Shown: piece by piece, positions 1-64,000 of the stretch
Numbering within the stretch: position 1 is the stretch's first letter
Layout: every line of letters begins with the position of its first letter
From: Hymenobacter edaphi
GTDB taxonomy: Bacteria; Bacteroidota; Bacteroidia; Cytophagales; Hymenobacteraceae
NCBI RefSeq assembly: GCF_003258365.1
Contig: NZ_QHKM01000001.1
Location: 682,001-746,000 of the forward strand
Reading direction: 5' to 3'
DNA: 64,000 nt
Notes under the pieces: model-generated
Database searches by the model: none
What the model was told of the DNA's origin: nothing
What the model saw: the letters and a program-made list of their open reading frames with translations, nothing else
Program-made: the position numbers and the translations under genes

Positions 1-920
1 GCGGCCTGCAGCTGCTCGTTCAGCCCGCGCTGCTCCTCGTGCAGGGCCTGCACCTGCTGGCGGGCCTGCACCTGCGGCGTCACGTCGTAAGCGAAAACGA
101 AGATGCCGTCGATGGCCCCGCTCAGGTTGTGGCGGGCCTGGTAGATGAAGTTGTAGTAGCGTTTTTCCAGCTCCCGCCGACCCTCGTTGTGGTGGTCGAG
201 CTGCACCAGCATTTCGGTGGCGTAGAAGGTTTCGCCGGTCTGGTACACGTGGTCGAGCAGCGCGAAGATGGGCTGGCCCGCCAGCTCGGGCATGGCCTCA
301 CGGATGGGCCGGCCCGCCAGCGGCCGTTCGCCCACCAGCGCCTGGTACTGCGGGTTGACGAACTGGAAGGCGTGCGCCGGGCCGTCGAAAATGCAGATCA
401 TGGCCGGGGCCTGCTGAAACACGCTGTGCAGCTGCTGGCGCTGCAGCTCGGCCTCGGCGCGGGCGGCCTGCTCGCGGGCCTGGCTGGCGCGCAGGTCCTC
501 TTCCACGGCCGTGCGCTGGTGGTCGGCGGTATCGGTGAAGCTCACCACCAGCAGGGCGCCGCTGCGCTGGGCCTGCAGGTAAAAGTAGTTGTCGAGCCCG
601 TCGAACTGGTAGTTGACGTCGTAGCGCCGGGTTTCGCCGCCGGCCCGGAACGCCTCGCAGTAAAAGGCGAAGACGCCCGTGGCCGCGTCCTGCGCGCGGG
701 GATAAAGGGTGAGGAAGGTCTCGGCGGGGCGTTCGGGCAGGTGCAGCATGCGCTGGGCCGCCGGGTTCAGGTGCACGTAGGCCAGGTCGACGATGGTGGC
801 CTCGTCGGCGGCGTACACGGGCTGGAACAGGATAACGCCGGTCAGCGACACGCTCAGCAGCGTCTGCAGCAGCTCATTCGCCGGGGCCGAAGCAAGTGTA
901 GCGAGGGGAAGGTCGGGCAT
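1..920 (-). CDS. PAS-domain sensor protein (probable histidine kinase), 3' part beyond the window
   Basis: The frame is open from an ATG at 918-920 to the window edge, giving about 306 residues of the N-terminus. Residues 15-132 look like a first PAS fold. Residues 132-166 are a charged, Gln/Ala-rich helix, residues 167-282 are a second PAS with the typical start MICIFDGPAHAFQFVNPQYQ, and another coiled coil follows. Tandem PAS domains with helical linkers usually precede a HisKA/HATPase core, but that core is outside the window, so kinase activity is inferred. There is no signal peptide or membrane helix in the visible part, so it is probably a cytoplasmic sensor. The 280 bases upstream hold no gene I can support. 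Confidence 0.75.
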   Translation of the reverse strand, partial: MPDLPLATLASAPANELLQTLLSVSLTGVILFQPVYAADEATIVDLAYVHLNPAAQRMLHLPERPAETFLTLYPRAQDAATGVFAFYCEAFRAGGETRRYDVNYQFDGLDNYFYLQAQRSGALLVVSFTDTADHQRTAVEEDLRASQAREQAARAEAELQRQQLHSVFQQAPAMICIFDGPAHAFQFVNPQYQALVGERPLAGRPIREAMPELAGQPIFALLDHVYQTGETFYATEMLVQLDHHNEGRRELEKRYYNFIYQARHNLSGAIDGIFVFAYDVTPQVQARQQVQALHEEQRGLNEQLQA

Positions 921-1202
921 AGCGGCAGCGCCGGGCGGAGAAGACAACGAAAGAGACGGGCCCAGTAACGCACGCGGGCTTATCGGTACGGCAAGTTCGC
1001 GGAAAAGCCCATACCGGCAACGGCGCAAGGGCTGCAGAGGTTGCCGGCGGGCTTAGCCAGCACGGCGCGCCGTTCGCACAGCCGTTGTCGTTGTTCGGCG
1101 AAACGCCCGGCGGAGGGGGGCCGCACCGCCCCACCTTTGTCATGTCGAACGGGCACAGCGGCCCGGTCCACCCGCCCGAAACGCTCTTTTCTGCTCCACA
1201 TA

Positions 1203-1385
1203 ATGAAAGCTTCCGTCCTCGCCCGCCTCGCCTCGCTGCTCCTGGTTGTCGCCCTGCTGCTGCCCTCGCTGGAGGCCGCCGCGGCCCGCCCCGGCAACTT
1301 TGGCCGCCGCGGCAAGACCGGGATGCACCGGCCGGTGTACAAGAAGTACCAGCCCGGCTGCCGCTGGATCTTCCAGAAATACTAG
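1203..1385 (+). CDS. small secreted basic peptide, 60 aa
   Basis: The ATG at 1203 opens a 60-residue product. Residues 1-26 are a classic Sec signal peptide (MKAS, then a Leu/Val/Ala core) ending near AAAA. The mature part of about 33 residues is very basic and aromatic, with GKTGMHRPVYKKYQ and the C-terminus CRWIFQKY. A rho-independent terminator follows at 1468-1511, which supports a real monocistronic gene. I recall similar short GKTGMHRPVYKKY-type peptides in Hymenobacter-like genomes but know no function. The high charge could suit binding to the envelope or a polyanion, but this is speculation. Confidence 0.6.
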   Translation: MKASVLARLASLLLVVALLLPSLEAAAARPGNFGRRGKTGMHRPVYKKYQPGCRWIFQKY

Positions 1386-1467
1386 TTGCCCGGACCGCGG
1401 ATGCGGGGTCAGCAGAAGGGAATGGCTGCTGCTCCCGATTGCCCTTCCGCCGGTCCGCAACTAGCGT

Positions 1468-1511
1468 TGCCCTCTTCGTCGGTACCGGCCGGCGGGAGGG
1501 CATTTTTTTTT
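1468..1511 (+). terminator. rho-independent terminator after the small peptide gene
   Basis: GCCCTC at 1469-1474 pairs with GAGGGC at 1496-1501, with GC-rich inner sequence and a run of nine T directly after. It lies 80 bases downstream of the stop at 1385. Confidence 0.6.
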
Positions 1512-1530
1512 GCCGCTGCCGACGCCGCCA

Positions 1531-1568
1531 AAAAAAGCCCGCCGCCGAATCCGGCAGCGGGCTTTTTT
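1531..1568. terminator. bidirectional terminator beside the cyclophilin gene
   Basis: AAAAAAGCCCGC (1531-1542) pairs with GCGGGCTTTTTT (1557-1568) around a 14-base loop. The T-run on the minus strand sits just past the cyclophilin stop at 1586, so this is its main terminator. It can also back up the + strand terminator at 1468. Confidence 0.8.
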
Positions 1569-1585
1569 CAAGGGAGTTGCCGGGG

Positions 1586-2050
1586 CTAGGCCTGATCGTC
1601 CTGCACCACGATTTTCTCGATGGTGTCGTTGGGGCGGATCTGGTCGATGACGTCCAGGCCCTCCACCACTTTGCCAAAGCAGGTGTGGTTGCGGTCGAGG
1701 TGGGCGGTGTTGTCGCGCGAGTGGCAGATGAAAAACTGCGAGCCGCCGGTGTTGCGGCCGGCGTGGGCCATCGAGAGCACGCCGCGGTCGTGGTACTGGT
1801 TGCCGCCGGTCAGCTCGCAGGGAATCTTGTAGCCGGGGCCGCCGGTGCCGGGCGTGCCCTTGGCGCCGTCGCGCGAGTTGGGGCAGCCGCCCTGGATAAC
1901 GAAGTTCGGCAGCACACGGTGGAACTTCAGCCCGTCATAGAAGCCCTTCTGGGCCAAGTCGGTGAAGTTCTTCACGGTGCCAGGAGCATCCTGCTCGTAG
2001 AACTCGACTTTCATCACACCCTTGCTGGTGTGGATTTCGGCAGTTTTCAT
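1586..2050 (-). CDS. peptidyl-prolyl cis-trans isomerase, cyclophilin type
   Basis: A 154-residue single-domain cyclophilin that catalyses cis-trans isomerisation of X-Pro bonds. It has the family signatures FHRVLPNFVIQGG (residues 43-55, with the catalytic Arg), GGSQFFI (102-108) and a C-terminal HTCFGKV block. There is no signal peptide, so it should act in the cytoplasm. It starts at the ATG ending at 2050; an upstream GTG would add a low-complexity extension. A TACTTTTG promoter lies about 60 bases upstream. The length is normal for bacterial PpiB-like enzymes. It is monocistronic, divergent from the fasciclin gene, and separated from it by a long perfect hairpin. Confidence 0.95.
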   Translation of the reverse strand: MKTAEIHTSKGVMKVEFYEQDAPGTVKNFTDLAQKGFYDGLKFHRVLPNFVIQGGCPNSRDGAKGTPGTGGPGYKIPCELTGGNQYHDRGVLSMAHAGRNTGGSQFFICHSRDNTAHLDRNHTCFGKVVEGLDVIDQIRPNDTIEKIVVQDDQA

Positions 2051-2108
2051 GGAATGAGGGACTGTGGGGAAACGTGAACCGGAGCCGGCCCGCAGGCCGG
2101 AGCGGCTG

Positions 2109-2138
2109 CAAAAGTAGCTGTTTACGGCGGCCCGCAAA
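2109..2138 (-). promoter_or_regulatory. Bacteroidetes-type promoter of the cyclophilin gene
   Basis: Read on the minus strand, TTTG (2135-2138) is followed after 18 bases by TACTTTTG (2109-2116). This matches the sigma-ABfr consensus TTTG-N19-TAnnTTTG. Transcription would start near 2104, giving a leader of about 55 bases. Confidence 0.65.
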
Positions 2139-2161
2139 TCCGGGGTGCCGTCGAGCTTCGT

Positions 2162-2214
2162 AAGGTGCAGCACCGCGGGCCGCCGGGCGTCGACGGCCCG
2201 CGGTGCTGCACCTT
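2162..2214. repeat. perfect 21-bp inverted repeat with 11-base loop
   Basis: The arm 2162-2182 (starts AAGGTGCAGCACCGCGGG) is exactly complementary to 2194-2214; the loop is 2183-2193. It lies between the divergent cyclophilin promoter and the fasciclin ATG at 2239. It is therefore not a normal terminator for either gene, and could be a protein-binding site, a leader hairpin in the fasciclin mRNA, or a REP-like element. Confidence 0.85.
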
Positions 2215-2238
2215 CTTTCCAAACCTACTTTCCGCTCA

Positions 2239-2862
2239 ATGAAAAAGACCCTGACCACCGCCGCCCTGGCCCTGCTGACCGTGGCCGCCCCGCTGGCCCT
2301 CAGCAGCTGCGGCGACAACAAAACGGCCGAAACCACCACGACCACCGAAACGGCTACCGTCACGGAGGCCCCCATGGACTCGGCCGCGGCGGCCCCGGCC
2401 CCGGCTCCCGCAGGCGTGCTGGTGGGCGGCGCCATGATGACGCCCGACAAGGACATCGTCGACAACGCCGTGAATTCCAAGGACCACACCACCGTGGTAG
2501 CCGCCGTGAAGGCCGCTGGCCTGGTGGAGACGCTGAAAGGCGCCGGCCCGTTCACGGTGTTTGCGCCCACCAACGCGGCCTTTGAAGCGCTGCCCGCCGG
2601 CACCGTGGACGGCCTGCTGAAGCCCGAAAGCAAGGCCAAGCTCACCAAAGTGCTGACCTACCACGTGGTGCCCGGCGCCCTGAAGGCCGCCGACCTGACC
2701 GACGGCCAGGAGCTGACCACCGTGGAAGGCGAAAAGCTGAAAGTGAGCGTGAAAGACGGCAAGGTGATGGTCGGCGGGGCCACCGTCACCATCCCCGACG
2801 TGGTGTCGAGCAACGGCGTGACGCACGTCGTCGACAAGGTGCTGCTGCCGGCCAAGCTCTAG
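2239..2862 (+). CDS. fasciclin (FAS1) domain lipoprotein, paralog 1
   Basis: A 207-residue protein. Residues 1-25 are a lipoprotein signal ending LALSSC, so it is probably lipidated at Cys25 and exported. A Thr/Ala/Pro-rich linker (about 30-60) leads to one FAS1 domain (about 70-207). That domain has the H1 motif [17 protein letters not shown], a central YHVVPG and the H2 box [10 protein letters not shown] at the C-terminus. FAS1 domains mediate adhesion or act as small surface proteins; no enzyme activity is expected. The ATG at 2239 is chosen because upstream starts would precede the signal peptide. It is followed by a close paralog at 3025 on the same strand, so this is a tandem duplication. 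Confidence 0.92.
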
Positions 2863-3024
2863 GCCCGGCGCGCCCGGCTGACTACCGGCCCGGTCTGCCC
2901 CGGCAGGCCGGGCTTTTTCGGGCCCGGCGGCAGGGTTTTGTGGCCGCGAAGCGGGAAAGCGCCGCTGGCCCAACCTTGCCGACCGCTCTTGCGTCTGCTA
3001 GCTTTACGTCCCAATCTGACTTCT

Positions 3025-3639
3025 ATGCGCACCCGTTTTACGCCCCTGTTGGCTTTGCTGCCGTTGCTGGCCGCCTGCAACTCCCAGCCCGAAACCACCA
3101 ACCCCGAAGGCACCGACGCCGCCGTCACCGACTCTACCGCCTACGACCCCAACGCCAGCTCCGACTCCCTGCGCATGGGCAAAACCGGCGGCGTGGCAGT
3201 GGGCGGCACTTCCCTCACGCCCGATAAAACCCTGGCCCAGAACCTGGCCGCCTCGCCCGAGCTAAGCCAGCTGCTGGCCGCCGCCGGCAAAACCGACCTG
3301 GCCGCCAAGCTGGCCGCCGACGGGCCCTACACCGTGTTTGCCCCGAGCAACGCCGCCTTCAAAGGCCTGCCCTACGGCGCCATGGCCGGCCTGCTCAAGC
3401 CCGAAAGCAAGGACAACCTGACCGGCTTGCTCGGCTACCACATCATCCAGAGCCGCCTGCTGGCCCTCGACCTGCGCGACGGGCAGGAGCTGACTACGAT
3501 GGAAGGCCACAAGCTGAAAATCAGCGTGCAGGGCGACAACATCACCGTCAACGGCGCCAACGTCACCACGCCCGACGTGGTATCGAAAAACGGCATCATC
3601 CACGTTATCGACAAAGTGCTGCTGCCGCCCAGCGAGTAG
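3025..3639 (+). CDS. fasciclin (FAS1) domain lipoprotein, paralog 2
   Basis: A 204-residue lipoprotein with the signal MRTRFTPLLALLPLLAAC, lipidated at Cys18. An acidic Ser/Thr linker precedes one FAS1 domain (about 65-204) containing GPYTVFAPSNAAFKGLP and IIHVIDKVLLPP. It is clearly paralogous to the preceding gene; [15 protein letters not shown] and the final HV-DKVLLP block are shared. The 162-base gap could allow cotranscription. It is probably an outer-membrane or surface-tethered adhesion-type protein, with unknown substrate. A strong bidirectional terminator follows at 3752-3797. Confidence 0.92.
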   Translation: MRTRFTPLLALLPLLAACNSQPETTNPEGTDAAVTDSTAYDPNASSDSLRMGKTGGVAVGGTSLTPDKTLAQNLAASPELSQLLAAAGKTDLAAKLAADGPYTVFAPSNAAFKGLPYGAMAGLLKPESKDNLTGLLGYHIIQSRLLALDLRDGQELTTMEGHKLKISVQGDNITVNGANVTTPDVVSKNGIIHVIDKVLLPPSE

Positions 3640-3890
3640 TAAAGCATTGGGAGGCCGCCATCCTGAGGCGTAGCGAAGGACCTTCCTCTCACCCTGCACC
3701 ACCGCTGCCTACAAAGAGCAGACGCCACCGTCGTAGAAAGCGGACAAACTGAAAAAGCGCCACCCCAACGTTCACGACGTTAGGGGTGGCGCTTTTAATC
3801 GTTCTGTTCGTAAATGTTCTGCTCGTTGGCACCAGCGGCGGAGCTAGGCCCGAGCGAGGGCCTTCGCTCTGCTCAGGATGAGCGGGCAAA
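3640..3890. repeat. REP-like GCGTAGCGAAGGA / CTTCGCTCTGCTCAGGATGAG segments
   Basis: Segments at about 3656-3682 (ATCCTGAGGCGTAGCGAAGG) and 3851-3888 (AGCGAGGGCCTTCGCTCTGC followed by TCAGGATGAG) are inverted relatives of each other. They flank the terminator. Related pieces recur at 4952-4981, 36496-36580 and 53366-53392, so this is a dispersed intergenic family. Confidence 0.5.
3752..3797. terminator. bidirectional terminator between fasciclin and dehydrogenase genes
   Basis: AAAAGCGCCACCCC pairs with AGGGGTGGCGCTTTT (3782-3796), extended by AACG/CGTT next to a short loop. A-run and T-run flank it on both sides. It serves the convergent genes ending at 3639 (+) and 3896 (-). Confidence 0.8.
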
Positions 3891-3895
3891 CTACT

Positions 3896-4789
3896 TCACC
3901 GAATCAAACCCGCGCTTTCGGAAATGCGCCGGGCAAAGGAGGTCCAGTCCTCATCGGCGGAGGCGTGGCGGGTGACGGTGGCGGTGAGGTGGTCGAGGAT
4001 GATATTGGCCACGGGCATGGGCACCTGGTGGGCGCGGGCTTCCGCCAGGGTGAGCTTCAGGTCTTTTTCCAGCAGGGAGGGCGCCGTGCCGGCGGGCTGG
4101 TAGTCTTCCTCGGCCACCATGCGGCCGTAGGTGCGGTAGGCGGGGCTGTTGAACAGCGCCGTGGTCAGAAATTCAAACACTTCCATGCGGTCCAGGCCGC
4201 TTTTTTCGGCCAGGGTGAAAGCCTCGGCCATGGCCTCGATGGCGGCGCCCAGCATGAAGTTGCCGCAGAGCTTGAGCACGTTGGCCGCGCCCGGGTCTTC
4301 GCCCAGGTCGAAGTTGCCCTGGCTGAAGGCGGGCAGCAGCGGCAGCAGGCGCGACTTAGCGTTGTTCGGACCGGCCAGGCACACCCACAGCTGCCCGTTG
4401 GCCGCCACGATGGGCCGCCCGAATACCGGCGCCGCTACCAGCCAGGAGCCGTGCTCCCGGTGCGCCCGCGCCAGCTCCTGGTTGGTGGCCGGGGCCACGG
4501 TGCTGCAGGAGGCGTGCACGGCCCCGGGCGGCAGGCCGGCCAGGATGCCGTCGTCGCCGGTGGTCAGCTCCCGCAGCACCTCGTCGTCGGTGACCATGCT
4601 AAACACGACTTCGGCCTCGCGCACCGCGTCGGCGGGCGTATCGGCCACGCTGGCGCCGCGGGCCCGCATGGCCTCCGCTTTGTCGGGCGAGCGGTTGTAG
4701 ACGGTGAGGGTGTGGCCGGCCAGCAGCAGGTTGGTCGCCATGGCCTGGCCCATGCGGCCCAGGCCAACGAAGGCAATGTGGTGCTTCAT
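3896..4789 (-). CDS. NAD(P)-dependent beta-hydroxyacid dehydrogenase (3-hydroxyisobutyrate dehydrogenase family)
   Basis: A 297-residue enzyme that oxidises a small beta-hydroxyacid or reduces a semialdehyde. The Rossmann motif IAFVGLGRMGQAMATN begins at residue 5. The substrate motif, usually DAPVSGG, reads AAPVFGRP near residue 119, and the catalytic lysine lies in VLKLCGN (about 173). This deviation in the substrate loop resembles the GLYR1/succinic-semialdehyde-reductase side of the family, so the substrate cannot be fixed. It starts at the ATG ending at 4789; upstream in-frame codons add an unlikely low-complexity leader. No operon partner is seen. Confidence 0.88.
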   Translation of the reverse strand: MKHHIAFVGLGRMGQAMATNLLLAGHTLTVYNRSPDKAEAMRARGASVADTPADAVREAEVVFSMVTDDEVLRELTTGDDGILAGLPPGAVHASCSTVAPATNQELARAHREHGSWLVAAPVFGRPIVAANGQLWVCLAGPNNAKSRLLPLLPAFSQGNFDLGEDPGAANVLKLCGNFMLGAAIEAMAEAFTLAEKSGLDRMEVFEFLTTALFNSPAYRTYGRMVAEEDYQPAGTAPSLLEKDLKLTLAEARAHQVPMPVANIILDHLTATVTRHASADEDWTSFARRISESAGLIR

Positions 4790-4859
4790 GGAATACGTCC
4801 GCGCCCAAGGAGGCTCGTGCAAGTGTATTCGCAGCGAACGGGGCGCAGGTTGTTGCCAA

Positions 4860-4985
4860 ACCGAATCAGCAAGCCCCGAAAGTCGGTACCGATAGTGGTA
4901 GCACGACCTGAAAGTCGTCCGACCAATGTCGTTGTTTAGCAAGTTAACAGAACGTCATGCTGAGCTTGTCGAAGCGTGACGCCCT
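4860..4985. repeat. REP-like intergenic repeats upstream of the dehydrogenase
   Basis: GTGGTAGCACGACCTGAAAG followed by TCGTCCGACC (about 4892-4922) is a hairpin of the GTAGC-x-CG family. AACGTCATGCTGAGCTTGTC followed by GAAGCGTGACGCC (4951-4983) belongs to the dispersed GTCATGCTGAGC family. No coding potential is seen. Confidence 0.45.
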
Positions 4986-5027
4986 AAATTGATTTTCGGC
5001 GACTTCCGAAACCACTTGAAATGCCAC

Positions 5028-5957
5028 TTAGTGGCGGTTGTCCTCGTCGGCGAGCATGCTCAGGTAGCTGTCGTAGCGGGGCAGGGCGATGCGGCCCTTT
5101 TCCACGCCCTCGCGCACGGCGCAGCCGGGTTCTTCCACGTGGCGGCAGTTATGGAAGCGGCACTGGCCGAGCAGGGCACGCATTTCGGGGAAGTAATGGG
5201 CCAACTCGGTTTTCTTCATGTCCACCAGCCCCAGCTCCTTGATGCCGGGCGTGTCGATGAGGTAGGTGCCGGGGCGCACTTCCAGCATTTCGGCGAAGGT
5301 GGTGGTGTGCTTGCCCTTGTCGGAATATTCGCTGATTTCGGCCGTCTTCAGGTCCAGGTCGGGCACCAGCGCGTTGATGAGCGTGCTCTTGCCCACGCCC
5401 GAGTGGCCCGAAAGCAGGGTGGTTTTGCCCTCCAGCAGCGCCGCAATCTGGTCAACGCCCTCCCCGGTGTGGGCCGAGCTGCGCAGGGTGGGGTAGCCGG
5501 TGCGCTGGTACATGTTCTCGATCTGCCCGAGGTAGTCCAGCAGCTCCTCTTCGTAGATGTCCACCTTGTTGAACACCAGCGTGGCTGGAATCTGGTAGGC
5601 CTCGGCCGTCACCAGAAACCGGTCGATAAAGCCGAAGGACGTGGCCGGCGAGGCCAGCGTCACCACCAGCAGGGCCTGGTCGATATTGGCCGCCACGATG
5701 TGCGCGTGCTCGGTCTTGTGCACCGAGCGGCGGATGATGTAATTGCGGCGCGGCTCGATGTGGTCGATAACGCCGGTGCCCGCGTCGCCGTCGAGGTCGG
5801 TGTCAAACCGTACCACGTCGCCCACGGCCAGCGGATTGCTCACTTTCAGGCCCTTGTGCTTGAAGCGCCCGCGCAGGCGGCAGCGGTGCAGCTGCTGGGT
5901 GGCATGGTCGCGCACCACGTACCACGAGCCGGTGGATTTGACGACGGTTCCGGTCAT
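5028..5957 (-). CDS. rsgA: ribosome small-subunit-dependent GTPase RsgA
   Basis: A 309-residue circularly permuted GTPase that checks late 30S maturation. The N-terminal OB fold is at residues 1-75. The permuted G motifs follow: NKVD at 130-133 (G4), GHSGVGKST at 184-192 (G1) and DTPG at 235-238 (G3). The C-terminal zinc knuckle has Cys266, Cys271, His273 and Cys279. Order, motifs and length all match RsgA/YjeQ. It starts at the ATG ending at 5957. It acts in the cytoplasm on 30S particles. Immediately upstream lies an unusual GGTGAATTGGTGA-type spacer shared with the end of waaA. Confidence 0.97.
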   Translation of the reverse strand: MTGTVVKSTGSWYVVRDHATQQLHRCRLRGRFKHKGLKVSNPLAVGDVVRFDTDLDGDAGTGVIDHIEPRRNYIIRRSVHKTEHAHIVAANIDQALLVVTLASPATSFGFIDRFLVTAEAYQIPATLVFNKVDIYEEELLDYLGQIENMYQRTGYPTLRSSAHTGEGVDQIAALLEGKTTLLSGHSGVGKSTLINALVPDLDLKTAEISEYSDKGKHTTTFAEMLEVRPGTYLIDTPGIKELGLVDMKKTELAHYFPEMRALLGQCRFHNCRHVEEPGCAVREGVEKGRIALPRYDSYLSMLADEDNRH

Positions 5958-6064
5958 TTAGTGAGTTGGTGAGGTGGTGAATTGGTGAAATGGTGAGTTT
6001 GATGGTCGGGAGGTGCGGAGCTGCACAGTCAGAAAGACACTCACCATCTCACCAATTCACCAGC
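5958..6064. repeat. themed quasi-palindromic spacer (GGTGAATTGGTGA type)
   Basis: The arm 5976-5998 matches the reverse complement of 6039-6061 at 22 of 23 positions. The left side is a degenerate tandem of GTGAGTTG/GTGAATTG units. The right arm overlaps the last codons and TGA stop of waaA (6049), so coding sequence and spacer share the same theme. Confidence 0.7.
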
Positions 6065-7290
6065 TCGCCGAGGATGCGCCCGGTGGCCCCGGCTTCGTGC
6101 TGTACGTAGGCGCGGGCCCGCTGGCCCAGCTCGGCGCGCCGGGCGGCATCCGTCAGCAGCGGCGCCAGCCGGGCTTCGGCTTCGGCGGCCGTGGTTACTA
6201 CGAAGGCGCTGCCGCCAGCCACCAGGTCGCGGGCTTCGCGAAACTTCGCGTAGCGCGGGCCGAAGAGCAGGGGCAGGCCGAAGGCGGCGGCTTCCAGGGT
6301 GTTGTGCAGGCCCTTGCCGAAGGCCCCGCCCACGTAGGCCAGGTCGCCGGCGCGGTATAGCTCGCGCAGCAGGCCGATGTTGTCGATGAGCAGCACGCGG
6401 GCCTGGGCCACGGTGGCCGCATCGGCGCGGGAGTAGCGCACCACCCGGCCGGGCAGGGCGGCTTCCACCTGCGCCAGGTGCGCCTCGCTGATTTCGTGGG
6501 GCGCCACGATGACGCGCAGCTTGTCGGCGTGGCGCTGCAGGCTGGGGGTAAGCACGTCCACGTCGGGCGGCCACACCGAGCCGGCCACCAGCACCGGGGC
6601 TGCATCGGCCGTGAAAGCCGCCACGATGGGCAGCTCGCGGGCCGGAGCGGCAGCCGTGGCCGCCACCGTATCGAAGCGGGTGTCGCCGGCCACCGTCACC
6701 TGCGAAATACCAATGCCGCGCAGCAGCCGGGCCGAGGCCTCGTCCTGGGTGAAGATGTGCGTCAGCTGGCGTAGCACCCGGCGGAAAAAGCCGCCCCAGG
6801 GCTTGAAAAACGCTTGCTCGGGCCGGAAGATGGCCGACACGCAGACGGTCGGCACCTGCTGGCGCTTCAGCTCGGCCAGGTAGTGGTACCAAAACTCGTA
6901 CTTAACGAAAATGGCCAGCTCGGGCCGGACCGCCGCCACGAAGGCGCGGGCGTTGCGGGCCGTGTCGAGCGGGAGGTAGAACACGTAGTCGGCGCCGGGC
7001 CAGTCCTTGCGTACCTCGTAGCCCGAGGGCGAGAAGAACGTCAGCACCAGCCGGTGGCCGGGGTACTGCTGGCGCAGGGCCTCCAGCAGCGGCCGGCCTT
7101 GCTCAAACTCGCCCAGCGAGGCGCAGTGCAGCCAGAGGCGCGGGGCGGCATCGTTGGCCAGGCGGGCCTGCAGGCGCGGCAGCCAGTCGCGGCGGCCGTT
7201 CACCCACTGCCGGGCTTTGGGCACGAAGGGCGCCACGAGCCGCAGTAGCAGACCGTAAAGGTGAAGGGCGAGGGAATAAAGGAAAACCAA
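6049..7290 (-). CDS. waaA: 3-deoxy-D-manno-octulosonic acid (Kdo) transferase
   Basis: A 413-residue transferase that adds Kdo to lipid A in LPS assembly, at the inner face of the cytoplasmic membrane. The N-terminus FLYSLALHLYGLLLRLVAPF is the usual membrane anchor. The family blocks WLHCASLGEFEQGRPLLEAL, FVKYEFWYHYLAELK and the C-terminal glycosyltransferase block YVGGAFGKGLHNTLEAAAFG are all present. The start is a TTG at 7290, chosen because the family begins directly with this FLYxL segment. The last codons merge with the repeat spacer at 6039-6061. No other LPS genes are adjacent. Confidence 0.95.
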   Translation of the reverse strand: MVFLYSLALHLYGLLLRLVAPFVPKARQWVNGRRDWLPRLQARLANDAAPRLWLHCASLGEFEQGRPLLEALRQQYPGHRLVLTFFSPSGYEVRKDWPGADYVFYLPLDTARNARAFVAAVRPELAIFVKYEFWYHYLAELKRQQVPTVCVSAIFRPEQAFFKPWGGFFRRVLRQLTHIFTQDEASARLLRGIGISQVTVAGDTRFDTVAATAAAPARELPIVAAFTADAAPVLVAGSVWPPDVDVLTPSLQRHADKLRVIVAPHEISEAHLAQVEAALPGRVVRYSRADAATVAQARVLLIDNIGLLRELYRAGDLAYVGGAFGKGLHNTLEAAAFGLPLLFGPRYAKFREARDLVAGGSAFVVTTAAEAEARLAPLLTDAARRAELGQRARAYVQHEAGATGRILGELVNW

Positions 7291-7358
7291 TGTGTGTAGG
7301 GCCTGGGCGAACGGGTGACGGACAATCAGACCGCGAAATTAGCAGGTACGCGCGGCCG

Positions 7359-7456
7359 ATGTGTAGCGCGGGCTTCAGCCCGCGTCCGTTCGCGCCTCTG
7401 GGGCGGCATTTAAATGCAATAGCGCGGGCAAATGCGGGCCGAAGCCCGCGCTACAG
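7359..7456. repeat. REP-like element, TAGCGCGGGCTTC inverted ends
   Basis: GTAGCGCGGGCTTC near 7361 and GAAGCCCGCGCTAC near 7441-7454 are perfect inverted copies. The left copy is followed by AGCCCGCGTCCG, making a small hairpin. Relatives lie at 26757-26805 and 62881-62991, so this is a dispersed intergenic family. Confidence 0.7.
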
Positions 7457-7457
7457 C

Positions 7458-7490
7458 AAAAAAGCTCCGGCCGCAACGACCGGAGCTTTT
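7458..7490 (-). terminator. terminator of the peroxiredoxin gene
   Basis: AAAAAGCTCCGGCCG and the complementary CGACCGGAGCTTTT form a stem of about 13 bp, with a T-run on the minus strand, 20 bases past the stop at 7511. Confidence 0.8.
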
Positions 7491-7510
7491 CAACGTGTAT
7501 CAGCTTATTA

Positions 7511-8143
7511 CTAAGCGTGCTTGGCCAGGTAGCTGGCTACGCCTTCGCGGGTGGCCGACATGGCGTCTTTGCCTTCTTCCCAGTTGGCGGGGCACACTTC
7601 GCCGTTTTTCTCGAAGTACTGCAGGGCATCCACCAGGCGCATGGCCTCGTCGATGCTGCGGCCCAGCGGACCGTCGTTCACCAGCTGGTGGCGCACGATG
7701 CCGTCCTTGTCGATCAGGAACAGGCCGCGGTAGGCTACGGGCGAGCCCACGAAGGTCATTTCGCCGGCTTCGTTGTAGTCGTAGTGGCCGCCGAGCACGT
7801 CGTAGTTGGCCGCAATGGTCTTGGTTGCGTCAGCCACCAGCGGGTAGGTGACGCCTTCGATGCCGCCCTTGTCGCGCGGGGTGCTCAGCCAGGCGAAGTG
7901 CGAGAAATGCGAGTCGGTGGAGCAGCCCACGATGGCTACGCCTTTGGCCTCAAACTCGGCCAGACGGTCTTCGAACGCAATGATTTCGGTGGGGCAAACG
8001 AACGTGAAGTCGGCCGGGTAGAAGTAGAAGATAACGTGCTTCTTGCCCAGGTAACGGTCGAGCGAGAACTCCTCTTCGAATTCGCCGTCGATAACGGCGG
8101 TAGCTTTGAACGAGGGGGCACGCTTGCCTACGAGAACTGCCAT
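7511..8143 (-). CDS. 2-Cys peroxiredoxin (AhpC/Prx1 type)
   Basis: A 210-residue thiol peroxidase that reduces H2O2 and organic peroxides in the cytoplasm. The peroxidatic cysteine is Cys50 in FTFVCPTE. The resolving cysteine is Cys184 in EVCPANW, so it is a typical 2-Cys enzyme, working as a head-to-tail dimer. Thr47 and Arg136-139 region residues support the active site. It is downstream of, and on the same strand as, a Fur/PerR-like regulator (gap 143 bases), the familiar peroxide-response pairing. The reductant is probably thioredoxin; no AhpF is nearby. Confidence 0.96.
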   Translation of the reverse strand: MAVLVGKRAPSFKATAVIDGEFEEEFSLDRYLGKKHVIFYFYPADFTFVCPTEIIAFEDRLAEFEAKGVAIVGCSTDSHFSHFAWLSTPRDKGGIEGVTYPLVADATKTIAANYDVLGGHYDYNEAGEMTFVGSPVAYRGLFLIDKDGIVRHQLVNDGPLGRSIDEAMRLVDALQYFEKNGEVCPANWEEGKDAMSATREGVASYLAKHA

Positions 8144-8286
8144 GATTATGGGGTTGAGTGAAAAAGGGTTGTTTGCGGTTGGTTGGTGGGACAGTTATTC
8201 GGGTGCAGTCGGTTGCGGGGTATACGCAGCGAAGGGCGCGCCGGCCATGCCGGTGGGGCGCCCAGCCGGTGGGGCGGCCAGCGGGG

Positions 8287-8730
8287 TTACTTGCGCACCC
8301 CGGTGATGTGCAGCGAGAAGGACTGGGGCTGGAAATGCTCGAAGCCCTTGGTGGCGAAAAACTCCTGCAGCAGCTGGTCCAGCTTCGGGTCGCAGTAATC
8401 GATGATTTCCTGCGTGTCCTGGCAGACGAGGTGGTGGTGATTGGTGCAGTCCGTGTCGTAGCGGCGGCGGGTACCGTCGGCGTCGGCCACGCGCTTGAGC
8501 AGCCCGGCTGCCACAAACGAGTCCAGCGCCTTGTACACCGTGCCCAGCGAAATGGTGGGGTTGGCCGGCCGCACCGAGCGGAACACCTGCTCGGCCGTGG
8601 GGTGGCCCGGCAAGGTCAGCAGGGCTTCCAGAATGCCCAGGCGCTGCTGCGTGGCCCGCAGCCCGGCCTGGGTCAGGCGCAGGTACAGCTGGTCACGGTC
8701 GGGAACGGGCAGATTCAAAGGCGTACTCAC
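8287..8730 (-). CDS. Fur-family transcriptional repressor (PerR-like)
   Basis: A 147-residue metalloregulator. The winged helix is at residues 12-80 (RATQQRLGILEALL, then TISLGTVYKALDSFVAAGLL). The regulatory metal-site signature NHHHLVC is at 97-103. It lacks the CxxC pairs of the classical structural zinc site: after HHHLVC the text is QDTQEI rather than xxCG. It starts at a GTG ending at 8730, 23 bases after a TACTTTTG promoter. Position directly before the peroxiredoxin suggests control of the peroxide response and likely autoregulation. Fur or Zur functions cannot be excluded from sequence alone. Confidence 0.9.
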   Translation of the reverse strand: MSTPLNLPVPDRDQLYLRLTQAGLRATQQRLGILEALLTLPGHPTAEQVFRSVRPANPTISLGTVYKALDSFVAAGLLKRVADADGTRRRYDTDCTNHHHLVCQDTQEIIDYCDPKLDQLLQEFFATKGFEHFQPQSFSLHITGVRK

Positions 8731-8752
8731 AGATAGGAATGATTCTCCGCAG

Positions 8753-8785
8753 CAAAAGTACGCCTATAAGCCGAACCGGCCCAAA
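8753..8785 (-). promoter_or_regulatory. promoter of the Fur/PerR-like gene
   Basis: On the minus strand TTTG (8782-8785) and TACTTTTG (8753-8760) are 21 bases apart, close to the Bacteroidetes sigma consensus. Transcription would start near 8748, 18 bases before the GTG. Confidence 0.55.
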
Positions 8786-8814
8786 AAGGTTTGACAGATG
8801 GAAGAAGAGCGGTG

Positions 8815-9018
8815 CCGGTGGCCGTCATAGTGAGCCTAGCGCGGCAGTCGGTTCTGGACAACGCGCTGCCCCAAAATGAGCCCCGCCCGAAACCAGCATC
8901 AGCGGTTTCGGGCGGGGCCGTTTTAGGTTGGGCGTGCTGCGGCGGCGGTGCTACTGAAGGAAGGATTGCCGCCGCTTGATGCACGCAACGTCGTGCCTAC
9001 CCGCAATGACGGCCGGTG
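8815..9018. repeat. composite inverted-repeat element, copy 1 (degenerate)
   Basis: It fills most of the 311-base gap 8731-9041. The inner hairpin CCCCGCCCGAAACC (8881-8894) pairs with 8904-8917 and is followed by CCGTTTT, so it can also terminate transcription. The outer ends GGTGGCCGTCATAGTGAG and CGCAATGACGGCCGGTG are imperfect inverted copies. The inner flank GGCGGCGGTGCTACTGAAGG matches copy 2 at 53524. Copies 2 and 3 are at 53366-53576 and 55571-55783. Confidence 0.7.
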
Positions 9019-9041
9019 AGCCGCCTGCCGGTACTGCCGTG

Positions 9042-9815
9042 CTACCGCCCCTTAAACTGCGGCTTGCGCTTTTCTACGAAGGCCGCCATGCCTTCCTTCT
9101 GGTCCTCGGAGGCGAAGGTGAGGTAGAAGTTCTTGCGCTCGAAGTGCAGGCCTTCGTCCAGGTGCGTTTCAAACGCCCGGTTCACCGATTCCTTGGCCAG
9201 GCGCGCCGCTACCGGCGACATTTCGGCAATGCTGGCGGCGAGGCGGAAGGCTTCTTCCAGAAACTGGCCCACCGGCACCACGCGGTTGACCAGGCCCGCC
9301 CGCTCGGCTTCCAGCGCCGAAATCGGCCGGCCGGTCAGCACCATTTCCATGGCGCGGGCCTTGCCCACGGCGCGGGTCAGGCGCTGGGTGCCGCCGGCCC
9401 CCGGCATCACCCCGATTTTGATTTCAGGCTGGCCGAACTGGGCCGTTTCCGAGGCCACAATCATGTCGCAGGTCATGGCCAGCTCGCAGCCGCCGCCCAG
9501 CGCAAAGCCCGATACGGCCGCAATGAGCGGCTTTTTGGTTTTGCGGATCTGGTCCCACACCGTGAACTGGTCCACGATGAGCATGTCGATGGCCGTGCGG
9601 CCGGCCATCTGCTTGATGTCGGCCCCGGCGGCAAAGGCGCGCTCCGAGCCTGTCAGCACGATGGCGCGCACCGACTCGTCGTCGTCCAGCGCCTTGAGGG
9701 CCGCGGCTACTTCCTGCATCAGCTGCAGGTTCAGCGCGTTCAGCTCTTTGGGGCGGTTCAGCTCAATCAGGGCCACCTGGGGCCGGGCGTTGGGAGTTAC
9801 GCGGATAAATTCCAT
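9042..9815 (-). CDS. enoyl-CoA hydratase/isomerase family protein
   Basis: A 257-residue crotonase-fold enzyme that hydrates trans-2-enoyl-CoA in fatty-acid or amino-acid breakdown. The oxyanion-hole segment FAAGADIKQM (61-70) and GFALGGGCELAM (103-114) are seen. The two catalytic glutamates are Glu111 (GGCELA) and Glu131 (GQPEIKIG), both conserved, so true hydratase activity is likely. The tail PQFKGR is typical of short-chain hydratases. The ATG is at 9813-9815. It lies 81 bases downstream of aspartate kinase on the same strand, perhaps cotranscribed by read-through. Confidence 0.94.
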   Translation of the reverse strand: MEFIRVTPNARPQVALIELNRPKELNALNLQLMQEVAAALKALDDDESVRAIVLTGSERAFAAGADIKQMAGRTAIDMLIVDQFTVWDQIRKTKKPLIAAVSGFALGGGCELAMTCDMIVASETAQFGQPEIKIGVMPGAGGTQRLTRAVGKARAMEMVLTGRPISALEAERAGLVNRVVPVGQFLEEAFRLAASIAEMSPVAARLAKESVNRAFETHLDEGLHFERKNFYLTFASEDQKEGMAAFVEKRKPQFKGR

Positions 9816-9896
9816 CGGGAAAGGGGAGGAGTGGGAGAATCGAAGAGGCCAGGCGACAAAGAACGGCAGCGGACGCGCCGCCGCTGCCAGGCCGCG

Positions 9897-11195
9897 CTAT
9901 TTGGCCGGCGTGCGGGCCACAAACTGAAACGTCTGCCGGGTGCGCTGCTCCAGCAGCAGGTCGCGCCCCCGCGTCAGCTCGCTGATGGCCTCGGGCGTGT
10001 AGTTCTTGATGGTGTACAGCTCCAGGCCGGTGTTGTAGTAGATGGTAAACTGCTCGCGCAGCTGCTTCAGCAGCTTGCGCAGCCGGTACTCGTGCCAGTC
10101 GGTGCACACCGAAAAGCTGATGGCCGAGTTCTGCATCAGGTTGATTTTCAGCCGCACCTGGGCCAGCGTGCCGAAGATAACCTCCAGGTTTTCCTCGGAA
10201 ATGAATGTGAGGTCCTTCGACTCAAAGGAAATCAGGCATTGATCGGTCTTGCGGATCAGCGCCGGGGCCAGCAGGCCGTGCTTGCAGTCGTGAATCTTGG
10301 TGCCCTCGGCCGCGGGGTCCACAAACGACTTCACGTACAGCGGAATGCGCCGCACGGCCAGGGGCTTGATGGTTTTGGGGTGAATCACCGAGGCCCCGTA
10401 GTACGCCATTTCGATGGTTTCCTGATAGCTGATTTCGGGGTAGCGCACCGTGTCGGGGAAGATTTTTGGGTCGGCATTGAGCAGCCCGGCCACGTCCTTC
10501 CAGATGGTCACCGACTCGGCCCCGAGGCAGTAGGCGAGGATGGCGGCCGTATAGTCGCTGCCCTCGCGGCCCAGCGTGGTCGTCTGCCCGCTGGCGGTGC
10601 CGCCCAGGAAGCCCTGCGTGAGCACCACCCCGCGCTGCAGCATGGGTAGCACCTGCTCGCGCAGGTTGCGCTCGGTGGTGGCCCAGTCCACGCGGGCCTC
10701 GCGCCAGGCGTGGTCGGTGCGGATGAGCGGGCGTACGTCCAGCCACTGGGCGCCCACGGCCGCCGCCACAATGCAGGTAGCCAGCAGCTCGCCGAAGCTC
10801 ACCACCTGATCGTACTGCCGGTCGTACTCGCCCTTCGCGAGCGTGGCCAGCCGGTCGCCCAGCTCCTGCAGCAGGTGATGCAGGGCGCCGCTGCCTTCGC
10901 CGCAGGCCGGCACGCCGCCGGCGTTCAGCGCAGCGTCGGGCAGCAGGCCCTGGGCTACCTCCAGGTGGAAGCGGCGCAGCTCGGCCAGCGGGGCGGAATA
11001 GTCCTCGCCCGAGTGCGCCAGATGGAAAATGTGCTCCAGCGCGTTGGTGGTTTTGCCCATGGCCGAAACCACCACCAGAAGCGGTTGGCCGTCAGGATTC
11101 TGTCCCAGGATATGTTGCAGATTTTTTATCGCGGCGGCGTCCTTGACGGAGGCGCCACCGAACTTATACACGCGGAGCGGGTGCGAAGATTGCAT
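9897..11195 (-). CDS. aspartate kinase
   Basis: A 432-residue monofunctional kinase that phosphorylates aspartate, the first step toward lysine, threonine and methionine. The N-terminal VYKFGGASVKD (9-19) is the ATP/aspartate site. LGREGSDYTAAILAYCLGAE and WKDVAGLLNADPK are family signatures. The C-terminal part (about 300-420) resembles paired ACT domains, which commonly bind the feedback inhibitor. The start is the ATG ending at 11195. The TACTTTTG box lies only a few bases upstream, so the mRNA may be leaderless. It is divergent from fbp. Confidence 0.95.
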   Translation of the reverse strand: MQSSHPLRVYKFGGASVKDAAAIKNLQHILGQNPDGQPLLVVVSAMGKTTNALEHIFHLAHSGEDYSAPLAELRRFHLEVAQGLLPDAALNAGGVPACGEGSGALHHLLQELGDRLATLAKGEYDRQYDQVVSFGELLATCIVAAAVGAQWLDVRPLIRTDHAWREARVDWATTERNLREQVLPMLQRGVVLTQGFLGGTASGQTTTLGREGSDYTAAILAYCLGAESVTIWKDVAGLLNADPKIFPDTVRYPEISYQETIEMAYYGASVIHPKTIKPLAVRRIPLYVKSFVDPAAEGTKIHDCKHGLLAPALIRKTDQCLISFESKDLTFISEENLEVIFGTLAQVRLKINLMQNSAISFSVCTDWHEYRLRKLLKQLREQFTIYYNTGLELYTIKNYTPEAISELTRGRDLLLEQRTRQTFQFVARTPAK

Positions 11196-11199
11196 GCGT

Positions 11200-11207
11200 C
11201 AAAAGTA
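11200..11207 (-). promoter_or_regulatory. -7 box of aspartate kinase, abutting the start codon
   Basis: TACTTTTG (minus strand) ends 4 bases before the ATG at 11193-11195. At the usual spacing transcription would begin at or next to the start codon. No clear TTTG is seen 19 bases further upstream. Confidence 0.5.
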
Positions 11208-11227
11208 GAAAGCGGGTCGAAAAGGCG

Positions 11228-11235
11228 TAGTTTTG
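11228..11235 (+). promoter_or_regulatory. -7 box of fbp
   Basis: TAGTTTTG lies 40 bases before the fbp ATG (11276) and fits TAnnTTTG. The upstream -33 element is not clear. It shares an 80-base divergent spacer with the aspartate kinase promoter. Confidence 0.5.
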
Positions 11236-11275
11236 TTACCCCCTGTTCCCGCTTTTTTCTCACTTTCCCACTGCT

Positions 11276-12310
11276 ATGGATCATAATCAGGACCGCCTCG
11301 CGCTGCCGGTCGGCACCACCCTCGACCGGTTTATCATGCGCAAGCAGGAGGACTTTCCCTACGCTACCGGCGAGCTGTCCCAGCTGCTGCGCGACATTGC
11401 GCTGGCGGCCAAAATCGTCAACCGCGAAATCAACCGCTCCGGCCTGATTGACATCACCGGCGCCTACGGCCAGCAAAACGTGCAGGGCGAAGAGCAGCAG
11501 AAGCTCGACGTCATTGCCAACATCCGCTTCATCCGCGCCCTGCGCAACGGCGGCGAGGTCTGCACGGTCATTTCCGAGGAAGACGAGGACATGATTCAGA
11601 CCGGCAAAAACCAGGGCAAGTACGTGGTGGCCATCGACCCGCTGGACGGCTCCTCGAACATCGACGTGAACGTGAGCATCGGCACCATCTTCTCGATTTA
11701 CCGCCGTCAGTCGGCCATCGGGCAGGAGGGCACCCAGGAAGACTGCCTGCAGAAGGGCGTGCACCAGGTGGCCGCCGGCTACGTGATTTACGGTTCGAGC
11801 ACCATGCTGGTGTACACCACCGGCAACGGCGTCAACGGCTTCACCTACGAAGCTTCGCTGGGCGAATTTTTCCTCTCGCACCCCAACATCACCACGCCGC
11901 CGTCGGGCAACATCTACTCCATCAACGAGGGCAGCGCCAACTCCTTCCCCGAGGGCGTGAAGCAGTTTGTGCAGTACTGCAAGGACAGCAGCTTCTCGGC
12001 CCGCTACATCGGCTCCCTGGTGGCCGATTTTCACCGCAACCTGCTCAAGGGCGGCATCTACATCTACCCGGCCACGGCCAAAAACACCAACGGCAAGCTG
12101 CGCCTGATGTACGAGTGCAACGCCCTGGCCTTCATCGTGGAGCAGGCCGGCGGCAAGGCCAGCAACGGCCAGAAGCGCCTGATGGAAATTGAGCCGACCT
12201 CGCTGCACCAGCGCTGCCCGCTCTACATCGGCTCGACGGAACTGGTCGACAAGGCCGAATCCTTCCTCTCGCCCGAGCCCGCCGAAGCCGTGGCCGCCCG
12301 CGAAGCGTAG
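11276..12310 (+). CDS. fbp: class I fructose-1,6-bisphosphatase
   Basis: A 344-residue gluconeogenic phosphatase that converts fructose-1,6-bisphosphate to fructose-6-phosphate. Metal ligands are visible in ISEEDED (100-105) and [20 protein letters not shown] (119-138), the family hallmark. Residues near [17 protein letters not shown] bind substrate, and [19 protein letters not shown] follows as in other class I enzymes. The start ATG at 11276 gives normal length. It is monocistronic, with a strong bidirectional terminator at 12383-12416. Confidence 0.97.
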
Positions 12311-12382
12311 AACGGCAACAGCGCAATCAGCCCGCCAGGACAAGCTTGTGCCCGACCTGACGTTCCGGAATAAGCCACAACT

Positions 12383-12416
12383 AAAAAGCCCCGCTGAGCA
12401 ATCAGCGGGGCTTTTT
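12383..12416. terminator. bidirectional terminator between fbp and the DUF5606 gene
   Basis: AAAAAGCCCCGCTGAG and the complementary CAGCGGGGCTTTTT close a 14-bp stem around CAAT, with A/T runs on both sides. It serves both convergent genes. Confidence 0.85.
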
Positions 12417-12433
12417 CGTGCGAATCAGGCCGA

Positions 12434-12982
12434 TTACTCCGCCTTCTTGCTTTTGCGCTTGGGCTTGTCTTCCGTAGCGGCTTCGGGGCTGCCGGCAGCA
12501 TCATCAACCTCGGTCGTTTGCGCGGGCACGGCGCCGCCGGTGCTCAGCTCATCCGTCGAGGCAGCAGCGGCTTCGGCTTCCTCCGCGGCCTGGTAGGGCA
12601 GGCGGCTGCTCACGGCTGCGTACCACGATACCAGTTTCTTGATATCGGAGAGGTACACGCGCTGGCGGTCGAAGTCGGGAATGATGTCGCCTAGGAAGCC
12701 GGTCAGCTCCTTGTCGGTCGACTTGTTGGTCACGGGCAGCTGCTCCCCGTGCTTCTGGTAGATGCGGTCAAACACCTCCGTCAGCGGCACCGTGTAGTCC
12801 GGGTCTTCGGTGTAGATGCTGATTTCGTGCAGCAGCGAAACTTTGTTGCGGGCCGAAGCTACGGAGCGGCGGGCCTGCGGGTCCAGGGTTTCCACCAGCA
12901 CACCGTTGTTGGCGGGGCGCACGAGGCGGTAGAGGCCGGGCATACCGCTGATGGCGGCAATTTCCCTCAGGTCGTAGGGCAT
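12434..12982 (-). CDS. DUF5606-type protein (Bacteroidetes-specific)
   Basis: A 182-residue cytoplasmic protein. The N-terminal segment LREIAAISGMPGLYRLVRPANNG (residues 5 onward), the following VLVETLD, and HEISIYTEDPDYTVPLTEVF match the DUF5606 family as I know it. Residues 60-140 carry a helical second module. The tail (about 135-182) is acidic, then ends with the basic KPKRKSKKAE, and is probably disordered. Function is unknown. It sits just upstream of, and on the same strand as, no close partner; the TonB-like gene starts 37 bases behind its ATG, so they may be read in tandem. Confidence 0.8.
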   Translation of the reverse strand: MPYDLREIAAISGMPGLYRLVRPANNGVLVETLDPQARRSVASARNKVSLLHEISIYTEDPDYTVPLTEVFDRIYQKHGEQLPVTNKSTDKELTGFLGDIIPDFDRQRVYLSDIKKLVSWYAAVSSRLPYQAAEEAEAAAASTDELSTGGAVPAQTTEVDDAAGSPEAATEDKPKRKSKKAE

Positions 12983-13018
12983 AAAGAGCGGGGAATGGGA
13001 AGTGAGAAAAAAGCGGGG

Positions 13019-13495
13019 TTATTCGGCCACCGTGTTGGCGCCGGCCGCGCCCAGCTTGAAGCTGATGGGCAGGCTGGTCAGGATGGGGTACTCGGGCTTC
13101 TTGAATTGCAGCAGCTTCACCAGGCGCAGGGCCTCCTCGCCGGTGCCGCCGCCTACCTGCTTTACGAGCTTCACGCCGCTCATGGTGCCGTCCGGCGTCA
13201 GGGTGAAGCTCACGATGCAGGTACCCTGAATGCGGTTGCGGCGGGCCAGCAGCGGGTACTTCATTTCCTTGTAGATGAAGTCGTACATGGCCTGCTGCCC
13301 GCCTTCGTAGTACTCGGCCACGGGAATGGATTTCGGGGCCGCCGTGGCAATTTTGGTAACCGGGTCCTGCGCCGGGGCCACTTCGGGAGCCGGCGCGGTG
13401 CCTTCGGTTTTCACTTTCACTTTCTGCTGGGCCAGGGCGGGCAGCGCAACCAGCGCCGACAGGGCCAGGGCCAGCGTGAAGGTGGTCTTTTTCAT
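13019..13495 (-). CDS. TonB C-terminal-like periplasmic protein
   Basis: A 158-residue exported protein with signal peptide residues 1-22 (ending ALPALAQ). A linker begins QKVKVKTEG and is Pro/Ala-rich. A TonB/TolA C-terminal-type domain (about 65-155) contains YPLLARRNRIQGTCIVSFTL (20 residues) and DGTMSGVKLVKQVGGGTGEE. There is no N-terminal transmembrane anchor beyond the signal peptide, so it is probably not a classical energy transducer. It may be a periplasmic partner. The KVKTK motif reappears in the tail of the PorE-like protein at 14676. The ATG ending at 13495 is the start that opens the signal peptide. Confidence 0.85.
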   Translation of the reverse strand: MKKTTFTLALALSALVALPALAQQKVKVKTEGTAPAPEVAPAQDPVTKIATAAPKSIPVAEYYEGGQQAMYDFIYKEMKYPLLARRNRIQGTCIVSFTLTPDGTMSGVKLVKQVGGGTGEEALRLVKLLQFKKPEYPILTSLPISFKLGAAGANTVAE

Positions 13496-13573
13496 GGAGA
13501 GGAGGGGTGGAAAAGAGAAGGAAACAAAACGAGTGCGCAGCGCGCGTTCCGGCATGGCAATTACGCTGCCAAT

Positions 13574-14191
13574 CTACGCATTCCCTTCCGTTTCGTGCAT
13601 CTGCCCGTTCACCTCGTCGATGAAGGCCAGCACCGCGTCGCGCCCTTCCCGGGCCGAGGCCGAGGTGATAAACCAGCGCGGCAGTTCGTCCCAGGTTTCG
13701 CTCATCTTGGCCAGGAACCCGTCCACGTTCTGCTGGGTTTTGCCGGCCGACTGCTTATCGGCCTTGGTGAAGGCCAGCACGAACGGCACGCCCCGCTCCC
13801 CCAATTCGCTAATAAACTCCAGGTCAACGGGCTGCGGCGGCAGACGCGAGTCGATGAGCACAAATACGCAGGTCAGATTTTCGCGCTTCGACAAATAAGC
13901 CCAAATCATTTTGCGCCATTTAGCGCGCGACTCCTTGCTCACGCGGGCGTAGCCGTAGCCCGGCAAATCAACCAGGTACCACTGGTCGTTAATAATGAAA
14001 TGGTTGATCAGCTGCGTTTTGCCCGGCAACGACGACGTTTTGGCCAGCCCGGTACGGTTGGTCAGCATATTGATCAGCGAGGATTTGCCCACGTTGGAGC
14101 GCCCGATAAAGGCATATTCGGGCAGCGCAGCCGGCGGGCACTTGGCCACCTCGGTGTTGCTGGTCAGAAAACGGGCGTCACGAATGTGCAT
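13574..14191 (-). CDS. engB: ribosome biogenesis GTPase EngB (YsxC/YihA)
   Basis: A 205-residue GTPase needed for 50S assembly. G1 is GRSNVGKSSL (30-39), G3 is DLPGYG (75-80), G4 is TKAD (142-145), and the G5-like ITSASAREG lies near 175. The N-terminal FLTSNTEV and Pro-rich segment match EngB. It starts at the ATG ending at 14191, about 36 bases after a TACTTTTG box. It is cytoplasmic and associates with the large ribosomal subunit. Confidence 0.97.
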   Translation of the reverse strand: MHIRDARFLTSNTEVAKCPPAALPEYAFIGRSNVGKSSLINMLTNRTGLAKTSSLPGKTQLINHFIINDQWYLVDLPGYGYARVSKESRAKWRKMIWAYLSKRENLTCVFVLIDSRLPPQPVDLEFISELGERGVPFVLAFTKADKQSAGKTQQNVDGFLAKMSETWDELPRWFITSASAREGRDAVLAFIDEVNGQMHETEGNA

Positions 14192-14226
14192 ATTTACCGG
14201 GCCTTGAATGGAGTGAATTACGCCCG

Positions 14227-14234
14227 CAAAAGTA
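14227..14234 (-). promoter_or_regulatory. -7 box of engB
   Basis: TACTTTTG on the minus strand, 36 bases before the engB ATG. Confidence 0.5.
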
Positions 14235-14303
14235 CGGGGCTGCGGATTAGGGATTAGAAGTCCTATTTTTTCTAGGTTCGTATTAAATTTTCGGCCAGTC
14301 CCC

Positions 14304-14332
14304 TTGCTATTATTATTGTGCGTCTATATTTG
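14304..14332 (+). promoter_or_regulatory. candidate promoter 1 of the PorE-like gene
   Basis: TTGC (14304-14307), 17 bases, then TATATTTG (14325-14332), in an AT-rich tract. It would give a leader of about 338 bases. Confidence 0.45.
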
Positions 14333-14444
14333 TGCGGCTCCTAGTGGGTTTTTCACACTTTTTTGCAAGCGGCAAAATCACGAAACTCTTGGGTGTCAGC
14401 TTGCCAGCGGATTGGATACGGCGAAGGTCGTATTATAAAATTTT

Positions 14445-14452
14445 TATCTTTG
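14445..14452 (+). promoter_or_regulatory. candidate promoter 2 of the PorE-like gene
   Basis: TATCTTTG within TTATAAAATTTTTATCTTTG is an excellent -7 box; no TTTG lies 19 bases upstream. The leader would be about 218 bases. Confidence 0.55.
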
Positions 14453-14675
14453 CCCGTAGCAAACCCGTTTTCGGGCGTTTCTGCGGGGGTTAGAAAGAAA
14501 TCAGCTCTGAACTGAAGAGCGGGCTTCTGCGCAAAATTACCCGGCGGCAAACTAACCTTAAGGCAGCTTTTGAGTATATAGGGACGCTTTTGCTAACCCT
14601 AGCCCCGTTTTTCGGGAGTACGCAAAGCACCGCACAACCCTTCTCTGCAACTCCATATTCCAAACTCCCCTTCCA

Positions 14676-16952
14676 ATGGACAACTTCGTCAGAAGGTTAC
14701 TACAGGCTTCGGTGGCCATGGCCCTGACTGCTGCGGTGGCTCAGCCTTCGATGGCCCAAGGCACCCGAAAGCAACTCAAGACCGCCAATAAGTTCTTTGA
14801 CCAGGAGAACTACCGTGCCGCCATTCCCTACTACGAGCAAGTACTGGCCAAGGACCCCAACAACGCGCTGGCGCTGTTCCGGGCGGGCATCTCGTACATG
14901 TCGTTCGACAAAGAAAAGGCCAGCGACTACATCTACAAGGCGCAGAAGCTGAAGCCGAAAGTCTCGAAAGACGTAGAGTACTGGCTCGGCCGCGTCGACC
15001 ACCTGAACTATAACTTTGACGAGGCCATTGCCCACTTCCAAGCGTACAACGCCACGCTGAAGAAGAAGGACACCCGCAAAGCCCAGCTGGCCCAGCTGAT
15101 TCAGCACGCCAAAAACGCCAAGATCCAGTTCAACTCGCCCAAGGATATCTTCGTCAAGAACCTCGGGCCGACGGTGAATACCTCGTATTCGGAGCACAGC
15201 CCGGTAATTTCGGCCGACGACAAAGTGCTGCTGTTCACTTCGCGCTCGGGCGAAGCCCGCGGTGCCGACCCGAACAACACCACCCCCAGCGGCAAGCAGA
15301 AAGTAGCCGCCGACGGCGAGTACTACGAGGACATCTACGAGTCGAAGCGCCTGGGCGAAGACGAGTGGGAAAAGCCCCGCTCGCTGTCGGGCGCGCTCAA
15401 CGGCAAGGGGCACGACGCCTCGATTCAGGTGTTCGACAACGACACCAAGCTGCTGATGTACCGCAACGACGAGAACGGCGACATCTTCTACTCGGAGAAG
15501 ACGGGCGCCGACTGGTCGGAGCCGAAGAAGCTGAACGGCAACATCAACTCGAAAGCTTTCGAGTCGGATGCCTACATCACCCCGGACGGGCTGACCATCT
15601 ACTTCTCGACCAGCAAGTACTCGGAGGATAACACCCTCGACATCTACTACGCTACCCGTCAGCCCGGCGGCGACTGGGGCCCGGCCAAGAGCATCGGTAA
15701 CCAGATCAACACCAAGTACGACGACGACAGCCCCTACATCAGCCGCGACGGCAAGACGATGTACTTCGCCTCGCGTGGCCACAACACGATGGGCGGCTAC
15801 GACATCTTCAAGTCGAGCTGGGACGAGGCGGCCCGCGCCTGGGGCCGCCCCGAGAACATGGGCTACCCGGTGAACACGCCGGACGATGACACCTACTACC
15901 GCCTCTCGCCCGACGGTTCGTACGCCTACCTCTCGTCTTACCGCATCGGCGGCTACGGCGAGAAGGACATCTACACCATCAACTACATCAAGAACGTCAA
16001 CATCAAGGGCAAGGTCTTCTCCTCCCGCGACTCGACGACGGTCATTCCCGGGGTAGAGCTGGTGTTCAACGGGCAGACGGCTTCGAAAGAGGTTATCAGC
16101 TTCCGCGACGTGACCAAGCCCGACTCGGGCAACTACCAGGTGAATGTGCTGTCGGGCCGTTCGTACCAAGTGGCCTTGTCGAAAGACGGTAAGAACATTA
16201 CGACGGAGGAGTTTGCCGTGCCGGTGGTAACGAACGATTCGACCACCATCACCAAGAATTTCTACATCCCGTACGTAGACACGACCTCCCTGGCGGGCGT
16301 GAACATGAAGCCGATCTACTTCGATACGGACAAGTACAACCTGCGTCCGGAATCGGTGAAGCAGCTGAATAATGTGGCCGGCATCATGAAGTCGAACCCC
16401 GGGCTGAACATCTCCATCGAGGGCCACTGCGACTCGCGTAACACCGACGAGTACAACATGGTGCTCGGGCAGAACCGCGCCAACTCGGCCTTCAACTACC
16501 TGAAGAAGAATGGTGTGGGCGATACCCGCATGGTGACGGTTAGCTACGGTGAGCGTCGCCCGGCCGCCCCGAACGATTCGCCGGAGAACATGCAGCTCAA
16601 CCGCCGCGTGGAATTCAAGCCGATTCTGAAGGAAGGCCAGACCATCAACGATGTGATGACGGCCCCCGGCGGCGGTGCCAGCACCAACACCACCACGACC
16701 GGTACGACCACGACGACCACCGGCACTTCGACCCGCACCACGGCCCCGCTGCAGCCCGGCAAAACCAAGGCTAAAACGGCCGACGGTACCAAGGTGAAAA
16801 CCAAGGTGGACGAGGACAGCGACAAAGTGAAGGTGAAAACCAAAGGCGCCGACGACTCGAAAACCAAGACCACGACCAAAAACGGGGAATTGGACGGCAA
16901 AGCCAAGGACGCCGCCGGCGACAAGACCAAAGTGAAAACCAAAACCGAGTAG
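14676..16952 (+). CDS. PorE-like envelope protein: TPR, PD40 propeller, CRD-like and OmpA C-terminal domains
   Basis: A 758-residue exported protein with a signal peptide at 1-28 (ending PSMAQ). TPR-like repeats lie at 30-140 (QENYRAAIPYYEQVLAKDPN). A WD40/PD40 propeller spans about 165-435 with repeated DGxxIYFSS-type strands. A carboxypeptidase-regulatory-like fold is at 442-530. The OmpA peptidoglycan-binding domain is at 545-650 (IEGHCDSRNTDEYN, then LNRRVEF). This domain order is that of PorE, which anchors the type IX secretion system to peptidoglycan. There is no lipobox here, unlike the Porphyromonas protein. A Thr/Lys-rich tail (655-758) with repeated KVKTK units is unusual. Many paralogs share this architecture, so the PorE role is inferred. 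Confidence 0.88.
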   Translation: MDNFVRRLLQASVAMALTAAVAQPSMAQGTRKQLKTANKFFDQENYRAAIPYYEQVLAKDPNNALALFRAGISYMSFDKEKASDYIYKAQKLKPKVSKDVEYWLGRVDHLNYNFDEAIAHFQAYNATLKKKDTRKAQLAQLIQHAKNAKIQFNSPKDIFVKNLGPTVNTSYSEHSPVISADDKVLLFTSRSGEARGADPNNTTPSGKQKVAADGEYYEDIYESKRLGEDEWEKPRSLSGALNGKGHDASIQVFDNDTKLLMYRNDENGDIFYSEKTGADWSEPKKLNGNINSKAFESDAYITPDGLTIYFSTSKYSEDNTLDIYYATRQPGGDWGPAKSIGNQINTKYDDDSPYISRDGKTMYFASRGHNTMGGYDIFKSSWDEAARAWGRPENMGYPVNTPDDDTYYRLSPDGSYAYLSSYRIGGYGEKDIYTINYIKNVNIKGKVFSSRDSTTVIPGVELVFNGQTASKEVISFRDVTKPDSGNYQVNVLSGRSYQVALSKDGKNITTEEFAVPVVTNDSTTITKNFYIPYVDTTSLAGVNMKPIYFDTDKYNLRPESVKQLNNVAGIMKSNPGLNISIEGHCDSRNTDEYNMVLGQNRANSAFNYLKKNGVGDTRMVTVSYGERRPAAPNDSPENMQLNRRVEFKPILKEGQTINDVMTAPGGGASTNTTTTGTTTTTTGTSTRTTAPLQPGKTKAKTADGTKVKTKVDEDSDKVKVKTKGADDSKTKTTTKNGELDGKAKDAAGDKTKVKTKTE

Positions 16953-16975
16953 TACCCCCGGTTTTGGCACCCTGA

Positions 16976-17013
16976 AAAGCGGGTCGGACCAGTGGTCCGA
17001 CCCGCTTTTTTTT
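16976..17013 (+). terminator. terminator of the PorE-like gene
   Basis: GCGGGTCGGACC and GGTCCGACCCGC form a perfect stem around AGT, followed by a run of eight or more T. Confidence 0.85.
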
Positions 17014-17085
17014 AACAATATGCGGGCGGCTCCGTTCTAATTGGGCAATTTGCGGCCCCTTTGGCCGTTTGTACGCCCACCGCCC

Positions 17086-17811
17086 ATGACCGTAGTACCC
17101 TACAAAGACGACCCCACCGGCAAGAAGACGCAGGTCGCGCAGATGTTCAACAGCATCGCGGGGAAGTATGACTTCCTGAACCACTTCCTGAGCGCCGGCA
17201 CCGACATCTACTGGCGCCGCAAGGCCGTGGGCGAACTGAAAGCCCTGCACCCGAGCCGTATTCTGGACATTGCCACCGGCACCGGCGACTTCGCCTTCGA
17301 AACCCTGAAGCTGGGCGAGCAGGCCCACGTGACGGGCGTCGACATCTCGGAGGGCATGCTGGAAGTGGGCCGCCGCAAGGTGCGCGACCGGGGCCTGGGC
17401 CACCGGGTGGAGCTGCAGCTGGGCGACTCCGAGAACCTGCCCTTCGAGGACAACACCTTCGACGCGGTGACGGCTTCGTTCGGGGTGCGTAACTTTGAAA
17501 ACCTGCGGCAAGGGCTGGCCGAGATGCAGCGCGTGCTGCGGCCGGGCGGCAAAGTGGTGATTCTGGAGTTTTCCAAGCCCCGCAAGTTTCCCTTCAAGCA
17601 GGCCTACAACTTCTACTTCCGGCACATCCTGCCGGTATTCGGCAAACTGATTTCCAAGGACCGCGCGGCCTATACTTACCTGCCCGAATCGGTGCAGGCC
17701 TTCCCCGACGGTCCGGATTTTCTGACCATCCTGCGCGAGGTCGGATTTACTTCTCCCCAATGGCAACCGCTCACCTTCGGCATCAGCTCCATCTACACCG
17801 CCACCAAGTAA
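17086..17811 (+). CDS. menG: demethylmenaquinone methyltransferase
   Basis: A 241-residue SAM-dependent methyltransferase that makes menaquinone from demethylmenaquinone. The N-terminal VAQMFNSIAGKYDFLNHFLS (20 residues) is the UbiE/MenG signature. The SAM motif ILDIATGTGDFAF is at about residue 63, and PFEDNTFDAVTASFGVRNFE (20 residues) is the second signature. Cytophagales use menaquinone, so MenG rather than UbiE is preferred. The ATG at 17086 is chosen because the alternative upstream start adds residues not typical of the family. Its 3' end overlaps porT by 52 bases, a coupling commonly seen in Bacteroidetes. Confidence 0.95.
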   Translation: MTVVPYKDDPTGKKTQVAQMFNSIAGKYDFLNHFLSAGTDIYWRRKAVGELKALHPSRILDIATGTGDFAFETLKLGEQAHVTGVDISEGMLEVGRRKVRDRGLGHRVELQLGDSENLPFEDNTFDAVTASFGVRNFENLRQGLAEMQRVLRPGGKVVILEFSKPRKFPFKQAYNFYFRHILPVFGKLISKDRAAYTYLPESVQAFPDGPDFLTILREVGFTSPQWQPLTFGISSIYTATK

Positions 17812-18560
17812 CGCTGCGCCTGCTGGCGCTGCTGCTGCTGGCCCTGCCCACGGCGGCCCTGGCCCAGAATAAAAGCTACACCAAAGCCAAGCGCGGCAAG
17901 AACGGACAGGTGAAATCGGTGACGGTGAACAACCTGCCGGGCTACGACGAGCGGTGGTACCGCCCGGGCTTCTGCATCGGGCTGAACATGTCGCGCTACC
18001 GGCTGGAACACTCGCAGTACTACGTGGACCGCATCAAGGGTGGCACCGGCATTGCGGCCAACGCCAAGGTGAGCCCCGGCTTCGCGGTGGGCTTCGTCAA
18101 CGACGTGCGCCTGGCCGACCACTGGAACCTGCGCTTTATTCCCGGCGTGTCGTTTCTGACGCGGCAGGTGGAGTTTACGCCCGTCGGGAGCGTGTCGGAG
18201 GAAATCAACGACCAGGAAATCGGCTCGACGCAGCTGGACGTGCCGCTGCTGATCAAGTTCAAGTCGGACCGGCGGCGCAACACGCGCGTGTACATGGTGG
18301 GCGGCGTGCGGCAGAGCTTCAACATCGGCAACCGCCGCCGCGACCCGGAGCGCAACCAGATGCAGGTGGGCACCTCGGACTTTGCCATCGAGTACGGGGT
18401 AGGGCTGGACCTGTTCTACCCGTTCTTCAAGTTCGCGCCCGAGCTGCGCTTTTCGCACGGCCTGACCAACCTGGCCCAGCCGGGCGCCCCCGACCTGTAC
18501 TCGCGCAGCTTTCAGCGCATCCGCAGCAACACGGTGACGCTGTACTTCACGTTTGAATAA
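17760..18560 (+). CDS. porT: type IX secretion outer-membrane protein PorT
   Basis: A 266-residue outer-membrane beta-barrel protein required for type IX secretion and gliding. The signal peptide core VTLRLLALLLLALPTAALAQ is at about 17-36, preceded by a His-rich stretch read from the menG overlap. Motifs include YRPGFCIGLNMSRYRLEHS, LRFIPGVSF and the C-terminal barrel strand NTVTLYFTFE. The position directly after menG is the usual porT context. The only ATG before the signal peptide is at 17760, so either the extension is real or a non-ATG codon nearer 17808 is used. Confidence 0.9.
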   Translation: MATAHLRHQLHLHRHQVTLRLLALLLLALPTAALAQNKSYTKAKRGKNGQVKSVTVNNLPGYDERWYRPGFCIGLNMSRYRLEHSQYYVDRIKGGTGIAANAKVSPGFAVGFVNDVRLADHWNLRFIPGVSFLTRQVEFTPVGSVSEEINDQEIGSTQLDVPLLIKFKSDRRRNTRVYMVGGVRQSFNIGNRRRDPERNQMQVGTSDFAIEYGVGLDLFYPFFKFAPELRFSHGLTNLAQPGAPDLYSRSFQRIRSNTVTLYFTFE

Positions 18561-18657
18561 GTTTTGATTGCTCGATTGCTGCATTGCTTAATTGTTGACT
18601 GTTCTCATCCGAACGACCAACAATTAAGCAATGCAGCAATTTAACAATGCAAGAAAG
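18561..18657. repeat. themed quasi-palindromic spacer (ATTGCTGCATTGCTTAATTG type)
   Basis: The 20-base arm 18578-18597 is perfectly complementary to 18618-18637, loop 20 bases. Outside it the pairing continues imperfectly (GATTGCTCGATT with AATTTAACAATGC). GC content is far below the flanking genes. Confidence 0.8.
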
Positions 18658-19410
18658 ATGAAAACAGCACTTGTAACCGGCGCTTCGTCGGGTATCGGGC
18701 GGGCTACGGCGGTGGCGCTGGCGCAGGCGGGCTTTCGGCTGGTGATTACGGGGCGGCGGCGGGAGCGGCTGCAGGAGCTGGCCGCCGAGCTGGCCCCCGC
18801 GCCGGTGCACATTCTGACCTTCGACGTGCGCGACCGGGCCGCCGCCATTGCGGCCGTCAAGAGCCTGCCGGAGGCGTTTCGGCAGATTGACGTGCTCATC
18901 AACAACGCCGGCAATGCCCACGGGCTGGCCCCGATCCAGGAGGGCGACCCGAACGACTGGGACCTGATGCTGGACAGCAACGTGCGCGGCCTGCTGAACG
19001 TGACCCACGCGGTGCTGCCGCTGATGCAGGAGCGGCGCAGCGGCTTTATCGTCAACATCGGCTCCATTGCCGGGCACGAGGCCTACGCCAACGGCAACGT
19101 GTACTGCGCCTCCAAGGCGGCCGTGGCCTCGCTCAGCAAGGGCATGCGCCTGGACCTGATCAGCCTGGGCATCCGGGTGGCGGAGGTAAACCCCGGGGCC
19201 GTGGAAACCGAGTTTTCGGCGGTGCGCTTCAAGGGCGACGCGGAGCGCGCGGCCAAGGTGTACCAGGGTTTTGAGCCGCTCAAGCCCGAGGATGTGGCGG
19301 AGGTTATCCAATTCATGGTGACGCGCCCGCCGCACGTGACGATTTCGGAAGTCACCATTCTGGCCGGGGCCCAGGCCGCCGCTACGACCATCGTCAAGCA
19401 GCCGGTGTAG
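18658..19410 (+). CDS. SDR oxidoreductase, YdfG-like (3-hydroxy acid dehydrogenase)
   Basis: A 250-residue classical short-chain dehydrogenase. The cofactor motif TGASSGIG is at 7-14, NNAG at 82-85, and catalytic Ser136 with Tyr149 and Lys153 (YCASK) follow. Arg residues after the second strand (TGRRRERL) favour NADP(H). The C-terminal half with VNPGAVETEFS and VRFKGD, then RPPHVTISEV, matches the YdfG group, which oxidises L-serine-like 3-hydroxy acids and reduces malonic semialdehyde. The substrate is inferred from family resemblance. The ATG at 18658 lies just past the repeat spacer. Confidence 0.9.
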   Translation: MKTALVTGASSGIGRATAVALAQAGFRLVITGRRRERLQELAAELAPAPVHILTFDVRDRAAAIAAVKSLPEAFRQIDVLINNAGNAHGLAPIQEGDPNDWDLMLDSNVRGLLNVTHAVLPLMQERRSGFIVNIGSIAGHEAYANGNVYCASKAAVASLSKGMRLDLISLGIRVAEVNPGAVETEFSAVRFKGDAERAAKVYQGFEPLKPEDVAEVIQFMVTRPPHVTISEVTILAGAQAAATTIVKQPV

Positions 19411-19513
19411 CGTCGACTTTAGCTACGGTTGGTTCAGCTCGCGTGTGGGTGCGCGGTTGACGGGTAGACGTATATTGTTCTGGTAGACGCGAACTGAAAG
19501 TCTGCGCTGCAAC

Positions 19514-19548
19514 GCAACGGCCCGCTGAGTAGCGGGCCGTTTGCTTTT
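19514..19548. terminator. terminator between convergent SDR and esterase genes
   Basis: AACGGCCCGCT (19516-19526) pairs with AGCGGGCCGTT (19531-19541) around GAGT, with TTTGCTTTT after it. Confidence 0.65.
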
Positions 19549-19554
19549 CCGTGC

Positions 19555-20211
19555 TTACTGCTGCGCCAGCTGATGCAGAATGGGCGGCTTCATTTCGTGG
19601 CGGCCCTCAAACCAGATCATGTGCGGCTGAGCCCCCAGCTGGCGCAGCAGGGCCAGTTGCTCGTTGACGCGCTCCTCGGGCAGGTAGCTGTCGGAGTCGC
19701 CGCAGACGACGGTGAGGCGAGGAATGCGGGCCAGCAGGGCAGCGGCTGCGGCCGGGTCGACGTCGTTGGGGAAGGTGCCGGCCCAGAGGACCAGATGGAC
19801 CGGCGTGAAGCGGCTGCGCAGCAGCCAGCGGCTGACGGTGGTGGCACCCTGCGAAAAGCCCAGCACCGTTACTTCCACATCGGCAGGGCAGGCGGCCCGC
19901 AGCTGGTGCAGCAGGGTGTCGAGGTAGGCCGAGAAGTCCTCGATTTCGGTGAGGCGGTCCTCGCTCGTCATCCAGGTAGCGCCCACGCGGCCGCCGTTGC
20001 CCTGCAGGTAGAACCTGGAGAGGCCCTCGGGTGCTACGACCACCGTGCCGGGCACGTGGTCGACGGCCAGGCGAAAATGGCGGATGAAGTAGCTGGCCAG
20101 CTGGCCGTAGCCGTGGCAAACCACGAAGAGCTGGTGGGCGGTGGCCAGCTCGCCGAGCTGGTAGTAGCGGGCGGTGCGGGGCACCTGCAGACGGTGTTCG
20201 TGGGCTTCCAT
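19555..20211 (-). CDS. alpha/beta hydrolase, phospholipase/carboxylesterase type
   Basis: A 218-residue cytoplasmic serine hydrolase. FVVCHGYGQLAS (29-40) forms the oxyanion region and the nucleophile is Ser120 in VLGFSQGATT. The acid is probably in VCGDSDSYLP, and the histidine is in EGRHEMKPP near the C-terminus. The pattern resembles the YpfH/carboxylesterase-2 family, which acts on short acyl esters, so the substrate is unknown. I chose the ATG ending at 20211 over a TTG nine bases upstream. It runs toward the same terminator as the SDR gene. Confidence 0.85.
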   Translation of the reverse strand: MEAHEHRLQVPRTARYYQLGELATAHQLFVVCHGYGQLASYFIRHFRLAVDHVPGTVVVAPEGLSRFYLQGNGGRVGATWMTSEDRLTEIEDFSAYLDTLLHQLRAACPADVEVTVLGFSQGATTVSRWLLRSRFTPVHLVLWAGTFPNDVDPAAAAALLARIPRLTVVCGDSDSYLPEERVNEQLALLRQLGAQPHMIWFEGRHEMKPPILHQLAQQ

Positions 20212-20259
20212 GGCGGGCAACTGAGCGGGCGGGCGAATAACCGCCGCCCGCCCGTTTGG

Positions 20260-20748
20260 TTAGCCGCGGGCTGGTAGCACGTCCGACATAAATTGGAAGG
20301 GCAGCAGGTCAGCCAGGCTGCGGAAGCGCCAGATGGTGCCGTTGGGGCCGGGCAGCAAGAGCGGAATCGGCTGGGCCTGCCGGCTTTCGGACTCGGCCAT
20401 CACCTGACGGCAGGCGCCGCAGGAGGTGACGGCCACAAATTCGCCGTTTTGGGGACGGGCGGCCACGGCCATCAGCTTGACGGTGCGGCCGGGCTGGCCG
20501 TTCAGGCCGAAGAGCACGGTGCGCTCGGCGCAGAGGCCCGACGGGTAGGCCGCGTTTTCCTGGTTGGTGTTCCAGGCGATGCTGTCGTCGTCGAGCAGCA
20601 GGGCGGCGCCGACGTGAAAGTGGGAGTAGGGCGCGTAGGCGTGGTCGGTGGCGGCCTGGGCGGCCTGCCAGCAGCGGGCCTCGTCGGCGGAGAGTTCGGC
20701 CGGCGTCAGCACGTCGGCGGTAATGGTCAGGTTCAGGGTTTGGGCCAT
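20260..20748 (-). CDS. cdd: cytidine deaminase
   Basis: A 162-residue zinc hydrolase that converts cytidine and deoxycytidine to uridine forms in pyrimidine salvage. The catalytic block ENAAYPSGLCAERTVLF gives zinc ligand Cys73 and proton-shuttle Glu75; the other ligands Cys110 and Cys113 lie in SCGACRQVM. The N-terminal YAPYSHFHVGAALL is typical. The length fits the homotetrameric class, slightly extended at the N-terminus. The ATG ending at 20748 is used. It is separated by 48 bases from the esterase on the same strand, so a two-gene transcript is possible. Confidence 0.96.
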   Translation of the reverse strand: MAQTLNLTITADVLTPAELSADEARCWQAAQAATDHAYAPYSHFHVGAALLLDDDSIAWNTNQENAAYPSGLCAERTVLFGLNGQPGRTVKLMAVAARPQNGEFVAVTSCGACRQVMAESESRQAQPIPLLLPGPNGTIWRFRSLADLLPFQFMSDVLPARG

Positions 20749-20849
20749 CAGACGGCTCAAAAACGGCGGGAAAAAGAAGGGAATGCAGCCACCTGACGGC
20801 GGCCCCCGTTGGGCCACGGGGGACGAAAATAGTACATTTCGGGCAGGAA

Positions 20850-20942
20850 TCAGTTGTCGGTTGCCAGTTGCGAGTTGTCAGTGAATAGAAAATTCGCAAC
20901 TAATCAGGCCTGACAACTGAGGCCTGACAACGGATAACCCCA
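20850..20942. repeat. themed spacer (GTTGYCAGTTGCGAGTTG type)
   Basis: CAGTTGTCGGTTGCCAGTTG, then CGAGTTGTCAG, on the left and ATTCGCAACT, then CTGACAACTGAGG and CTGACAACGG, on the right form imperfect inverted copies. The same motif family is at 24690-24824 and 27255-27350. Confidence 0.65.
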
Positions 20943-20953
20943 TTCCCACCCGC

Positions 20954-22309
20954 ATGACCCGCATCCTCCTGCTCGGCGCCGGCCGCTCGGCTTCGTCCCT
21001 GATTCAGTACCTGCTCCGCCACCTCGCCGCCGAAGACTGGCAGCTCACCATTGCCGACGTGAACCCCGAGCCGCTGCGCGCGGTGGTGGCTGCGCACGGC
21101 GAGCGGGCCCGGGCCGTGGCCTTCGAAATCGGGCAGACGGAGCGGCTGCACGAGCTGGTGGCCGCGCACGAGGTGGTCGTGTCGATGCTGCCGGCGCTGT
21201 TTCACCCGCTGGTGGCCCAGGCCTGCCTGCACCACGGCCGGCACCTGGCCACGGCTTCGTACGCCACCGAGGAAATCCGCGGCTTCGACGCCCCGGCCCG
21301 GGCGCAGGGGCTGACGTTTCTGATGGAATGCGGGCTCGACCCGGGCCTGGACCACATGTCGGCGCTGCCGGTGATTGAGGAAATCCGGGCCCAGGGCGGG
21401 CGGCTCACGTCCTTCAAATCGTACTGCGGCGGGCTGATGGCGCCCGACTCGGAGGGCGACAATCCGTGGCGCTACAAATTCACCTGGAACCCGCGCAACG
21501 TGGTGGTGGCCGGGCAGGGCACGGCCCGCTACATCGAGGGCGGCCACCCGCGCTTTATTCCCTACCAGCAGCTGTTTCGGCGCACTGAGCGGCTGGCCGT
21601 GCCCGGCTACGGCGAGTTTGAGGGCTATGCCAACCGCGACTCGCTCAGCTACCGCCCGCTCTACGGCCTCGACGACATTCCGACCATGCTGCGCGGCACC
21701 CTGCGCCGCCCCGGCTACTGCGCCGCCTGGGCCGCCCTGGTGGCCCTGGGCCTCACCGACGACTCCTACCACCTCGGCAACGCCGCCGAGCTGCCCTGGG
21801 CCGAGCTGATTGAATCATTTCTGCCGCCGGCGGCCTCGGATGCGGCCCTGCCCGCGCGCGTGGCCGCCTGCCTCGGCCTCGACCCCGCCGGCGCGGAAAT
21901 GCAGCGCCTGCGCTGGGCCGGCCTGTTCGGCCCCGCGCCGGTGGGCCTGCCCGACGCCACGCCCGCCCAGCTGCTAGAGCGCCTGCTGACGGCCAAGTGG
22001 CAGCTGCTGCCCCACGACCACGACATGATTGTGATGCAGCACCTGTTCGAGTACGAGCCGGCCGACGGCGGCCCCGCGCAGCAGCGCACGTCCTCCCTGG
22101 TGGTCATCGGCGACGACGCGGTGCACACGGCCATGGCCAAGACCGTGGGCCTGCCGCTGGGCATGGCCGTGCGGCGCCTGGCCCGGGGCGAGGTGGCCCA
22201 CCGCGGCGTGGTGGTGCCCCTCCACGCCGATTTGTACCAGCCCATCCTGCAGGAGCTGGCGGCCGACTACAACATTCATTTTGTGGAGACGGCGCACGCG
22301 CTGGCCTAG
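20954..22309 (+). CDS. saccharopine dehydrogenase-like oxidoreductase
   Basis: A 451-residue enzyme with an N-terminal Rossmann fold (ILLLGAGRSASSLIQYLL, residues 4-21). The saccharopine dehydrogenase signatures follow: YATEEIRGFDAPARAQGLTF (20 residues) and MECGLDPGLDHMSA. The family reversibly joins or splits lysine and 2-oxoglutarate or related amines (saccharopine, carboxynorspermidine). In Bacteroidetes this form often acts in lysine breakdown. No partner lysine-ketoglutarate reductase is in the window, so the exact substrate is open. The ATG is at 20954, right after a repeat spacer. Confidence 0.9.
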   Translation: MTRILLLGAGRSASSLIQYLLRHLAAEDWQLTIADVNPEPLRAVVAAHGERARAVAFEIGQTERLHELVAAHEVVVSMLPALFHPLVAQACLHHGRHLATASYATEEIRGFDAPARAQGLTFLMECGLDPGLDHMSALPVIEEIRAQGGRLTSFKSYCGGLMAPDSEGDNPWRYKFTWNPRNVVVAGQGTARYIEGGHPRFIPYQQLFRRTERLAVPGYGEFEGYANRDSLSYRPLYGLDDIPTMLRGTLRRPGYCAAWAALVALGLTDDSYHLGNAAELPWAELIESFLPPAASDAALPARVAACLGLDPAGAEMQRLRWAGLFGPAPVGLPDATPAQLLERLLTAKWQLLPHDHDMIVMQHLFEYEPADGGPAQQRTSSLVVIGDDAVHTAMAKTVGLPLGMAVRRLARGEVAHRGVVVPLHADLYQPILQELAADYNIHFVETAHALA

Positions 22310-22332
22310 CCCCGCCGCGTTACCAGGGCCTG

Positions 22333-23274
22333 ATGAAAAACTACCTGCTCCTGCGCCTGCGCACCCAGACCCGGCAATGGGCCGAGCTGGGCTGGTGGCG
22401 GGCCGGGCTGCTGCTGCTCATCCTGGCGGGTGCCGCCTCGCAGCTGCTGCGGCTGCTGCTGCTGCACCCCGCCGCGCAGTGGGCCCTGCCGCCTGTGCTG
22501 CTGCTGAGCGTGGCCGGCGCGCACCGGCAGCGCCAGGACCTGGCATTTCTGCAGCTGACGGCCCCGCAATACCGCCGCTGGCTGGCGGGGGAGTACGCCC
22601 TGGCGGGCCTGCTGGGGGCGGCGTTTCTGCTGCCCGGTGGCTACTGGCTTAGCGCCGCTCTCTCGGTGGTGCTGCCCCCGCTGGCCGCCGCCCTGCCGGC
22701 CACCACTGAGCGCACGGCCCGCAACCGCCGCAGCCTGGTGCGGGCCGAAGCCTTCGAGTGGGTGAGCGGGCTGCGGCGGCGCCTGGGCTGGCTGCTGTGG
22801 CTGCTGCTCGTGGGCCTGACGGCGGGCCTGCGCCAGCACACGGCCGCGCCGGCGCTGGGCCTGGGCGCCTGGCTGCTGGTAACGGTCAGCTTCTACGACG
22901 TGCCCGAGCCGGTGCCCATGCTGCTGGGAGCCGCCCGCAGCCCCGGCCAGTGGCTGCGCGGCCGGCTGGGCTGGGCCGGGCTGTACTTCGGGCTGACGGC
23001 GGCTCCGTTTCTGACGCTGCTGGTCCTGGGCCCGGCCGGCTGGGGCGGCGCCGCCCTGCTGCTGGTCTGGGGCCTGACGGTGCTGACGCTGGTGGTGCTG
23101 GCCAAGTACACGTTCTACCCGCACGCCACCACCATGCGCTACGCCCAGGCCGGGGTGGTGGCGCTGGGCTTCCTTATCCTGGCCGACTCGGTGTACGCTT
23201 CGCTGCTGGCCGCTGCGCTGCTGGGCCTGGTCTGGCGCAGCCGCTACCGCCTTCGTTTCTACCGCTATGATTAG
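22333..23274 (+). CDS. multispanning membrane protein, permease partner of an ABC transporter
   Basis: A 313-residue very hydrophobic protein. I count about seven or eight membrane segments, for example LLLLILAGAASQLLRLLLL, GLLGAAFLLPGGYWLSAALS (20 residues) and ALLLVWGLTVLTLVVLAKYT (20 residues). No family motif is recognised. It overlaps the ATP-binding gene at 23267 by 8 bases, so it is most likely the permease of an ABC-2-like exporter. The ATG at 22333 is 23 bases after the upstream stop, so it is probably cotranscribed with the saccharopine dehydrogenase-like gene. Confidence 0.8.
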   Translation: MKNYLLLRLRTQTRQWAELGWWRAGLLLLILAGAASQLLRLLLLHPAAQWALPPVLLLSVAGAHRQRQDLAFLQLTAPQYRRWLAGEYALAGLLGAAFLLPGGYWLSAALSVVLPPLAAALPATTERTARNRRSLVRAEAFEWVSGLRRRLGWLLWLLLVGLTAGLRQHTAAPALGLGAWLLVTVSFYDVPEPVPMLLGAARSPGQWLRGRLGWAGLYFGLTAAPFLTLLVLGPAGWGGAALLLVWGLTVLTLVVLAKYTFYPHATTMRYAQAGVVALGFLILADSVYASLLAAALLGLVWRSRYRLRFYRYD

Positions 23275-23968
23275 CATCCGCGACCTGCACTACCGCTACG
23301 GCTCCCACGAAGTGCTGCGCGGCGTGAGCCTGGCGCTGCGGCCGGGCGCCATTCACGGCCTGGTGGGGGCCAACGGCGCCGGCAAAACCACCCTGCTCAG
23401 CTGCCTCTACGGCCTGCTGGCCGATTACCAGGGCTCGGTGCAGGAATCCGAGGGCCGGCCCATCCGCGAGTGCGCCGGCCTGCTGCCCTACGAGCCGTTC
23501 TTCTACCCGCGCCTGACCGGCCGCGAGTACGTGGCTTTCTGCCTGCAGGCCCGGGGCATGCCCGTGCGCGGCCTCGACGGGTGGAACGAGCTGCTGGAGC
23601 TGCCCCTCGATCAGTACGCCGAAACCTACTCGGCCGGCATGAAGAAAAAGCTGGCCCTGTTGCCGCTGCTGGTGCAGCCCTTCCGCTACCTCATCCTCGA
23701 CGAGCCCTTCAACGGCCTCGACCTGGGCACCAACCTGCTGCTGATGGAGATGCTGCGCCGCCTGCGCCGGCAGGGCACGGGCCTGCTGCTGACCTCGCAC
23801 CTGCTGGGCTCCCTCACCGAGCTCTGCGACGAAATAACTGTGCTGGCCGACGGCCAGGTGCTGCGCCACTACGGCCAGCCCGAGTTCGGCGCCCTCGCCA
23901 CCGACCTGCTCGACAACCTGCACCAGCACAAGCTGCAACGGCTGCGCACGCTGCTGCCGGAACGGTAA
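23267..23968 (+). CDS. ABC transporter ATP-binding protein
   Basis: A 233-residue ATPase subunit. Walker A is GANGAGKTT (34-42), the signature is degenerate (YSAGMKKKLALL instead of LSGGQ), and Walker B is YLILDEPFNGLD. The H-loop is in LLLTSHLLGSL. The YSxGMKxK signature is typical of ABC-2-type exporters such as CcmA/NatA-like proteins, so export of an unknown substrate, or permease control, is inferred. The start ATG at 23267 overlaps the membrane protein gene, indicating translational coupling. Confidence 0.93.
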   Translation: MISIRDLHYRYGSHEVLRGVSLALRPGAIHGLVGANGAGKTTLLSCLYGLLADYQGSVQESEGRPIRECAGLLPYEPFFYPRLTGREYVAFCLQARGMPVRGLDGWNELLELPLDQYAETYSAGMKKKLALLPLLVQPFRYLILDEPFNGLDLGTNLLLMEMLRRLRRQGTGLLLTSHLLGSLTELCDEITVLADGQVLRHYGQPEFGALATDLLDNLHQHKLQRLRTLLPER

Positions 23969-24349
23969 CCGGGTGCTGAGAAAAGGCCGTGGCCAAACCC
24001 TGGCTGACCCGCTCATCGAACCGTGCGCCCCGGGCACTTGCTTCCCGCGCTACCGGCCCCTTTCGGGTAAAAAAAGCCGCAGAGCTGCCTCGCAGAACTT
24101 CGCAGGGGTACTTGGGAAACATCGAAACGCCATTTTGGGGCACAGTCCCTTGATGCTAATAACCGCTGCTAGAGTGGGTAGAAGAGGTTGAGAAATGGTA
24201 ATTATGCTTCTACCTGAACGGGGTAGAAGCTGCTGTACAAACTAGATGTGCTTTCTACCTAAGCTTGGTAGCGGCTAGCAAAGAAAAGAGGGCCGGCTGC
24301 TACCTGGGAAGGTAGCAGCCGGCCGAAAAATCATCGTTGGCAAACCCGC
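23969..24349. other. 381-base convergent spacer with three CTACC/GGTAG hairpins
   Basis: No gene is seen. It holds three successive hairpins whose stems all contain CTACC and GGTAG: 24206-24230 (GCTTCTACC with GGTAGAAGC), 24252-24271 (CTACC with GGTAG) and 24291-24324, the last acting as terminator. A further GGGTAGAAGAGG lies at 24176. The rest is AT-richer without coding signal. Confidence 0.6.
24291..24330. terminator. strong hairpin terminator (ABC gene and heme operon end)
   Basis: GGCCGGCTGCTACC pairs with GGTAGCAGCCGGCC around TGGGAA (24305-24310). GAAAAA follows on the + side and AAAAGAGG precedes it, so a U-run forms for minus-strand RNA too. It lies 20 bases past the 24350 stop. 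Confidence 0.75.
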
Positions 24350-24670
24350 TTACGAAGCCTCCAGAATCTGCTCCACGTCCAGCAGCAGCTTGGTGCTGGT
24401 CAGCAGGTCGTTCAGCCACACCAGCTCGTTCAGGCTAAAGAGCAGCGTGAGGTTGTCGACGGGGCTGCGCAGGCTGATGCGGCGCAGGTCGGGCTCCGCA
24501 GCCGCGGCCAGGGCGTGGCCGTTGTAGAGGCGGTGAACCGTATCGAGCCAGGGCGCCAGCTCGTGGGGCTGCAGGGCCAGGGCCACGTTGCCGAAGTACA
24601 GGTGCAGGCAGCAGCCGCCCGGGCAGCGCATGGCGCAGCCGAACTCGTTGGAATGAAGGCACCGGTGCAT
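24350..24670 (-). CDS. small Cys-rich DUF6686-type protein, last gene of the heme operon
   Basis: A 106-residue protein. The N-terminal 25 residues hold Cys4, Cys12, Cys16, Cys20 and Cys21 plus His2 and His6 (CAMRCPGGCCLHLYFGNVAL), which could bind a metal or cluster. The remainder is helical with FGNVALALQPHELAPWLDTV (20 residues) and LLFSLNELVWLNDLL. It resembles DUF6686 as I recall it, mostly from Bacteroidetes. No signal peptide is seen, so it is cytoplasmic. Its position after hmuS suggests a role in heme or iron handling; this is inference from context. Confidence 0.75.
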   Translation of the reverse strand: MHRCLHSNEFGCAMRCPGGCCLHLYFGNVALALQPHELAPWLDTVHRLYNGHALAAAAEPDLRRISLRSPVDNLTLLFSLNELVWLNDLLTSTKLLLDVEQILEAS

Positions 24671-24689
24671 GGTTGGGGAAGAGGGGTTT

Positions 24690-24826
24690 AGTTGTCAGTT
24701 GCGAGTTGTTAGGAGCCGGTTGTCAGGTCTTTCCGCAACCTGCCGCTGATGCGTCAGCGTACTCACTGACAACTGACAACTGACAACTGACAACTGACAA
24801 CTGACAACTGACAACTGACAACTGGC
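24690..24826. repeat. AACTGAC tandem repeat (about 8.5 copies of 7 bp) plus inverted partner
   Basis: From 24765 to 24824 the 7-base unit AACTGAC repeats without interruption (seven full copies plus partial ends). The inverted partner TAGTTGTCAGTTGCGAGTTG lies at 24690-24710. It sits between hmuS and the small Cys-rich gene, inside the heme transcript. Confidence 0.9.
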
Positions 24827-25870
24827 TTACAGCTTGCTGATTAGTTCGCGCCAAGCCTGCTGCTCGGGAATGCCGGGCTTGCGCTTGCCGAAGAACAGCA
24901 GCAGGTTGCGGCCCTGCGCGTCGTAGAGCTCCAGGCTGTGCACCACGCCGTCGGCGGTGGGCTTTTTCACCAGCCAGGTTTGGGCCACGTCCTCCAGCTT
25001 CAGGTGCAGGTTGAAGTCGGGGTCGAGCACGTTGAACCAGGGACCAGTGACCACCAGGCGCTGCACCGGGCCGGTGTGAATCTGGATGCAGCCGCGGCTG
25101 GCCACGAACAGCATGATGCTGAGCTGCGCGGCCGCCGCCGCCTGCAGACCCCGCACGATGGCGTCGTTGTCGAGGCGCTGCACCAGTTCGGGCGGGCCCA
25201 GGCGCAGGGCCTGGGTGCGGCTCACGCCGAACTGGCGCAGCAGGCCAAAGAAGTCGTGGGTGTCTTGGAGGGCGCGCCAGCCGGCGCGGAAGCCCTCCAC
25301 GTCGATAGCGGCGTCGGGCGTTTCGGGCTGGGGCGCCGGGGCGGGCTGGGTGGCCAGTTCGAGGCTCTGCTCCGGGGCGCGGTAGCGGGCCAGCAGCTGG
25401 TCGTAGGCGGCGGCGTGGCTGTCCTCGGTCAGGTAGATTTTGTGCACCGCCTCGCCGTCTGGGGCGAAGAATTGCAGGCTGCGGCGGCCGTTTTCCGTTA
25501 CCGCGAAGCCGAAGTGCCAGTGCTGCATAAACAGACGCAGGTCGATGTCCTCGCCCAGGGTCAGGCCCATCGGGCCCTGAAACGAGGTCTTGAGGTAGGG
25601 CCCTTTCCGCTCGTGCACCACGCTGTCGTTGCGAGTCAGGGCCATCACGCGGCCCAGGCCCGATACGTCCTTGAGGATGGCCTGGAAGTCGTTGGTCAGG
25701 CGCAGCACGGGGGCGTCGGGCTGCCCGGTGCAGCGGGTGGCCAGCAGGGCGGCTTCGCTGCTGCCGAGCTGGCGGGCGGCGTCGCGGATGCGGGTTGTGG
25801 GGTTAGTGAGCTGGAGCTGGGCCCAGCGTTCGGCCAGCGGCGCGGGGTGCAGGTCGGCAGTGACGGACAT
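24827..25870 (-). CDS. hmuS: hemin-degrading factor HmuS/HemS
   Basis: A 347-residue cytoplasmic heme-binding protein that receives imported heme and, in related proteins, opens the ring and releases iron. It is the usual two-repeat fold: residues 1-170 and 185-347 each carry a related beta/alpha unit. The first contains RNDSVVHERKGPYLKTSF, and the second ends in NLHLKLEDVAQTWLVKKPTA (20 residues). Length fits the family. The ATG ending at 25870 is 21 bases after the hmuV stop, so they are read together. Confidence 0.93.
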   Translation of the reverse strand: MSVTADLHPAPLAERWAQLQLTNPTTRIRDAARQLGSSEAALLATRCTGQPDAPVLRLTNDFQAILKDVSGLGRVMALTRNDSVVHERKGPYLKTSFQGPMGLTLGEDIDLRLFMQHWHFGFAVTENGRRSLQFFAPDGEAVHKIYLTEDSHAAAYDQLLARYRAPEQSLELATQPAPAPQPETPDAAIDVEGFRAGWRALQDTHDFFGLLRQFGVSRTQALRLGPPELVQRLDNDAIVRGLQAAAAAQLSIMLFVASRGCIQIHTGPVQRLVVTGPWFNVLDPDFNLHLKLEDVAQTWLVKKPTADGVVHSLELYDAQGRNLLLFFGKRKPGIPEQQAWRELISKL

Positions 25871-25891
25871 AAGCAAAAGGAAAAACGGTGG

Positions 25892-26710
25892 TTACAAAGC
25901 AGGAGTCGGCCAGCAGCCGGGGGCCACGGCCGCCGGGCGCGGCACGGGCACGATAAGCGGGCAGCCCAGCGTGGGGTGCGGCAGCAGCTCCACGTCGAGG
26001 TCGAAGGCGTGGCGGATGTGGGCCGGGGTGAGTACCGCGGCGGGCGGACCGCCGGCCACCACTTCGCCCTGGCGCAGCAGCAGCAGCTGGTCGGCGTACT
26101 GCGCCGCCAGGTTGAGGTCGTGGAGCACGGCCACCACCCCGAAGCCGCGGCGCACCAGGGCGCGGGCCACTTCCAGGGTGTGGTGCTGGTGGTTGAGGTC
26201 GAGGCCGGTCAGGGGCTCGTCGAGCAGCAGAAAGCCGGCTTCGGCCTCCCACACCTGGGCCAGCACCCGCGCCAGCTGCGCCCGCTGCTGCTCCCCGCCC
26301 GAGAGCGTGGGGTAGCTGCGCCCGGCCAGCGGCGCGAGGCCCACCAGCGCCAGGGCCTGCTGCACCACGGCGTGGTCGGGCGGGGCGGGCTGGCCGCGGA
26401 AGTGGGGGTAGCGGCCCATCAGCACCAGCTCGCGCACCGGGAAGGCCAGCGCCAGGGGGTGCTGCTGGGTGAGCACCGCCCGGCGCCGGGCCAGCACGGC
26501 GGGCGGAATGGAGCGCAGCGGCCGGCCCTCAAACTGCACCGTGCCGGCGCTGGGCGTCAGGTCGCCGCTGAGCAGGCGCAGCAGGGTGGACTTGCCGGCC
26601 CCGTTGGCGCCCACCACGGCCAGCAGCTCGCCCGGTCGGGCCCGCAGCGTGACGTCGCGCAGCAGGGGCCGGCGGCCGGCCAGGTAGCTCAGGTTCTGAA
26701 CGTCGAACAT
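25892..26710 (-). CDS. hmuV: heme ABC transporter ATP-binding protein HmuV
   Basis: A 272-residue ATPase that powers heme import across the inner membrane. Walker A is GANGAGKST (34-42), the signature is LSGGEQQRAQLARVL, Walker B is FLLLDEPLTGLDLNHQ, and the H-loop is VLHDLNLAAQYAD. These match the FepC/HmuV class that pairs with FecCD-type permeases. The ATG ending at 26710 is selected; an upstream in-frame region is rich in Arg/Pro and not family-like. It lies between a broken VOC gene and hmuS. Confidence 0.95.
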   Translation of the reverse strand: MFDVQNLSYLAGRRPLLRDVTLRARPGELLAVVGANGAGKSTLLRLLSGDLTPSAGTVQFEGRPLRSIPPAVLARRRAVLTQQHPLALAFPVRELVLMGRYPHFRGQPAPPDHAVVQQALALVGLAPLAGRSYPTLSGGEQQRAQLARVLAQVWEAEAGFLLLDEPLTGLDLNHQHHTLEVARALVRRGFGVVAVLHDLNLAAQYADQLLLLRQGEVVAGGPPAAVLTPAHIRHAFDLDVELLPHPTLGCPLIVPVPRPAAVAPGCWPTPAL

Positions 26711-26756
26711 AGGCGGTAAAGTGGAGAGGTAGTGAAACGGGGAGGGCCGGTCGGTG

Positions 26757-26805
26757 TGGCGCGGGCCTGGCCACGCCTTCCTGCGGGTTAGCCCGCGTCC
26801 GAACG
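26757..26805. repeat. REP-like GCGCGGGCxTGGCxACGCCTTCC element
   Basis: GGCGCGGGCCTGGCCACGCC followed by TTCCTGCGGGTTAGCCCGCG closely resembles 62884-62925 (GCGCGGGCTTGGCTACGCC, then TTCCTGCGGTTCAGCCCGCG). It is a dispersed copy of the TAGCGCGGGCTT family. Confidence 0.65.
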
Positions 26806-26843
26806 AAATCTGCCCGACGGCGCCTGCCAAACGCGGATGCCGT

Positions 26844-27252
26844 TCAGCGCGGCGGGGTGGACTGGTCGGGCATTCCTGTTATCAGCGGGTTATCAGCGAC
26901 GTCAGTGGTCCGTTCGCCGCGCTTGAGCAGGTTGCCGTCCGGGTCGTGGAGGTAGCACTCGGTCATGCCCCGGGAGCAGGCCCGGGGGGCGGCGCGCGGG
27001 TGCTGCCGGCTGGCCGGCAGCACCCGCGTAAAAGGCGTGCAGGCCGCTGATGCGCAGGTAGCAGGAGCTGTTCTGGCACAGGTTTCGGTCGTCGGTCAGC
27101 CAGAAATGCAGCTCGTGGCCGCTCAGCGCCAGGATCAGAAATTCAGCGAAGACGCCGACCTCGCGGAAGCCCAGCTGCTGGTAACACCGGCTGGTGCGCC
27201 CCAGGTCCAGGCTGGGCAGCTGCGCCACGATGGCGTTAAGGGGAAAAGTCAT
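26844..27252 (-). pseudogene. VOC (glyoxalase/bleomycin-resistance) family gene, frameshifted
   Basis: The ATG frame from 27252 encodes a VOC-like start (PSLDLGRTSRCYQQLGFREV, 20 residues, then FAEFLILALSGHELHFWL and CYLRISGLHAFYA). It then turns into a Pro/Arg-rich sequence ending at 26902. In another frame, from about 27030 to 26844, the expected C-terminus appears: MTECYLHDPDGNLLKRGE. A one-base shift near 27000-27030 would restore the gene. The break lies at a perfect 11-bp-arm hairpin (27000-27023). It may be a true pseudogene or a sequencing error at the hairpin. It sits between hmuU and hmuV. Confidence 0.75.
27000..27023. repeat. perfect hairpin at the VOC frameshift
   Basis: GTGCTGCCGGC (27000-27010) and GCCGGCAGCAC (27013-27023) are exact inverted copies separated by TG. 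Confidence 0.85.
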
Positions 27253-27254
27253 GG

Positions 27255-27352
27255 GGAGTTGCCGGGGGCCAGTTGCCGGTTGTTCGTACGATGAGTGTTG
27301 TCATACCAAGTGATGACGCCAGCACAAACTCACAACTCGCAACTGGCAACCG
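27255..27352. repeat. themed spacer (GTTGCCAGTTG type)
   Basis: GGAGTTGCCGG, CCAGTTGCCGGTTGTTC on the left and CACAACTCGCAACTGGCAAC (20 bases) on the right are imperfect inverted relatives. They share the GTTGCCAGTTGCGAGTTGT theme with 20850-20942 and 24690-24710. Confidence 0.6.
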
Positions 27353-27355
27353 AGC

Positions 27356-28459
27356 TCACGCCAGCCGGCGGCGTTTCTCGCGCAGCAGAATCCAGAGAAA
27401 CACCGGGGCGCCGAGCAGGGCCGTGAGGATGCCTATCGGCAGCTCGGCCGGGGCCACGGCGGTGCGGGCCAGCGTATCGGCCAGGGTGAGGACCAGCGCC
27501 CCGCCCAGGGCCGAGGCGGGCAGCACCGTGCGGTGGTCGGGGCCGGCGGCGAGGCGCATCAGGTGGGGCACCACTAGGCCCAGAAAGCCGATGCTGCCCG
27601 CCACGGCCACCGAGGTGCCCACGGCCAGGGTGGCCAGCACGATCAGCTGCCGCTTCAGCCGCGTGACGGGCAGGCCGAGGTGGGCGGCCTGGTCTTCGCC
27701 CAGGGCCAGTAGGTTCAGCGGCTTGCCCAGGCGCGGCAGTAGCAGCAGCGGCCCGGCCAGCAGCGGCAAGGCGCCGAGCACCGTGGGCCAGGAGGCGCCG
27801 CCCAGGCTGCCCAGGCCCCAGAAGGTGATGCTGCGCAGCTGCTCGTCGGTGGCGGCGTAGGTGAGCACGCCGGTCAGCGCCCCGGCCAGGGCATTGACGG
27901 CAATGCCGGCCAGCAGCATGGTGGCCACCACCGCCCGCCCGGCTTCCTTGGAGAGCTGGTACACCAGCAGCGTGGTGCCGCAGGCCCCGGCAAAAGCCGC
28001 CGCGGCCAGCGCGTAAAAGCCGAGCTGCGCGCGCACGGCCGCCAGCAGGGTGGCTTCCAGCACGATGGTCGCCACGGCCGCCAGCGAAGCCCCGGCCGAC
28101 ACGCCAATCAGGCCCGGATCGGCCAGGGGGTTGCGAAACAGGCCCTGCAGGCTGGCACCCGCCAGCCCCAGCGCCGCCCCGATGAGTACGCCCAGGCACA
28201 CCCGCGGCAGCCGAATGGCCCAGAGCACGGCCTCGTGCTGCGGCTCGAAGCCCAGGCCGGTGGCCAGGCCCAGCCTCTGCAGCAGAATGCCCACCACCGC
28301 TGGCACCGGAATGCGCATGGCCCCGGCCCCGGCGCTCAGCAGCACCGCCCCGAGGAGCAGCGCCGCCAGCGCCGGTAGCAGCAGGCGCCGCCGCCGGTCG
28401 GCGGCCGGGGCGGCGGGCGTAATGGGCGGGGGCGAAGGCAGGTCGGCTACGGCGGGCAT
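27356..28459 (-). CDS. hmuU: heme ABC transporter permease HmuU (FecCD family)
   Basis: A 367-residue inner-membrane permease with about ten helices. After a Pro-rich cytoplasmic start (1-25) come RLLLPALAALLLGAVLLSAG (20 residues), LPRVCLGVLIGAALGLAGAS (20 residues) and the family signature QGLFRNPLADPGLIGVSAGA (20 residues). Further family blocks are GSIGFLGLVVPHLMRL and ELPIGILTALLGAPVFLWIL (20 residues). It is the BtuC/FecCD type, working with HmuT and HmuV. The ATG ending at 28459 removes an unlikely 19-residue extension. Confidence 0.95.
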   Translation of the reverse strand: MPAVADLPSPPPITPAAPAADRRRRLLLPALAALLLGAVLLSAGAGAMRIPVPAVVGILLQRLGLATGLGFEPQHEAVLWAIRLPRVCLGVLIGAALGLAGASLQGLFRNPLADPGLIGVSAGASLAAVATIVLEATLLAAVRAQLGFYALAAAAFAGACGTTLLVYQLSKEAGRAVVATMLLAGIAVNALAGALTGVLTYAATDEQLRSITFWGLGSLGGASWPTVLGALPLLAGPLLLLPRLGKPLNLLALGEDQAAHLGLPVTRLKRQLIVLATLAVGTSVAVAGSIGFLGLVVPHLMRLAAGPDHRTVLPASALGGALVLTLADTLARTAVAPAELPIGILTALLGAPVFLWILLREKRRRLA

Positions 28460-28474
28460 GGGGGCGGTAAATGA

Positions 28475-28555
28475 GTGATTGGGTGATGAAGGCAGACGGG
28501 AAGGAGGAGCAGGCAAGCCTTGGGCTACTTCACTCCTTCACTCACTGACTTAGCT
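28475..28555. repeat. themed spacer (GAGTGAAGGAGTGAAG type)
   Basis: ATGAGTGATTGGGTGATGAA on the left and TTCACTCCTTCACTCACTGA on the right are inverted relatives. The right part includes the hmuT stop codon (28542), so the last codons of hmuT and the spacer share one theme. Confidence 0.6.
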
Positions 28556-29381
28556 GCCGGGCCAGCTCGGCGGTGGCCTGGCCCAGGCGCGGGCCGAAGC
28601 CCGAGAGCAGCTGCCCGTCCATTTCCACCACGCGGCCGGTGCGGCCGGCGGTGGTCTGGGCCACGCCGGGCACTTTCAGCAGGCCGGCCTTGCCGCCCAG
28701 GCTCTGCAGGCCGCTGTCGAAGAGCAGCAGCACGTCGGGGTTGGCGGCCACCAGGGCTTCGGCGGTCAGGGGCCTGAAGTCCGCGAAACCGGTGGCGGCG
28801 TTCTGCCCGCCGGCCAGCCCGATGACGTTGGCCAGCGGGGTGTTTTCGCCGGCCACCATCAGGGTGCCGGCACCGCGGGCGTAGATGAAGAGCACCTTGG
28901 GCGCCCGGGCGGGCTTGCGGGTTTTGGCCAGGTCCGCGTCGAGCTGCCGGAGCAGGGCCGGGGCTTTGGCCGAGGCCTTGAACGCGGCGGCGACCTGCTG
29001 CACCAGCTGCTTGGTGCCCGCCACCGAGTACTGCTGCTGAAACAGCTGCACCACCACGCCCGCCGATTTCAGCTGGGCCGCTACTTCGGGCTTCAAGGAC
29101 TCGGTGGTGCCCACCACGATGGTCGGGGCCAGGGCCAGCACGCCTTCGGCCGAGATGTTGCGGTTGTGGCCCACCTTGGGCAGCTTGGTCAGGGCCTCGG
29201 GGAAGGTGCTGGTCACGTCGACGCCCACCAACTGGCTTTGCAGCCCCAGCTGGCAGATGATTTCGCTGACCGTGCCGCTCAAGGACACGATGCGCGCGGG
29301 TGCGGCGGCAATGCCGCGCAGGGGCCCTAGCACCAGCAGGGCCAGCAGCGCAGTCTGAAAAAAGGAAAAACGCAGGTTCAT
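28542..29381 (-). CDS. hmuT: periplasmic heme-binding protein HmuT
   Basis: A 279-residue substrate-binding protein that carries heme to HmuUV. The signal peptide is residues 1-27 (ending GIAAAPA). The helical-backbone fold shows RIVSLSGTVSEIICQLGLQS (20 residues), LVGVDVTSTFPEALTKLPKV (20 residues) and VGHNRNISAEGVLAL. GAGTLMVAGENTPLANVIGL (20 residues) begins the second lobe. This is the PhuT/ShuT class. The ATG ending at 29381 opens the signal peptide. It is 82 bases ahead of hmuU. Confidence 0.94.
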   Translation of the reverse strand: MNLRFSFFQTALLALLVLGPLRGIAAAPARIVSLSGTVSEIICQLGLQSQLVGVDVTSTFPEALTKLPKVGHNRNISAEGVLALAPTIVVGTTESLKPEVAAQLKSAGVVVQLFQQQYSVAGTKQLVQQVAAAFKASAKAPALLRQLDADLAKTRKPARAPKVLFIYARGAGTLMVAGENTPLANVIGLAGGQNAATGFADFRPLTAEALVAANPDVLLLFDSGLQSLGGKAGLLKVPGVAQTTAGRTGRVVEMDGQLLSGFGPRLGQATAELARQLSQ

Positions 29382-29540
29382 ATGCTCAGAAAGGAGAAGC
29401 GGGAAATAGTGCCGACGGCGGGCTACCCGGGGTTCAACCACCCACTCACCGGGTCCGGGCGGCCCGCGTCGGGCTTAATTGGGGCGTCACCGGGCCGGGG
29501 CCGCGCCTGGGGAAAGGCTTCCCGGGCCGATGACGGCGGG

Positions 29541-30179
29541 TTACTGCAGGTTCTTGCTGCCGTCGGGCTGGTACACGTAGCGGAACGAGTAGTAGCCGCT
29601 GGGCTCGGTGCCGGTGGGCGTGGCCGGGGCGCCCTGGTAGTAGTTGGTAATTTCCAGCTTGGCAAATTTGCCGGTGGCGGTGCGGAGGGCCAGGACGCGG
29701 CCGGCAATGGGCGAAATCACGTGCGTGGCGGAGTTATAGGTGTACCAGCCGTTGCCCGAGCCCGTCGGAATGGCTTTGGTGGGGCCGTCCACGGCGTAGC
29801 CGTCGGCGGGGGCCGTGGTCAGCTCCCCAAACAGGCCGGTTTTCACCTGGGCGCCGCCCTGGCCGGGGCCGCTGGAGCCCCCGTTGATGAGCACGGTGGT
29901 GCCGCGGAAGGCCACGTCCCACTTGGTCGAAGCCGAGTCGGCGTAGGGCACTTCCCGGGCCTCGGCCAGGCTGTAGAAGGTGTAGTGCCGGGGCGTGCCG
30001 GGCTGGCCGGTGCCGCTCGGGGCGGCGGGCTGCGGCGCCAGGCTGCTCACCGTCCGGGTTTCCAGCGCGGGCTTCACCGGGTCTGCCTGCTGGTCGTCGT
30101 CGTTGTTGCAGGAAGAGGTCAGGCCGAGGCTCGAAAAAGCCAGCGCGGCCAGGGCGGGGCGAAGAAACAGGTGGTTCAT
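29541..30179 (-). CDS. hmuY: HmuY-like heme-binding lipoprotein
   Basis: A 212-residue lipoprotein: signal peptide to LTSSC, lipidated at Cys24, then an acidic NNDDDQQ spacer. The remainder is a beta-rich domain with RHYTFYSLAEAREV, STKWDVAFRGTTVLINGG and FAKLEITNYYQG, the recognised HmuY pattern. In Porphyromonas HmuY is a surface hemophore that passes heme to the TonB receptor HmuR. The classical heme-ligating histidines cannot be assigned by eye. It is 53 bases downstream of the receptor gene, as in hmuYR loci, though here the receptor comes first. Confidence 0.9.
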   Translation of the reverse strand: MNHLFLRPALAALAFSSLGLTSSCNNDDDQQADPVKPALETRTVSSLAPQPAAPSGTGQPGTPRHYTFYSLAEAREVPYADSASTKWDVAFRGTTVLINGGSSGPGQGGAQVKTGLFGELTTAPADGYAVDGPTKAIPTGSGNGWYTYNSATHVISPIAGRVLALRTATGKFAKLEITNYYQGAPATPTGTEPSGYYSFRYVYQPDGSKNLQ

Positions 30180-30232
30180 GTTGGGTTTGGAAAAAGAAAA
30201 ACGGTTGAAATCAAGGGGCCGGGCCGGCCGGC

Positions 30233-32365
30233 TCAGCGGAGCTTGCCCAGCGCCACCTGCAGGCTGGCGTAGTACTGCCGGCCGGGCAGGGAGCTGATGT
30301 AGAGCGGGTTGGTGTAGTCGAGCAGGTTGTCGACGCCGGCCTGCAGGGTCAGGCGCCGGCGCAGGGTTTTGGCCGCCGCCAGGTTCAGCAGCCAGTAGCC
30401 GGCCACGTACTCGTTGTCGGCGTCGAGCAGGGCGTTGCCGTTCACGTCGCCGAAGCCGTAGCGGCCCCGGTACACGCCCCGGGCGCTGGCCGACCAGCCC
30501 TTCGGCTGGTTTTCGTAGAAGGCCTTCAGGTTGAAGCTGTGGCGGGAGCGGTTGTAGAGCCCGCCGTAGTCGCGGAGCTGTACCCGCTGGGTTTCCTGGG
30601 TTTGCGGGTCTTTGCGGTACACCTCGCCGGCGGCCAGGCGCTTTTCCGCGGCCTTGTCCCGGGCGAAGAGCAGCTGGTAGCCGCCGCTCAGCGTCAGGCC
30701 CGGCAGCAGGCGGTAGCGCGCGTCGGCCTCCGCGCCCTGGGTGTAGGCCCGCGTCACGTTGCGGTAAGAGTACACCGACTGCCCGTTGCTTTTCAGCGCC
30801 ACCGCGGCGGTTTCGATCAGGTTGCGCAGGTCGTTGCGGAAGCCGTTCACCGTCACTTGCAGCCTGTCCGTGGGGTCGAGCTGCAGCCCCAGGTTGTAGG
30901 CCAGGGAGCTTTCGGCCCGCAGGCTGCTGGCCTGGGCCAGCACGGCCTCGTACACCACCGGCACCCCGGTGCCGGGGTCGGTGGCCAGCTGGCCCTGCGC
31001 CGCCAGCTGAGCCACTTTGGCGCGCACCTGGCCGGTGCCAAACACGCTGTAGCCCACCACCGGGTTGGCGAAGTTCAGGTAGAGCTGGCGGAAATCGGGG
31101 GCCCGGTAGCCGCGCCCCGCCGAGCCGCGCACGGCCAGCCAGGGCCGCAGCTGGTAGCGCGCCGACAGCTTGGGGCTCAACTGCCCCGCGTACTGGCTGT
31201 GCCCGTCGAAGCGCGCCCCAAACACTAGGTTCAGCCGCGCCGTGGGCGTCCAGTCGTACTGCCCGAACAGGTAGCCGGCGCGCTGCCGCTTCCGCGCGTC
31301 GTAGCGCGTGGCCGCCACCGATTCGAGGATGTAGCCCGCGCCCGTGGTCAGCACGTGGCCGGGGCGGCGCTGCCAGTCCAGCTGCAGCTCGGGGCGGGTG
31401 TAGTACTGGTGGAAATAGGCGCGGTCGTAGGGGCGGCCGTCGGCCTGGTAGGCGTAGTCTTCGCGGGTGCGGTAGCCGCTGTGGTAGAAGCGCGCCGTGG
31501 CAAACAGCCGGTCGGAGAAGCGGTGCGTCAGCACCGGGCTCAGGTTGTAGTCCTGCTGCCGCGACTGGTACCGCACCGCCGCCGGGGTGCCGGTTTCGCC
31601 CGTCACCGTCAGCTGGCTGGCCTGGCCTTCGGTGAAGTAGCGCCCGCTCAGGCTCAGCCCGGTTTGGGCCCCGAGCCGGTAGCTGAGGCGGGTCTGCGCG
31701 GTGTAGGAGCTGAACGGGGCCACCGTCGGTCCGTCGGCCGCCGGGGTGCCGCTCAGGGTGTAGCCGGCCGAGCTGTAGCGGTTCACGAAGGCCGTCAGCC
31801 CGAGGGCGGTGCCCTGCGCGCCGAAGCTGCCGCCCAGGTCGGCAGTGCGGTTCGAGCCGTAGCGCAGGCGCAGCGTGCCGCTGGTGCCCGGCTCGGGCTT
31901 GCGGGTGATGATGTTCACCACGCCGGCCAGCGCCTCCGAGCCCCACAGGGCCGAGGCCGGGCCCTTCACCACTTCCACCCGCTCGATGTTGCCCACCGCA
32001 ATGCGCGCGAGTTCCAGCGTGCCGGCCGTGCGCCCGATCAGCGGCTCGCCGTCCACCAGAATCAGGGTGTATTCGGGGTTAAGCCCTTGCAGCTGAATAC
32101 CCTGCCCGTGGTTGTTGACGGTCGTCAGGCCGGTTTGCTCGCGCAGCACGTCGCCCAGGCGCAGCGCCCCCATGGCCCGGATCTGCTGCTGACTGACCAC
32201 CGTCACCGGAATCGGCACGTCGGTCAGGCTGCGCGCGGTGCGCGTGGCCGTCACCACCACTTCCCCGAGCTGCTGGCGCCGCAGGGTGTCGGGGCCGGCG
32301 GCCGGGGCCTGGGCCAGCGCGGGGGCGGGCAGGCAGAGCAGAAAGCAGAACGAAGCGTGGCGCAT
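30233..32365 (-). CDS. TonB-dependent heme receptor (HmuR-like)
   Basis: A 710-residue outer-membrane receptor, first gene of the heme operon. The signal peptide is residues 1-18 (ending ALAQ). The plug (about 40-160) begins LGEVVVTATRTARSLTDVPI (20 residues) and contains VEVVKGPASALWGSEALAGV (20 residues). The 22-strand barrel fills the remainder and ends in the strand QYYASLQVALGKLR. It imports heme using TonB energy. The promoter TTG-N19-TACTTTTG lies at 32482-32511, and a palindrome TGTTTAGA-N5-TCTAAACA sits at the predicted start of transcription, suggesting iron control. Confidence 0.94.
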   Translation of the reverse strand: MRHASFCFLLCLPAPALAQAPAAGPDTLRRQQLGEVVVTATRTARSLTDVPIPVTVVSQQQIRAMGALRLGDVLREQTGLTTVNNHGQGIQLQGLNPEYTLILVDGEPLIGRTAGTLELARIAVGNIERVEVVKGPASALWGSEALAGVVNIITRKPEPGTSGTLRLRYGSNRTADLGGSFGAQGTALGLTAFVNRYSSAGYTLSGTPAADGPTVAPFSSYTAQTRLSYRLGAQTGLSLSGRYFTEGQASQLTVTGETGTPAAVRYQSRQQDYNLSPVLTHRFSDRLFATARFYHSGYRTREDYAYQADGRPYDRAYFHQYYTRPELQLDWQRRPGHVLTTGAGYILESVAATRYDARKRQRAGYLFGQYDWTPTARLNLVFGARFDGHSQYAGQLSPKLSARYQLRPWLAVRGSAGRGYRAPDFRQLYLNFANPVVGYSVFGTGQVRAKVAQLAAQGQLATDPGTGVPVVYEAVLAQASSLRAESSLAYNLGLQLDPTDRLQVTVNGFRNDLRNLIETAAVALKSNGQSVYSYRNVTRAYTQGAEADARYRLLPGLTLSGGYQLLFARDKAAEKRLAAGEVYRKDPQTQETQRVQLRDYGGLYNRSRHSFNLKAFYENQPKGWSASARGVYRGRYGFGDVNGNALLDADNEYVAGYWLLNLAAAKTLRRRLTLQAGVDNLLDYTNPLYISSLPGRQYYASLQVALGKLR

Positions 32366-32455
32366 GGCGGGGCAGCAGAGGGCAGGAGCGGGCGGGTTGG
32401 GGGCCGCCGCCGGCTCGAATGACCGGCGGTGGCCGCACCGCTGTTCCCGCAGCCT

Positions 32456-32476
32456 TGTTTAGATACTTTCTAAACA
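32456..32476. promoter_or_regulatory. candidate iron operator 1 (TTTAGA-N5-TCTAAA)
   Basis: TGTTTAGA and TCTAAACA are perfect inverted copies around TACTT. The site lies just downstream of the -7 box of the heme receptor gene, at about +1, where a repressor would block transcription. A related 23-bp palindrome is at 32515-32537. Confidence 0.6.
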
Positions 32477-32481
32477 GTGCC

Positions 32482-32511
32482 CAAAAGTAAGCCGCGCTCC
32501 TGGCGCCGCAA
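32482..32511 (-). promoter_or_regulatory. promoter of the heme operon
   Basis: On the minus strand CTTG (32509-32512 region), 19 bases, then TACTTTTG (32482-32489). It has the Bacteroidetes spacing. Confidence 0.65.
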
Positions 32512-32514
32512 GGC

Positions 32515-32537
32515 TTATTTAGAATAATTTCAAATAA
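32515..32537. promoter_or_regulatory. candidate iron operator 2
   Basis: TTATTTAGAAT-A-ATTTCAAATAA is a 23-bp palindrome with 2 mismatches per 11-base half. It shares TTTAGA with operator 1 and lies between the heme promoter and the divergent promoter at 32540. Confidence 0.55.
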
Positions 32538-32539
32538 AC

Positions 32540-32571
32540 TTGCTTTTACTGGCCGGCCGCCTCTACCTTCG
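32540..32571 (+). promoter_or_regulatory. promoter of the HTH gene at 32647
   Basis: TTGC (32540-32543), 20 bases, then TACCTTCG (32564-32571), close to consensus. Operator 2 directly abuts its -33 element. Confidence 0.5.
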
Positions 32572-32646
32572 CCACCATAACCCTCATTCCAGCCTGGATT
32601 CGCGGTTTGTGAATTGCGAATTGCCTGCTGCCAGCCCCGTTTCTGC

Positions 32647-33168
32647 ATGCGAAAGCACAACGGTATGCGGCCCCAGGATGTGGTAGTGCTGCTGAAGATT
32701 ACGACCCTCGGCGCCTTGCCCTGGCAAGGCAAAGACCTCGCCGCCGCCCTCCTGATCAGTCCCGCCGAAATTTCCGACGCCCTGCGCCGCTGCCGCTACG
32801 CCGGCCTGCTGCTCGAGGACGGCCGCACCGTGGACCGGCGCGCCCTGCTGCGCTTGCTCGTTCACGGCTTGCCCTACGTGTTTCCGGCCCGGCCCGGGGC
32901 CCTGGCGCCCGGCGTGCCCACGGCCCACAGCGCCGTGCCCGCCCTGCAAGGGCCCGCGGCCGCGCTGCCGCCCCACGTGTGGCCCAGCCCCGGCGGCCCG
33001 CTGACCGGCGCCGCCATCGAGCCGCTGTACCCCGGCGCGCCCGCCGCGGCCCTGCTCGACGCGGCCCTGCACGAACTGCTGGCCGTGGTCGATGCGCTGC
33101 GTCTGGGGCACGCCGGGCCGCAGCAAGCTGCCCGCGACCTGCTGCGGACGCGGGTAGGGCAGCCGTAA
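32647..33168 (+). CDS. HTH protein of the family often partnered with a nucleotidyltransferase (solitary here)
   Basis: A 173-residue cytoplasmic protein. An N-terminal winged helix-turn-helix (residues 5-60) reads MRPQDVVVLLKITTLGALPW (20 residues), then LLISPAEISDALRRCRYAGL (20 residues). A second module has LLRLLVHGLPYVFPARPG, PTAHSA and IEPLYPGAPAA, then LHELLAVVDALRLGHA. I recall this pattern from an HTH family that is often encoded beside a nucleotidyltransferase-like (MNT/AbiEii-type) gene. No partner is present: the next gene is trmN6 on the other strand. Its promoter adjoins the iron operators, but a role in heme control is only a guess. Confidence 0.7.
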   Translation: MRKHNGMRPQDVVVLLKITTLGALPWQGKDLAAALLISPAEISDALRRCRYAGLLLEDGRTVDRRALLRLLVHGLPYVFPARPGALAPGVPTAHSAVPALQGPAAALPPHVWPSPGGPLTGAAIEPLYPGAPAAALLDAALHELLAVVDALRLGHAGPQQAARDLLRTRVGQP

Positions 33169-33266
33169 GCCCGCGGCCCGCACTACCATTGTTGAAGCCA
33201 GGCGGCGGGCGCGTGGCCGGCAGCCTTGGGCGGCTGCCCCCGCGGTGCCCGTCGGGCAGGGGCGAA

Positions 33267-33989
33267 TCAGAATGCCAGGTAAAACTCGCGCAGCAGCGCC
33301 CGGAACTCGGCCGAATACGACTCGTCGGCGGCGTGAATGGTCAGCGGCGTTTCCGCGGGCGCCGGGTGCGGGCCGCGGGCAAAGCCGGTGATGTGCCGCA
33401 GCGGCTTGCTGCCTGGGCGGTGCCGCAGCACCAGGCGGCTGCGCGGAAAGAGGCCGGTGCGGGCTGCTTCCTGCTCGAACTCCCGCATTTCGGGCGGGGG
33501 CAGCAGCACCGTCAGGCGGCCGGCGGGGGCGAGGTGGCCGGCGGCAAACCCGGCCAGGGCCGCGAAGCTCAGCGTATCGTCGGTCGCGTGCCGGGCGGCG
33601 GTGCGCGGCGCGTCGGGCGAGCGGAGGGAGCGGCGAAAAAACGGCGGGTTGCTCAGGATGTGGTCGAAGGGCGCGGGCTGGGTGGCGGCAAACGCGGCCA
33701 AGCTCAGGGGATGCACCCGAATCCGGGCGGCCCAGGCGCTGGCGGCCACATTCTGCGCTGCCTGGGCCGCCGCCGCCCCGTCGATTTCCACGGCCTCGAT
33801 GTGCGCCCCGGGGGCGCGTTGCGCGGCCATCAGGGCCAGCAGCCCGGTGCCGGTGCCCACGTCGAGCAGGCGCCCGGCGCCGGCCACGTCGGCCGCCGCG
33901 CCCAGCACGCACGCGTCCGTGCTCACCTTCATTGCGCAGTCACCTTGCTCAATGCGGAAGTGCTTGAACTGGAAATAGGAGTTTGCCAA
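33267..33989 (-). CDS. trmN6: tRNA1(Val) adenine-37 N6-methyltransferase
   Basis: A 240-residue SAM-dependent methyltransferase (YfiC/TrmN6) that makes m6A37 in tRNA1(Val). The N-terminal FQFKHFRIEQGDCAMKVSTD (20 residues) is the family start. The SAM motif is LLDVGTGTGLLALMAAQRAP (20 residues), and NPPFF is the amino-methyltransferase catalytic motif. Including the family N-terminus requires a TTG start at 33989, which overlaps the upstream acyltransferase by 61 bases; the next ATG (33932) would cut conserved residues. The overlap suggests the acyltransferase was recently joined to this transcript. Confidence 0.9.
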   Translation of the reverse strand: MANSYFQFKHFRIEQGDCAMKVSTDACVLGAAADVAGAGRLLDVGTGTGLLALMAAQRAPGAHIEAVEIDGAAAAQAAQNVAASAWAARIRVHPLSLAAFAATQPAPFDHILSNPPFFRRSLRSPDAPRTAARHATDDTLSFAALAGFAAGHLAPAGRLTVLLPPPEMREFEQEAARTGLFPRSRLVLRHRPGSKPLRHITGFARGPHPAPAETPLTIHAADESYSAEFRALLREFYLAF

Positions 33990-35086
33990 CCTAGTCGGGC
34001 GGTAAGGGCGCGGATGGCCTTGTTTGCGGGTTCTTCAAACAGGTAGAACAGGGCAATCGAGAACATGACCAGGTTCAGGAAGATCAGCAGGGCACCCAGG
34101 GGCGTTTTGGTGTTGATCTGCTCGGCCAGCAGCGCCTGGAAAAAGCCCATGTGAACCAGGTAAAAAGCATAGGAGCTTTTGCCCAGCACCGAGAATACGT
34201 TGGTTGACAACAGGCGGGAGACGAGGGTGCGTTCCTGAATCAACCCCAGGAAAAGCGTTGCCAGCGCCAACGGCAGGTAAATGTTGTTGACCGCTACGCC
34301 CAGCGGGTGCTTGGTGCCGAAAGGAATATCGTAAATGTGCTCCAGGCGAATAAGAAAATAAACGCCCAGCGCAAAAAACGCCAGGCCGGTATAGGTGAAA
34401 AACCGAAACCGGAACTGGTATTTCTTGATCAGAATAGCCAGACCAATGCCGATAAAAAACTCGATAAAGCGGCCGAAAAACGTAAAGGAAATTACCAGCT
34501 CATTGTCCTCAAAGAAGGGCATTTCCAGGGTGTTGAACAGGTACTTCAGGGCAAAGCCGGTCAGGGGCAGCAGGACCGTGGCCGCCACCCATACCAGGAT
34601 GCGCCGGGCCCGGCCGCCGCTCTGCAGGGCCAGAAAGAAGACCAGGGCAAACAGGTAGAAGCATTCCTCCACGGTCAGCGACCAGGCCTGCTGCAGGCCG
34701 GTGCCGAAATACTTCCACGAAAATCCTTTCAGAAAGGTGATGTTCATGACGTATTCAGTCAGAACTTTCGGGACCGGGTCGTGCAGGTAAAACGTGGTAA
34801 AAATAATGGTGTTCAATAAAAAATAAAGCGGGTAAATGCGGGCGAAACGATTGGTGAAATAGCGGAAAATGTATTTCGCGTTAAATTCGGCTTTGTCCAG
34901 GTAGCGCGCGGCAATCAGAAAGCCGCTCAGCGTGAAAAATACCGTCACGCCGATGTGCAGCTCGTTGAATATGTCGCGCAGCGTCGGGCTGTTGAAGACG
35001 TCCAGGCCGGGGTTGAAGTGGTGCACATACACCATATAGGCGGCAATAGCCCGAATGCCGGTTAGTGGTTTGTAATACTGCTTCAT
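33929..35086 (-). CDS. acyltransferase 3 family membrane protein, low-GC
   Basis: A 385-residue inner-membrane O-acyltransferase with about ten helices. YKPLTGIRAIAAYMVYVHHF (20 residues) carries the family R and H, and TVFFTLSGFLIAARYL and WSLTVEECFYLFALVFFLAL (20 residues) are family blocks. Such proteins acylate surface polysaccharides, LPS or peptidoglycan. Base composition is strikingly AT-rich compared with its neighbours, especially 34300-34900, suggesting lateral transfer. The C-terminal tail (SSSSTSALSKVTAQ) runs into trmN6. The substrate is unknown. Confidence 0.9.
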   Translation of the reverse strand: MKQYYKPLTGIRAIAAYMVYVHHFNPGLDVFNSPTLRDIFNELHIGVTVFFTLSGFLIAARYLDKAEFNAKYIFRYFTNRFARIYPLYFLLNTIIFTTFYLHDPVPKVLTEYVMNITFLKGFSWKYFGTGLQQAWSLTVEECFYLFALVFFLALQSGGRARRILVWVAATVLLPLTGFALKYLFNTLEMPFFEDNELVISFTFFGRFIEFFIGIGLAILIKKYQFRFRFFTYTGLAFFALGVYFLIRLEHIYDIPFGTKHPLGVAVNNIYLPLALATLFLGLIQERTLVSRLLSTNVFSVLGKSSYAFYLVHMGFFQALLAEQINTKTPLGALLIFLNLVMFSIALFYLFEEPANKAIRALTARLGWQTPISSSSTSALSKVTAQ

Positions 35087-35260
35087 GTGACCAGAATTGG
35101 TAGAACAAAAAGGAGGCGCTGCGTCGCCCCGGCAACTGCGTATAGAACAAGGCTTCCCCCAACCCGTGCTTTAGCCGCCGCACGGGCCGTTGGGGCAACT
35201 AAACAAGCCGGTAAAACTACGGACCCGCGGCCAGACGGCAATAAGCGCCAGCGGGCCGCG

Positions 35261-35728
35261 TCACGCCCGCTTGGCTTCGATCAGCTCGTAGCCTTCGTCG
35301 ACGAGCAGGCGGCCCTGGGTGGCGCTGCCGACGGCCAGCCGGTCGCAGCGCTCATTTTCGGCGTGGCCGTTGTGGCCGCGCACCCAGCGGAACGTCACTT
35401 TGCGCTGCCGGTACACCTTCAGGAAGCGGCGCCAGAGGTCCTCGTTGGCTTTCTTGCCGAAGTCGGGCTTTTTCTCCCAGCCGAACACCCACTTCTTGTC
35501 CACCGCGTCGACCACGTACTTGGAGTCGGTCACGACGGTGATGGGTAGTTCGGGGCGGGTAATGGCTTCCAGCCCGACGATGACGGCCAGCAGCTCCATG
35601 CGGTTGTTGGTGGTCAGGCGGAAGCCCTGGGTTAGTTCTTTTTCGTGCGGCCCGAAGCGCAGAATGGCGCCGTAGCCGCCGGGCCCGGGGTTGCCGCGCG
35701 AGGAGCCGTCGGTATACAGGTGGATCAA
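35261..35728 (-). CDS. rnhA: ribonuclease HI
   Basis: A 155-residue endonuclease that cleaves the RNA of RNA:DNA hybrids. The catalytic carboxylates are visible: Asp7 in LYTDGSSRGNPGPGG, the Glu in NNRMELLAV, the Asp in VVTDSKYVVDAV and the Asp in NERCDRLAV, with a conserved basic handle (KKWVFGWEKK). The start is a TTG at 35728 because the family begins directly with the first strand. It is preceded by a GAATGTG-themed spacer. Confidence 0.95.
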   Translation of the reverse strand: MIHLYTDGSSRGNPGPGGYGAILRFGPHEKELTQGFRLTTNNRMELLAVIVGLEAITRPELPITVVTDSKYVVDAVDKKWVFGWEKKPDFGKKANEDLWRRFLKVYRQRKVTFRWVRGHNGHAENERCDRLAVGSATQGRLLVDEGYELIEAKRA

Positions 35729-35879
35729 CTTGAATGTGCGGAATGTGGTGAATGTGCAGAATGTGGAACGAATGCGTAGAATGAGAGAAATGTGCAGGAT
35801 GTGAAAATGCCGTTCTGTCGGTTCGTCACATCAACTCATTATTCACATTCATCCTCATTTCCCACCTTCCGCACATTAT
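35729..35879. repeat. themed spacer (GAATGTG type)
   Basis: On the left GAATGTGCGGAATGTGGTGA, then ATGTGCAGAATGTGG, continues in degenerate form. On the right the inverse appears (ACATTCATCCTCATTTCCCA, CCTTCCGCACATT). AATGTGCGGAA is shared in inverted orientation. It lies between the end of marC and the start of rnhA. Confidence 0.7.
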
Positions 35880-36461
35880 TTAAAAATTCTGTTTGAACAG
35901 CTTGATGGCAATGGCCAGCAGGATGACGCCGAACACGCGGCGCAGGATGTCTTCGCCGGCCTGCCCGAGCTTGCGCTCAATCCAGTGGCTGCTTTTGAGC
36001 ACCAGGTACACGAACACGAGGTTCACCACGATGCCCACCAGCACGTTCGGCAGCGAGTACACGGCCCGCAACGAGAGCAGCGTGGTCATGGTGCCGGCGC
36101 CCACGATGAGCGGGAAGGCCAGTGGCACGATGGAGCCGGTGCCGCTGGCGGTAGGGTTGTGGCGGAAAATCTGCACGCCCAGCACCATTTCCAGCGCGAT
36201 GAAGAAGATAATCAGCGAGCCGGCCAGCGCAAACGAGGCCAGATCGACGCTGAACAGGGCCAGAATGCTCTGCCCCAGGAACAGGAACACCACCATGATA
36301 ACGCCGGCCACCAGCGTGGCCACTTCCGAGTTGATGCGGCCCTCGCGCTGGCGGATCTGGATGATGATGGGAATCGAGCCCAGAATGTCGATGATGGCAA
36401 ACAGGGTCAGCGTCACCGACGAAATCTGCTTCAGCGAGAACAGGGTGGCAAAGTCAGGCAT
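35880..36461 (-). CDS. MarC family integral membrane protein
   Basis: A 193-residue protein with six membrane helices: VTLTLFAIIDILGSIPIIIQ (20 residues), ATLVAGVIMVVFLFLGQSIL (20 residues), FALAGSLIIFFIALEMVLGV (20 residues), plus GSIVPLAFPLIVGAGTMTTL (20 residues), which is the strongest family signature. MarC proteins are inner-membrane proteins of unclear function, once linked to antibiotic resistance. The ATG ends at 36461. It is transcribed toward rnhA. Confidence 0.93.
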   Translation of the reverse strand: MPDFATLFSLKQISSVTLTLFAIIDILGSIPIIIQIRQREGRINSEVATLVAGVIMVVFLFLGQSILALFSVDLASFALAGSLIIFFIALEMVLGVQIFRHNPTASGTGSIVPLAFPLIVGAGTMTTLLSLRAVYSLPNVLVGIVVNLVFVYLVLKSSHWIERKLGQAGEDILRRVFGVILLAIAIKLFKQNF

Positions 36462-36479
36462 AGTTGAACGACCCGTTTA

Positions 36480-36686
36480 GAGCGTCGTATCTGAACGTCA
36501 TGTCGAGCGAAGGCGAGACATCTCGCGTGCGTCGTTGAACGACTACAAAAGAACGTCCTGCTGAGCGTAGTCAAAGCATTTCTACCGCTTCGCTGAGGGG
36601 CGCATCAGCGAGGCGGCACGCGGGATTGGCTACGCCTTGCTTCGGCCCCCCCCGACTTCGCTCGGCACGACGCCCTGGTGGAAGAA
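36480..36686. repeat. cluster of REP-like GTCATGTCGAGCGAAGGCGAGACA elements
   Basis: AACGTCATGTCGAGCGAAGG, then CGAGACATCTCGCG, is a hairpin (36496-36529). AACGTCCTGCTGAGCGTAGT, then CAAAGCATTTCTACCG (36552-36588), is a second. CTTCGCTGAGGGGCGCATCA and GCGAGGC continue the theme. These match the dispersed family at 3656, 3851 and 4952. Confidence 0.55.
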
Positions 36687-37751
36687 TCAGGCCGCCGACA
36701 CCGCGCTCAGCACCTGCAGCAGCTGGTCGAAGGCCACGTCGGGCAGGGCGGGGAAGTTGGCAATGCGGAAGGTGCTCTTGGCCCAGTGGCCGTAGCCGCT
36801 GCCCAGCGTGAGGCCGGCGGCGGCGGCGCGCTTCTTGGTCTCCTCAATGAGGGCCGGGGCGGCCTGCACGGCTACCACGGTGGTGGAGCGCGTCTCGGGG
36901 TTCTGCACCAGGGGCTGAAACTGCGGGTGCTCCTCCAGAAACTGGTACAGCCGCTGGACCCGCTCGCGCAGGTGCTGGTCGATGGCCTTGATGGGGCCGC
37001 GGTCGAGCAGCACGCGGCAGAGCAGGTAGATGGCCAGCACGTTGGGCGTGTGCGTGGTCTGGTGGTTGAGCATCTTCTCGTACATGCTCACCAGCGAGTT
37101 GTAGTGGCCCTTCTCGCCGATTTCGCGGGCGCGGGCAATGGCGCGGGGCGAGCAGATGAGCAAACCCAGGCCGGCCGGCATGCCGAAGCACTTCTGCACC
37201 GAGCCGTACCACACGTCGGCCTTGATGTGCTTGAGATGAATGCCCGCCAGCGAGGAAGTGACGTCGACGCAGAGCAGGGCGCCGGTCTGCTGGCAGCGGT
37301 TGAAGAGGTTGAGCACGGCCCCGTCGCGCAGCTGGGTGGCGGTGCTGGTTTCGTTCTGGGTGATGCAGACCAGGTCGGCGTCGGCGGGGATGAGGCTGGC
37401 GTCGGGCACTTCCTCCAGGCCGAACTGGTGGCCCGAGCTGGCCGGATGAATGGCCTGGGCGTAGTCCAGCCACTTCTCGCCGAAGCTGCCGTTGTAGAGG
37501 TGGAAGCTGCGCTGCTTGGTCAGGCTCTGGGCCAGGATTTCCCAGCACTCGGTGGCCGAGCTGGTGAAGAACACGAAGTAGTCCTGCGGGATGTTGAGCT
37601 TGGTTTTCAGCTCGGCCACCGTCTGCCGGACCAGGGCCGTAAACCGCTCCCCGCGGTGCGGGGCCGAGAGCCAGCCCTCGTCGAAGGCGGCCGTGAGGTA
37701 CTGCCGAATGGCCGGGTATACCTGCGACGGGCCGGGATTGAATGTATACAT
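36687..37751 (-). CDS. serC: phosphoserine aminotransferase-like class V aminotransferase
   Basis: A 354-residue PLP enzyme. The N-terminus YTFNPGPSQVYP is the class V start. The PLP lysine is Lys187 in YGSVQKCFGMPAGLG, and the cofactor aspartate is in LLCVDVTSSLAG. It converts 3-phosphohydroxypyruvate to phosphoserine in serine synthesis if SerC; alanine-glyoxylate-type activity is an alternative. No serA is adjacent. A TACCTTTG promoter box lies 28 bases before the ATG. Confidence 0.88.
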   Translation of the reverse strand: MYTFNPGPSQVYPAIRQYLTAAFDEGWLSAPHRGERFTALVRQTVAELKTKLNIPQDYFVFFTSSATECWEILAQSLTKQRSFHLYNGSFGEKWLDYAQAIHPASSGHQFGLEEVPDASLIPADADLVCITQNETSTATQLRDGAVLNLFNRCQQTGALLCVDVTSSLAGIHLKHIKADVWYGSVQKCFGMPAGLGLLICSPRAIARAREIGEKGHYNSLVSMYEKMLNHQTTHTPNVLAIYLLCRVLLDRGPIKAIDQHLRERVQRLYQFLEEHPQFQPLVQNPETRSTTVVAVQAAPALIEETKKRAAAAGLTLGSGYGHWAKSTFRIANFPALPDVAFDQLLQVLSAVSAA

Positions 37752-37778
37752 AGGTGCGAAAGGCTAGGAGAGGAGCGG

Positions 37779-37786
37779 CAAAGGTA
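37779..37786 (-). promoter_or_regulatory. -7 box of the SerC-like gene
   Basis: TACCTTTG on the minus strand, 28 bases upstream of the ATG at 37751. No clear -33 element is seen. Confidence 0.45.
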
Positions 37787-37879
37787 GACCGGGGAGTTGA
37801 ACGGATAGCTAACGGATAACAGGAACGGATTCGTGCCGGCGGTAATACTAGCCGATGACAGCACCGGCCGTCGGCTCGG

Positions 37880-38332
37880 TCAATTCCCCGATTTAAACCC
37901 CACCCGCCGGGGGCGCTGGTTCTGGAAGTACTGCAGGGCCAGGCGGTAGCTTTCCAGCTTGAAGCCGCTGATGGAACCCACGCAGTGCCGCCCGATCAGG
38001 CTGCGCTGGCGGAACTCCTCGCGGGCCGCCAGGTTGGAGAGATGCACCTCGACGACGGGCGTGTTGATGCCCGCAATGGCGTCGGCCAGGGCCACGCTGG
38101 TGTGGGTGTAGCCGCCCGCGTTCAGCACAATGCCGTGGTAGGCGAAGCCCACCTCGTGCAGCTTGTCGATGAGGGCGCCCTCGTGGTTGCTCTGGAAATG
38201 CTCGATGGCGAAGTCGGGAAAGGCTTCCTGCAGCTCGGGCAGGTAGTCCTCGAAGGAGCGCGTGCCGTAGATGCCCGGCTCGCGGCGGCCGAGCAGGTTC
38301 AGGTTGGGGCCGTTGATAATCAGAATTTGCAT
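37880..38332 (-). CDS. aroQ: 3-dehydroquinate dehydratase, type II
   Basis: A 150-residue dodecameric enzyme of the shikimate pathway that dehydrates 3-dehydroquinate. PNLNLLGRREPGIYG (9-23) contains the catalytic arginine and Tyr22. NAGGYTHTSVAL (71-82) and EVHLSN with the catalytic His97 follow. The ATG ending at 38332 is used; an upstream extension is not family-like. The length is normal. Confidence 0.96.
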   Translation of the reverse strand: MQILIINGPNLNLLGRREPGIYGTRSFEDYLPELQEAFPDFAIEHFQSNHEGALIDKLHEVGFAYHGIVLNAGGYTHTSVALADAIAGINTPVVEVHLSNLAAREEFRQRSLIGRHCVGSISGFKLESYRLALQYFQNQRPRRVGFKSGN

Positions 38333-38525
38333 GGGGCGAAGATGCAGCGCGGACGGCGGTTTAACTAACCCGCCGGCCCAACCCATCGGGCCCGTCACCG
38401 GCGCGGGCGTCGGGTCTACCCCAAACCGGCGTAAAAACTGCTTTGCAGCGCTGCCGGGCCTGATTTACTCGCGGGCCGGGCCCCCGGAAGCGGGCGTTGT
38501 AAAGTCAGACCACCCGAAGATGTGA

Positions 38526-38556
38526 TTTGGGCCCGGCGCCGGCCGCCGTACCTTGG
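38526..38556 (+). promoter_or_regulatory. promoter of the lipoprotein gene at 38561, almost leaderless
   Basis: TTTG (38526-38529), exactly 19 bases, then TACCTTGG (38549-38556). The ATG at 38561 lies 4 bases after the -7 box, so transcription begins at or next to the start codon. Confidence 0.65.
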
Positions 38557-38560
38557 TGCC

Positions 38561-39151
38561 ATGAATCTGCCCGCCCCGCGCCTGCGCCGTACGCTCCTGC
38601 TGCCCCTGCTGACCTTGGCCCTGCTGGGGAACAGTAGTTGCAAAAAAGTCGCCGACGCCATCAAGCCCAAGCTGCCCGCTGAAACCCAGGAGGGCAAGGG
38701 CACCTTCGGCTGCCTGCTCGACGACAAGGTGTGGCTGCCGCAGTCGGACCACACGCTGCTGCCCCCGCTGCACCCCGACTACAACCCCGGCAGCTTTACC
38801 CTGCGCGCCTCCGACGACCACGACGACGCCCCCGGCTGGGAGGAATTCAACCTCGCCGTCAGCGCCCCCGACATCGTGCCGGGCACCTACGCGCTGGGCA
38901 ACGGCTTCACGGCCAGCTACTGGCGCCGCGACAACGACGGGGCCAACATGGAAACCTTCACCGCCGGGCCCGCCGACCAGGGCCAGCTCATCATCACCAA
39001 GGTGGAGCACCGCACCCGCACCGGCTCGCTCACCGGGCAGGTGGTGCCCTACACCATCGTGTCGGGCACCTTCGCCTTCACGGCCACCTCGGCCACCGGC
39101 GGCAAAATCCGGGTGGAGTCGGGCCGCTTCGACGTGGACCCGGCCGATTAG
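38561..39151 (+). CDS. hypothetical lipoprotein (DUF6252-like)
   Basis: A 196-residue lipoprotein with signal peptide to LGNSSC (Cys27), then KKVADAIKPKLPAETQEGKG (20 residues). The mature part opens with TFGCLLDDKVWLP, a pattern I associate with DUF6252 (FGCxVxGKxW), and continues as a beta-rich domain ending TGGKIRVESGRFDV. There is a conserved second Cys in TFGC. It is probably an outer-membrane-anchored Bacteroidetes protein of unknown function. The promoter has perfect spacing and would give an almost leaderless mRNA. Confidence 0.8.
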   Translation: MNLPAPRLRRTLLLPLLTLALLGNSSCKKVADAIKPKLPAETQEGKGTFGCLLDDKVWLPQSDHTLLPPLHPDYNPGSFTLRASDDHDDAPGWEEFNLAVSAPDIVPGTYALGNGFTASYWRRDNDGANMETFTAGPADQGQLIITKVEHRTRTGSLTGQVVPYTIVSGTFAFTATSATGGKIRVESGRFDVDPAD

Positions 39152-39340
39152 GCTGCCGTCCGGCTGGTGCCGGTTTAGCCGCGCCGCGGCGTAACCGGTG
39201 CCGACCATCAAGCCGGATTGCAACCTGCGTCGAACGGGCCGGCAACGAGCCGAATAGATATCCAGGTGCTGCACGCAGGCTGAAAGCCTGCCCGAAGCCA
39301 GGCGCCGGTTTCGCCACTTGGGGCGGCTAAACCGGCGCCG
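39152..39340. repeat. inverted GCCGGTTTAGCCGC element between lipoprotein and xerD
   Basis: GTGCCGGTTTAGCCGCG near 39167-39183 and GGCGGCTAAACCGGCGCC near 39322-39339 are inverted copies. Between them lies the hairpin CAGGCTGAAAGCCTG (39277-39291). It is a nested arrangement of the same kind as 55591 and 61254. Confidence 0.6.
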
Positions 39341-39367
39341 GCACGTTTCCGAGCTACCTTTACAGGT

Positions 39368-40273
39368 ATGGCGCTTACCTGGAACCTTGCCCTGAAACAG
39401 TTTGAAGGCTACCTGCGGCTGGAAAAGTCGTTGTCGGGCCACTCCATCGAGGCCTACGTGCGCGACGTGGACAAGCTGCGCCAGTACCTGGAAATCCGCA
39501 AGCTGCCGGCCCGGCCCGAGCAGGTGACCAGCGGCATCGTCCGCGACTTTCTGGCCTGGCTGAGCGAGCTGGAGCTGACGGCCAATTCCCAGGCGCGCAC
39601 CCTCTCGGGCCTGCGGGCCTTCTACAAGTTTCTGCTCATCGAAGACCTGGCCCAGCAGGACCCCACCGACACGGTGGAGTCGCCGAAGCTGGGGCGCAAG
39701 CTGCCCGACACGCTCAGCTACGAGGAAATCGAGCAGCTGCTGGCGGCCATCGACCTGAGCACCAACGAGGGCACCCGCAACCGGGCCATGCTGGAAGTGC
39801 TGTACTCCTCGGGCCTGCGCGTGTCGGAGCTGGTAGGGCTGCGCCTCTCGAATATGTACGTCGACCAGGGCTTTGTGCGGGTGATGGGCAAGGGCTCCAA
39901 GGAGCGCCTAGTGCCCATCGGGCGCGACGCGCTCAAGCACGTGGGCCTGTACCTGGAAGGCGTGCGCTGCCACCTCGAGGTGCAACGCGGCTCCGAGGAC
40001 ATCATCTTCCTGAACCGCCGCGGCGGGGCCCTCTCGCGGGTGATGGTGTTCAACATCATCAAGGACACCGCCGCTAAGGCCGGCATCGACAAGGTCATCA
40101 GCCCGCACACCTTCCGCCACTCCTTCGCCACCCACCTCATCGAGGGCGGGGCCGACCTGCGCGCCGTGCAGGAAATGCTCGGCCACGAGAGCATCACCAC
40201 CACCGAAATTTACACTCACCTCGACCGCGACTACCTGCGCCAAGTCATTACCGCTTTTCACCCGCGCAGCTGA
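39368..40273 (+). CDS. xerD: tyrosine recombinase XerD
   Basis: A 301-residue site-specific recombinase that resolves chromosome dimers at dif. The N-terminal SAM-like core-binding domain is 1-95 and the catalytic domain is 105-301. Catalytic residues are all present: Arg151 (SSGLRVSEL), Lys175 (MGKGSKER), His247 and Arg250 (HTFRHSFATHL), His273 (MLGHESI) and the nucleophile Tyr282 (TEIYTHL). The length fits XerC/XerD. No integron or phage gene is adjacent, so it is the housekeeping recombinase. A TACCTTTA box ends 5 bases before the ATG at 39368. Confidence 0.94.
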   Translation: MALTWNLALKQFEGYLRLEKSLSGHSIEAYVRDVDKLRQYLEIRKLPARPEQVTSGIVRDFLAWLSELELTANSQARTLSGLRAFYKFLLIEDLAQQDPTDTVESPKLGRKLPDTLSYEEIEQLLAAIDLSTNEGTRNRAMLEVLYSSGLRVSELVGLRLSNMYVDQGFVRVMGKGSKERLVPIGRDALKHVGLYLEGVRCHLEVQRGSEDIIFLNRRGGALSRVMVFNIIKDTAAKAGIDKVISPHTFRHSFATHLIEGGADLRAVQEMLGHESITTTEIYTHLDRDYLRQVITAFHPRS

Positions 40274-40316
40274 GCAGCGGCTGGTTATTGGTTTAATGGT
40301 ATTTTGCTTGAAATTA

Positions 40317-40347
40317 TTTGGATATAATATGTAGTATTTTATCTTTC
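40317..40347 (+). promoter_or_regulatory. promoter of the gene at 40412
   Basis: TTTG (40317-40320), 19 bases, then TATCTTTC (40340-40347), in an AT-rich tract. Near-perfect Bacteroidetes promoter; leader of about 58 bases. Confidence 0.65.
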
Positions 40348-40411
40348 CAGCCTCTAGCAGCTGTTTTGCCTGCTGGCATCTGCAGCCTGGTGTTTCCTTG
40401 TTCCAACTGCC

Positions 40412-40915
40412 ATGAATCGTCTGTCCATCTTGCTGACTTGCCTGCTGGTACTGATGCTGACGCTGCCCGGTCTGGCCCAGAAAACCAAACGCACCACCCT
40501 AAAAGCGGGCACTCTGGTGGTGCTCGAAACCAGCAACCCGCTCTCGTCAAAGGACGCGCAGCTGGGGCAGAGCGTGACGCTGCGGGTGAAATACGACGTG
40601 ATGATAAACGGCCGGGCCGTCATCAAGGCCGGCGCCCCGGGCAGCGCGCAGGTAGTAACGGCCGAGCAGCGCAAAGGGCTCGGCAAGGAAGGCAGCCTGG
40701 CCATTCGCCCCACGGTGGTGCAGGCCGTCGACGGACAGATGATACCGCTGACAGGCAGCGGCGTGGGCCAGAACGGGCAGGACACCAAGGGCGGTACCAT
40801 TGCGCTGGCCGTGGTGGTCAGCCCGCTGTTTCTGCTCAAGAAGGGCAAGGACGCCACCATTCCGGCTGGCTACGAAATGCAGGCCACGGTGGCTACTGAA
40901 TCGGTTATTCAGTAG
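40412..40915 (+). CDS. hypothetical secreted protein, 167 aa
   Basis: Signal peptide residues 1-22 (ending LPGLAQ), then a beta-rich domain. Segments include TLKAGTLVVLETSNPLSSKD (20 residues), QLGQSVTLRVKYDVMINGRA (20 residues), VIKAGAPGSAQV and PTVVQAVDGQMIPL. The form, with SVTLRVKYDVMINGRAVIKAGAP, looks like a small SH3/Hypoth-like barrel found in Bacteroidetes secreted proteins. I do not recognise a named family. A strong promoter lies upstream at 40317-40347, so it is probably a single-gene transcript. Confidence 0.75.
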   Translation: MNRLSILLTCLLVLMLTLPGLAQKTKRTTLKAGTLVVLETSNPLSSKDAQLGQSVTLRVKYDVMINGRAVIKAGAPGSAQVVTAEQRKGLGKEGSLAIRPTVVQAVDGQMIPLTGSGVGQNGQDTKGGTIALAVVVSPLFLLKKGKDATIPAGYEMQATVATESVIQ

Positions 40916-41038
40916 CCGCGGAGGCGCGCAACGTTGCAAAGCCCGGTCAGCCGATCGGGTTTTTTTGTTGACGGCACCAATCGGGCGGTCGAGGGACACG
41001 TCGCCAGACGGCGCCCCCCTGTGCTAACGTCAGGCGTC

Positions 41039-41461
41039 CTATCGCAAGGTGAGCTGCTGGCTGCGCAACCAGTGCCGGGCTTGGTCCAGGTCGTCGAAAA
41101 TTTGCAGCTCGAACTGTTCGCCGAAGGGCCGCCGGGCCGCCACATCGGCCGTGGCGGCGAGCAAGTACGGCGGTGTGACGTGGGCTACGTAGCGCAAGCC
41201 CAGCTGCGTAGCCGTCGGGGCCCAGATGTGCTCCAGCCACGCCGTCGAATCGAACCAGGGCCCGGACTGACGGCTGTTGTCGTTGAGCAGGCAGGGCGAG
41301 GGGAAGTGGCGCAGGGAGGATAGGTAGGCTTCGGCGCCGCGCTCGGCGTCATCGGTGGGCACGAAGCCCTCCCAGGCAGCATACAGCCACCGGTCGACCG
41401 GGTCGTGGTGAATGGAGCAGTACACTTGTTCGCTGCGGTTGTACAGGTCTTGCAGGCGCAT
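41039..41461 (-). CDS. hypothetical protein, STAS/SpoIIAA-like
   Basis: A 140-residue soluble protein without signal peptide. The pattern VYCSIHHDPVDRWLYAAWEG (20 residues), then LLNDNSRQSGPWFDSTAWLE (20 residues) and LQIFDDLDQARHWLRSQQ resembles a small STAS/SEC14-like fold common in Hymenobacter-type genomes, where several copies occur per genome. Function is unknown; partner binding in stress or sensory pathways is possible. Start is the ATG ending at 41461. Confidence 0.7.
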   Translation of the reverse strand: MRLQDLYNRSEQVYCSIHHDPVDRWLYAAWEGFVPTDDAERGAEAYLSSLRHFPSPCLLNDNSRQSGPWFDSTAWLEHIWAPTATQLGLRYVAHVTPPYLLAATADVAARRPFGEQFELQIFDDLDQARHWLRSQQLTLR

Positions 41462-41562
41462 AAGGCGAGGATAGGATGTAAAAATGGAGAATTGGCAGCT
41501 GCTTTTGTATTTAAGCGTGCTACTCGCGAAAAGGTTGGCTTCGGCTACGACCTTTGCGCCGC

Positions 41563-43287
41563 ATGAGTGCCCCGACCCCGCCCGTTTTCCACCGTCCCGT
41601 GCTTTGGGCGCTGCTGGCCCTGCTGCTGCTGTGGCTGCCCATCCTGCTGCGCGGCGCCGATAGCTACGTCATCCTCGACGACAACCTCGACGCCGAAGTA
41701 AGCGTGCCGGTGCTGCTGCACCGCTTTGGCGTGGCCCTGGACTACCGCCCCGAGGCCACCATTCCAGCCATTATGAACGGGCTGCCGCGCAGCGCCCAGC
41801 GCCCGGGGCTGAACGTGACCGTGGGCCTTTTCAGCCTGCTGCCCCCGCTGGCCGCCTACTGGACCAACGACCTGCTGGTGCGCGCCACGGCCCTGCTGGG
41901 CCTGTACCTGCTGCTGCGCCGCTACGGCCTGCGCCGTCCGCAGGACCGCCCGCTGGCCGCCGCCCTGGCCCTGGCCTGGGCCGTGCTGCCGATGCACTCG
42001 ATGTACGGCCTCTCGGCCCTGGGCACGCCCTGGCCCGCGCTGGCTTTGCTGAACCTGCGCGCCGGCCGTGGCCGGTGGCACGACTGGCTGACGCTGGCCC
42101 TGTTTCCGCTCTGGTCGATGTTGGTGCTGGCTGGCTTCTTCCTGCTGGCCGGCTTCGGCCTGCTGCTGCTGGCCGACCTGCTGCGGAGGCGCCGCCTGCC
42201 GCTGGCCGCCTGGGGTGGGGTAGGGGTGCTGGCCCTGGGCTACGTGGTGGTGGAGTGGCCCTTGCTCAGCAGCACGCTGCTACGGCCGCAGTTTGTGCCG
42301 CACCGGGTGGAGTTCCGGCTGGCCGAGCTGACGCCCAAGGGCCTGAAAGCGGGCATCCTCAGCTCCTGGCAGTACTTTATGTGGGGGCAGTACCACGCCA
42401 GCCGCTTCTTCCGGGGCATCATCCTGCTCACCCTGCCCGTGGCCGCGTGGTGGCGCTGGCGCCGCGCCGAAACCGACCGGGGCTGGGAAGCCGGCACGAT
42501 GAGCGCCCTGGCGGGCCTGGTGCTGCTGGCCGTGTTCTGCGGCTTCTACCCGCAGCTGATGGGCCCGGTGCAGCGCCTGGCGCCTTCGCTCGGTGCCTTC
42601 AACCTCAGCCGCTTTCACTTCCTCACCCCGCTGCTCTGGTTTGGCCTCTGGGTGCTGGCGCTGCGGCAGCTGCCCGCCGGCGGGCTGCGCACCGGCCTGG
42701 TGACGCTGCAGCTACTGCTGGGCCTGGCGCAGAATCCCGAGTGGAGCCAGAACCTACGCCGCTGGGCCGGCCGGGCCGATGCGCACGAGCCCAGCTGGCA
42801 GCAGTTTCTGGCCCCCGAGCTGCTGACGCGGGTGCGCCAGCGCCTGGAGCAGCGCAGCGGGCAGCCCGCCGCCCGCTGGCGCGTGGCCTGCCTGGGCTTG
42901 CCGCCCGCCGTGGCCCAGCTCAGCGGCTTCTACACCCTCGACAGTTACCAGAGTACTTACCCGCTGAGCTACAAGCACCGGTTTCGCCCGCTGATTGCCG
43001 GCGAGCTGGCCCGCAGCCCCGAGCTGCAGCGCTACTTCGACGACTGGGGCAGCCGCTGCTACCTGTTCTCGGCCGAGCTGGGCCGCCACTTCCGCGTAGC
43101 CCGCCGCGACAGCCTCACGGTGCAGCACTGGCGCTTCGATGCCGCGGCTTTCCGGCGGCTGGGCGGGCGCTACGTGCTGTCGGCAGCGCGGCTGGCGCGG
43201 CCGGCGGAAGCGGGGCTGCGGTCGGTGGGCTATTTCACCGGGCCCGGGGCGTACTGGGGTTTGTATATTTATGAAATGATTGAATGA
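41563..43287 (+). CDS. DUF6044-type polytopic membrane protein
   Basis: A 574-residue inner-membrane protein with about ten helices. The N-terminus WLPILLRGADSYVILDDNLD (20 residues), then PAIMNGLPRSAQRPGLNVTV (20 residues), matches DUF6044, a family of glycosyltransferase-like or polysaccharide-export membrane proteins. A soluble C-terminal part (about 380-574) contains GFYTLDSYQSTYPLSYKHRF (20 residues). The ATG at 41563 is used; a TTG nine bases upstream is possible. The stop codon lies within the GAATGA-themed spacer, so the last codons and the spacer share sequence. Confidence 0.8.
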   Translation: MSAPTPPVFHRPVLWALLALLLLWLPILLRGADSYVILDDNLDAEVSVPVLLHRFGVALDYRPEATIPAIMNGLPRSAQRPGLNVTVGLFSLLPPLAAYWTNDLLVRATALLGLYLLLRRYGLRRPQDRPLAAALALAWAVLPMHSMYGLSALGTPWPALALLNLRAGRGRWHDWLTLALFPLWSMLVLAGFFLLAGFGLLLLADLLRRRRLPLAAWGGVGVLALGYVVVEWPLLSSTLLRPQFVPHRVEFRLAELTPKGLKAGILSSWQYFMWGQYHASRFFRGIILLTLPVAAWWRWRRAETDRGWEAGTMSALAGLVLLAVFCGFYPQLMGPVQRLAPSLGAFNLSRFHFLTPLLWFGLWVLALRQLPAGGLRTGLVTLQLLLGLAQNPEWSQNLRRWAGRADAHEPSWQQFLAPELLTRVRQRLEQRSGQPAARWRVACLGLPPAVAQLSGFYTLDSYQSTYPLSYKHRFRPLIAGELARSPELQRYFDDWGSRCYLFSAELGRHFRVARRDSLTVQHWRFDAAAFRRLGGRYVLSAARLARPAEAGLRSVGYFTGPGAYWGLYIYEMIE

Positions 43288-43440
43288 GCGAATGACTGGA
43301 TGACTGCGCAACGAGCAGGCAAGACAGAGGCCGTATCAGCGTTGATGACGCAGGAGAAGCAGCCGGTGGGCTAAGAATTTTAGCCGCGCAACTGCCTGAC
43401 GTTCCGGCTGAAATCAATCATGCAGTCAGTCAATCATTCC
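43268..43440. repeat. themed spacer (GAATGACTG type)
   Basis: ATGATTGAATGAGCGAATGA, then CTGGATGACTGC, on the left and TGCAGTCAGTCAATCATTCC (20 bases, ending 43440) on the right are inverted copies. GAATGACTGGATGACTGC matches GAATGATTGACTGACTGC at 16 of 18 positions. The left arm contains the DUF6044 stop codon. Confidence 0.7.
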
Positions 43441-43486
43441 CGCATTGTCCTCCAACCCCGTAATTTCGGCCCTTTAGTGCGTCTGA

Positions 43487-46400
43487 ATGGCAAAGAATAC
43501 CTACAAACCCGCCAGCGGCCCGGCTCCCCGCGCCACGAACGAACCCCGCCCGGCGCGCAATCAACCGAAGGCTGAAGCCGCCCCGGCCCCGGCGCCCCCC
43601 CGGGAGCCGCGCCGTCCGGCCGCGCCCGCCGCGCCCAAAGCCCCGCGCAAGCCCCTGAAGCTGCCCAACTTCGGCGGCGCCCTGAGCTTTTTGCAGGACC
43701 GCCGCTTTCAGCTGTTTGCCGGCTTTTTCTGCCTGATTTTCTCGCTGTTCCTCACCATTGCCTTCTTTTCCTACCTCTTCACCGGGCACGCCGACCAGAG
43801 CGTGGTGGAGGGCATGGGCCAGACCACGGTGAAGGAAGCCGGGCAGGAAACCGGCAACTGGCTGGGCCTGATGGGCGCCTGGCTGTCCTACAAGCTGATT
43901 CAGCAGGGCTTCGGCATTGCCGCCTTCGCCCTGATTCCGGTAGCCTTTGCCGCCGGCTACAAAATCGTGTTCCGGCGCCAGGAAGTCTCGCTGAGCTTCG
44001 TGACGGCCGTGTGCCTTTTCGCCATGCTCTGGCTGAGCATGCTGCTGGGCTACCTGGTGCTGACGCTGCAAACGCCCGGCACCGACCCGCGCGCCGCCCA
44101 CAGCCTTGACTTCCTCTGCGGCCGCGTGGGCTACGAGGCCGCGCTGTGGCTCGACAGCCTCATCGGCTGGGGTACGGTGCTGCTGCTGGCCTTCCTGCTG
44201 ATTTCCTTCGTGGTGGGCTTCTTCAACGTCACCACCATCAACCTGCCCCGCCGCGGCGCTGGCCTGGACGACGAAGATGAGCTGGAGCCCGCCGTGGCCG
44301 CCCAGTCGGGCGTGAACCGCCCGGCCCGCCCCGTGGTGGCCGCAGCCGACGACAACGACGAGGACGAGGAGCCCGACAGTGACCTGGGCTTTACCGTGCG
44401 CAACGTTGGACCGGTGGCCGAGGTGCCCAGGCCCGCTGCTACGGCGCCCGTCGTCGAAACCCGCCCCGCCGGGAAGCCGGAGCCCGCCCCGGCGCGCCCC
44501 AGCCTGGCCCTGACGGTGGAAGGGGAGGACGACACGCCGCCCTGGGAAGTCAGCCCGGCCGCGGCGACGGGCAGCGTGGCTACGGCCGCTGCCTCGCTGG
44601 CTATGGGCGGATTGAGCACCGCCGCTACGGCTCCGGCCGTTGCCGCCACGGCCGCTACCACGACGGCCGCGGCCCTCAGCGCCGGCCCGAGCTTCTCCAT
44701 CGAAGCCCCGACGACCGAACCGGTGGCGGCCCCGACGCCGCGCGTGTCCAACGTGCCCACGCCGCTGTCGTTGGCCGACCTGACCGATGATAATGCGCCG
44801 CTGCCCGCGCCCACGACTGCAGCTACGCCCGCCAAAGGCCCGGCCTTCGAGGTGGAAGTAGCGCCTGAGCCGGAGCTGCGCATCGAAAAAGCTCCCGCCG
44901 GCGAGCTGGACCCCTCGGCCGGCGCCGACATGGCCGTCATTTCGGAGGAAGACGAGGACGCCGAGCAGATGCCCAACGTGAACTACGACCCCACGCTGGA
45001 CCTCTCGCGCTACCAATACCCCACGCTGGAGCTGCTCAACGACTACGGCGTGCCCAAGGCCCAGGTGAGCAAGGAGGAGCTGGAAGCCAACAAGGACCGC
45101 ATCGTGGAGACGCTGGGCCACTACGGCATCAACATCGCCTCCATCAAAGCCACCATCGGCCCCACGGTCACGCTCTACGAAATCGTGCCCGACGCCGGGG
45201 TGCGCATCTCGAAAATCAAGAGCCTGGAAGACGACATTGCGCTGAGCCTCGCGGCCCTGGGCATCCGCATCATCGCCCCGATTCCGGGCAAGGGCACCAT
45301 CGGCATCGAGGTGCCGAACACCAAGAAGGAAATGGTGTCGATTCGCTCGGTATTTGCCACCGAGAAGTTCGCCCACACCGAAATGGATTTGCCCATTGCC
45401 TTTGGCCGCACCATCACCAACGAGGTGTTCGTGGTCGATCTGGCGAAGATGCCCCACCTGCTGATGGCCGGGGCCACGGGCCAGGGTAAGTCGGTGGGTT
45501 TGAACGTGATTCTGGCCTCGCTGCTCTACAAGCGCCACCCCGCCCACCTGAAGTTTGTGCTGGTCGACCCGAAAAAGGTGGAACTGAGCATCTTCAACAA
45601 GATCGAGCGGCACTTCCTGGCCAAGCTGCCCGACACCGAGGAGCCCATCATCACCGACACCAAGAAGGTGGTGCACACGCTCAACTCGCTGTGCATGGAA
45701 ATGGACCGGCGCTACGACCTGCTCAAGGACGCCGGCTGCCGCAACCTGAAGGAGTACAACCGCAAGTTCATCGAGCGGCGGCTGAACCCGAAGAAGGGCC
45801 ACCGCTTCATGCCCTTCATCGTGCTGGTCATCGACGAGCTGGCCGACCTGATGATGACGGCCGGCAAGGAAGTCGAGACGCCGATTGCGCGCCTGGCGCA
45901 GCTGGCCCGCGCCATCGGCATTCACCTGATTGTGGCTACGCAGCGGCCTTCGGTGAACGTGATTACCGGCATCATCAAGGCCAACTTCCCCTGCCGCATC
46001 AGCTTCAAGGTGACCAGCAAAATCGACTCGCGCACCATCCTCGATGCCGGCGGCGCCGACCAGCTGGTGGGCCAGGGCGACATGCTTATCTCGCAAGGCT
46101 CCGACATCATCCGGGTGCAGTGCGCCTTTATCGACACGCCGGAGGTGGACCGCCTCTGCGACTTCGTGGGCGAGCAGCAGGGCTACCCCGATGCCTACCT
46201 GCTGCCCGAAGTAGCCGGCGCCGACGGCGACTCCGGCGGCGGTGACTCCGATTTCGACCCCACGGACCGCGACTCCATGTTCGAGGAAGCGGCCCGCGTC
46301 ATCGTGCTGCACCAGCAGGGCAGTACCTCGCTCATTCAGCGCAAGCTCAAGCTGGGCTACAACCGCGCCGGCCGCCTGATCGACCAGCTGGAGCACGCCG

Positions 46401-46495
46401 GCATCGTGGGGCCCTTCGAGGGCAGCAAGGCGCGGGAGGTACTTATTCCGGACGAATACGCTTTGGAACAGTTGTTGAATACGCTTCCCAAGTAA
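43487..46495 (+). CDS. ftsK: DNA translocase FtsK/SpoIIIE
   Basis: A 1002-residue protein that pumps chromosomal DNA at the division septum. A basic Pro/Ala-rich start (1-60) leads to four membrane helices (about 70-255). A long, acidic Ala/Pro/Thr linker (260-490) precedes the motor. The motor (about 500-920) has Walker A GATGQGKSVGLN and Walker B FIVLVIDELADLMM, plus the KLPDTEEPIITDTKKVVHTL (20 residues) block. The C-terminal gamma winged helix (KLKLGYNRAGRLIDQLEHAG, 20 residues) reads the orienting sequences. XerD is 3 kb upstream on the same strand. Confidence 0.97.
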   Translation: MAKNTYKPASGPAPRATNEPRPARNQPKAEAAPAPAPPREPRRPAAPAAPKAPRKPLKLPNFGGALSFLQDRRFQLFAGFFCLIFSLFLTIAFFSYLFTGHADQSVVEGMGQTTVKEAGQETGNWLGLMGAWLSYKLIQQGFGIAAFALIPVAFAAGYKIVFRRQEVSLSFVTAVCLFAMLWLSMLLGYLVLTLQTPGTDPRAAHSLDFLCGRVGYEAALWLDSLIGWGTVLLLAFLLISFVVGFFNVTTINLPRRGAGLDDEDELEPAVAAQSGVNRPARPVVAAADDNDEDEEPDSDLGFTVRNVGPVAEVPRPAATAPVVETRPAGKPEPAPARPSLALTVEGEDDTPPWEVSPAAATGSVATAAASLAMGGLSTAATAPAVAATAATTTAAALSAGPSFSIEAPTTEPVAAPTPRVSNVPTPLSLADLTDDNAPLPAPTTAATPAKGPAFEVEVAPEPELRIEKAPAGELDPSAGADMAVISEEDEDAEQMPNVNYDPTLDLSRYQYPTLELLNDYGVPKAQVSKEELEANKDRIVETLGHYGINIASIKATIGPTVTLYEIVPDAGVRISKIKSLEDDIALSLAALGIRIIAPIPGKGTIGIEVPNTKKEMVSIRSVFATEKFAHTEMDLPIAFGRTITNEVFVVDLAKMPHLLMAGATGQGKSVGLNVILASLLYKRHPAHLKFVLVDPKKVELSIFNKIERHFLAKLPDTEEPIITDTKKVVHTLNSLCMEMDRRYDLLKDAGCRNLKEYNRKFIERRLNPKKGHRFMPFIVLVIDELADLMMTAGKEVETPIARLAQLARAIGIHLIVATQRPSVNVITGIIKANFPCRISFKVTSKIDSRTILDAGGADQLVGQGDMLISQGSDIIRVQCAFIDTPEVDRLCDFVGEQQGYPDAYLLPEVAGADGDSGGGDSDFDPTDRDSMFEEAARVIVLHQQGSTSLIQRKLKLGYNRAGRLIDQLEHAGIVGPFEGSKAREVLIPDEYALEQLLNTLPK

Positions 46496-46609
46496 GCCGC
46501 CTGCGACCTGCGAACTGACAAAATGAAGATTCCGGGAGCGTTTTTAAACAATCCCGCGTTTTGTACGTCTCATAGGCGCAGTTCCTTTCCGAACTCCCCC
46601 CATTCTCCC

Positions 46610-47257
46610 ATGAAAAAAATTATTGCCCTGCTGGCCCTGGCCGCTTCGTTTGTACAGCCAGCCGCCGCGCAGCAGGACCCCAAAGCCGGCAAGATTCTGG
46701 ACCAGATGAGCGCCAAGTACCAGGCCATGAAGGCGTTCAAGGCCTCGTTCACCCAGACGCTGGAAAACCAGACGGCCAAGGTGAAGGAAAACATGAGCGG
46801 CGACATTCTGGTAAGCGGCACCAAGTTTCGCCTCAAGGTCAACGGCCAGGAAGTCATCAACGACGGCAAGACCATGTGGGCCTACATGAAGTCGGAAAAC
46901 GAGGTGAACATCTCGGAGTACGACCCCTCGGACGACCAGGAAATCAATCCCTCGCAGATTTACTCGCTCTACAAGAAGGGCTACAAGTACACCTACGCCG
47001 GCACTACCAAGGAAGGCGGCGTGACCTGCGACGTGATTGAACTCTCGCCCGAGGACCACAACAACCAAGTGTACAAAGTGCGCCTGAATGTGAGCCAGGC
47101 CGATAAGTCGGTGAAGAGCTGGAAGATGTTTAAGAAGAACGGCAACCGCTACACCTTCGCCATCAAGAAGTTTGAGCCCAACGTGCCGGTGGACGCCACC
47201 ACCTTCACCTTCGACAAGGCCAAGTACAAGGGCGTGAAGGTCATTGACCTGCGCTAA
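46610..47257 (+). CDS. LolA-like outer-membrane lipoprotein carrier
   Basis: A 215-residue periplasmic protein with a signal peptide (ending PAAAQQ). MSAKYQAMKAFKASFTQTLE (20 residues) and SGDILVSGTKFRLKVNGQEV (20 residues), then NDGKTMWAYMKSENEVNISE (20 residues), match the LolA fold, which ferries lipoproteins to the outer membrane. The ATG at 46610 opens the signal peptide; an upstream start adds an unlikely extension. It lies 114 bases after ftsK, the order seen in many Bacteroidetes. Confidence 0.93.
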   Translation: MKKIIALLALAASFVQPAAAQQDPKAGKILDQMSAKYQAMKAFKASFTQTLENQTAKVKENMSGDILVSGTKFRLKVNGQEVINDGKTMWAYMKSENEVNISEYDPSDDQEINPSQIYSLYKKGYKYTYAGTTKEGGVTCDVIELSPEDHNNQVYKVRLNVSQADKSVKSWKMFKKNGNRYTFAIKKFEPNVPVDATTFTFDKAKYKGVKVIDLR

Positions 47258-47277
47258 GCCTTCGGCTGATGCTACCT

Positions 47278-47324
47278 GCGGCCCGCTTCTGCCATTTCGG
47301 CGGAGGCGGGCCGCGGTGTTTTTG
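47278..47324 (+). terminator. terminator after the LolA-like gene
   Basis: GCGGCCCGC (47278-47286) pairs with GCGGGCCGC (47306-47314), followed by GGTGTTTTTG. Confidence 0.65.
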
Positions 47325-47373
47325 TGCGGCCGAATGTGTAGCTTATCGGCAGATTTAAGCCAATATTTTACCA

Positions 47374-47913
47374 ATGACCTATCAATCCGACCGACAGTTT
47401 GTAACTACTTCTATCTGGCTGATGCGCATCTATTTTGGCACCGCCGCTCTGTTGCTGACAACGACTGTTATTTTCCTCCTGGGTGCCGTGGTAAGTGAAA
47501 ATTGGCCCGGCGCACTAGGGCTAGTGCTGTTTGGCGGGGCCGCTCTGGGCTTCGGCTGGCTCAGCACCCGGTTGGCCCAAGTCGCGCTGACCCCGGGCGG
47601 CATCGAAGTCCGGCGCCTGTTCGGGCGCGAGGTAAAGGAGCCGGGGGAATTCGACCGGGTGGAAGCATTCGGCTCACTAATCAGGATTCATTTCCAAGAC
47701 GGCGGGAAAGTGTATGGTATGTCTAATTCGCTGTTCGTCAGGGAAATGATGCCGGAATTATATTACCAGGCGGCGGATGCGGAGTGGGGATTAGGGAACA
47801 GCGTGCCGGGTATGCGCGACCAGGCGGCCGCCCTTGTGCTGTTGCGCGAGCGGGACGATATAGCGCTGATAAACCAGAAAATTCGTGCGTGGGTGCCGGC
47901 CCGGCAACAGTAA
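47374..47913 (+). CDS. hypothetical membrane protein, 179 aa
   Basis: Two closely spaced transmembrane helices lie at about 17-38 (IYFGTAALLLTTTVIFLLGA, 20 residues) and 45-65 (GALGLVLFGGAALGFGWLST, 20 residues). The rest is a soluble PH-like region: VALTPGGIEVRRLFGREVKE (20 residues), then FGSLIRIHFQDGGKVYG. The helix-helix-then-PH-like form is seen in many uncharacterised bacterial membrane proteins. It has slightly lower GC than its neighbours. The ATG at 47374 follows the LolA terminator, so it has its own transcript. No named family recognised. Confidence 0.7.
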   Translation: MTYQSDRQFVTTSIWLMRIYFGTAALLLTTTVIFLLGAVVSENWPGALGLVLFGGAALGFGWLSTRLAQVALTPGGIEVRRLFGREVKEPGEFDRVEAFGSLIRIHFQDGGKVYGMSNSLFVREMMPELYYQAADAEWGLGNSVPGMRDQAAALVLLRERDDIALINQKIRAWVPARQQ

Positions 47914-47947
47914 CTGAAGCAGTTGTATTCTATTATCCTTATCCGCT

Positions 47948-49255
47948 ATGCAGGAAGATTTTCTCCACTACGTCTGGCAGCACCAGTATTTCGACAAAGC
48001 CAGCCTGCGCACCGAACAGGGCGAACCTATCGTAGTGCTTAAGCCCGGTTTTCGCAACGCCGACGCCGGCCCCGACTTCCTCGGCGCCCGCCTGATGATC
48101 GGGGAGGTGGAGTGGAACGGCGCCGTGGAAATTCACCTGCGCGCCTCCGACTGGCACCGCCACCAGCACCAGACCGACCGGAAGTACGACCAGGTAATCC
48201 TGCACGTGGTGCACGTGGCCGATCAGCCCGTGCGCCGCACCGACGGCAGCGAGGTGCCCGCCCTGGCCCTGCAGCCGCGCTTGGTGCCCAGCCTGCTCTA
48301 CGCCTACGAAGCGCTGATGGCGGCCGACAACCCGCAGCTGCTGCCCTGCGCCGGCGCCCTGCCCACCGTGCCCGAGGTGACGCGCCTGATGATGGTGGAG
48401 CGGGTGCTGCTGGAGCGCGTGGAGCAGAAAGCGGCCGCGGTGCAGGAGCTACACGAGCGAAGCGGCCACGACTGGGAAACCACGGCCTGGCAGGTGCTGG
48501 CCGCGGGCTTCGGCTTCAAGAAGAACACCGAGCCGCTGACCCGCTTGGCCCAGGCCCTGCCGCTGCCCGTGCTGCGCCGCCACCGCCACGAGCCGCGCCA
48601 GACCGAGGCGCTGCTGTTCGGGCAGGCCGGGCTGCTGCCGGCAGCGGCCGAGGCTCCGGATGCGTATTGCGCCGAGCTGCGCCGCGAGTACGATTTCCTG
48701 GCCCACAAGTACGGCCTGCACCGCACCGCCCTGGCCCCGCACGAGTGGAATTTCCTGCGCCTGCGGCCCGCCAACTTTCCCACGGTGCGGCTGGCCCAGC
48801 TCGCCGCCCTGGTTCAGGCCCAGCCCCGCCTGTTTCAGCCCCTGCTCGATGCGCCCGACGTGCCCACGCTGGAGCGCATGCTACTGGCGCCGGTGGGGGC
48901 GTATTGGCAGCGGCACTACCGGCCTGGGGTGGCGGCGGCCAAGGTGCCGGCGCTGGGCCGCAGCAGCGCCCACCTGCTCATCAGCAATGCCGTGGTGCCC
49001 CTGCGCGTGGCCCACGCCCAGAGCCTCGGCGACCGGGAAGGCGTGGAGGCGGCCGTGGAGCTGCTTACCCAGCTGCCGCGCGAGCAAAACAGCGTGCTGG
49101 CGCCCTACGAAGCTCTGCGCTTCCAGCACCGCAGCGCGGCCGACTCGCAGGGGCTGCTAGCTTTGCAGCGCGGCTACTGCCAGCCGCGCCGCTGCCTGCA
49201 ATGCGCCATCGGCAGCCGCATCCTCCAACGCAACGTGCCCCCGTCCGCTTCGTGA
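47948..49255 (+). CDS. DUF2851 family protein
   Basis: A 435-residue cytoplasmic protein. MQEDFLHYVWQHQYFDKASL (20 residues), then GFRNADAGPDFLGARLMIGE (20 residues) and VEWNGAVEIHLRASDWHRHQ (20 residues), match the DUF2851 start. HEWNFLRLRPANFPTVRLAQ (20 residues) is in the middle. The C-terminal Cys motif RRCLQCAIG with a nearby YCQ could bind metal. Function is unknown; the DUF2851 family is almost restricted to Bacteroidetes. Its stop overlaps the GTG of the next gene (GTGA), so the two are translationally coupled. Confidence 0.9.
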   Translation: MQEDFLHYVWQHQYFDKASLRTEQGEPIVVLKPGFRNADAGPDFLGARLMIGEVEWNGAVEIHLRASDWHRHQHQTDRKYDQVILHVVHVADQPVRRTDGSEVPALALQPRLVPSLLYAYEALMAADNPQLLPCAGALPTVPEVTRLMMVERVLLERVEQKAAAVQELHERSGHDWETTAWQVLAAGFGFKKNTEPLTRLAQALPLPVLRRHRHEPRQTEALLFGQAGLLPAAAEAPDAYCAELRREYDFLAHKYGLHRTALAPHEWNFLRLRPANFPTVRLAQLAALVQAQPRLFQPLLDAPDVPTLERMLLAPVGAYWQRHYRPGVAAAKVPALGRSSAHLLISNAVVPLRVAHAQSLGDREGVEAAVELLTQLPREQNSVLAPYEALRFQHRSAADSQGLLALQRGYCQPRRCLQCAIGSRILQRNVPPSAS

Positions 49256-50532
49256 AGCTTCTGCTCCTGCTCGTTGCCAATGCTGCCGTGCTCGGGGGGC
49301 TGTACCGCTGGCTGCGGGCCCAGCGCCGTCTGCCGGGCTTAGGCTACCTGGTGGTGCCTACGCTGGCGCTGCGGCTGCTGGCCGGCGCGGTCAGCACCAT
49401 CCGCCCCACCGACGACGCGTGGTACTACCACCTCTGGTCGGGACAAATGGCCGCGCAGCTCTGGGCAGCGCCGGACCAGTGGCTGCAGATGCTGACCACC
49501 GACGAGTTTCATTTCGGCGAGCGGCACCTGGTCTTTCACGGCTATTCCAACACCTTCTTCTTCATGAAGCTGCTGTCGGCCTTCGGCTGGCTGACGGGCG
49601 ACTCGTTGCTGCTGCAGGCGCTGTACCTCTCGCTGGCGGCCTTCGGGGCGTGCTGGACGCTGGTGCGCGTGCTGAGCCAGCTGTTTCCGGGCACCCGCGG
49701 CGCGGCCGTGGTAAGCCTGCTGCTCTGGCCCTCGGCGCTGTACTGGTCGAGCGGGGTGACCAAGGAAAGCCTGCTGCTGGCGGGCAGTGCCCTGCTGCTG
49801 GCCGCGGTGCTGCTGCTGCTCTACGGCCCGGTGGGCACCCGGCGCTGGGGGTGGGCCGCGGGGGCGCTGCTGGGCACCTGGCTGAGTTTTAAGATGCGCT
49901 TTTTCTTCGGCGGGGCGCTGCTGGCCCTGCTGCTGGCCCTGGCGGCGGTGCATTTCGTGAGTCAGCTGGGCGGGCCGCTGCGGCGGCGCCGCTGGCAGGC
50001 GCTGCTGCTGATTGGGCTGCTGGCTGCGGGGGCCTGGGGCGCGGGCGAAGTCAGCCCGGTGTTTCGCTTCAACAAGTTCGCCAGCCAGCTCACGCGCACC
50101 TATTCGGCCCTGCGGCAAAAGTCGCTGGGGCGGCCGCACGTGGCGCTGCCCGAGCTGGCCCCCACGGCCGAAAGCATCCTGCGGCACACGCCCAAGGCCA
50201 TTGCCAGTACCTTGTTCCGGCCCTTCGCCTGGGAGGGCGACACCGTGTTTTACGGCTTCGCGGCCCTCGAAAACCTGGGGCTGCTGCTGCTGGCCGGCCT
50301 GGCCGCCGCGGACTGGGCGCGCCGCCGCGGGGCGCCGCTGCCCTTTTTGGTGGCGCTGGTACTGGTGCTGTATTGTCTGCTGATGGCCGCGCTGGTGGGC
50401 CTGAGCACTCCGAACCTCGGCACGCTCAGCCGCTACCGGGCGCCGTGGCTGCCGCTGCTGGTGTACCTGCTGCTGGCCCAGCCCACCGCCGCCGGGCTGC
50501 TGCGGCGCCTGCGCATCCTCACACCGGCTTAA
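49252..50532 (+). CDS. polytopic membrane protein, PMT/ArnT-like glycosyltransferase fold
   Basis: A 426-residue protein with about ten helices, starting at a GTG that overlaps the DUF2851 stop. After the first helices come DDAWYYHLWSGQM and FHFGERHLVFHGYSNTFFFM (20 residues), and later LWPSALYWSSGVTKESLLL, the pattern of a dolichol-phosphate-mannose-type glycosyltransferase (GT-C) in which a catalytic acidic residue lies in the first loop. The donor and acceptor are unknown. The coupling to a DUF2851 gene gives no known pathway. Confidence 0.8.
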   Translation: MKLLLLLVANAAVLGGLYRWLRAQRRLPGLGYLVVPTLALRLLAGAVSTIRPTDDAWYYHLWSGQMAAQLWAAPDQWLQMLTTDEFHFGERHLVFHGYSNTFFFMKLLSAFGWLTGDSLLLQALYLSLAAFGACWTLVRVLSQLFPGTRGAAVVSLLLWPSALYWSSGVTKESLLLAGSALLLAAVLLLLYGPVGTRRWGWAAGALLGTWLSFKMRFFFGGALLALLLALAAVHFVSQLGGPLRRRRWQALLLIGLLAAGAWGAGEVSPVFRFNKFASQLTRTYSALRQKSLGRPHVALPELAPTAESILRHTPKAIASTLFRPFAWEGDTVFYGFAALENLGLLLLAGLAAADWARRRGAPLPFLVALVLVLYCLLMAALVGLSTPNLGTLSRYRAPWLPLLVYLLLAQPTAAGLLRRLRILTPA

Positions 50533-50564
50533 GGCCGGACCACGTTTTTCCGCCCCCGGTGCCG

Positions 50565-50572
50565 TATCTTTG
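50565..50572 (+). promoter_or_regulatory. -7 box of the NeuD-like gene
   Basis: TATCTTTG (50565-50572), 48 bases before the ATG at 50620. A T-rich TTTTTC lies about 16-20 bases further upstream. Confidence 0.55.
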
Positions 50573-50619
50573 CGGCTTAGCGCGCCCCGCCGCGGGTGCC
50601 ATTTCCCGAAGATTCGCGC

Positions 50620-51252
50620 ATGGAAAATCCCGTAATCATCCTTGGTGCCCAGACCGTCGGCACCGCCGCCCTCGACGCCTTCACCAGCAACGACGTGGTG
50701 GTGTACTGCCTACTCGACGACAACCCCAAGCTCAAGGACACCGACCTGCACGACGTGCCCATCATGGGCGCCACCGACGACGAGGAGATGCTCAAGCTGC
50801 TCGGCAAGAAGTGCGAGGTGTTCGTGGCCACCGAAGACACGGCCTCGCGCAAGGCCCTGACCAGCATGCTGCGCCAAGAGTACGAGCAGGTGCCCGTCAA
50901 CGCCATTCACCGGGCCGCCAGCGTCTCGGAGCACGCCTGGCTGGGCCACGGCAACCTGATTTCGGCCGGCGCCGTCGTCGCCTCCGATGCCAAAGTGGGC
51001 AACGGCTGCCTGCTCGGCGTACGCTCCGTGGTCGACGTGCGCGCCCAGCTGGCCGACTACGTGGTGGTGGGTGCCGGCGCCATCATCAACGGCGACGCTG
51101 AAATCGGGGAGCAGGCCTTCATCGGCTCGGGCGCCGTGGTGGTGTCGGGCGTCAAAATCGGCGCCAAGGCCCGCGTGGGCGCCGGTGCCGTGGTGGTGGC
51201 CGATGTGCCCGCGAACCAAACGGTATTCGGCAACCCGGCGACGAAGGTTTAA
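50620..51252 (+). CDS. NeuD/PglD-type sugar O- or N-acetyltransferase
   Basis: A 210-residue protein. The N-terminal Rossmann part (1-85) reads VIILGAQTVGTAALDAF, then VVYCLLDDNPKLKDTDLHDV (20 residues). The C-terminal left-handed beta helix (95-205) has hexapeptide repeats such as GHGNLISAGAVVASDAKVGN (20 residues), and ends FGNPATKV. It resembles NeuD/PglD, which acetylate UDP-sugars or sialic acid precursors. Rossmann glycine pattern (GAQTVG) differs from the usual GxGGxG. No sugar pathway is adjacent, though a sugar amidotransferase lies 5 kb away. Confidence 0.85.
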   Translation: MENPVIILGAQTVGTAALDAFTSNDVVVYCLLDDNPKLKDTDLHDVPIMGATDDEEMLKLLGKKCEVFVATEDTASRKALTSMLRQEYEQVPVNAIHRAASVSEHAWLGHGNLISAGAVVASDAKVGNGCLLGVRSVVDVRAQLADYVVVGAGAIINGDAEIGEQAFIGSGAVVVSGVKIGAKARVGAGAVVVADVPANQTVFGNPATKV

Positions 51253-51259
51253 GACCTAG

Positions 51260-51362
51260 TTCTGGATTATGAATGCTGAATTATTTCAGCGCCCGCAGTG
51301 TAGCAAAACGACTGCCCAAACGGCCAATTCATAATTCAGAATTCATCATTCAGAATTAAGAG
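51260..51362. repeat. themed spacer (GAATTCTGAATTATG type)
   Basis: GGATTATGAATGCTGAATTA on the left (51274-51293) and AATTCATAATTCAGAATTCA, then TCATTCAGAATTAAG, on the right are inverted relatives. GC is about 30% in a genome segment near 65%. It lies between the NeuD-like gene and trhO. Confidence 0.75.
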
Positions 51363-51365
51363 AGA

Positions 51366-52322
51366 ATGGATTTCCGCGTCCTGCTGTACTACTGCTACAC
51401 GCACCTGCAAGACCCCGAGGCCTTCCGCGAGGAGCACCACCGCCTGTGCCTCAGCCTGAACCTGCGCGGCCGCATCATCGTGGCCGAAGAGGGGCTGAAC
51501 GGCACCGTGTCGGGCACCGTGGCCGACTGCGCGGCCTACATGCAGGCGGTGAAGGCCGATCCGCGCTTCGCGGCCTTGGAGTTTAAGGTGGAGGAGGCGC
51601 CGGCGCACACGTTCCAGAAGCTGCACGTGCGCGTCAAGCCCGAAATCGTGCACGTGGGCCTGCCCGCCATCAAGCCCTACGAGCGGACCGGCGTGCACCT
51701 CTCGCCCGAGGAGTTTCGGCAGATGAAAGACCAGGACGACGTCATCGTGCTCGACGTGCGTTCCGACTACGAGCACCACCTCGGCCGCTTTAAAAACGCC
51801 GTGACGCTCGACATCGGCAACTTCCGCGAGTTTCCGGACAAGGTGGAGGAGCTGCGCCAGTACCAGGACAAGAAAATCCTGACCTACTGCACCGGCGGCA
51901 TCAAGTGCGAAAAAGCCTCGGCCTTCCTGCTGGAGCAGGGCTTCGAAAACGTGTACCAGCTGCACGGCGGCATCATCAAGTACGGCCTCGAAGCCGGCGG
52001 CGAGGATTTTGAGGGGAAGTGCTACGTCTTCGATGGCCGCGTGGCCGTCGATGTCAACACTGTCAATCCCACGGTGGTGGCCCAATGCATCAGCTGCGGC
52101 CGGCCCGATGAGCGCATGGTCAACTGCGCCAACCCGCACTGCAACGCCCACGTGGTGCTCTGCCAGACCTGCGCCGAGCAGCGCGAAGGCGCCTGCTCCG
52201 ACGCCTGCCAGCAGCACCCCGACAAGCGCCCCTACGACGGCACCGGCAACTACCCGAAAGCCAGCAACCACTACAACCCCGAGCAGGGCCTCTCGTCGTA
52301 CCGCGCGCCGGTGCGCTCCTAA
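51366..52322 (+). CDS. trhO: tRNA uridine(34) hydroxylase TrhO (UPF0176, rhodanese-related)
   Basis: A 318-residue enzyme that makes 5-hydroxyuridine at tRNA position 34. The N-terminal domain (1-110) has FRVLLYYCYTHLQDPEAFRE (20 residues) and GRIIVAEEGLNGTVSG, the family signature. The rhodanese domain (120-215) holds the catalytic Cys in TYCTGGIKCEKASAFLLEQG (20 residues). The C-terminus (230-300) has paired Cys motifs (QCISCGRPDERMVNCANPHC, 20 residues) that could bind zinc. A terminator follows at 52358. Confidence 0.95.
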   Translation: MDFRVLLYYCYTHLQDPEAFREEHHRLCLSLNLRGRIIVAEEGLNGTVSGTVADCAAYMQAVKADPRFAALEFKVEEAPAHTFQKLHVRVKPEIVHVGLPAIKPYERTGVHLSPEEFRQMKDQDDVIVLDVRSDYEHHLGRFKNAVTLDIGNFREFPDKVEELRQYQDKKILTYCTGGIKCEKASAFLLEQGFENVYQLHGGIIKYGLEAGGEDFEGKCYVFDGRVAVDVNTVNPTVVAQCISCGRPDERMVNCANPHCNAHVVLCQTCAEQREGACSDACQQHPDKRPYDGTGNYPKASNHYNPEQGLSSYRAPVRS

Positions 52323-52357
52323 GCGCCGCGCGTCGAAGTCTGTTACCGGAATGTTAC

Positions 52358-52390
52358 CAAAAAGCCCGGCCGCGGCCGGGCTTTTTTCGT
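52358..52390 (+). terminator. terminator of trhO
   Basis: A-run, then a self-complementary core CCGGCCGCGGCCGG, then CTTTTTT, 36 bases after the trhO stop. Confidence 0.75.
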
Positions 52391-52473
52391 TTTTTACCCG
52401 ACGTTTGTCGGGCCGCCGTACAAGTTGCGGCCTTGTTCTTTCCCCACTTTCTCTCACCCGAACCCCTACTGCC

Positions 52474-53346
52474 ATGCCGATACCTTCGTCGGAGCTCATC
52501 CTGAACCGCGACGGCAGCATCTATCACCTGAACCTGCTGCCCGACCACATTTCCGACACCATCATCACCGTCGGCGACCCGGACCGCGTGGCGCTGGTCA
52601 GCCAGCACTTCGATTCCATCGAGACGCAGGTCAGCAAGCGCGAATTCGTGACCCACGTGGGCTACTACCGCGGCAAGCGCCTCACCGTGGTGTCCACCGG
52701 CATCGGCACCGACAACCTCGACATCGTGCTCAACGAGCTGGACGCGCTGGTCAACGTGGACTTCGTCACCCGTGAAGTGTGCCCCATTGAGGAGCGCATC
52801 AACCTGCGCATCATTCGCGTGGGCACCAGCGGCGCGCTGCAGGCCGATATTCCCGTCGGCTCGCACCTGGTGTCGGAGCACGCCGTGGGCCTGGAGTCCT
52901 TGATGCAATTTTACCCGCTGGTGGAAACCGGCGCCGAAATCGAGTTTGCCACCGCCGTGCAGAAAGCCGTGGGCCTCGACTACCGCCCGTACTGCGTGCT
53001 CGGCTCCGACCTGCTGCGCGAGCAGCTGGGCGAGGGCATGATTACCGGCAACACCGTCACCTGCCCCGGCTTCTACGGCCCGCAGGGCCGCGCCCTGCGC
53101 CTGCAGCCGCGCTTCCCCGACCTGATTGAGCGCCTCGGTCAGGTGCAGTACAGCAACGCCGAGGGCACCTTCCGCCTAACCAACTTCGAGATGGAAACGG
53201 CCGGCTACTACGCCCTGGGCCGCATGCTGGGCCACGAAGTGGTGTCGCTGAACGCCATTGTGGCCAACCGCGTCACCGGCGAATTCGCCGACAACGCCGA
53301 CCAGGTCGTCAACGACCTGATTGCAAAGACGCTGGAACGGCTGTAA
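52474..53346 (+). CDS. nucleoside phosphorylase (uridine/purine phosphorylase family)
   Basis: A 290-residue phosphorolytic enzyme. ISDTIITVGDPDRVALVSQH (20 residues) carries the GDPDR phosphate-binding motif, LTVVSTGIGTDNLDIVLNEL (20 residues) follows, and IIRVGTSGALQADIPVG is the core NP-I signature. FEMETAGYYALGRMLGH gives the ribose-binding MET motif. The length and motifs fit uridine phosphorylase-like enzymes of nucleoside salvage; the base specificity is not fixed. The ATG at 52474 is used. It is not in an operon. Confidence 0.92.
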   Translation: MPIPSSELILNRDGSIYHLNLLPDHISDTIITVGDPDRVALVSQHFDSIETQVSKREFVTHVGYYRGKRLTVVSTGIGTDNLDIVLNELDALVNVDFVTREVCPIEERINLRIIRVGTSGALQADIPVGSHLVSEHAVGLESLMQFYPLVETGAEIEFATAVQKAVGLDYRPYCVLGSDLLREQLGEGMITGNTVTCPGFYGPQGRALRLQPRFPDLIERLGQVQYSNAEGTFRLTNFEMETAGYYALGRMLGHEVVSLNAIVANRVTGEFADNADQVVNDLIAKTLERL

Positions 53347-53365
53347 ACCGAGTAACGGCCGCGCT

Positions 53366-53576
53366 GGCCGTCATTGCGAGCGAAGCGAAGCACCCGTAGG
53401 AAGGCGTAGCCAATCTTCCTTCTCGCGGCACGACGGTACAAGAAGCACTAACCCGAAACAGCACCGCCCGAAACCAAGTAACTCTGGTTTCGGGCGGTGC
53501 TGTTTTCGGCTTCTGCCAGTTGTGGCGGCGGTGCTAATAGAGGAAAGGTTGCTTCGCTTCGCTCGCAATGACGGCC
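53366..53576. repeat. composite inverted-repeat element, copy 2 (best preserved)
   Basis: Perfect 27-bp ends: 53366-53392 (GGCCGTCATTGCGAGCGAAG, then CGAAGCA) and its exact inverse at 53550-53576. In the middle, CAGCACCGCCCGAAACC and GGTTTCGGGCGGTGCTG (near 53461-53505) form a strong hairpin followed by TTTTCGG. The span is 211 bp without an open frame. Copies 1 and 3 are at 8815 and 55571. Confidence 0.85.
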
Positions 53577-53594
53577 GGTGCTACCGTCGGCCAC

Positions 53595-53894
53595 CTAATA
53601 GAAATCAAACCCGATGATGGCGTGAATCGGGAGGGTGACGCCGGCTTTGAGGGTGAGGTAGCTTTCGTGCACGCCCCAGACGGTGGTTTGCACGCGCTTG
53701 GTCAGACCGTCGACGGTTTTGAAGTAGATGTCGAGCTTGCCGTGGTCGTTGTTGCCGAGGGCGCAGGCGCGGTCGGCATCGAAGCGGCGCAGCTTCTGCT
53801 CTTCGGGGGTGGAGAGGACGTCTTCGTGCGGGAAGTGGAGGGTCGGAATCGTTTCCTTGGCAACGGTTTCGGCCGATTCGGTGACGACTAGCAT
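53595..53894 (-). CDS. conserved hypothetical small protein, 99 aa
   Basis: A 99-residue soluble protein without signal peptide. The form LVVTESAETVAKETIPTLHF (20 residues), then PHEDVLSTPEEQKLRRFDAD (20 residues), and RACALGNNDHGKLDIYFKTV (20 residues) looks conserved in Cytophagales as far as I recall. The C-terminal half (VQTTVWGVHESYLTLKAGVT, 20 residues) is beta-rich. Function unknown. ATG ending at 53894; a TTG nine bases upstream is an alternative. Confidence 0.7.
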   Translation of the reverse strand: MLVVTESAETVAKETIPTLHFPHEDVLSTPEEQKLRRFDADRACALGNNDHGKLDIYFKTVDGLTKRVQTTVWGVHESYLTLKAGVTLPIHAIIGFDFY

Positions 53895-54005
53895 GGGTGT
53901 CAAATCGGAAGGTTCGGTAAGCGGGGAACAAACAACCGTGCCAAAAACGGCGCGGCCAGTGAAGACCGCGTGAACGTCGACATAATGCGGACGCGGCTGA
54001 GCTTT

Positions 54006-55022
54006 CTACGCCAACGACGCCAAAAAGGCCATGGTATCCACCCTGTCGGCGTACTCGCCCACGCCCGGCTGCTGGGCCTGCCCGGCCGGCACGCTGCCCG
54101 GGTACCAGCCGTGCACCGACACCACAACCTGCGTTTTATCGGCCACGTCGGCCAGCTGCTGGCGCAGGTCCTGCTCGTCCTGGTACTCGCTGAAGTGCAG
54201 CACCGAAATGGGGGAGACGAGCTGCATGCTCTCGGTCAGCAGCATAAAGCCGTTGTCGAGGTGGGGCACGCGGTTGACCAGCAGCAGGCTTTTCTGGTAG
54301 TCGTAGTTGTTGTGGTAGCGGTTGTGGTTGTCCACCGCCTCCCAGCTCTGCATCGAATCGAGGAAGGGCGTAAAGTCGTAGCCGGCGGGCACCAGCAGCT
54401 TGGCCACGTTGCGGCAGCCCAGGCCGTAGTAGCGAAATATATCGGGCCCGAACTGCGCCAGCTCCTCGCGCGGCTCCAGCCCGGCCAGCACCCCGATGCT
54501 GGAGCGGTTGCGGCGGATCAGGTGGGGCTTTTTGCTGAAGTAGTATTCGAAGTAGCGGGCGGTGTTGTCGGAGCCGGTGGCAATGAAGGCATCGGCCTCG
54601 CGCAGCATGTCCACGAACCGCAGCTGCGCCTCGAAGCGCGGCTCGATGTCGAGCAGCTGCTGGCCCACCCAGCGCAGCAGGATGTTGTCGTCCGAGGAGA
54701 GCTTGGCCAGCAGGATGTGGCCGCTGAGCAGCACGCAGAGCAGGTCGTGGAAGCCCACCAGCGGAATGTTGCCGGCCATGACCACGCCCACGCGGCGCGG
54801 CTCATGCTGGGGCTCGGGCGGGTACCGGGCGGCCCAGGCGGTGAGCGGCTCGGCGTCGAGCAGGGCGGCCACGCCTTGGAAGGCGGCGCGCACGTTGGCT
54901 TCGTCGAACCAGGGGTTGTGGTTGCGGGCGCGGGAAGCCAGCGAGTACAGCTCGTCGTCGGAGAGGGTGCGCAGGCGCTGGCCCAGGCGGATAAAGGCGG
55001 CGAGTCGTTCGGGGTGAGTCAT
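54006..55022 (-). CDS. LuxC-type acyl-CoA reductase
   Basis: A 338-residue NADPH-dependent reductase of the LuxC family (PF05893), which reduces a fatty acyl thioester to the aldehyde. RRVGVVMAGNIPLVGFHDLL (20 residues), ATGSDNTARYFEYYFSKKPH (20 residues), then LIRRNRSSIGVLAG and YYGLGCRNVAKLLVP (with the candidate catalytic Cys) match. In luminous bacteria LuxC feeds luciferase, but no luxAB is present. The divergent ferredoxin is the usual Bacteroidetes neighbour. The product could be a fatty aldehyde for wax or alcohol synthesis; this is inference. Confidence 0.9.
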   Translation of the reverse strand: MTHPERLAAFIRLGQRLRTLSDDELYSLASRARNHNPWFDEANVRAAFQGVAALLDAEPLTAWAARYPPEPQHEPRRVGVVMAGNIPLVGFHDLLCVLLSGHILLAKLSSDDNILLRWVGQQLLDIEPRFEAQLRFVDMLREADAFIATGSDNTARYFEYYFSKKPHLIRRNRSSIGVLAGLEPREELAQFGPDIFRYYGLGCRNVAKLLVPAGYDFTPFLDSMQSWEAVDNHNRYHNNYDYQKSLLLVNRVPHLDNGFMLLTESMQLVSPISVLHFSEYQDEQDLRQQLADVADKTQVVVSVHGWYPGSVPAGQAQQPGVGEYADRVDTMAFLASLA

Positions 55023-55078
55023 AGAAGAGGAAAAGCGGGAAAGCGGGGCGAAAGTTCGCAAGAAAGCGCCGCCGGTAC

Positions 55079-55086
55079 TACTTTTG
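55079..55086 (+). promoter_or_regulatory. -7 box for the ferredoxin gene
   Basis: TACTTTTG (55079-55086) in the divergent spacer, about 112 bases before the ferredoxin ATG. Confidence 0.4.
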
Positions 55087-55197
55087 CCCGGCTATACGCA
55101 CCCCAGCGGCGCCGGCCGCCGCCGACTTAAGTTAACCTGCGGCCCCCGCCCCTGCGTATCAGGCTACACACGACCTCTCAACTGACGACCTACGGCC

Positions 55198-55548
55198 ATG
55201 GCCATCATGATTACCGACGAGTGCATCAACTGCGGTGCCTGCGAACCGGAATGCCCCAATAACGCCATTTACGAGGGCGGCGCCAACTGGCGCTGGGCCG
55301 ACGGCACCACCCTGAAAGGCACCGTCGACGTCGACGGCGGCAAGCAGGTGGACGCCACCGCGCCCCAGACGCCCGTGTCGGACGAGTACTACTACATCGT
55401 GTCGGACAAGTGCACCGAGTGCGTGGGCTTCCACGAAGAGCCCCAGTGCGCCGCCGTCTGCCCCGTCGACTGCTGCGTGGACGACCCCGACTACCGCGAA
55501 ACCCAGGAGCGCCTGCACCAGAAGAAAGACTGGCTGCACGTCGCCTGA
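55198..55548 (+). CDS. 2[4Fe-4S] ferredoxin
   Basis: A 116-residue electron carrier. Cluster I motif is CINCGACEPECP near the start, and the second motif is CTECVGFHEEPQCAAVCPVD (20 residues), with an insertion between the second and third Cys. The length and insertion match the Allochromatium/Azotobacter-type 2[4Fe-4S] ferredoxins. It is divergent from a LuxC-type reductase, an arrangement seen in other Bacteroidetes; it may deliver electrons to that or another enzyme. The ATG at 55198 is chosen for the M-x-I-M-I-T-D-E start. Confidence 0.95.
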   Translation: MAIMITDECINCGACEPECPNNAIYEGGANWRWADGTTLKGTVDVDGGKQVDATAPQTPVSDEYYYIVSDKCTECVGFHEEPQCAAVCPVDCCVDDPDYRETQERLHQKKDWLHVA

Positions 55549-55570
55549 GCACGGCGGCTTACCCCGCACG

Positions 55571-55783
55571 CACTGCGAGGCGTAGCCATTCCGCGCAGCA
55601 AGCGGCGTCAATCGGTCCTGGCCAGCGTGCCGACCAAAAAGAAGCACCGCCCGAAACTGCAGATGCGAGTTTCGGGCGGTGCTGTTTTCGGCTTCTGCCA
55701 GCGGTATCGGCTGACCTGAAACTAGGACCGATTGACGCCGCCTGCTGCGCGGACTATCCTTTGTCCTCGCAATGATTGCGGAG
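55571..55783. repeat. composite inverted-repeat element, copy 3, with 29-bp arms
   Basis: 55591-55619 (CCGCGCAGCAAGCGGCGTCA, then ATCGGTCCT) and the inverse of 55724-55752 match at 28 of 29 positions. The inner hairpin GCACCGCCCGAAACTGC / GAGTTTCGGGCGGTGC (about 55644-55683) and TGTTTTCGGCTTCTGCCA are shared with copy 2. Outside the arms, CACTGCGAGG and CCTCGCAATG continue the inversion. The arms differ from those of copies 1 and 2. Confidence 0.85.
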
Positions 55784-55792
55784 TGGAACGTC

Positions 55793-57013
55793 TTACGTGC
55801 CGCAGTTGAAGTACTTGTCGTAGGCCGATTCGGGCAGCAGGCGCAGCCGGCTGGCCAGCTTGATGGGCCAGCGCAGCAGCCGGATCAGCCCGTAGTTGTT
55901 GGGGTAGTCGCGGAAGGTCTTCACCGGGGCCGCCACAATCTGCTCAAACTCCTCCCGGCTCAGGCCCAGGCGCTTGATGCAGAGGTTGATGACCTTCTCG
56001 TCCTCGATGGCGTTGACGTGCCGGCAGCGCTCCAGTGCCTGCGCGCGCGACATCTGTCCCGAGCGCACCAGGGCGGAGTAGTTGAACAGGCGCCGGTCGA
56101 TGTTGAACTTGACGCGGTTCAGGTAGTAAATGACGCTCTGGTAGAGGTCGTCGAAGTAGTGCGCGCCGGGGTTCACCCAGTCCAGTTCCCGCTCCAGCAG
56201 CGCGTCGACTTCCGCCCGCACGTAGGGCAGGTGGTAGAGCAGCGTGACGGTCTTGATGCCGCGCAGCACCGTGTAGTAGAACATTTCCTTCACGTCCAGG
56301 TGAAAGCCCGGGTCGTTGGGCGCCCACTTGCGCAGGGGTACCGTACCGAACTGCCGGTGCACCGCCTTCAGGTACTTCCCGTCGAGGAAGTTCCACGACA
56401 GAGGCGCAATGCCCTCGGTGCGAAACGACTGCCCGATGATGATGCGCTGCACGCCTTCCTTGGCCGCCACCCCGTACAGGGCCGTGGCAATGCCGATGTC
56501 GGTGCCTTCCTCGATGTCGGGCGTGGAGGCCTTCAGGAAGGCAATCTTGAGGTCTTTCGACTCGCGCCAGTCCGAGGTGATGGTGCGCAGCTCCACGCCC
56601 AGCTTGCGGCAGGCCTTCACCATGTTTTCGCCGGCCACGGGGTTGCCGAAGCCGTCGTTGAAGTGCACGGCCAGGGGGCGCAGGCCCAGCTGCACCACGC
56701 AGTACCAGAGCGTGTAGCTGCTGTCGCGCCCGCCGCTTACGCCCAGCACGCAGTCGTATTTGCGGCCGCGGCCGAGGCGCTTCATGTCCTCGGCGGCGCT
56801 GCGCACGTAGGCCTCGCCCGCGGGCCCCAGCGGGTTGTCGCGGTCCAGCTTGTCGTGCAGCTCGCAGAAGTTACACTCCCCGGTGTGGGGGCGAAAGCGG
56901 ATGCCTGGCACCGTGGTATCCATTATGCACCGCGTGCAGCACTGGTAGCCCGGGTGGGGGGCCGGCTGGTCGATGGGTGAGTCGACGGTGGCGTTAACGG
57001 GGGAAGTGGGCAT
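55793..57013 (-). CDS. N-acetyl sugar amidotransferase (WbpG/PseA family, PP-loop)
   Basis: A 406-residue ATP-PPase that converts a UDP-N-acetyl sugar acetamido group to an acetamidino group, using ammonia. The PP-loop is VLGVSGGRDSSYTLWYCVVQ (20 residues). An N-terminal Cys pair (CCTRCIMDTTVPGIRF) plus CNFCELH gives a zinc site. In Pseudomonas O-antigen loci WbpG works with HisH2/HisF2-like ammonia suppliers; none is here. Instead a CN-hydrolase gene ends 61 bases upstream on the same strand. The ATG ending at 57013 is used; codons upstream encode a Ser/Pro-rich stretch. Confidence 0.9.
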   Translation of the reverse strand: MPTSPVNATVDSPIDQPAPHPGYQCCTRCIMDTTVPGIRFRPHTGECNFCELHDKLDRDNPLGPAGEAYVRSAAEDMKRLGRGRKYDCVLGVSGGRDSSYTLWYCVVQLGLRPLAVHFNDGFGNPVAGENMVKACRKLGVELRTITSDWRESKDLKIAFLKASTPDIEEGTDIGIATALYGVAAKEGVQRIIIGQSFRTEGIAPLSWNFLDGKYLKAVHRQFGTVPLRKWAPNDPGFHLDVKEMFYYTVLRGIKTVTLLYHLPYVRAEVDALLERELDWVNPGAHYFDDLYQSVIYYLNRVKFNIDRRLFNYSALVRSGQMSRAQALERCRHVNAIEDEKVINLCIKRLGLSREEFEQIVAAPVKTFRDYPNNYGLIRLLRWPIKLASRLRLLPESAYDKYFNCGT

Positions 57014-57074
57014 TGAGTACTGCTGTGGCAATAGGCGAGGGGTGAGGGCGGCGGGTGGGAGGAGAAAGGAGGAG

Positions 57075-58037
57075 TTAGGCGGGGTTGGGAAGCTCATCGA
57101 AGCGGTAGCCGAGGCGCTGCAGCCGGGCCGTAATGGCCGTGCCGCGCTCGGGGCGCTGGGGGCGGGGCAGGTCGGCCACAATCAGCTCGCCGGCAAACTC
57201 GTTGAATTTGCCCTGGGCCTTGATGCCGTCGGCCGCCACGGCCAGCGAGCAGCCGACGCTCTTCTTGCCCTCGTAGGGCCCGCCCACGATGTAGCCCACC
57301 GAGGTGGTGCCCACCACCACCACGTTGTAGTAGGAAGCCAGAATCTGGTAGGGCTTGATCCACTTTTCGCGGTACGGGTCGTCTTCTTCCGTGACGGAGT
57401 AGTCTACCGTCCACGACGAGGGCGAGAGGATGATTTCGGCGCCCATGCGGGCCAGGGTGTGCCCGATGGGTAGCCCGTCGATGTAGTTGTCGGCGCAGAT
57501 GTTGAGGCCCAGCCGGCCCAGCGGCGTGTCGATGACGTTGAGCGTGGTGCCGACTTCGTAGAACGGCTGCTCAACGGTGAGCAGGTTGATTTTGTGGTAC
57601 TTGAGCAAAATGTCGCCCGCCGGGCTGATGAGCACCGCCGCGTTGTAGACGCGGCCGTCGGCGGCGCGCTCCGTCAGGCCGGCGCACACGTAGATGCCGT
57701 GGCGGGCGGCTTCCTGGCAAAGGATATCGGAGAAGCGGCCCGGAATGGGCTGGGCTTCGGTGAGGGCGCTGGGGTGCGTCCAGGCAAAGTCCAGGGTTTC
57801 GGGCAGCAGCACCAAGTCGCAGCCCTGCTCGGCGGCTTCGGCTATCATGCGGGCGGCGCGCTCCAGGTTGCGCAGCGGCTCACCGCCCTCCACCAGCAGC
57901 TGCCCCATGCCGACGCGGATGGAACCCGAATGGGCGGTGTTGGGGGGAAGTATGGGCTGGGGCGGGGGGGCCGGGGCGGCCACGGCAGCGGCCGGCGCCG
58001 GGTCTGTTTTCTTCCAGCGGCTGAACAAAGGCGGCAT
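57075..58037 (-). CDS. carbon-nitrogen hydrolase (nitrilase superfamily)
   Basis: A 320-residue hydrolase of C-N bonds (amides, glutamine-like side chains). After a Pro/Ala-rich start (1-40), the catalytic triad is Glu in LVLLPETLDFAWTHPS, Lys in KYHKINLLTVEQPFYE and Cys in GLNICADNYIDGLPIG. Family length and order are normal. It lies upstream of the PP-loop sugar amidotransferase (gap 61 bases), likely in one transcript. Nitrilase-type domains supply ammonia to the PP-loop of NAD synthetase, so an ammonia-supply role is inferred. An independent amidase role is the alternative. Confidence 0.9.
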   Translation of the reverse strand: MPPLFSRWKKTDPAPAAAVAAPAPPPQPILPPNTAHSGSIRVGMGQLLVEGGEPLRNLERAARMIAEAAEQGCDLVLLPETLDFAWTHPSALTEAQPIPGRFSDILCQEAARHGIYVCAGLTERAADGRVYNAAVLISPAGDILLKYHKINLLTVEQPFYEVGTTLNVIDTPLGRLGLNICADNYIDGLPIGHTLARMGAEIILSPSSWTVDYSVTEEDDPYREKWIKPYQILASYYNVVVVGTTSVGYIVGGPYEGKKSVGCSLAVAADGIKAQGKFNEFAGELIVADLPRPQRPERGTAITARLQRLGYRFDELPNPA

Positions 58038-58236
58038 CAGGTAATGGAAGGAAGTTGGCGAATGGGCAGGTTTTGCTACCTAAAAGTACGCCACCGCCGT
58101 CAAATCTAAACCAGCTTTGAGTGGGGCAGGTTGGCAAAACTACTATTCTTAGGAGCGTTCAATATTAAAGCTGGATTAAATGCAAGGGCCCGGCACATGA
58201 TTAACGTCAGGAGTTCCGGCGCCGCCCCGAAATGCC

Positions 58237-58244
58237 TATTTTTG
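58237..58244 (+). promoter_or_regulatory. -7 box of valS
   Basis: TATTTTTG, 28 bases before the valS ATG at 58272. No strong -33 element is seen. Confidence 0.5.
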
Positions 58245-58271
58245 CCGATTCCGAACCGATTTCCCCTCACT

Positions 58272-60902
58272 ATGTCCATTCCAAAGACCTACCAGCCCGC
58301 CGAGGTAGAAGACAAGTGGTACCAGCGCTGGCAGGAGCAAGGCTTTTTCACCTCGAAGCCCAACCCGCGCAAACCGGCTTACTCGGTGGTCATTCCGCCC
58401 CCGAACGTGACCGGCGTGCTGCACATGGGCCACATGCTGAACAACACCATTCAGGACGTGCTGGTGCGCCGCGCCCGCATGCAGGGCAAGGAAGCCTGCT
58501 GGGTGCCCGGCACCGACCACGCCTCCATCGCCACCGAAGCCAAGGTGGTGCAGATGCTCAAGGAGCGCGGCATCGAGAAAAAGGACCTCACCCGCGAGGA
58601 ATTCCTGAAGTACGCCTGGGAGTGGAAGGAGAAGTACGGCGGCATCATCCTGGACCAGCTCAAAAAGCTTGGCGCCAGCTGCGATTGGTCGCGCACGCGC
58701 TTCACCATGGAGCCCGAGCTGACCGAGGCCGTGCTGCGCGTGTTCGTGGACCTGTACCGCAAGGGCCTGATTTACCGCGGCATCCGCATGGTAAACTGGG
58801 ACCCGCTGGGCCGCACCGCCATTTCCGATGAGGAAGTAATTCCGAAGGACACCATGGCCAAGATGTACCACCTGCGCTACCCGATTGTAGGCCGCGAAGG
58901 GGAGTTCATCACCGTGGCCACCTCGCGCCCCGAAACCATCATGGCCGACGTGGCCGTGGCCGTGAACCCCCTCGACGAGCGGTACCGGCACCTGCACGGC
59001 GCCAAGGTGCAGATTCCGCTGCTGGGCCGCGAAATTCCGGTGATTCTGGACGAGTACGTGACCATCGAGTTCGGAACCGGCGCGCTGAAGGTGACCCCGG
59101 CGCACGACCTGAACGACTACGAGCTGGGCGTCAAGCACAACCTGCCGGTTATCGACATCCTCGACGACGCGGGCTTCCTCAACGAGAAGGCCGTGCTCTA
59201 CGTGGGGCAGGACCGCTTTGCCGCCCGCCGCACCATCGTGAAGGACCTCGACGAAGCGGGCCTGCTCGCCAAAGTGGAAGAGTACGCCAGCATCGTGCAG
59301 ACCTCGGAGCGCACCGGGGCCGTTATCGAGCCGCGCCTGTCGATGCAGTGGTTCCTGAAGATGGCCGACATGGCCGGCCCCGCCCTGGCCGTGGTGGAGG
59401 ATGACCGCGTGAAGCTGCACCCGCCCAAGTTCAAGAACATGTACCGCTCGTGGATGGAGAACGTGCGCGACTGGTGCATCTCGCGGCAACTGTGGTGGGG
59501 GCAGCGCATCCCCGCCTACTACCTGCCCGACGGCACCTTCGTAGTGGCGCTCAGCGACGAGGAAGCTCTTCAACTGGCACGTGAACAGAGCGGCAACAGC
59601 GGGCTGCAGCTTAGTGACTTGCGCCAGGATGAAGACGTGCTCGATACCTGGTTTTCGTCGTGGCTGTGGCCCATCTCGGTGTTCGACGGCTTCAAGGACC
59701 CGGACAACGCCGACGTCAACTATTACTACCCCACCGACGACCTGGTCACGGCCCCGGAAATCCTGTTTTTCTGGGTGGCCCGCATGATCATGGCTGGCTT
59801 GGAGTACCGCCAGGACGTGCCCTTCCGCAACGTGTACCTCACGGGCATCGTGCGCGACGCCCAGGGCCGCAAGATGAGCAAGAGCCTGGGCAACTCGCCC
59901 GACCCGCTCGACCTCATTGCCCAGTACGGCGCCGACGGCGTGCGCACCGGCATGCTGTTTTCCTCGCCCGCCGGCAACGACCTGCTGTTCGACATCAAGC
60001 TGGTGGAGCAGGGCCGCAACTTCACCAACAAGCTCTGGAACGCCTTCCGCCTCACCCAGGGCTGGGAGGTGGACGCGGCGCTGCCCTTCGCCAACGAGCG
60101 AGCCACCGAGTGGTTCCAGGCCAAGCTGCAGGCCGCCCTGGCCGAGCTGGACGAGCACTTCGCCAAGTTCCGCATGTCGGACGCGCTGATGACCGTCTAC
60201 AAGCTGGTGTGGGACGACTTCTGCTCGGTGTACCTGGAGATGATCAAGCCCGCCTACCTGGCGCCCATCGACGCGGAAACGCTGCGCCGCACCACCGGCT
60301 TCTTCGAGCAGCTGCTGAAGCTGCTGCACCCCTTCATGCCCTTCATCACGGAGGAAATCTGGCATCACCTGGCCGAGCGCGGGCCCAAGGACTACCTCTG
60401 CGTGGCGCCCTGGCCCAAGCAGCAGCCCGTGGCCAATGGCGCCGAGCTGCTGAGCCGCATGGAAAAGGCGCTGGACGTTGTGGGCGGCGTGCGCACCATC
60501 CGCAACCAGAAGGGCCTGGGCCCGAACAAGCCGCTGACCCTGGCCGCCAAAACCGACGACGCCCAGCTGCTGACGGACTACGAGGGCATCCTACGCAAGC
60601 TGGCCGGCCTGACGGAAATCAGCGTGGTGGACGCCGCGCCGGCCGCTGCCGTGGGCTTCGTGTCCGGCGGCGGCGAGTTCTTCGTGCCGATGGAAGGCCA
60701 GATTGACCTCGGCGCCGAAAAGGAGCGCCTGAGCAAGGAGCTGGAGTACGCCCAGGGCTTCCGCGGCTCGGTGCTGCAGAAGCTCGGCAATGAGAAGTTC
60801 GTGCAGAACGCCAAGCCCGAGCTGGTAGAGAAGGAGCGCCAGAAGCTGGCCGACGCCGAAGCCAAAATCACGGCCCTGGAGCAAAGCCTGGCTGCGCTGT
60901 AA
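58272..60902 (+). CDS. valS: valyl-tRNA synthetase
   Basis: An 876-residue class I aminoacyl-tRNA synthetase. The HIGH motif is PPPNVTGVLHMGH (42-54) and the KMSKS motif begins near residue 534 (GRKMSKSLGNSPDPLDLI). The editing domain is at 180-400, with the TSRPETIMADVAVAVNP block. The anticodon-binding region is about 600-780. The C-terminal coiled coil (about 810-876) is QIDLGAEKERLSKELEYAQG (20 residues). Length is normal. The ATG at 58272 is preferred because the longer frame adds a low-complexity leader. A strong terminator follows. Confidence 0.98.
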   Translation: MSIPKTYQPAEVEDKWYQRWQEQGFFTSKPNPRKPAYSVVIPPPNVTGVLHMGHMLNNTIQDVLVRRARMQGKEACWVPGTDHASIATEAKVVQMLKERGIEKKDLTREEFLKYAWEWKEKYGGIILDQLKKLGASCDWSRTRFTMEPELTEAVLRVFVDLYRKGLIYRGIRMVNWDPLGRTAISDEEVIPKDTMAKMYHLRYPIVGREGEFITVATSRPETIMADVAVAVNPLDERYRHLHGAKVQIPLLGREIPVILDEYVTIEFGTGALKVTPAHDLNDYELGVKHNLPVIDILDDAGFLNEKAVLYVGQDRFAARRTIVKDLDEAGLLAKVEEYASIVQTSERTGAVIEPRLSMQWFLKMADMAGPALAVVEDDRVKLHPPKFKNMYRSWMENVRDWCISRQLWWGQRIPAYYLPDGTFVVALSDEEALQLAREQSGNSGLQLSDLRQDEDVLDTWFSSWLWPISVFDGFKDPDNADVNYYYPTDDLVTAPEILFFWVARMIMAGLEYRQDVPFRNVYLTGIVRDAQGRKMSKSLGNSPDPLDLIAQYGADGVRTGMLFSSPAGNDLLFDIKLVEQGRNFTNKLWNAFRLTQGWEVDAALPFANERATEWFQAKLQAALAELDEHFAKFRMSDALMTVYKLVWDDFCSVYLEMIKPAYLAPIDAETLRRTTGFFEQLLKLLHPFMPFITEEIWHHLAERGPKDYLCVAPWPKQQPVANGAELLSRMEKALDVVGGVRTIRNQKGLGPNKPLTLAAKTDDAQLLTDYEGILRKLAGLTEISVVDAAPAAAVGFVSGGGEFFVPMEGQIDLGAEKERLSKELEYAQGFRGSVLQKLGNEKFVQNAKPELVEKERQKLADAEAKITALEQSLAAL

Positions 60903-60922
60903 GCTGCCGACTCGCCGCTACA

Positions 60923-60970
60923 AGCAAAACCGGCTGCCTTCCGCAAGGAGGGCAGCCGGTTTTGCTTTTG
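60923..60970. terminator. bidirectional terminator between valS and a small membrane gene
   Basis: AAGCAAAACCGGCTGCC (60923-60939) is exactly complementary to GGCAGCCGGTTTTGCTT (60952-60968), followed by TTTTG. Confidence 0.85.
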
Positions 60971-60979
60971 TGGCGCGGG

Positions 60980-61198
60980 CTACTCCTGCTCGCCCGGAAT
61001 CGGCTGGCCGGCGGCGGCGGCCTTCTCGCGGGCTTGCTCCGTCAGCTTGTTCTGCAGCTGAAAGGTGACCTGCCCGCAGTCCTCCAGGCGCTGCTTGGTC
61101 AGGGTCAGCTCCCGCTCGGTGGCGGAAAGGCGGATGTAGAGGTAAACAATCAGCGCCAGGGAAATAACCAGGGCGCCGAGCGTGATGAAGTTCTTCAT
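60980..61198 (-). CDS. small single-pass membrane protein with coiled coil, 72 aa
   Basis: A 72-residue protein. One transmembrane helix (ITLGALVISLALIVYLYIRL, residues 5-24) is followed by a charged coiled coil (ATERELTLTKQRLEDCGQVT, 20 residues, then FQLQNKLTEQAREKAAAAG). The form resembles small LapA/FtsL-like accessory proteins, but no named family is recognised. It ends beside the valS terminator and starts 140 bases from the E2 gene on the same strand. The ATG ends at 61198. Confidence 0.7.
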   Translation of the reverse strand: MKNFITLGALVISLALIVYLYIRLSATERELTLTKQRLEDCGQVTFQLQNKLTEQAREKAAAAGQPIPGEQE

Positions 61199-61221
61199 AA
61201 CCAGTTGTAAAACAAAAAGAA

Positions 61222-61250
61222 AAGCCCGTCGGGTTGACGGGCTTGTTCAG
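61222..61250 (-). terminator. terminator of the E2 gene
   Basis: AAGCCCGTC (61222-61230) pairs with GACGGGCTT (61236-61244); on the minus strand it is followed by TTTCTTTTTG. Confidence 0.65.
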
Positions 61251-61253
61251 GTA

Positions 61254-61335
61254 GCGCGAACGTTCAGTTCGCGTAGGCTGGCACGGTAGGCGGCTGGCGA
61301 AACCGTGCGGGCATACGCGAACTGCACGTTCGCGC
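61254..61335. repeat. nested inverted repeat (GCGCGAACGT arms)
   Basis: 61254-61275 and the inverse of 61314-61335 match at 21 of 22 positions (GCGCGAACGTTCAGTTCGCG, then TA). Between them lies the hairpin GCACGGT/ACCGTGC. Each arm also folds on itself (GCGAAC/GTTCGC). Confidence 0.8.
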
Positions 61336-61341
61336 CACGGC

Positions 61342-62721
61342 TTAGATGGCCGTGTTCGGATCGAACTGCTCCAGGTAGTCGGCCACGCGGCGCACGAACT
61401 GCCCGCCCAGGGAGCCGTCGACCACGCGGTGGTCGTAGGAGTGCGAGAGGAACATGAAGTGGCGGATACCAATCAAATCACCCTGGGGCGTCTCGATAAC
61501 GGCGGGCTTCTTCTTGATGGCGCCCACGGCCATGATGGCCACCTGCGGCTGCATGATGATGGGCGTGCCCATCACGTTGCCGAAGGAGCCCACGTTCGAC
61601 AGCGTGTAGGTGCCGCCTTCCAGGTCCTCGGGCTTGAGCTTGTTGGCCCGGGCGCGGGCGGCCAAATCGTTCACGCGCTTGGTCAGCCCGTTCAGGTTCA
61701 GCTGGTCGGCGCCGTGAATCACCGGCACGATGAGGTTGCCGGAGGGCAGGGCCACGGCCACGCCCACGTTGATGTCGCGCTTCTTGATGATGTAGTCCCC
61801 GTCGACCGACACGTTGATGTTCGGGAAGTCCTGAATGGCGCGGGCAATGGCCTGCACGAAGATGGGCGTGAAGGTGAGGTTTTCGCCCTCGCGCTTTTTG
61901 TAGGCGTCCTTGTGCTTGTTGCGCCAGTTCACGATTTCGGTCACGTCGGCCTCCACGAAGGAGGTCACGTGCGGCGAAATCCGCTTGGAATCGACCATGC
62001 GCTGGGCAATCATCTTGCGCATGCGGTCCATTTCAATCAGCTCCTGCCCGCCCGAAACCGAGGGCGCGGGCTTGCTGGCCGGAGCCGCGGCAGGCTTGCT
62101 GGCGGGAGCGGCCGGAGCGGCTGCCGGAGCCGCTTGCTGGGGCGCGGGGGCGGCCTGCGGAGCCGGAGCAGCCGCGGCCGGAGCCGGCTGCTGGCCGCGG
62201 CCCGCTACGAAGTCGAGAATATCCTTCTTGGTGACGCGGCCGCCCTGGCCGGTGCCGGGCAGGCGCTCCAGGTCGCTCATCGAAATGCCTTCCTCGCGGG
62301 CAATGTTGAGCACCAGCGGGGAGTAGAAGCGGCCGGGCTGGGCCTCGCCGAGCTGCGCGCCGCCGGCATTGGCCGCGGCAGCCGCGGCGTTGGGCACGAA
62401 GGGCACGGCCTCGGCGGCCTGGGCTTCTTCGGCAGCGGCCGGAGCGGCAGCGGGCGTCTGGCCGTTGGAGGCCGCGGCAGCATCGGTTTCGACGATGGCA
62501 ATGGGGGCGCCCACGGCTACTACCTGACCTTCCTCCACCAGAATCTGCTGCAGCACGCCGGCGTGAATGGCGGGTACCTCGGTGTCCACTTTGTCGGTGG
62601 CCACTTCCAGCACCGATTCATCCTGCTCAATGGTGTCGCCCACCTGTTTGAGCCATTTCAGGACGGTGCCTTCCATGATACTTTCGCCCATTTTGGGCAT
62701 CACCATTTCCACTCGTGCCAT
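61342..62721 (-). CDS. 2-oxoacid dehydrogenase E2 (dihydrolipoamide acyltransferase)
   Basis: A 459-residue core enzyme of a pyruvate, 2-oxoglutarate or branched-chain dehydrogenase complex. The lipoyl domain is 1-80, with the lipoylated Lys44 in VATDKVDTEV. Ala/Pro linkers flank a peripheral E1/E3-binding domain at 130-175 (FYSPLVLNIAREEGISMSDL, 20 residues). The catalytic domain (225-459) ends with SYDHRVVDGSLGGQFV, giving His431 and Asp435. A single lipoyl domain and MDRMRKMIAQRMVDSKRISP (20 residues) are more like branched-chain or 2-oxoglutarate E2s. A TACCTTTG box lies about 90 bases upstream. Confidence 0.92.
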   Translation of the reverse strand: MARVEMVMPKMGESIMEGTVLKWLKQVGDTIEQDESVLEVATDKVDTEVPAIHAGVLQQILVEEGQVVAVGAPIAIVETDAAAASNGQTPAAAPAAAEEAQAAEAVPFVPNAAAAAANAGGAQLGEAQPGRFYSPLVLNIAREEGISMSDLERLPGTGQGGRVTKKDILDFVAGRGQQPAPAAAAPAPQAAPAPQQAAPAAAPAAPASKPAAAPASKPAPSVSGGQELIEMDRMRKMIAQRMVDSKRISPHVTSFVEADVTEIVNWRNKHKDAYKKREGENLTFTPIFVQAIARAIQDFPNINVSVDGDYIIKKRDINVGVAVALPSGNLIVPVIHGADQLNLNGLTKRVNDLAARARANKLKPEDLEGGTYTLSNVGSFGNVMGTPIIMQPQVAIMAVGAIKKKPAVIETPQGDLIGIRHFMFLSHSYDHRVVDGSLGGQFVRRVADYLEQFDPNTAI

Positions 62722-62809
62722 GCGGAGGTTGCTTTGAAGAATTCGGGGGTGGGAAAGGAAGCTTGGTCTGTTCGGGGTGAATATCGGCTGGGGAGGCCGA
62801 AATCGGGGC

Positions 62810-62817
62810 CAAAGGTA
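62810..62817 (-). promoter_or_regulatory. -7 box of the E2 gene
   Basis: TACCTTTG on the minus strand, 88 bases before the E2 ATG at 62721. Confidence 0.45.
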
Positions 62818-62880
62818 GCGGATTTGCCAATTGCGGCGTAATCGGACCCGAACACTTGTTAGGCAAAGGCAAAAAAAACC

Positions 62881-62991
62881 GGTAGCGCGGGCTTGGCTAC
62901 GCCTTCCTGCGGTTCAGCCCGCGGCCGTCAGGAGCCAACCGACGATTTCATTCACGCGGACGCGAACCAAAGCCCGCGCTACTTTTGCTCC
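62881..62991. repeat. REP-like element with GTAGCGCGGGCTT ends
   Basis: GGTAGCGCGGGCTTGG (62881-62896) and CCAAAGCCCGCGCTAC (ending near 62982) form inverted ends. GCGGTTCAGCCCGCGGCCGT lies inside. The right end overlaps the cinA stop (62979), so part of the repeat is coding. Confidence 0.7.
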
Positions 62992-64000
62992 GGCAGATGG
63001 CGCCGCACCATATCCAGCGCCACGGTGCTGATGTAGCTGATATTCAGCTCCCGGCCGCGGTTGATGCTCACTTTGCGGGCCACCGTCCGGTGCTCATCGG
63101 CGTAGGCCAGCCAGAACGTGCCCACGGGCTTTTCGTCGGTGCCGCCGCCGGGCCCGGCAATGCCGCTGGTGGCCACCGCCACGTCGACGCCCAAGCTGCG
63201 GCGCAGGCCCTCGGCCATTTCGCGCACCGTCTGTTCGCTCACCGCCCCGAACTGCTCCAGCGTATCGGGGCTGACACCGAGCTGGTTGATTTTGACCTGA
63301 TTGGAATAGGCCACTACCGAGCCCAGGAAATAGGCCGAGGAGCCCGGCACGCTGGTCAGCCGCTGGGCCAGGGTGCCGCCGGTGCAGCTTTCGGCCGTGC
63401 CGATGGTCAGGCCGCGCTCCTGCAGCAGCCGGCCCAGGGCCGCTTCCAGCGGGACTTCACCCTCGGCGTAGAGGTAGGGGCCGAGGAGGGCGCGCACGGC
63501 CGGCAATTGGGCTTCCAGGCGGCCGCGCAGGTCGGGTTGGCCGTCGTCGGTGGCGGTCAGGCGCAGGCGCACGGCCCCGAACGACGGGAGGTAAGCCAGC
63601 TTCATGTTCGGGGGCAGCTGGTTTTCCCAGGCGGCAATCTGCTCGGCCAGAAACGACTCGCCCTGGCCCACCGTCTGCAGCACCGCGTGCTCAATGGGCG
63701 GTACCTGGAACTGCTCTTTTAGCTTGGGCAGCACGTGGGTGCTCATCAGGTGCTTCATCTCGAAGGGCACACCGGGCATCGAGACGAACACCACGCCATC
63801 CTGGCCGTCGAACCACATGCCGGGGGCAGTGCCCACGGTGTTGCGCAGCGGGGTGCAGGCCGTGGGCAGGTAGGCCTGCTGGCGGTTTACTTCCAGCATG
63901 GGCCGGTTGAAGCGGGCAAAAATGGCCTCCACGTCGCGCAGGCTGGGTTCGTAGAGGGCCAGCTCGGAGTTGAAGTACCGGGCCAGCACGTGCTTGGTCA
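62979..64000 (-). CDS. cinA: CinA family protein (competence/damage-inducible; NMN deamidase), N-terminus outside the window
   Basis: The last 340 residues of CinA. The MoaB-like N-terminal domain is mostly beyond the window edge; visible are LARYFNSELALYEPSLRDVE (20 residues) and AYLPTACTPLRNTVGTAPGM (20 residues). The C-terminal deamidase domain (from about residue 180 of the visible part) has TIGTAESCTGGTLAQRL, and VATSGIAGPGGGTDEKPVGT (20 residues), the signature of the NMN deamidase active site. It recycles NMN. The terminal codons lie in a REP-like repeat. Confidence 0.95.
   Translation of the reverse strand, partial: TKHVLARYFNSELALYEPSLRDVEAIFARFNRPMLEVNRQQAYLPTACTPLRNTVGTAPGMWFDGQDGVVFVSMPGVPFEMKHLMSTHVLPKLKEQFQVPPIEHAVLQTVGQGESFLAEQIAAWENQLPPNMKLAYLPSFGAVRLRLTATDDGQPDLRGRLEAQLPAVRALLGPYLYAEGEVPLEAALGRLLQERGLTIGTAESCTGGTLAQRLTSVPGSSAYFLGSVVAYSNQVKINQLGVSPDTLEQFGAVSEQTVREMAEGLRRSLGVDVAVATSGIAGPGGGTDEKPVGTFWLAYADEHRTVARKVSINRGRELNISYISTVALDMVRRHLPEQK

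Follow-up and report, generated by a model that had tools for sequence, protein, structure and literature searches.

N-acetyl sugar amidotransferases of the WbuX/WbpG type, including Pseudomonas aeruginosa WbpG and Escherichia coli WbuX, are PP-loop enzymes with a four-cysteine motif, encoded among amino-sugar-like enzymes and served by partners of the HisH/HisF type. Their hallmarks have been described as a PP-loop SGGXDS and a CXXC..CXXC zinc motif (PMC10607449), and the gene table of a Sphingomonas cluster places a WbuX-type enzyme beside HisH/HisF (PMC11340318). Another arrangement is that of the two-subunit NAD synthetase of Thermus thermophilus, in which, according to passages of the paper on this enzyme, a separate nitrilase-type glutaminase works with a PP-loop synthetase, the nitrilase-type G-subunit and the PP-loop S-subunit of this type C synthetase being encoded side by side (PMC3376133). 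In this study, we describe a gene pair of Hymenobacter edaphi, encoding a nitrilase-type protein (N) and a PP-loop protein (W), that shares features with each. The two genes lie side by side as in the Thermus enzyme, yet W does not belong to NadE, the Cys-Glu of NadE glutaminases is missing from N, and the context of N-W relatives is one of sugar synthesis; the PP-loop and four cysteines are those of WbuX/WbpG, as are the amino-sugar-like neighbours in many relatives, whereas the W proteins linked to N have a nitrilase-type partner, no HisH/HisF nearby, and a separate group of their own. We consider it likely that N and W form a glutamine-dependent two-subunit sugar amidotransferase, in which a nitrilase-type ammonia donor replaced HisH/HisF once.

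The gene pair and its products

The pair lies in the window, by which we mean the whole 64,000-nucleotide stretch of DNA that was analysed, and is laid out as follows.

57075..58037, minus strand: N, stand-alone nitrilase-superfamily (CN_hydrolase) protein of 320 amino acids, proposed glutaminase/ammonia-donor subunit
57014..57074, minus strand: spacer from the N stop to the W start, exactly 61 bases, same strand
55793..57013, minus strand: W, PP-loop, WbuX/WbpG-like amidotransferase of 406 amino acids, proposed amidino-sugar synthase subunit

W starts with an ATG at 57013 and its stop codon ends at 55793; the listed open frame that contains it reaches further upstream, to 57181. The positions of the N stop codon and the W start codon agree with the same-strand gap of 61 bases given in an earlier sequence-only reading of this DNA, and the two genes are a probable operon.

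N belongs to the nitrilase superfamily (Pfam PF00795 CN_hydrolase, E 2.6e-34, 119.2 bits against a gathering score of 23.2), and the intact triad claimed for it was confirmed as Glu80-Lys149-Cys181, with E80, K149 and C181 invariant in an alignment of 28 diverse members. In this alignment E156, the expected second active-site Glu (placed by eye), is kept in 24 of the 28, and the catalytic Cys is followed by Ala or Ser and then Asp, whereas NadE glutaminases have Glu at this place. Because the curated nitrilase models all score far below their cut-offs against the window N, its substrate is not readable from its family. The predicted model of N (mean pLDDT 84.8) is closest among solved folds to mouse Nit2 (2w1v) and a formamidase (5g3p), with carbamoylases also matching and, at lower rank, a P. 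horikoshii amidase with bound glutaramide (6ypa); non-Hymenobacter sequences share 57-68% identity with the window N.

The pair had been read as a possible split NadE-like system, and this description is apt for the working principle but not for kinship, since the NadE of the same genome is encoded separately, scores 22.6 bits against the N profile and carries Cys-Glu in place of the Cys-Ala/Ser-Asp of N. A TIGR00552 search of this genome returned NadE on contig C36 (over cut-off; locus L135) and a sub-cut-off match at C11:473955, neither of which is W; a disguised NAD synthetase was considered and rejected, the genome having its separate NadE. As this NadE has a glutaminase domain to which N is not closely related, N, if a glutaminase, was probably recruited from the nitrilase superfamily independently. 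Outside the N group, the closest nitrilase in a sample of the phylum (L129 8385-9218, 170 bits) begins, by eye, like a signal peptide and comes from a genome without a W match, and in the open frames of L130, L131 and L132 a nitrilase-like domain follows what appears by eye to be an acetyltransferase-like first half.

W had been labelled WbpG/PseA-type. The WbuX/WbpG-like part of this label stands and the PseA part falls away, WbuX (NCBIfam TIGR03573) being the only strong curated match; at 190.8 bits, W itself scores just below the curated cut-off of 203.2. The same model matches all 26 members of sequence set A4 at E <= 0.001 (best E 1.9e-69). W carries both hallmark motifs, the SGGXDS as SGGRDS and the CXXC..CXXC as C26/C29/C47/C50. 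Among the aligned relatives, SGGXDS is present in 35/35 N-linked W rows and 35/36 other rows, and the SGGRDS variant in 35/35 versus 1/36. The cysteine pattern is found in 29/35 N-linked rows, the scripted start codon of the remaining six being placed downstream of the motif, and in 23/36 others. In addition, 27 positions are fixed (>=95%) in the 35 N-linked rows and occur at <=15% in 32 other rows, those near the PP-loop including R96, N119, D120, N124 and P125. The predicted model of W (mean pLDDT 88.3) has the Legionella N-acetyl sugar amidotransferase 8wex_B as its best solved match (rank 1, E 4.4e-14, TM 0.58/0.60), which makes 8WEX the closest system by fold, followed by a TtuA-type sulfurtransferase (E 3.3e-7); non-Hymenobacter W sequences are 56-73% identical to that of the window. 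An extended C-terminal loop is given as a mark of two-subunit NAD synthetases (PMC3376133). The conserved YDKYF-like tail of W was considered as a docking signature and rejected, because the nearest HisH/HisF-type rows end similarly (VP..YxKY) and the tail is thus not specific to a nitrilase partner.

Linkage of N and W

In a first sample of 58 relatives, close W sequences (80-100% identity) were found in ten genomes including that of the window, and in 10/10 of these N lies immediately upstream of W on the same strand. A survey of 200 genomes of the family, with N taken at E <= 1e-30 and N-clade W at over 600 bits, identified N in 72 and W in 71 genomes, each of the 71 also holding N. Of the W matches, one has an internal stop codon and one is without a start, and the 72nd N genome (G604) has W in pieces beside N. 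In 70 of the 72, N directly precedes W, both on one strand, with 71-244 bases between the profile matches, and in G606 the pair is split across two contigs. In ten further genomes of the 200, N is absent and the sole W relative is distant. Two genomes (G451 and G575) hold, besides a full pair, an additional W on a short contig that lacks N. Both of these extra W copies (L137 8154-10973 and L138 5613-7799, from Hymenobacteraceae) adjoin a PMT/ArnT-like membrane protein, the best match of which is ArnT, at a score far below the curated cut-off. Across 395 genomes sampled from the phylum, N above 400 bits and W above 500 bits occur only in G000 and G016, the next scores being 170 bits for N and 398 bits for W.

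A scan of the collection anchored on N, by the N alignment and two peptide patterns, kept 80 of 118 related loci; such a scan cannot reveal an N-clade W without N, for which the tested ground is Bacteroidota (the 200 family and 395 phylum genomes). The 80 loci comprise 49 from Hymenobacter and its near kin and 31 from uncultured non-Hymenobacter genomes, whose titles name, among others, Omnitrophota, Acidobacteria, Opitutia, Nealsonbacteria and Bdellovibrionales, together with Flavobacteriales, Sphingobacteriales, Chitinophagales, Bacteroidales and Cytophagales. W is on the same strand in 79 of the 80 loci (in some of them cut by a contig end), and the 80th stops at a contig end. It is directly downstream of N in 77, upstream in L126, and 3.2 kb away in L099. 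In several distant relatives the two genes, by scripted start codons, overlap or almost touch, and no natural N-W fusion was found among the 80 loci. L099 (8109-13388, Omnitrophota) has other genes between N and W and, just before W, a frame (11992-12189) that matches the N profile a second time over a short length (55 bits). Distances among N sequences correlate with those among W sequences (Mantel r 0.88 for 74 loci and 0.79 for the 27 non-Hymenobacter loci), with 0 of 2000 permutations as high as the observed value.

The pair turning out rare and unlinked in relatives had been named as the outcome that would tell against the sequence-only reading; with N and W adjacent in 70/72 family genomes and linked at 79/80 N-anchored loci, that reading survives. 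The linkage might still be merely chromosomal, two unrelated conserved genes having stayed neighbours by chance or through a common promoter: in Hymenobacter the pair repeatedly lies among ferredoxin and ValS genes, which stay together in a genome that lost it. However, N and W also occur together in other phyla with different neighbours, many of them named by eye, and the genome in question (G506) lost not only N but also W, save for a 68-codon remnant between the ferredoxin and ValS genes; already contradicted by the family and collection counts, this explanation is in our view very improbable.

HisH/HisF and the ancestry of W

The place of HisH/HisF differs sharply between the N-linked W proteins and their relatives. 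Within the flanks of the N loci (at most 8 kb per side), HisH/HisF was found in 0 of 80. Of 28 loci with other W relatives, taken from 56 genomes of the phylum sample with distant matches only, 25 have a HisH or HisF match no further than 1.5 kb away by the same profiles; the remaining three are L026, L027 and L020, and inspection by eye of a longer region around L020 (L128) revealed both genes. In the first sample, HisH and HisF lie beside W, with no N-type nitrilase, in 7/7 genomes with a distant W relative. The L128 region (G242) also holds, at 12386-13534, another W relative, which lacks the four-cysteine motif, beside a HisH-like gene.

HisH/HisF-like partners encoded elsewhere in the genome had been raised as a second outcome that would count against a nitrilase donor. 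In each of the ten N-W genomes of the first sample, one HisH scores above cut-off, far from W and immediately adjoining two HisA/HisF-type matches (told apart as HisA and HisF by their scores), and so sits in a histidine-operon-like cluster. Among the 31 non-Hymenobacter pair genomes, mostly MAGs, HisH at E 1e-15 was absent in 13, single in 13, and present in two or three copies in five. Since neither the linkage nor the ten-genome HisH/HisF comparison went against it, the claim that a nitrilase stands in place of HisH/HisF is well supported by the comparison of sequences and gene order.

In a tree of 71 W rows (35 N-linked, 36 others), which is unrooted with a root for drawing only and has three rows marked as very long-branched, the N-linked W proteins make up one side of a branch supported 100/100, and the partner label changes once; the label of the other rows denotes their origin in W-profile searches without linkage to N and was assigned by origin, not by neighbours. 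The nearest row to the N-linked group is L020 (support 90/75), whose region holds HisH and HisF by eye. Because of this single split, the one label change and the position of L020, the tree suggests that the donor was replaced a single time, at the base of the N-linked group, and we infer that the swap went from HisH/HisF to the nitrilase.

We propose that W, using ATP through its PP-loop, would act on an N-acylated sugar, either nucleotide- or lipid-linked, by activating its acyl-amide and exchanging the oxygen for ammonia; the product would be an amidino sugar of the acetamidino or formamidino kind. N, as a nitrilase-type amidase, would free this ammonia, most likely from glutamine, and hand it to W, the job that HisH and HisF do for ordinary WbuX/WbpG. 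The partner would have changed a single time, at the origin of the N-linked W proteins, after which both genes may have travelled together. Glutamine as the donor, direct ammonia transfer, amidination and the identity of the sugar are what we infer from these comparisons, and glutamine hydrolysis by N coupled to transfer is its putative function. Counted against the donor model are the Cys-Ala/Ser-Asp of N, E156 in 24/28 members, the lack of a fusion, the two extra W genes without N, the two or three HisH in 5/31 genomes, and the pair standing alone in Hymenobacter.

Several of these points might suit a different division of labour, in which N and W share a pathway without being donor and acceptor, N hydrolysing an amide of the sugar or an intermediate (trimming or proofreading) and W taking free ammonia. 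N scores with general amidases and nitrilases and not with a glutaminase family, the typical NAD synthetase with a single PP-loop domain is described as using free ammonia (PMC3376133), and two genomes have an extra W without N. These two genomes also hold the full pair, however, and the complementarity with HisH/HisF, which a replaced donor predicts, is left unexplained by a trimming enzyme. We therefore regard this alternative as unlikely, and retain the two-subunit amidotransferase as the better reading.

Sugar clusters and the product of the pair

In the Arn system (ArnB/ArnA/ArnC/ArnE-F/ArnT), aminoarabinose is placed on lipid A; it is not known to include a PP-loop amidotransferase or a nitrilase. 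The few cluster proteins of N-W relatives that were scanned match Arn/Pse families, with ArnF best, ArnC second best, and aminotransferases of the PseC/ArnB type, all matches being significant yet far below the curated cut-offs. Judged by gene content, about half of the 31 non-Hymenobacter loci appear to lie in Arn-like sugar clusters. At E 1e-10, with profiles built from five of the 31 loci, we counted a DegT aminotransferase in 17/31, SDR in 17/31, Gfo/Idh in 13/31, GT2 in 16/31 (13 of them above 300 bits and ArnC-like), a NeuD-like hexapeptide transferase in 10/31 (three weak) and a formyltransferase in 2/31, the SDR matches, like some of those to GT2, DegT and the hexapeptide transferase, being weak and perhaps generic. 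A small ArnF/EamA-like gene is present in 16/31 and, by coordinates, lies directly before N in 16/16. A NodU-like carbamoyltransferase occurs in 10/31, directly after W in eight (L103, L107, L109, L110, L113, L120, L124 and L127), and its presence suggests a different or further modified product at these loci.

The sequence-only reading had seen no O-antigen cluster around the pair. This holds for the part of the window examined, where the only sugar-cluster gene is a hexapeptide transferase at 50596-51252, of weak kinship (77 bits) to the NeuD-like profile, but not for about half of the 31 non-Hymenobacter loci. Of the context families, only the hexapeptide profile matches at the 49 Hymenobacter-type loci (40/49), and ArnF in the window's own genome amounts to a 24.9-bit match. 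Upstream of the hexapeptide transferase, at 49276-50532, is a membrane-protein-like frame of about 418 amino acids without a Pfam match.

Taken with N and W, the neighbouring genes (for a dehydrogenase, an aminotransferase, an acyl- or formyltransferase, a lipid-carrier GT, a flippase-like protein and a membrane GT) would fit the making of an N-acylated amino sugar, its amidination and its export on undecaprenyl phosphate. N could nevertheless be an ammonia donor while W amidates a carboxylate, of a sugar or of another molecule, with no amidino sugar formed: the window W is below the WbuX cut-off, the N-linked W proteins are a group of their own with 27 specific positions, several near the PP-loop, and the NodU-like gene after the pair in eight non-Hymenobacter loci means that products may differ. 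On the other side stand the family kinship of W and its fold, with 8wex best, and the neighbouring aminotransferase and acyl- or formyltransferase, which would make an N-acyl sugar as substrate. Carboxylate amidation seems to us unlikely, slightly more so than the trimming role, and amidination of an N-acylated sugar is preferred.

As a tentative extension, plausible but held with less than even confidence, the N-W enzyme derived by the partner swap may be the amidinating step of an Arn-like pathway across several phyla. Under this extension, an amino, N-acylated and amidinated sugar on undecaprenyl phosphate would be flipped and passed to lipid A or protein in members of Bacteroidota, Omnitrophota, Acidobacteria, Opitutia and Bdellovibrionales.

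In the literature searched, mostly open papers with most subscription papers outside, N-acetyl sugar amidotransferase and carbon-nitrogen hydrolase never occurred together, nor did acetamidino and nitrilase, and no pair of a nitrilase and a WbpG-type amidotransferase was evident from title or start of abstract among the matches listed. The sole precedent in the literature examined for a nitrilase-type glutaminase feeding a PP-loop enzyme is NAD synthetase. If our reading is true, the pair would be a second, separate recruitment, and the ammonia-donor module of PP-loop amidotransferases would be exchangeable wholesale. It would also offer two comparable systems, one fed by HisH/HisF and one by a nitrilase, on related sugar enzymes for tests of docking and channelling, and would mark out a candidate cluster for amidino-sugar synthesis in phyla of which little is known, Omnitrophota among them.
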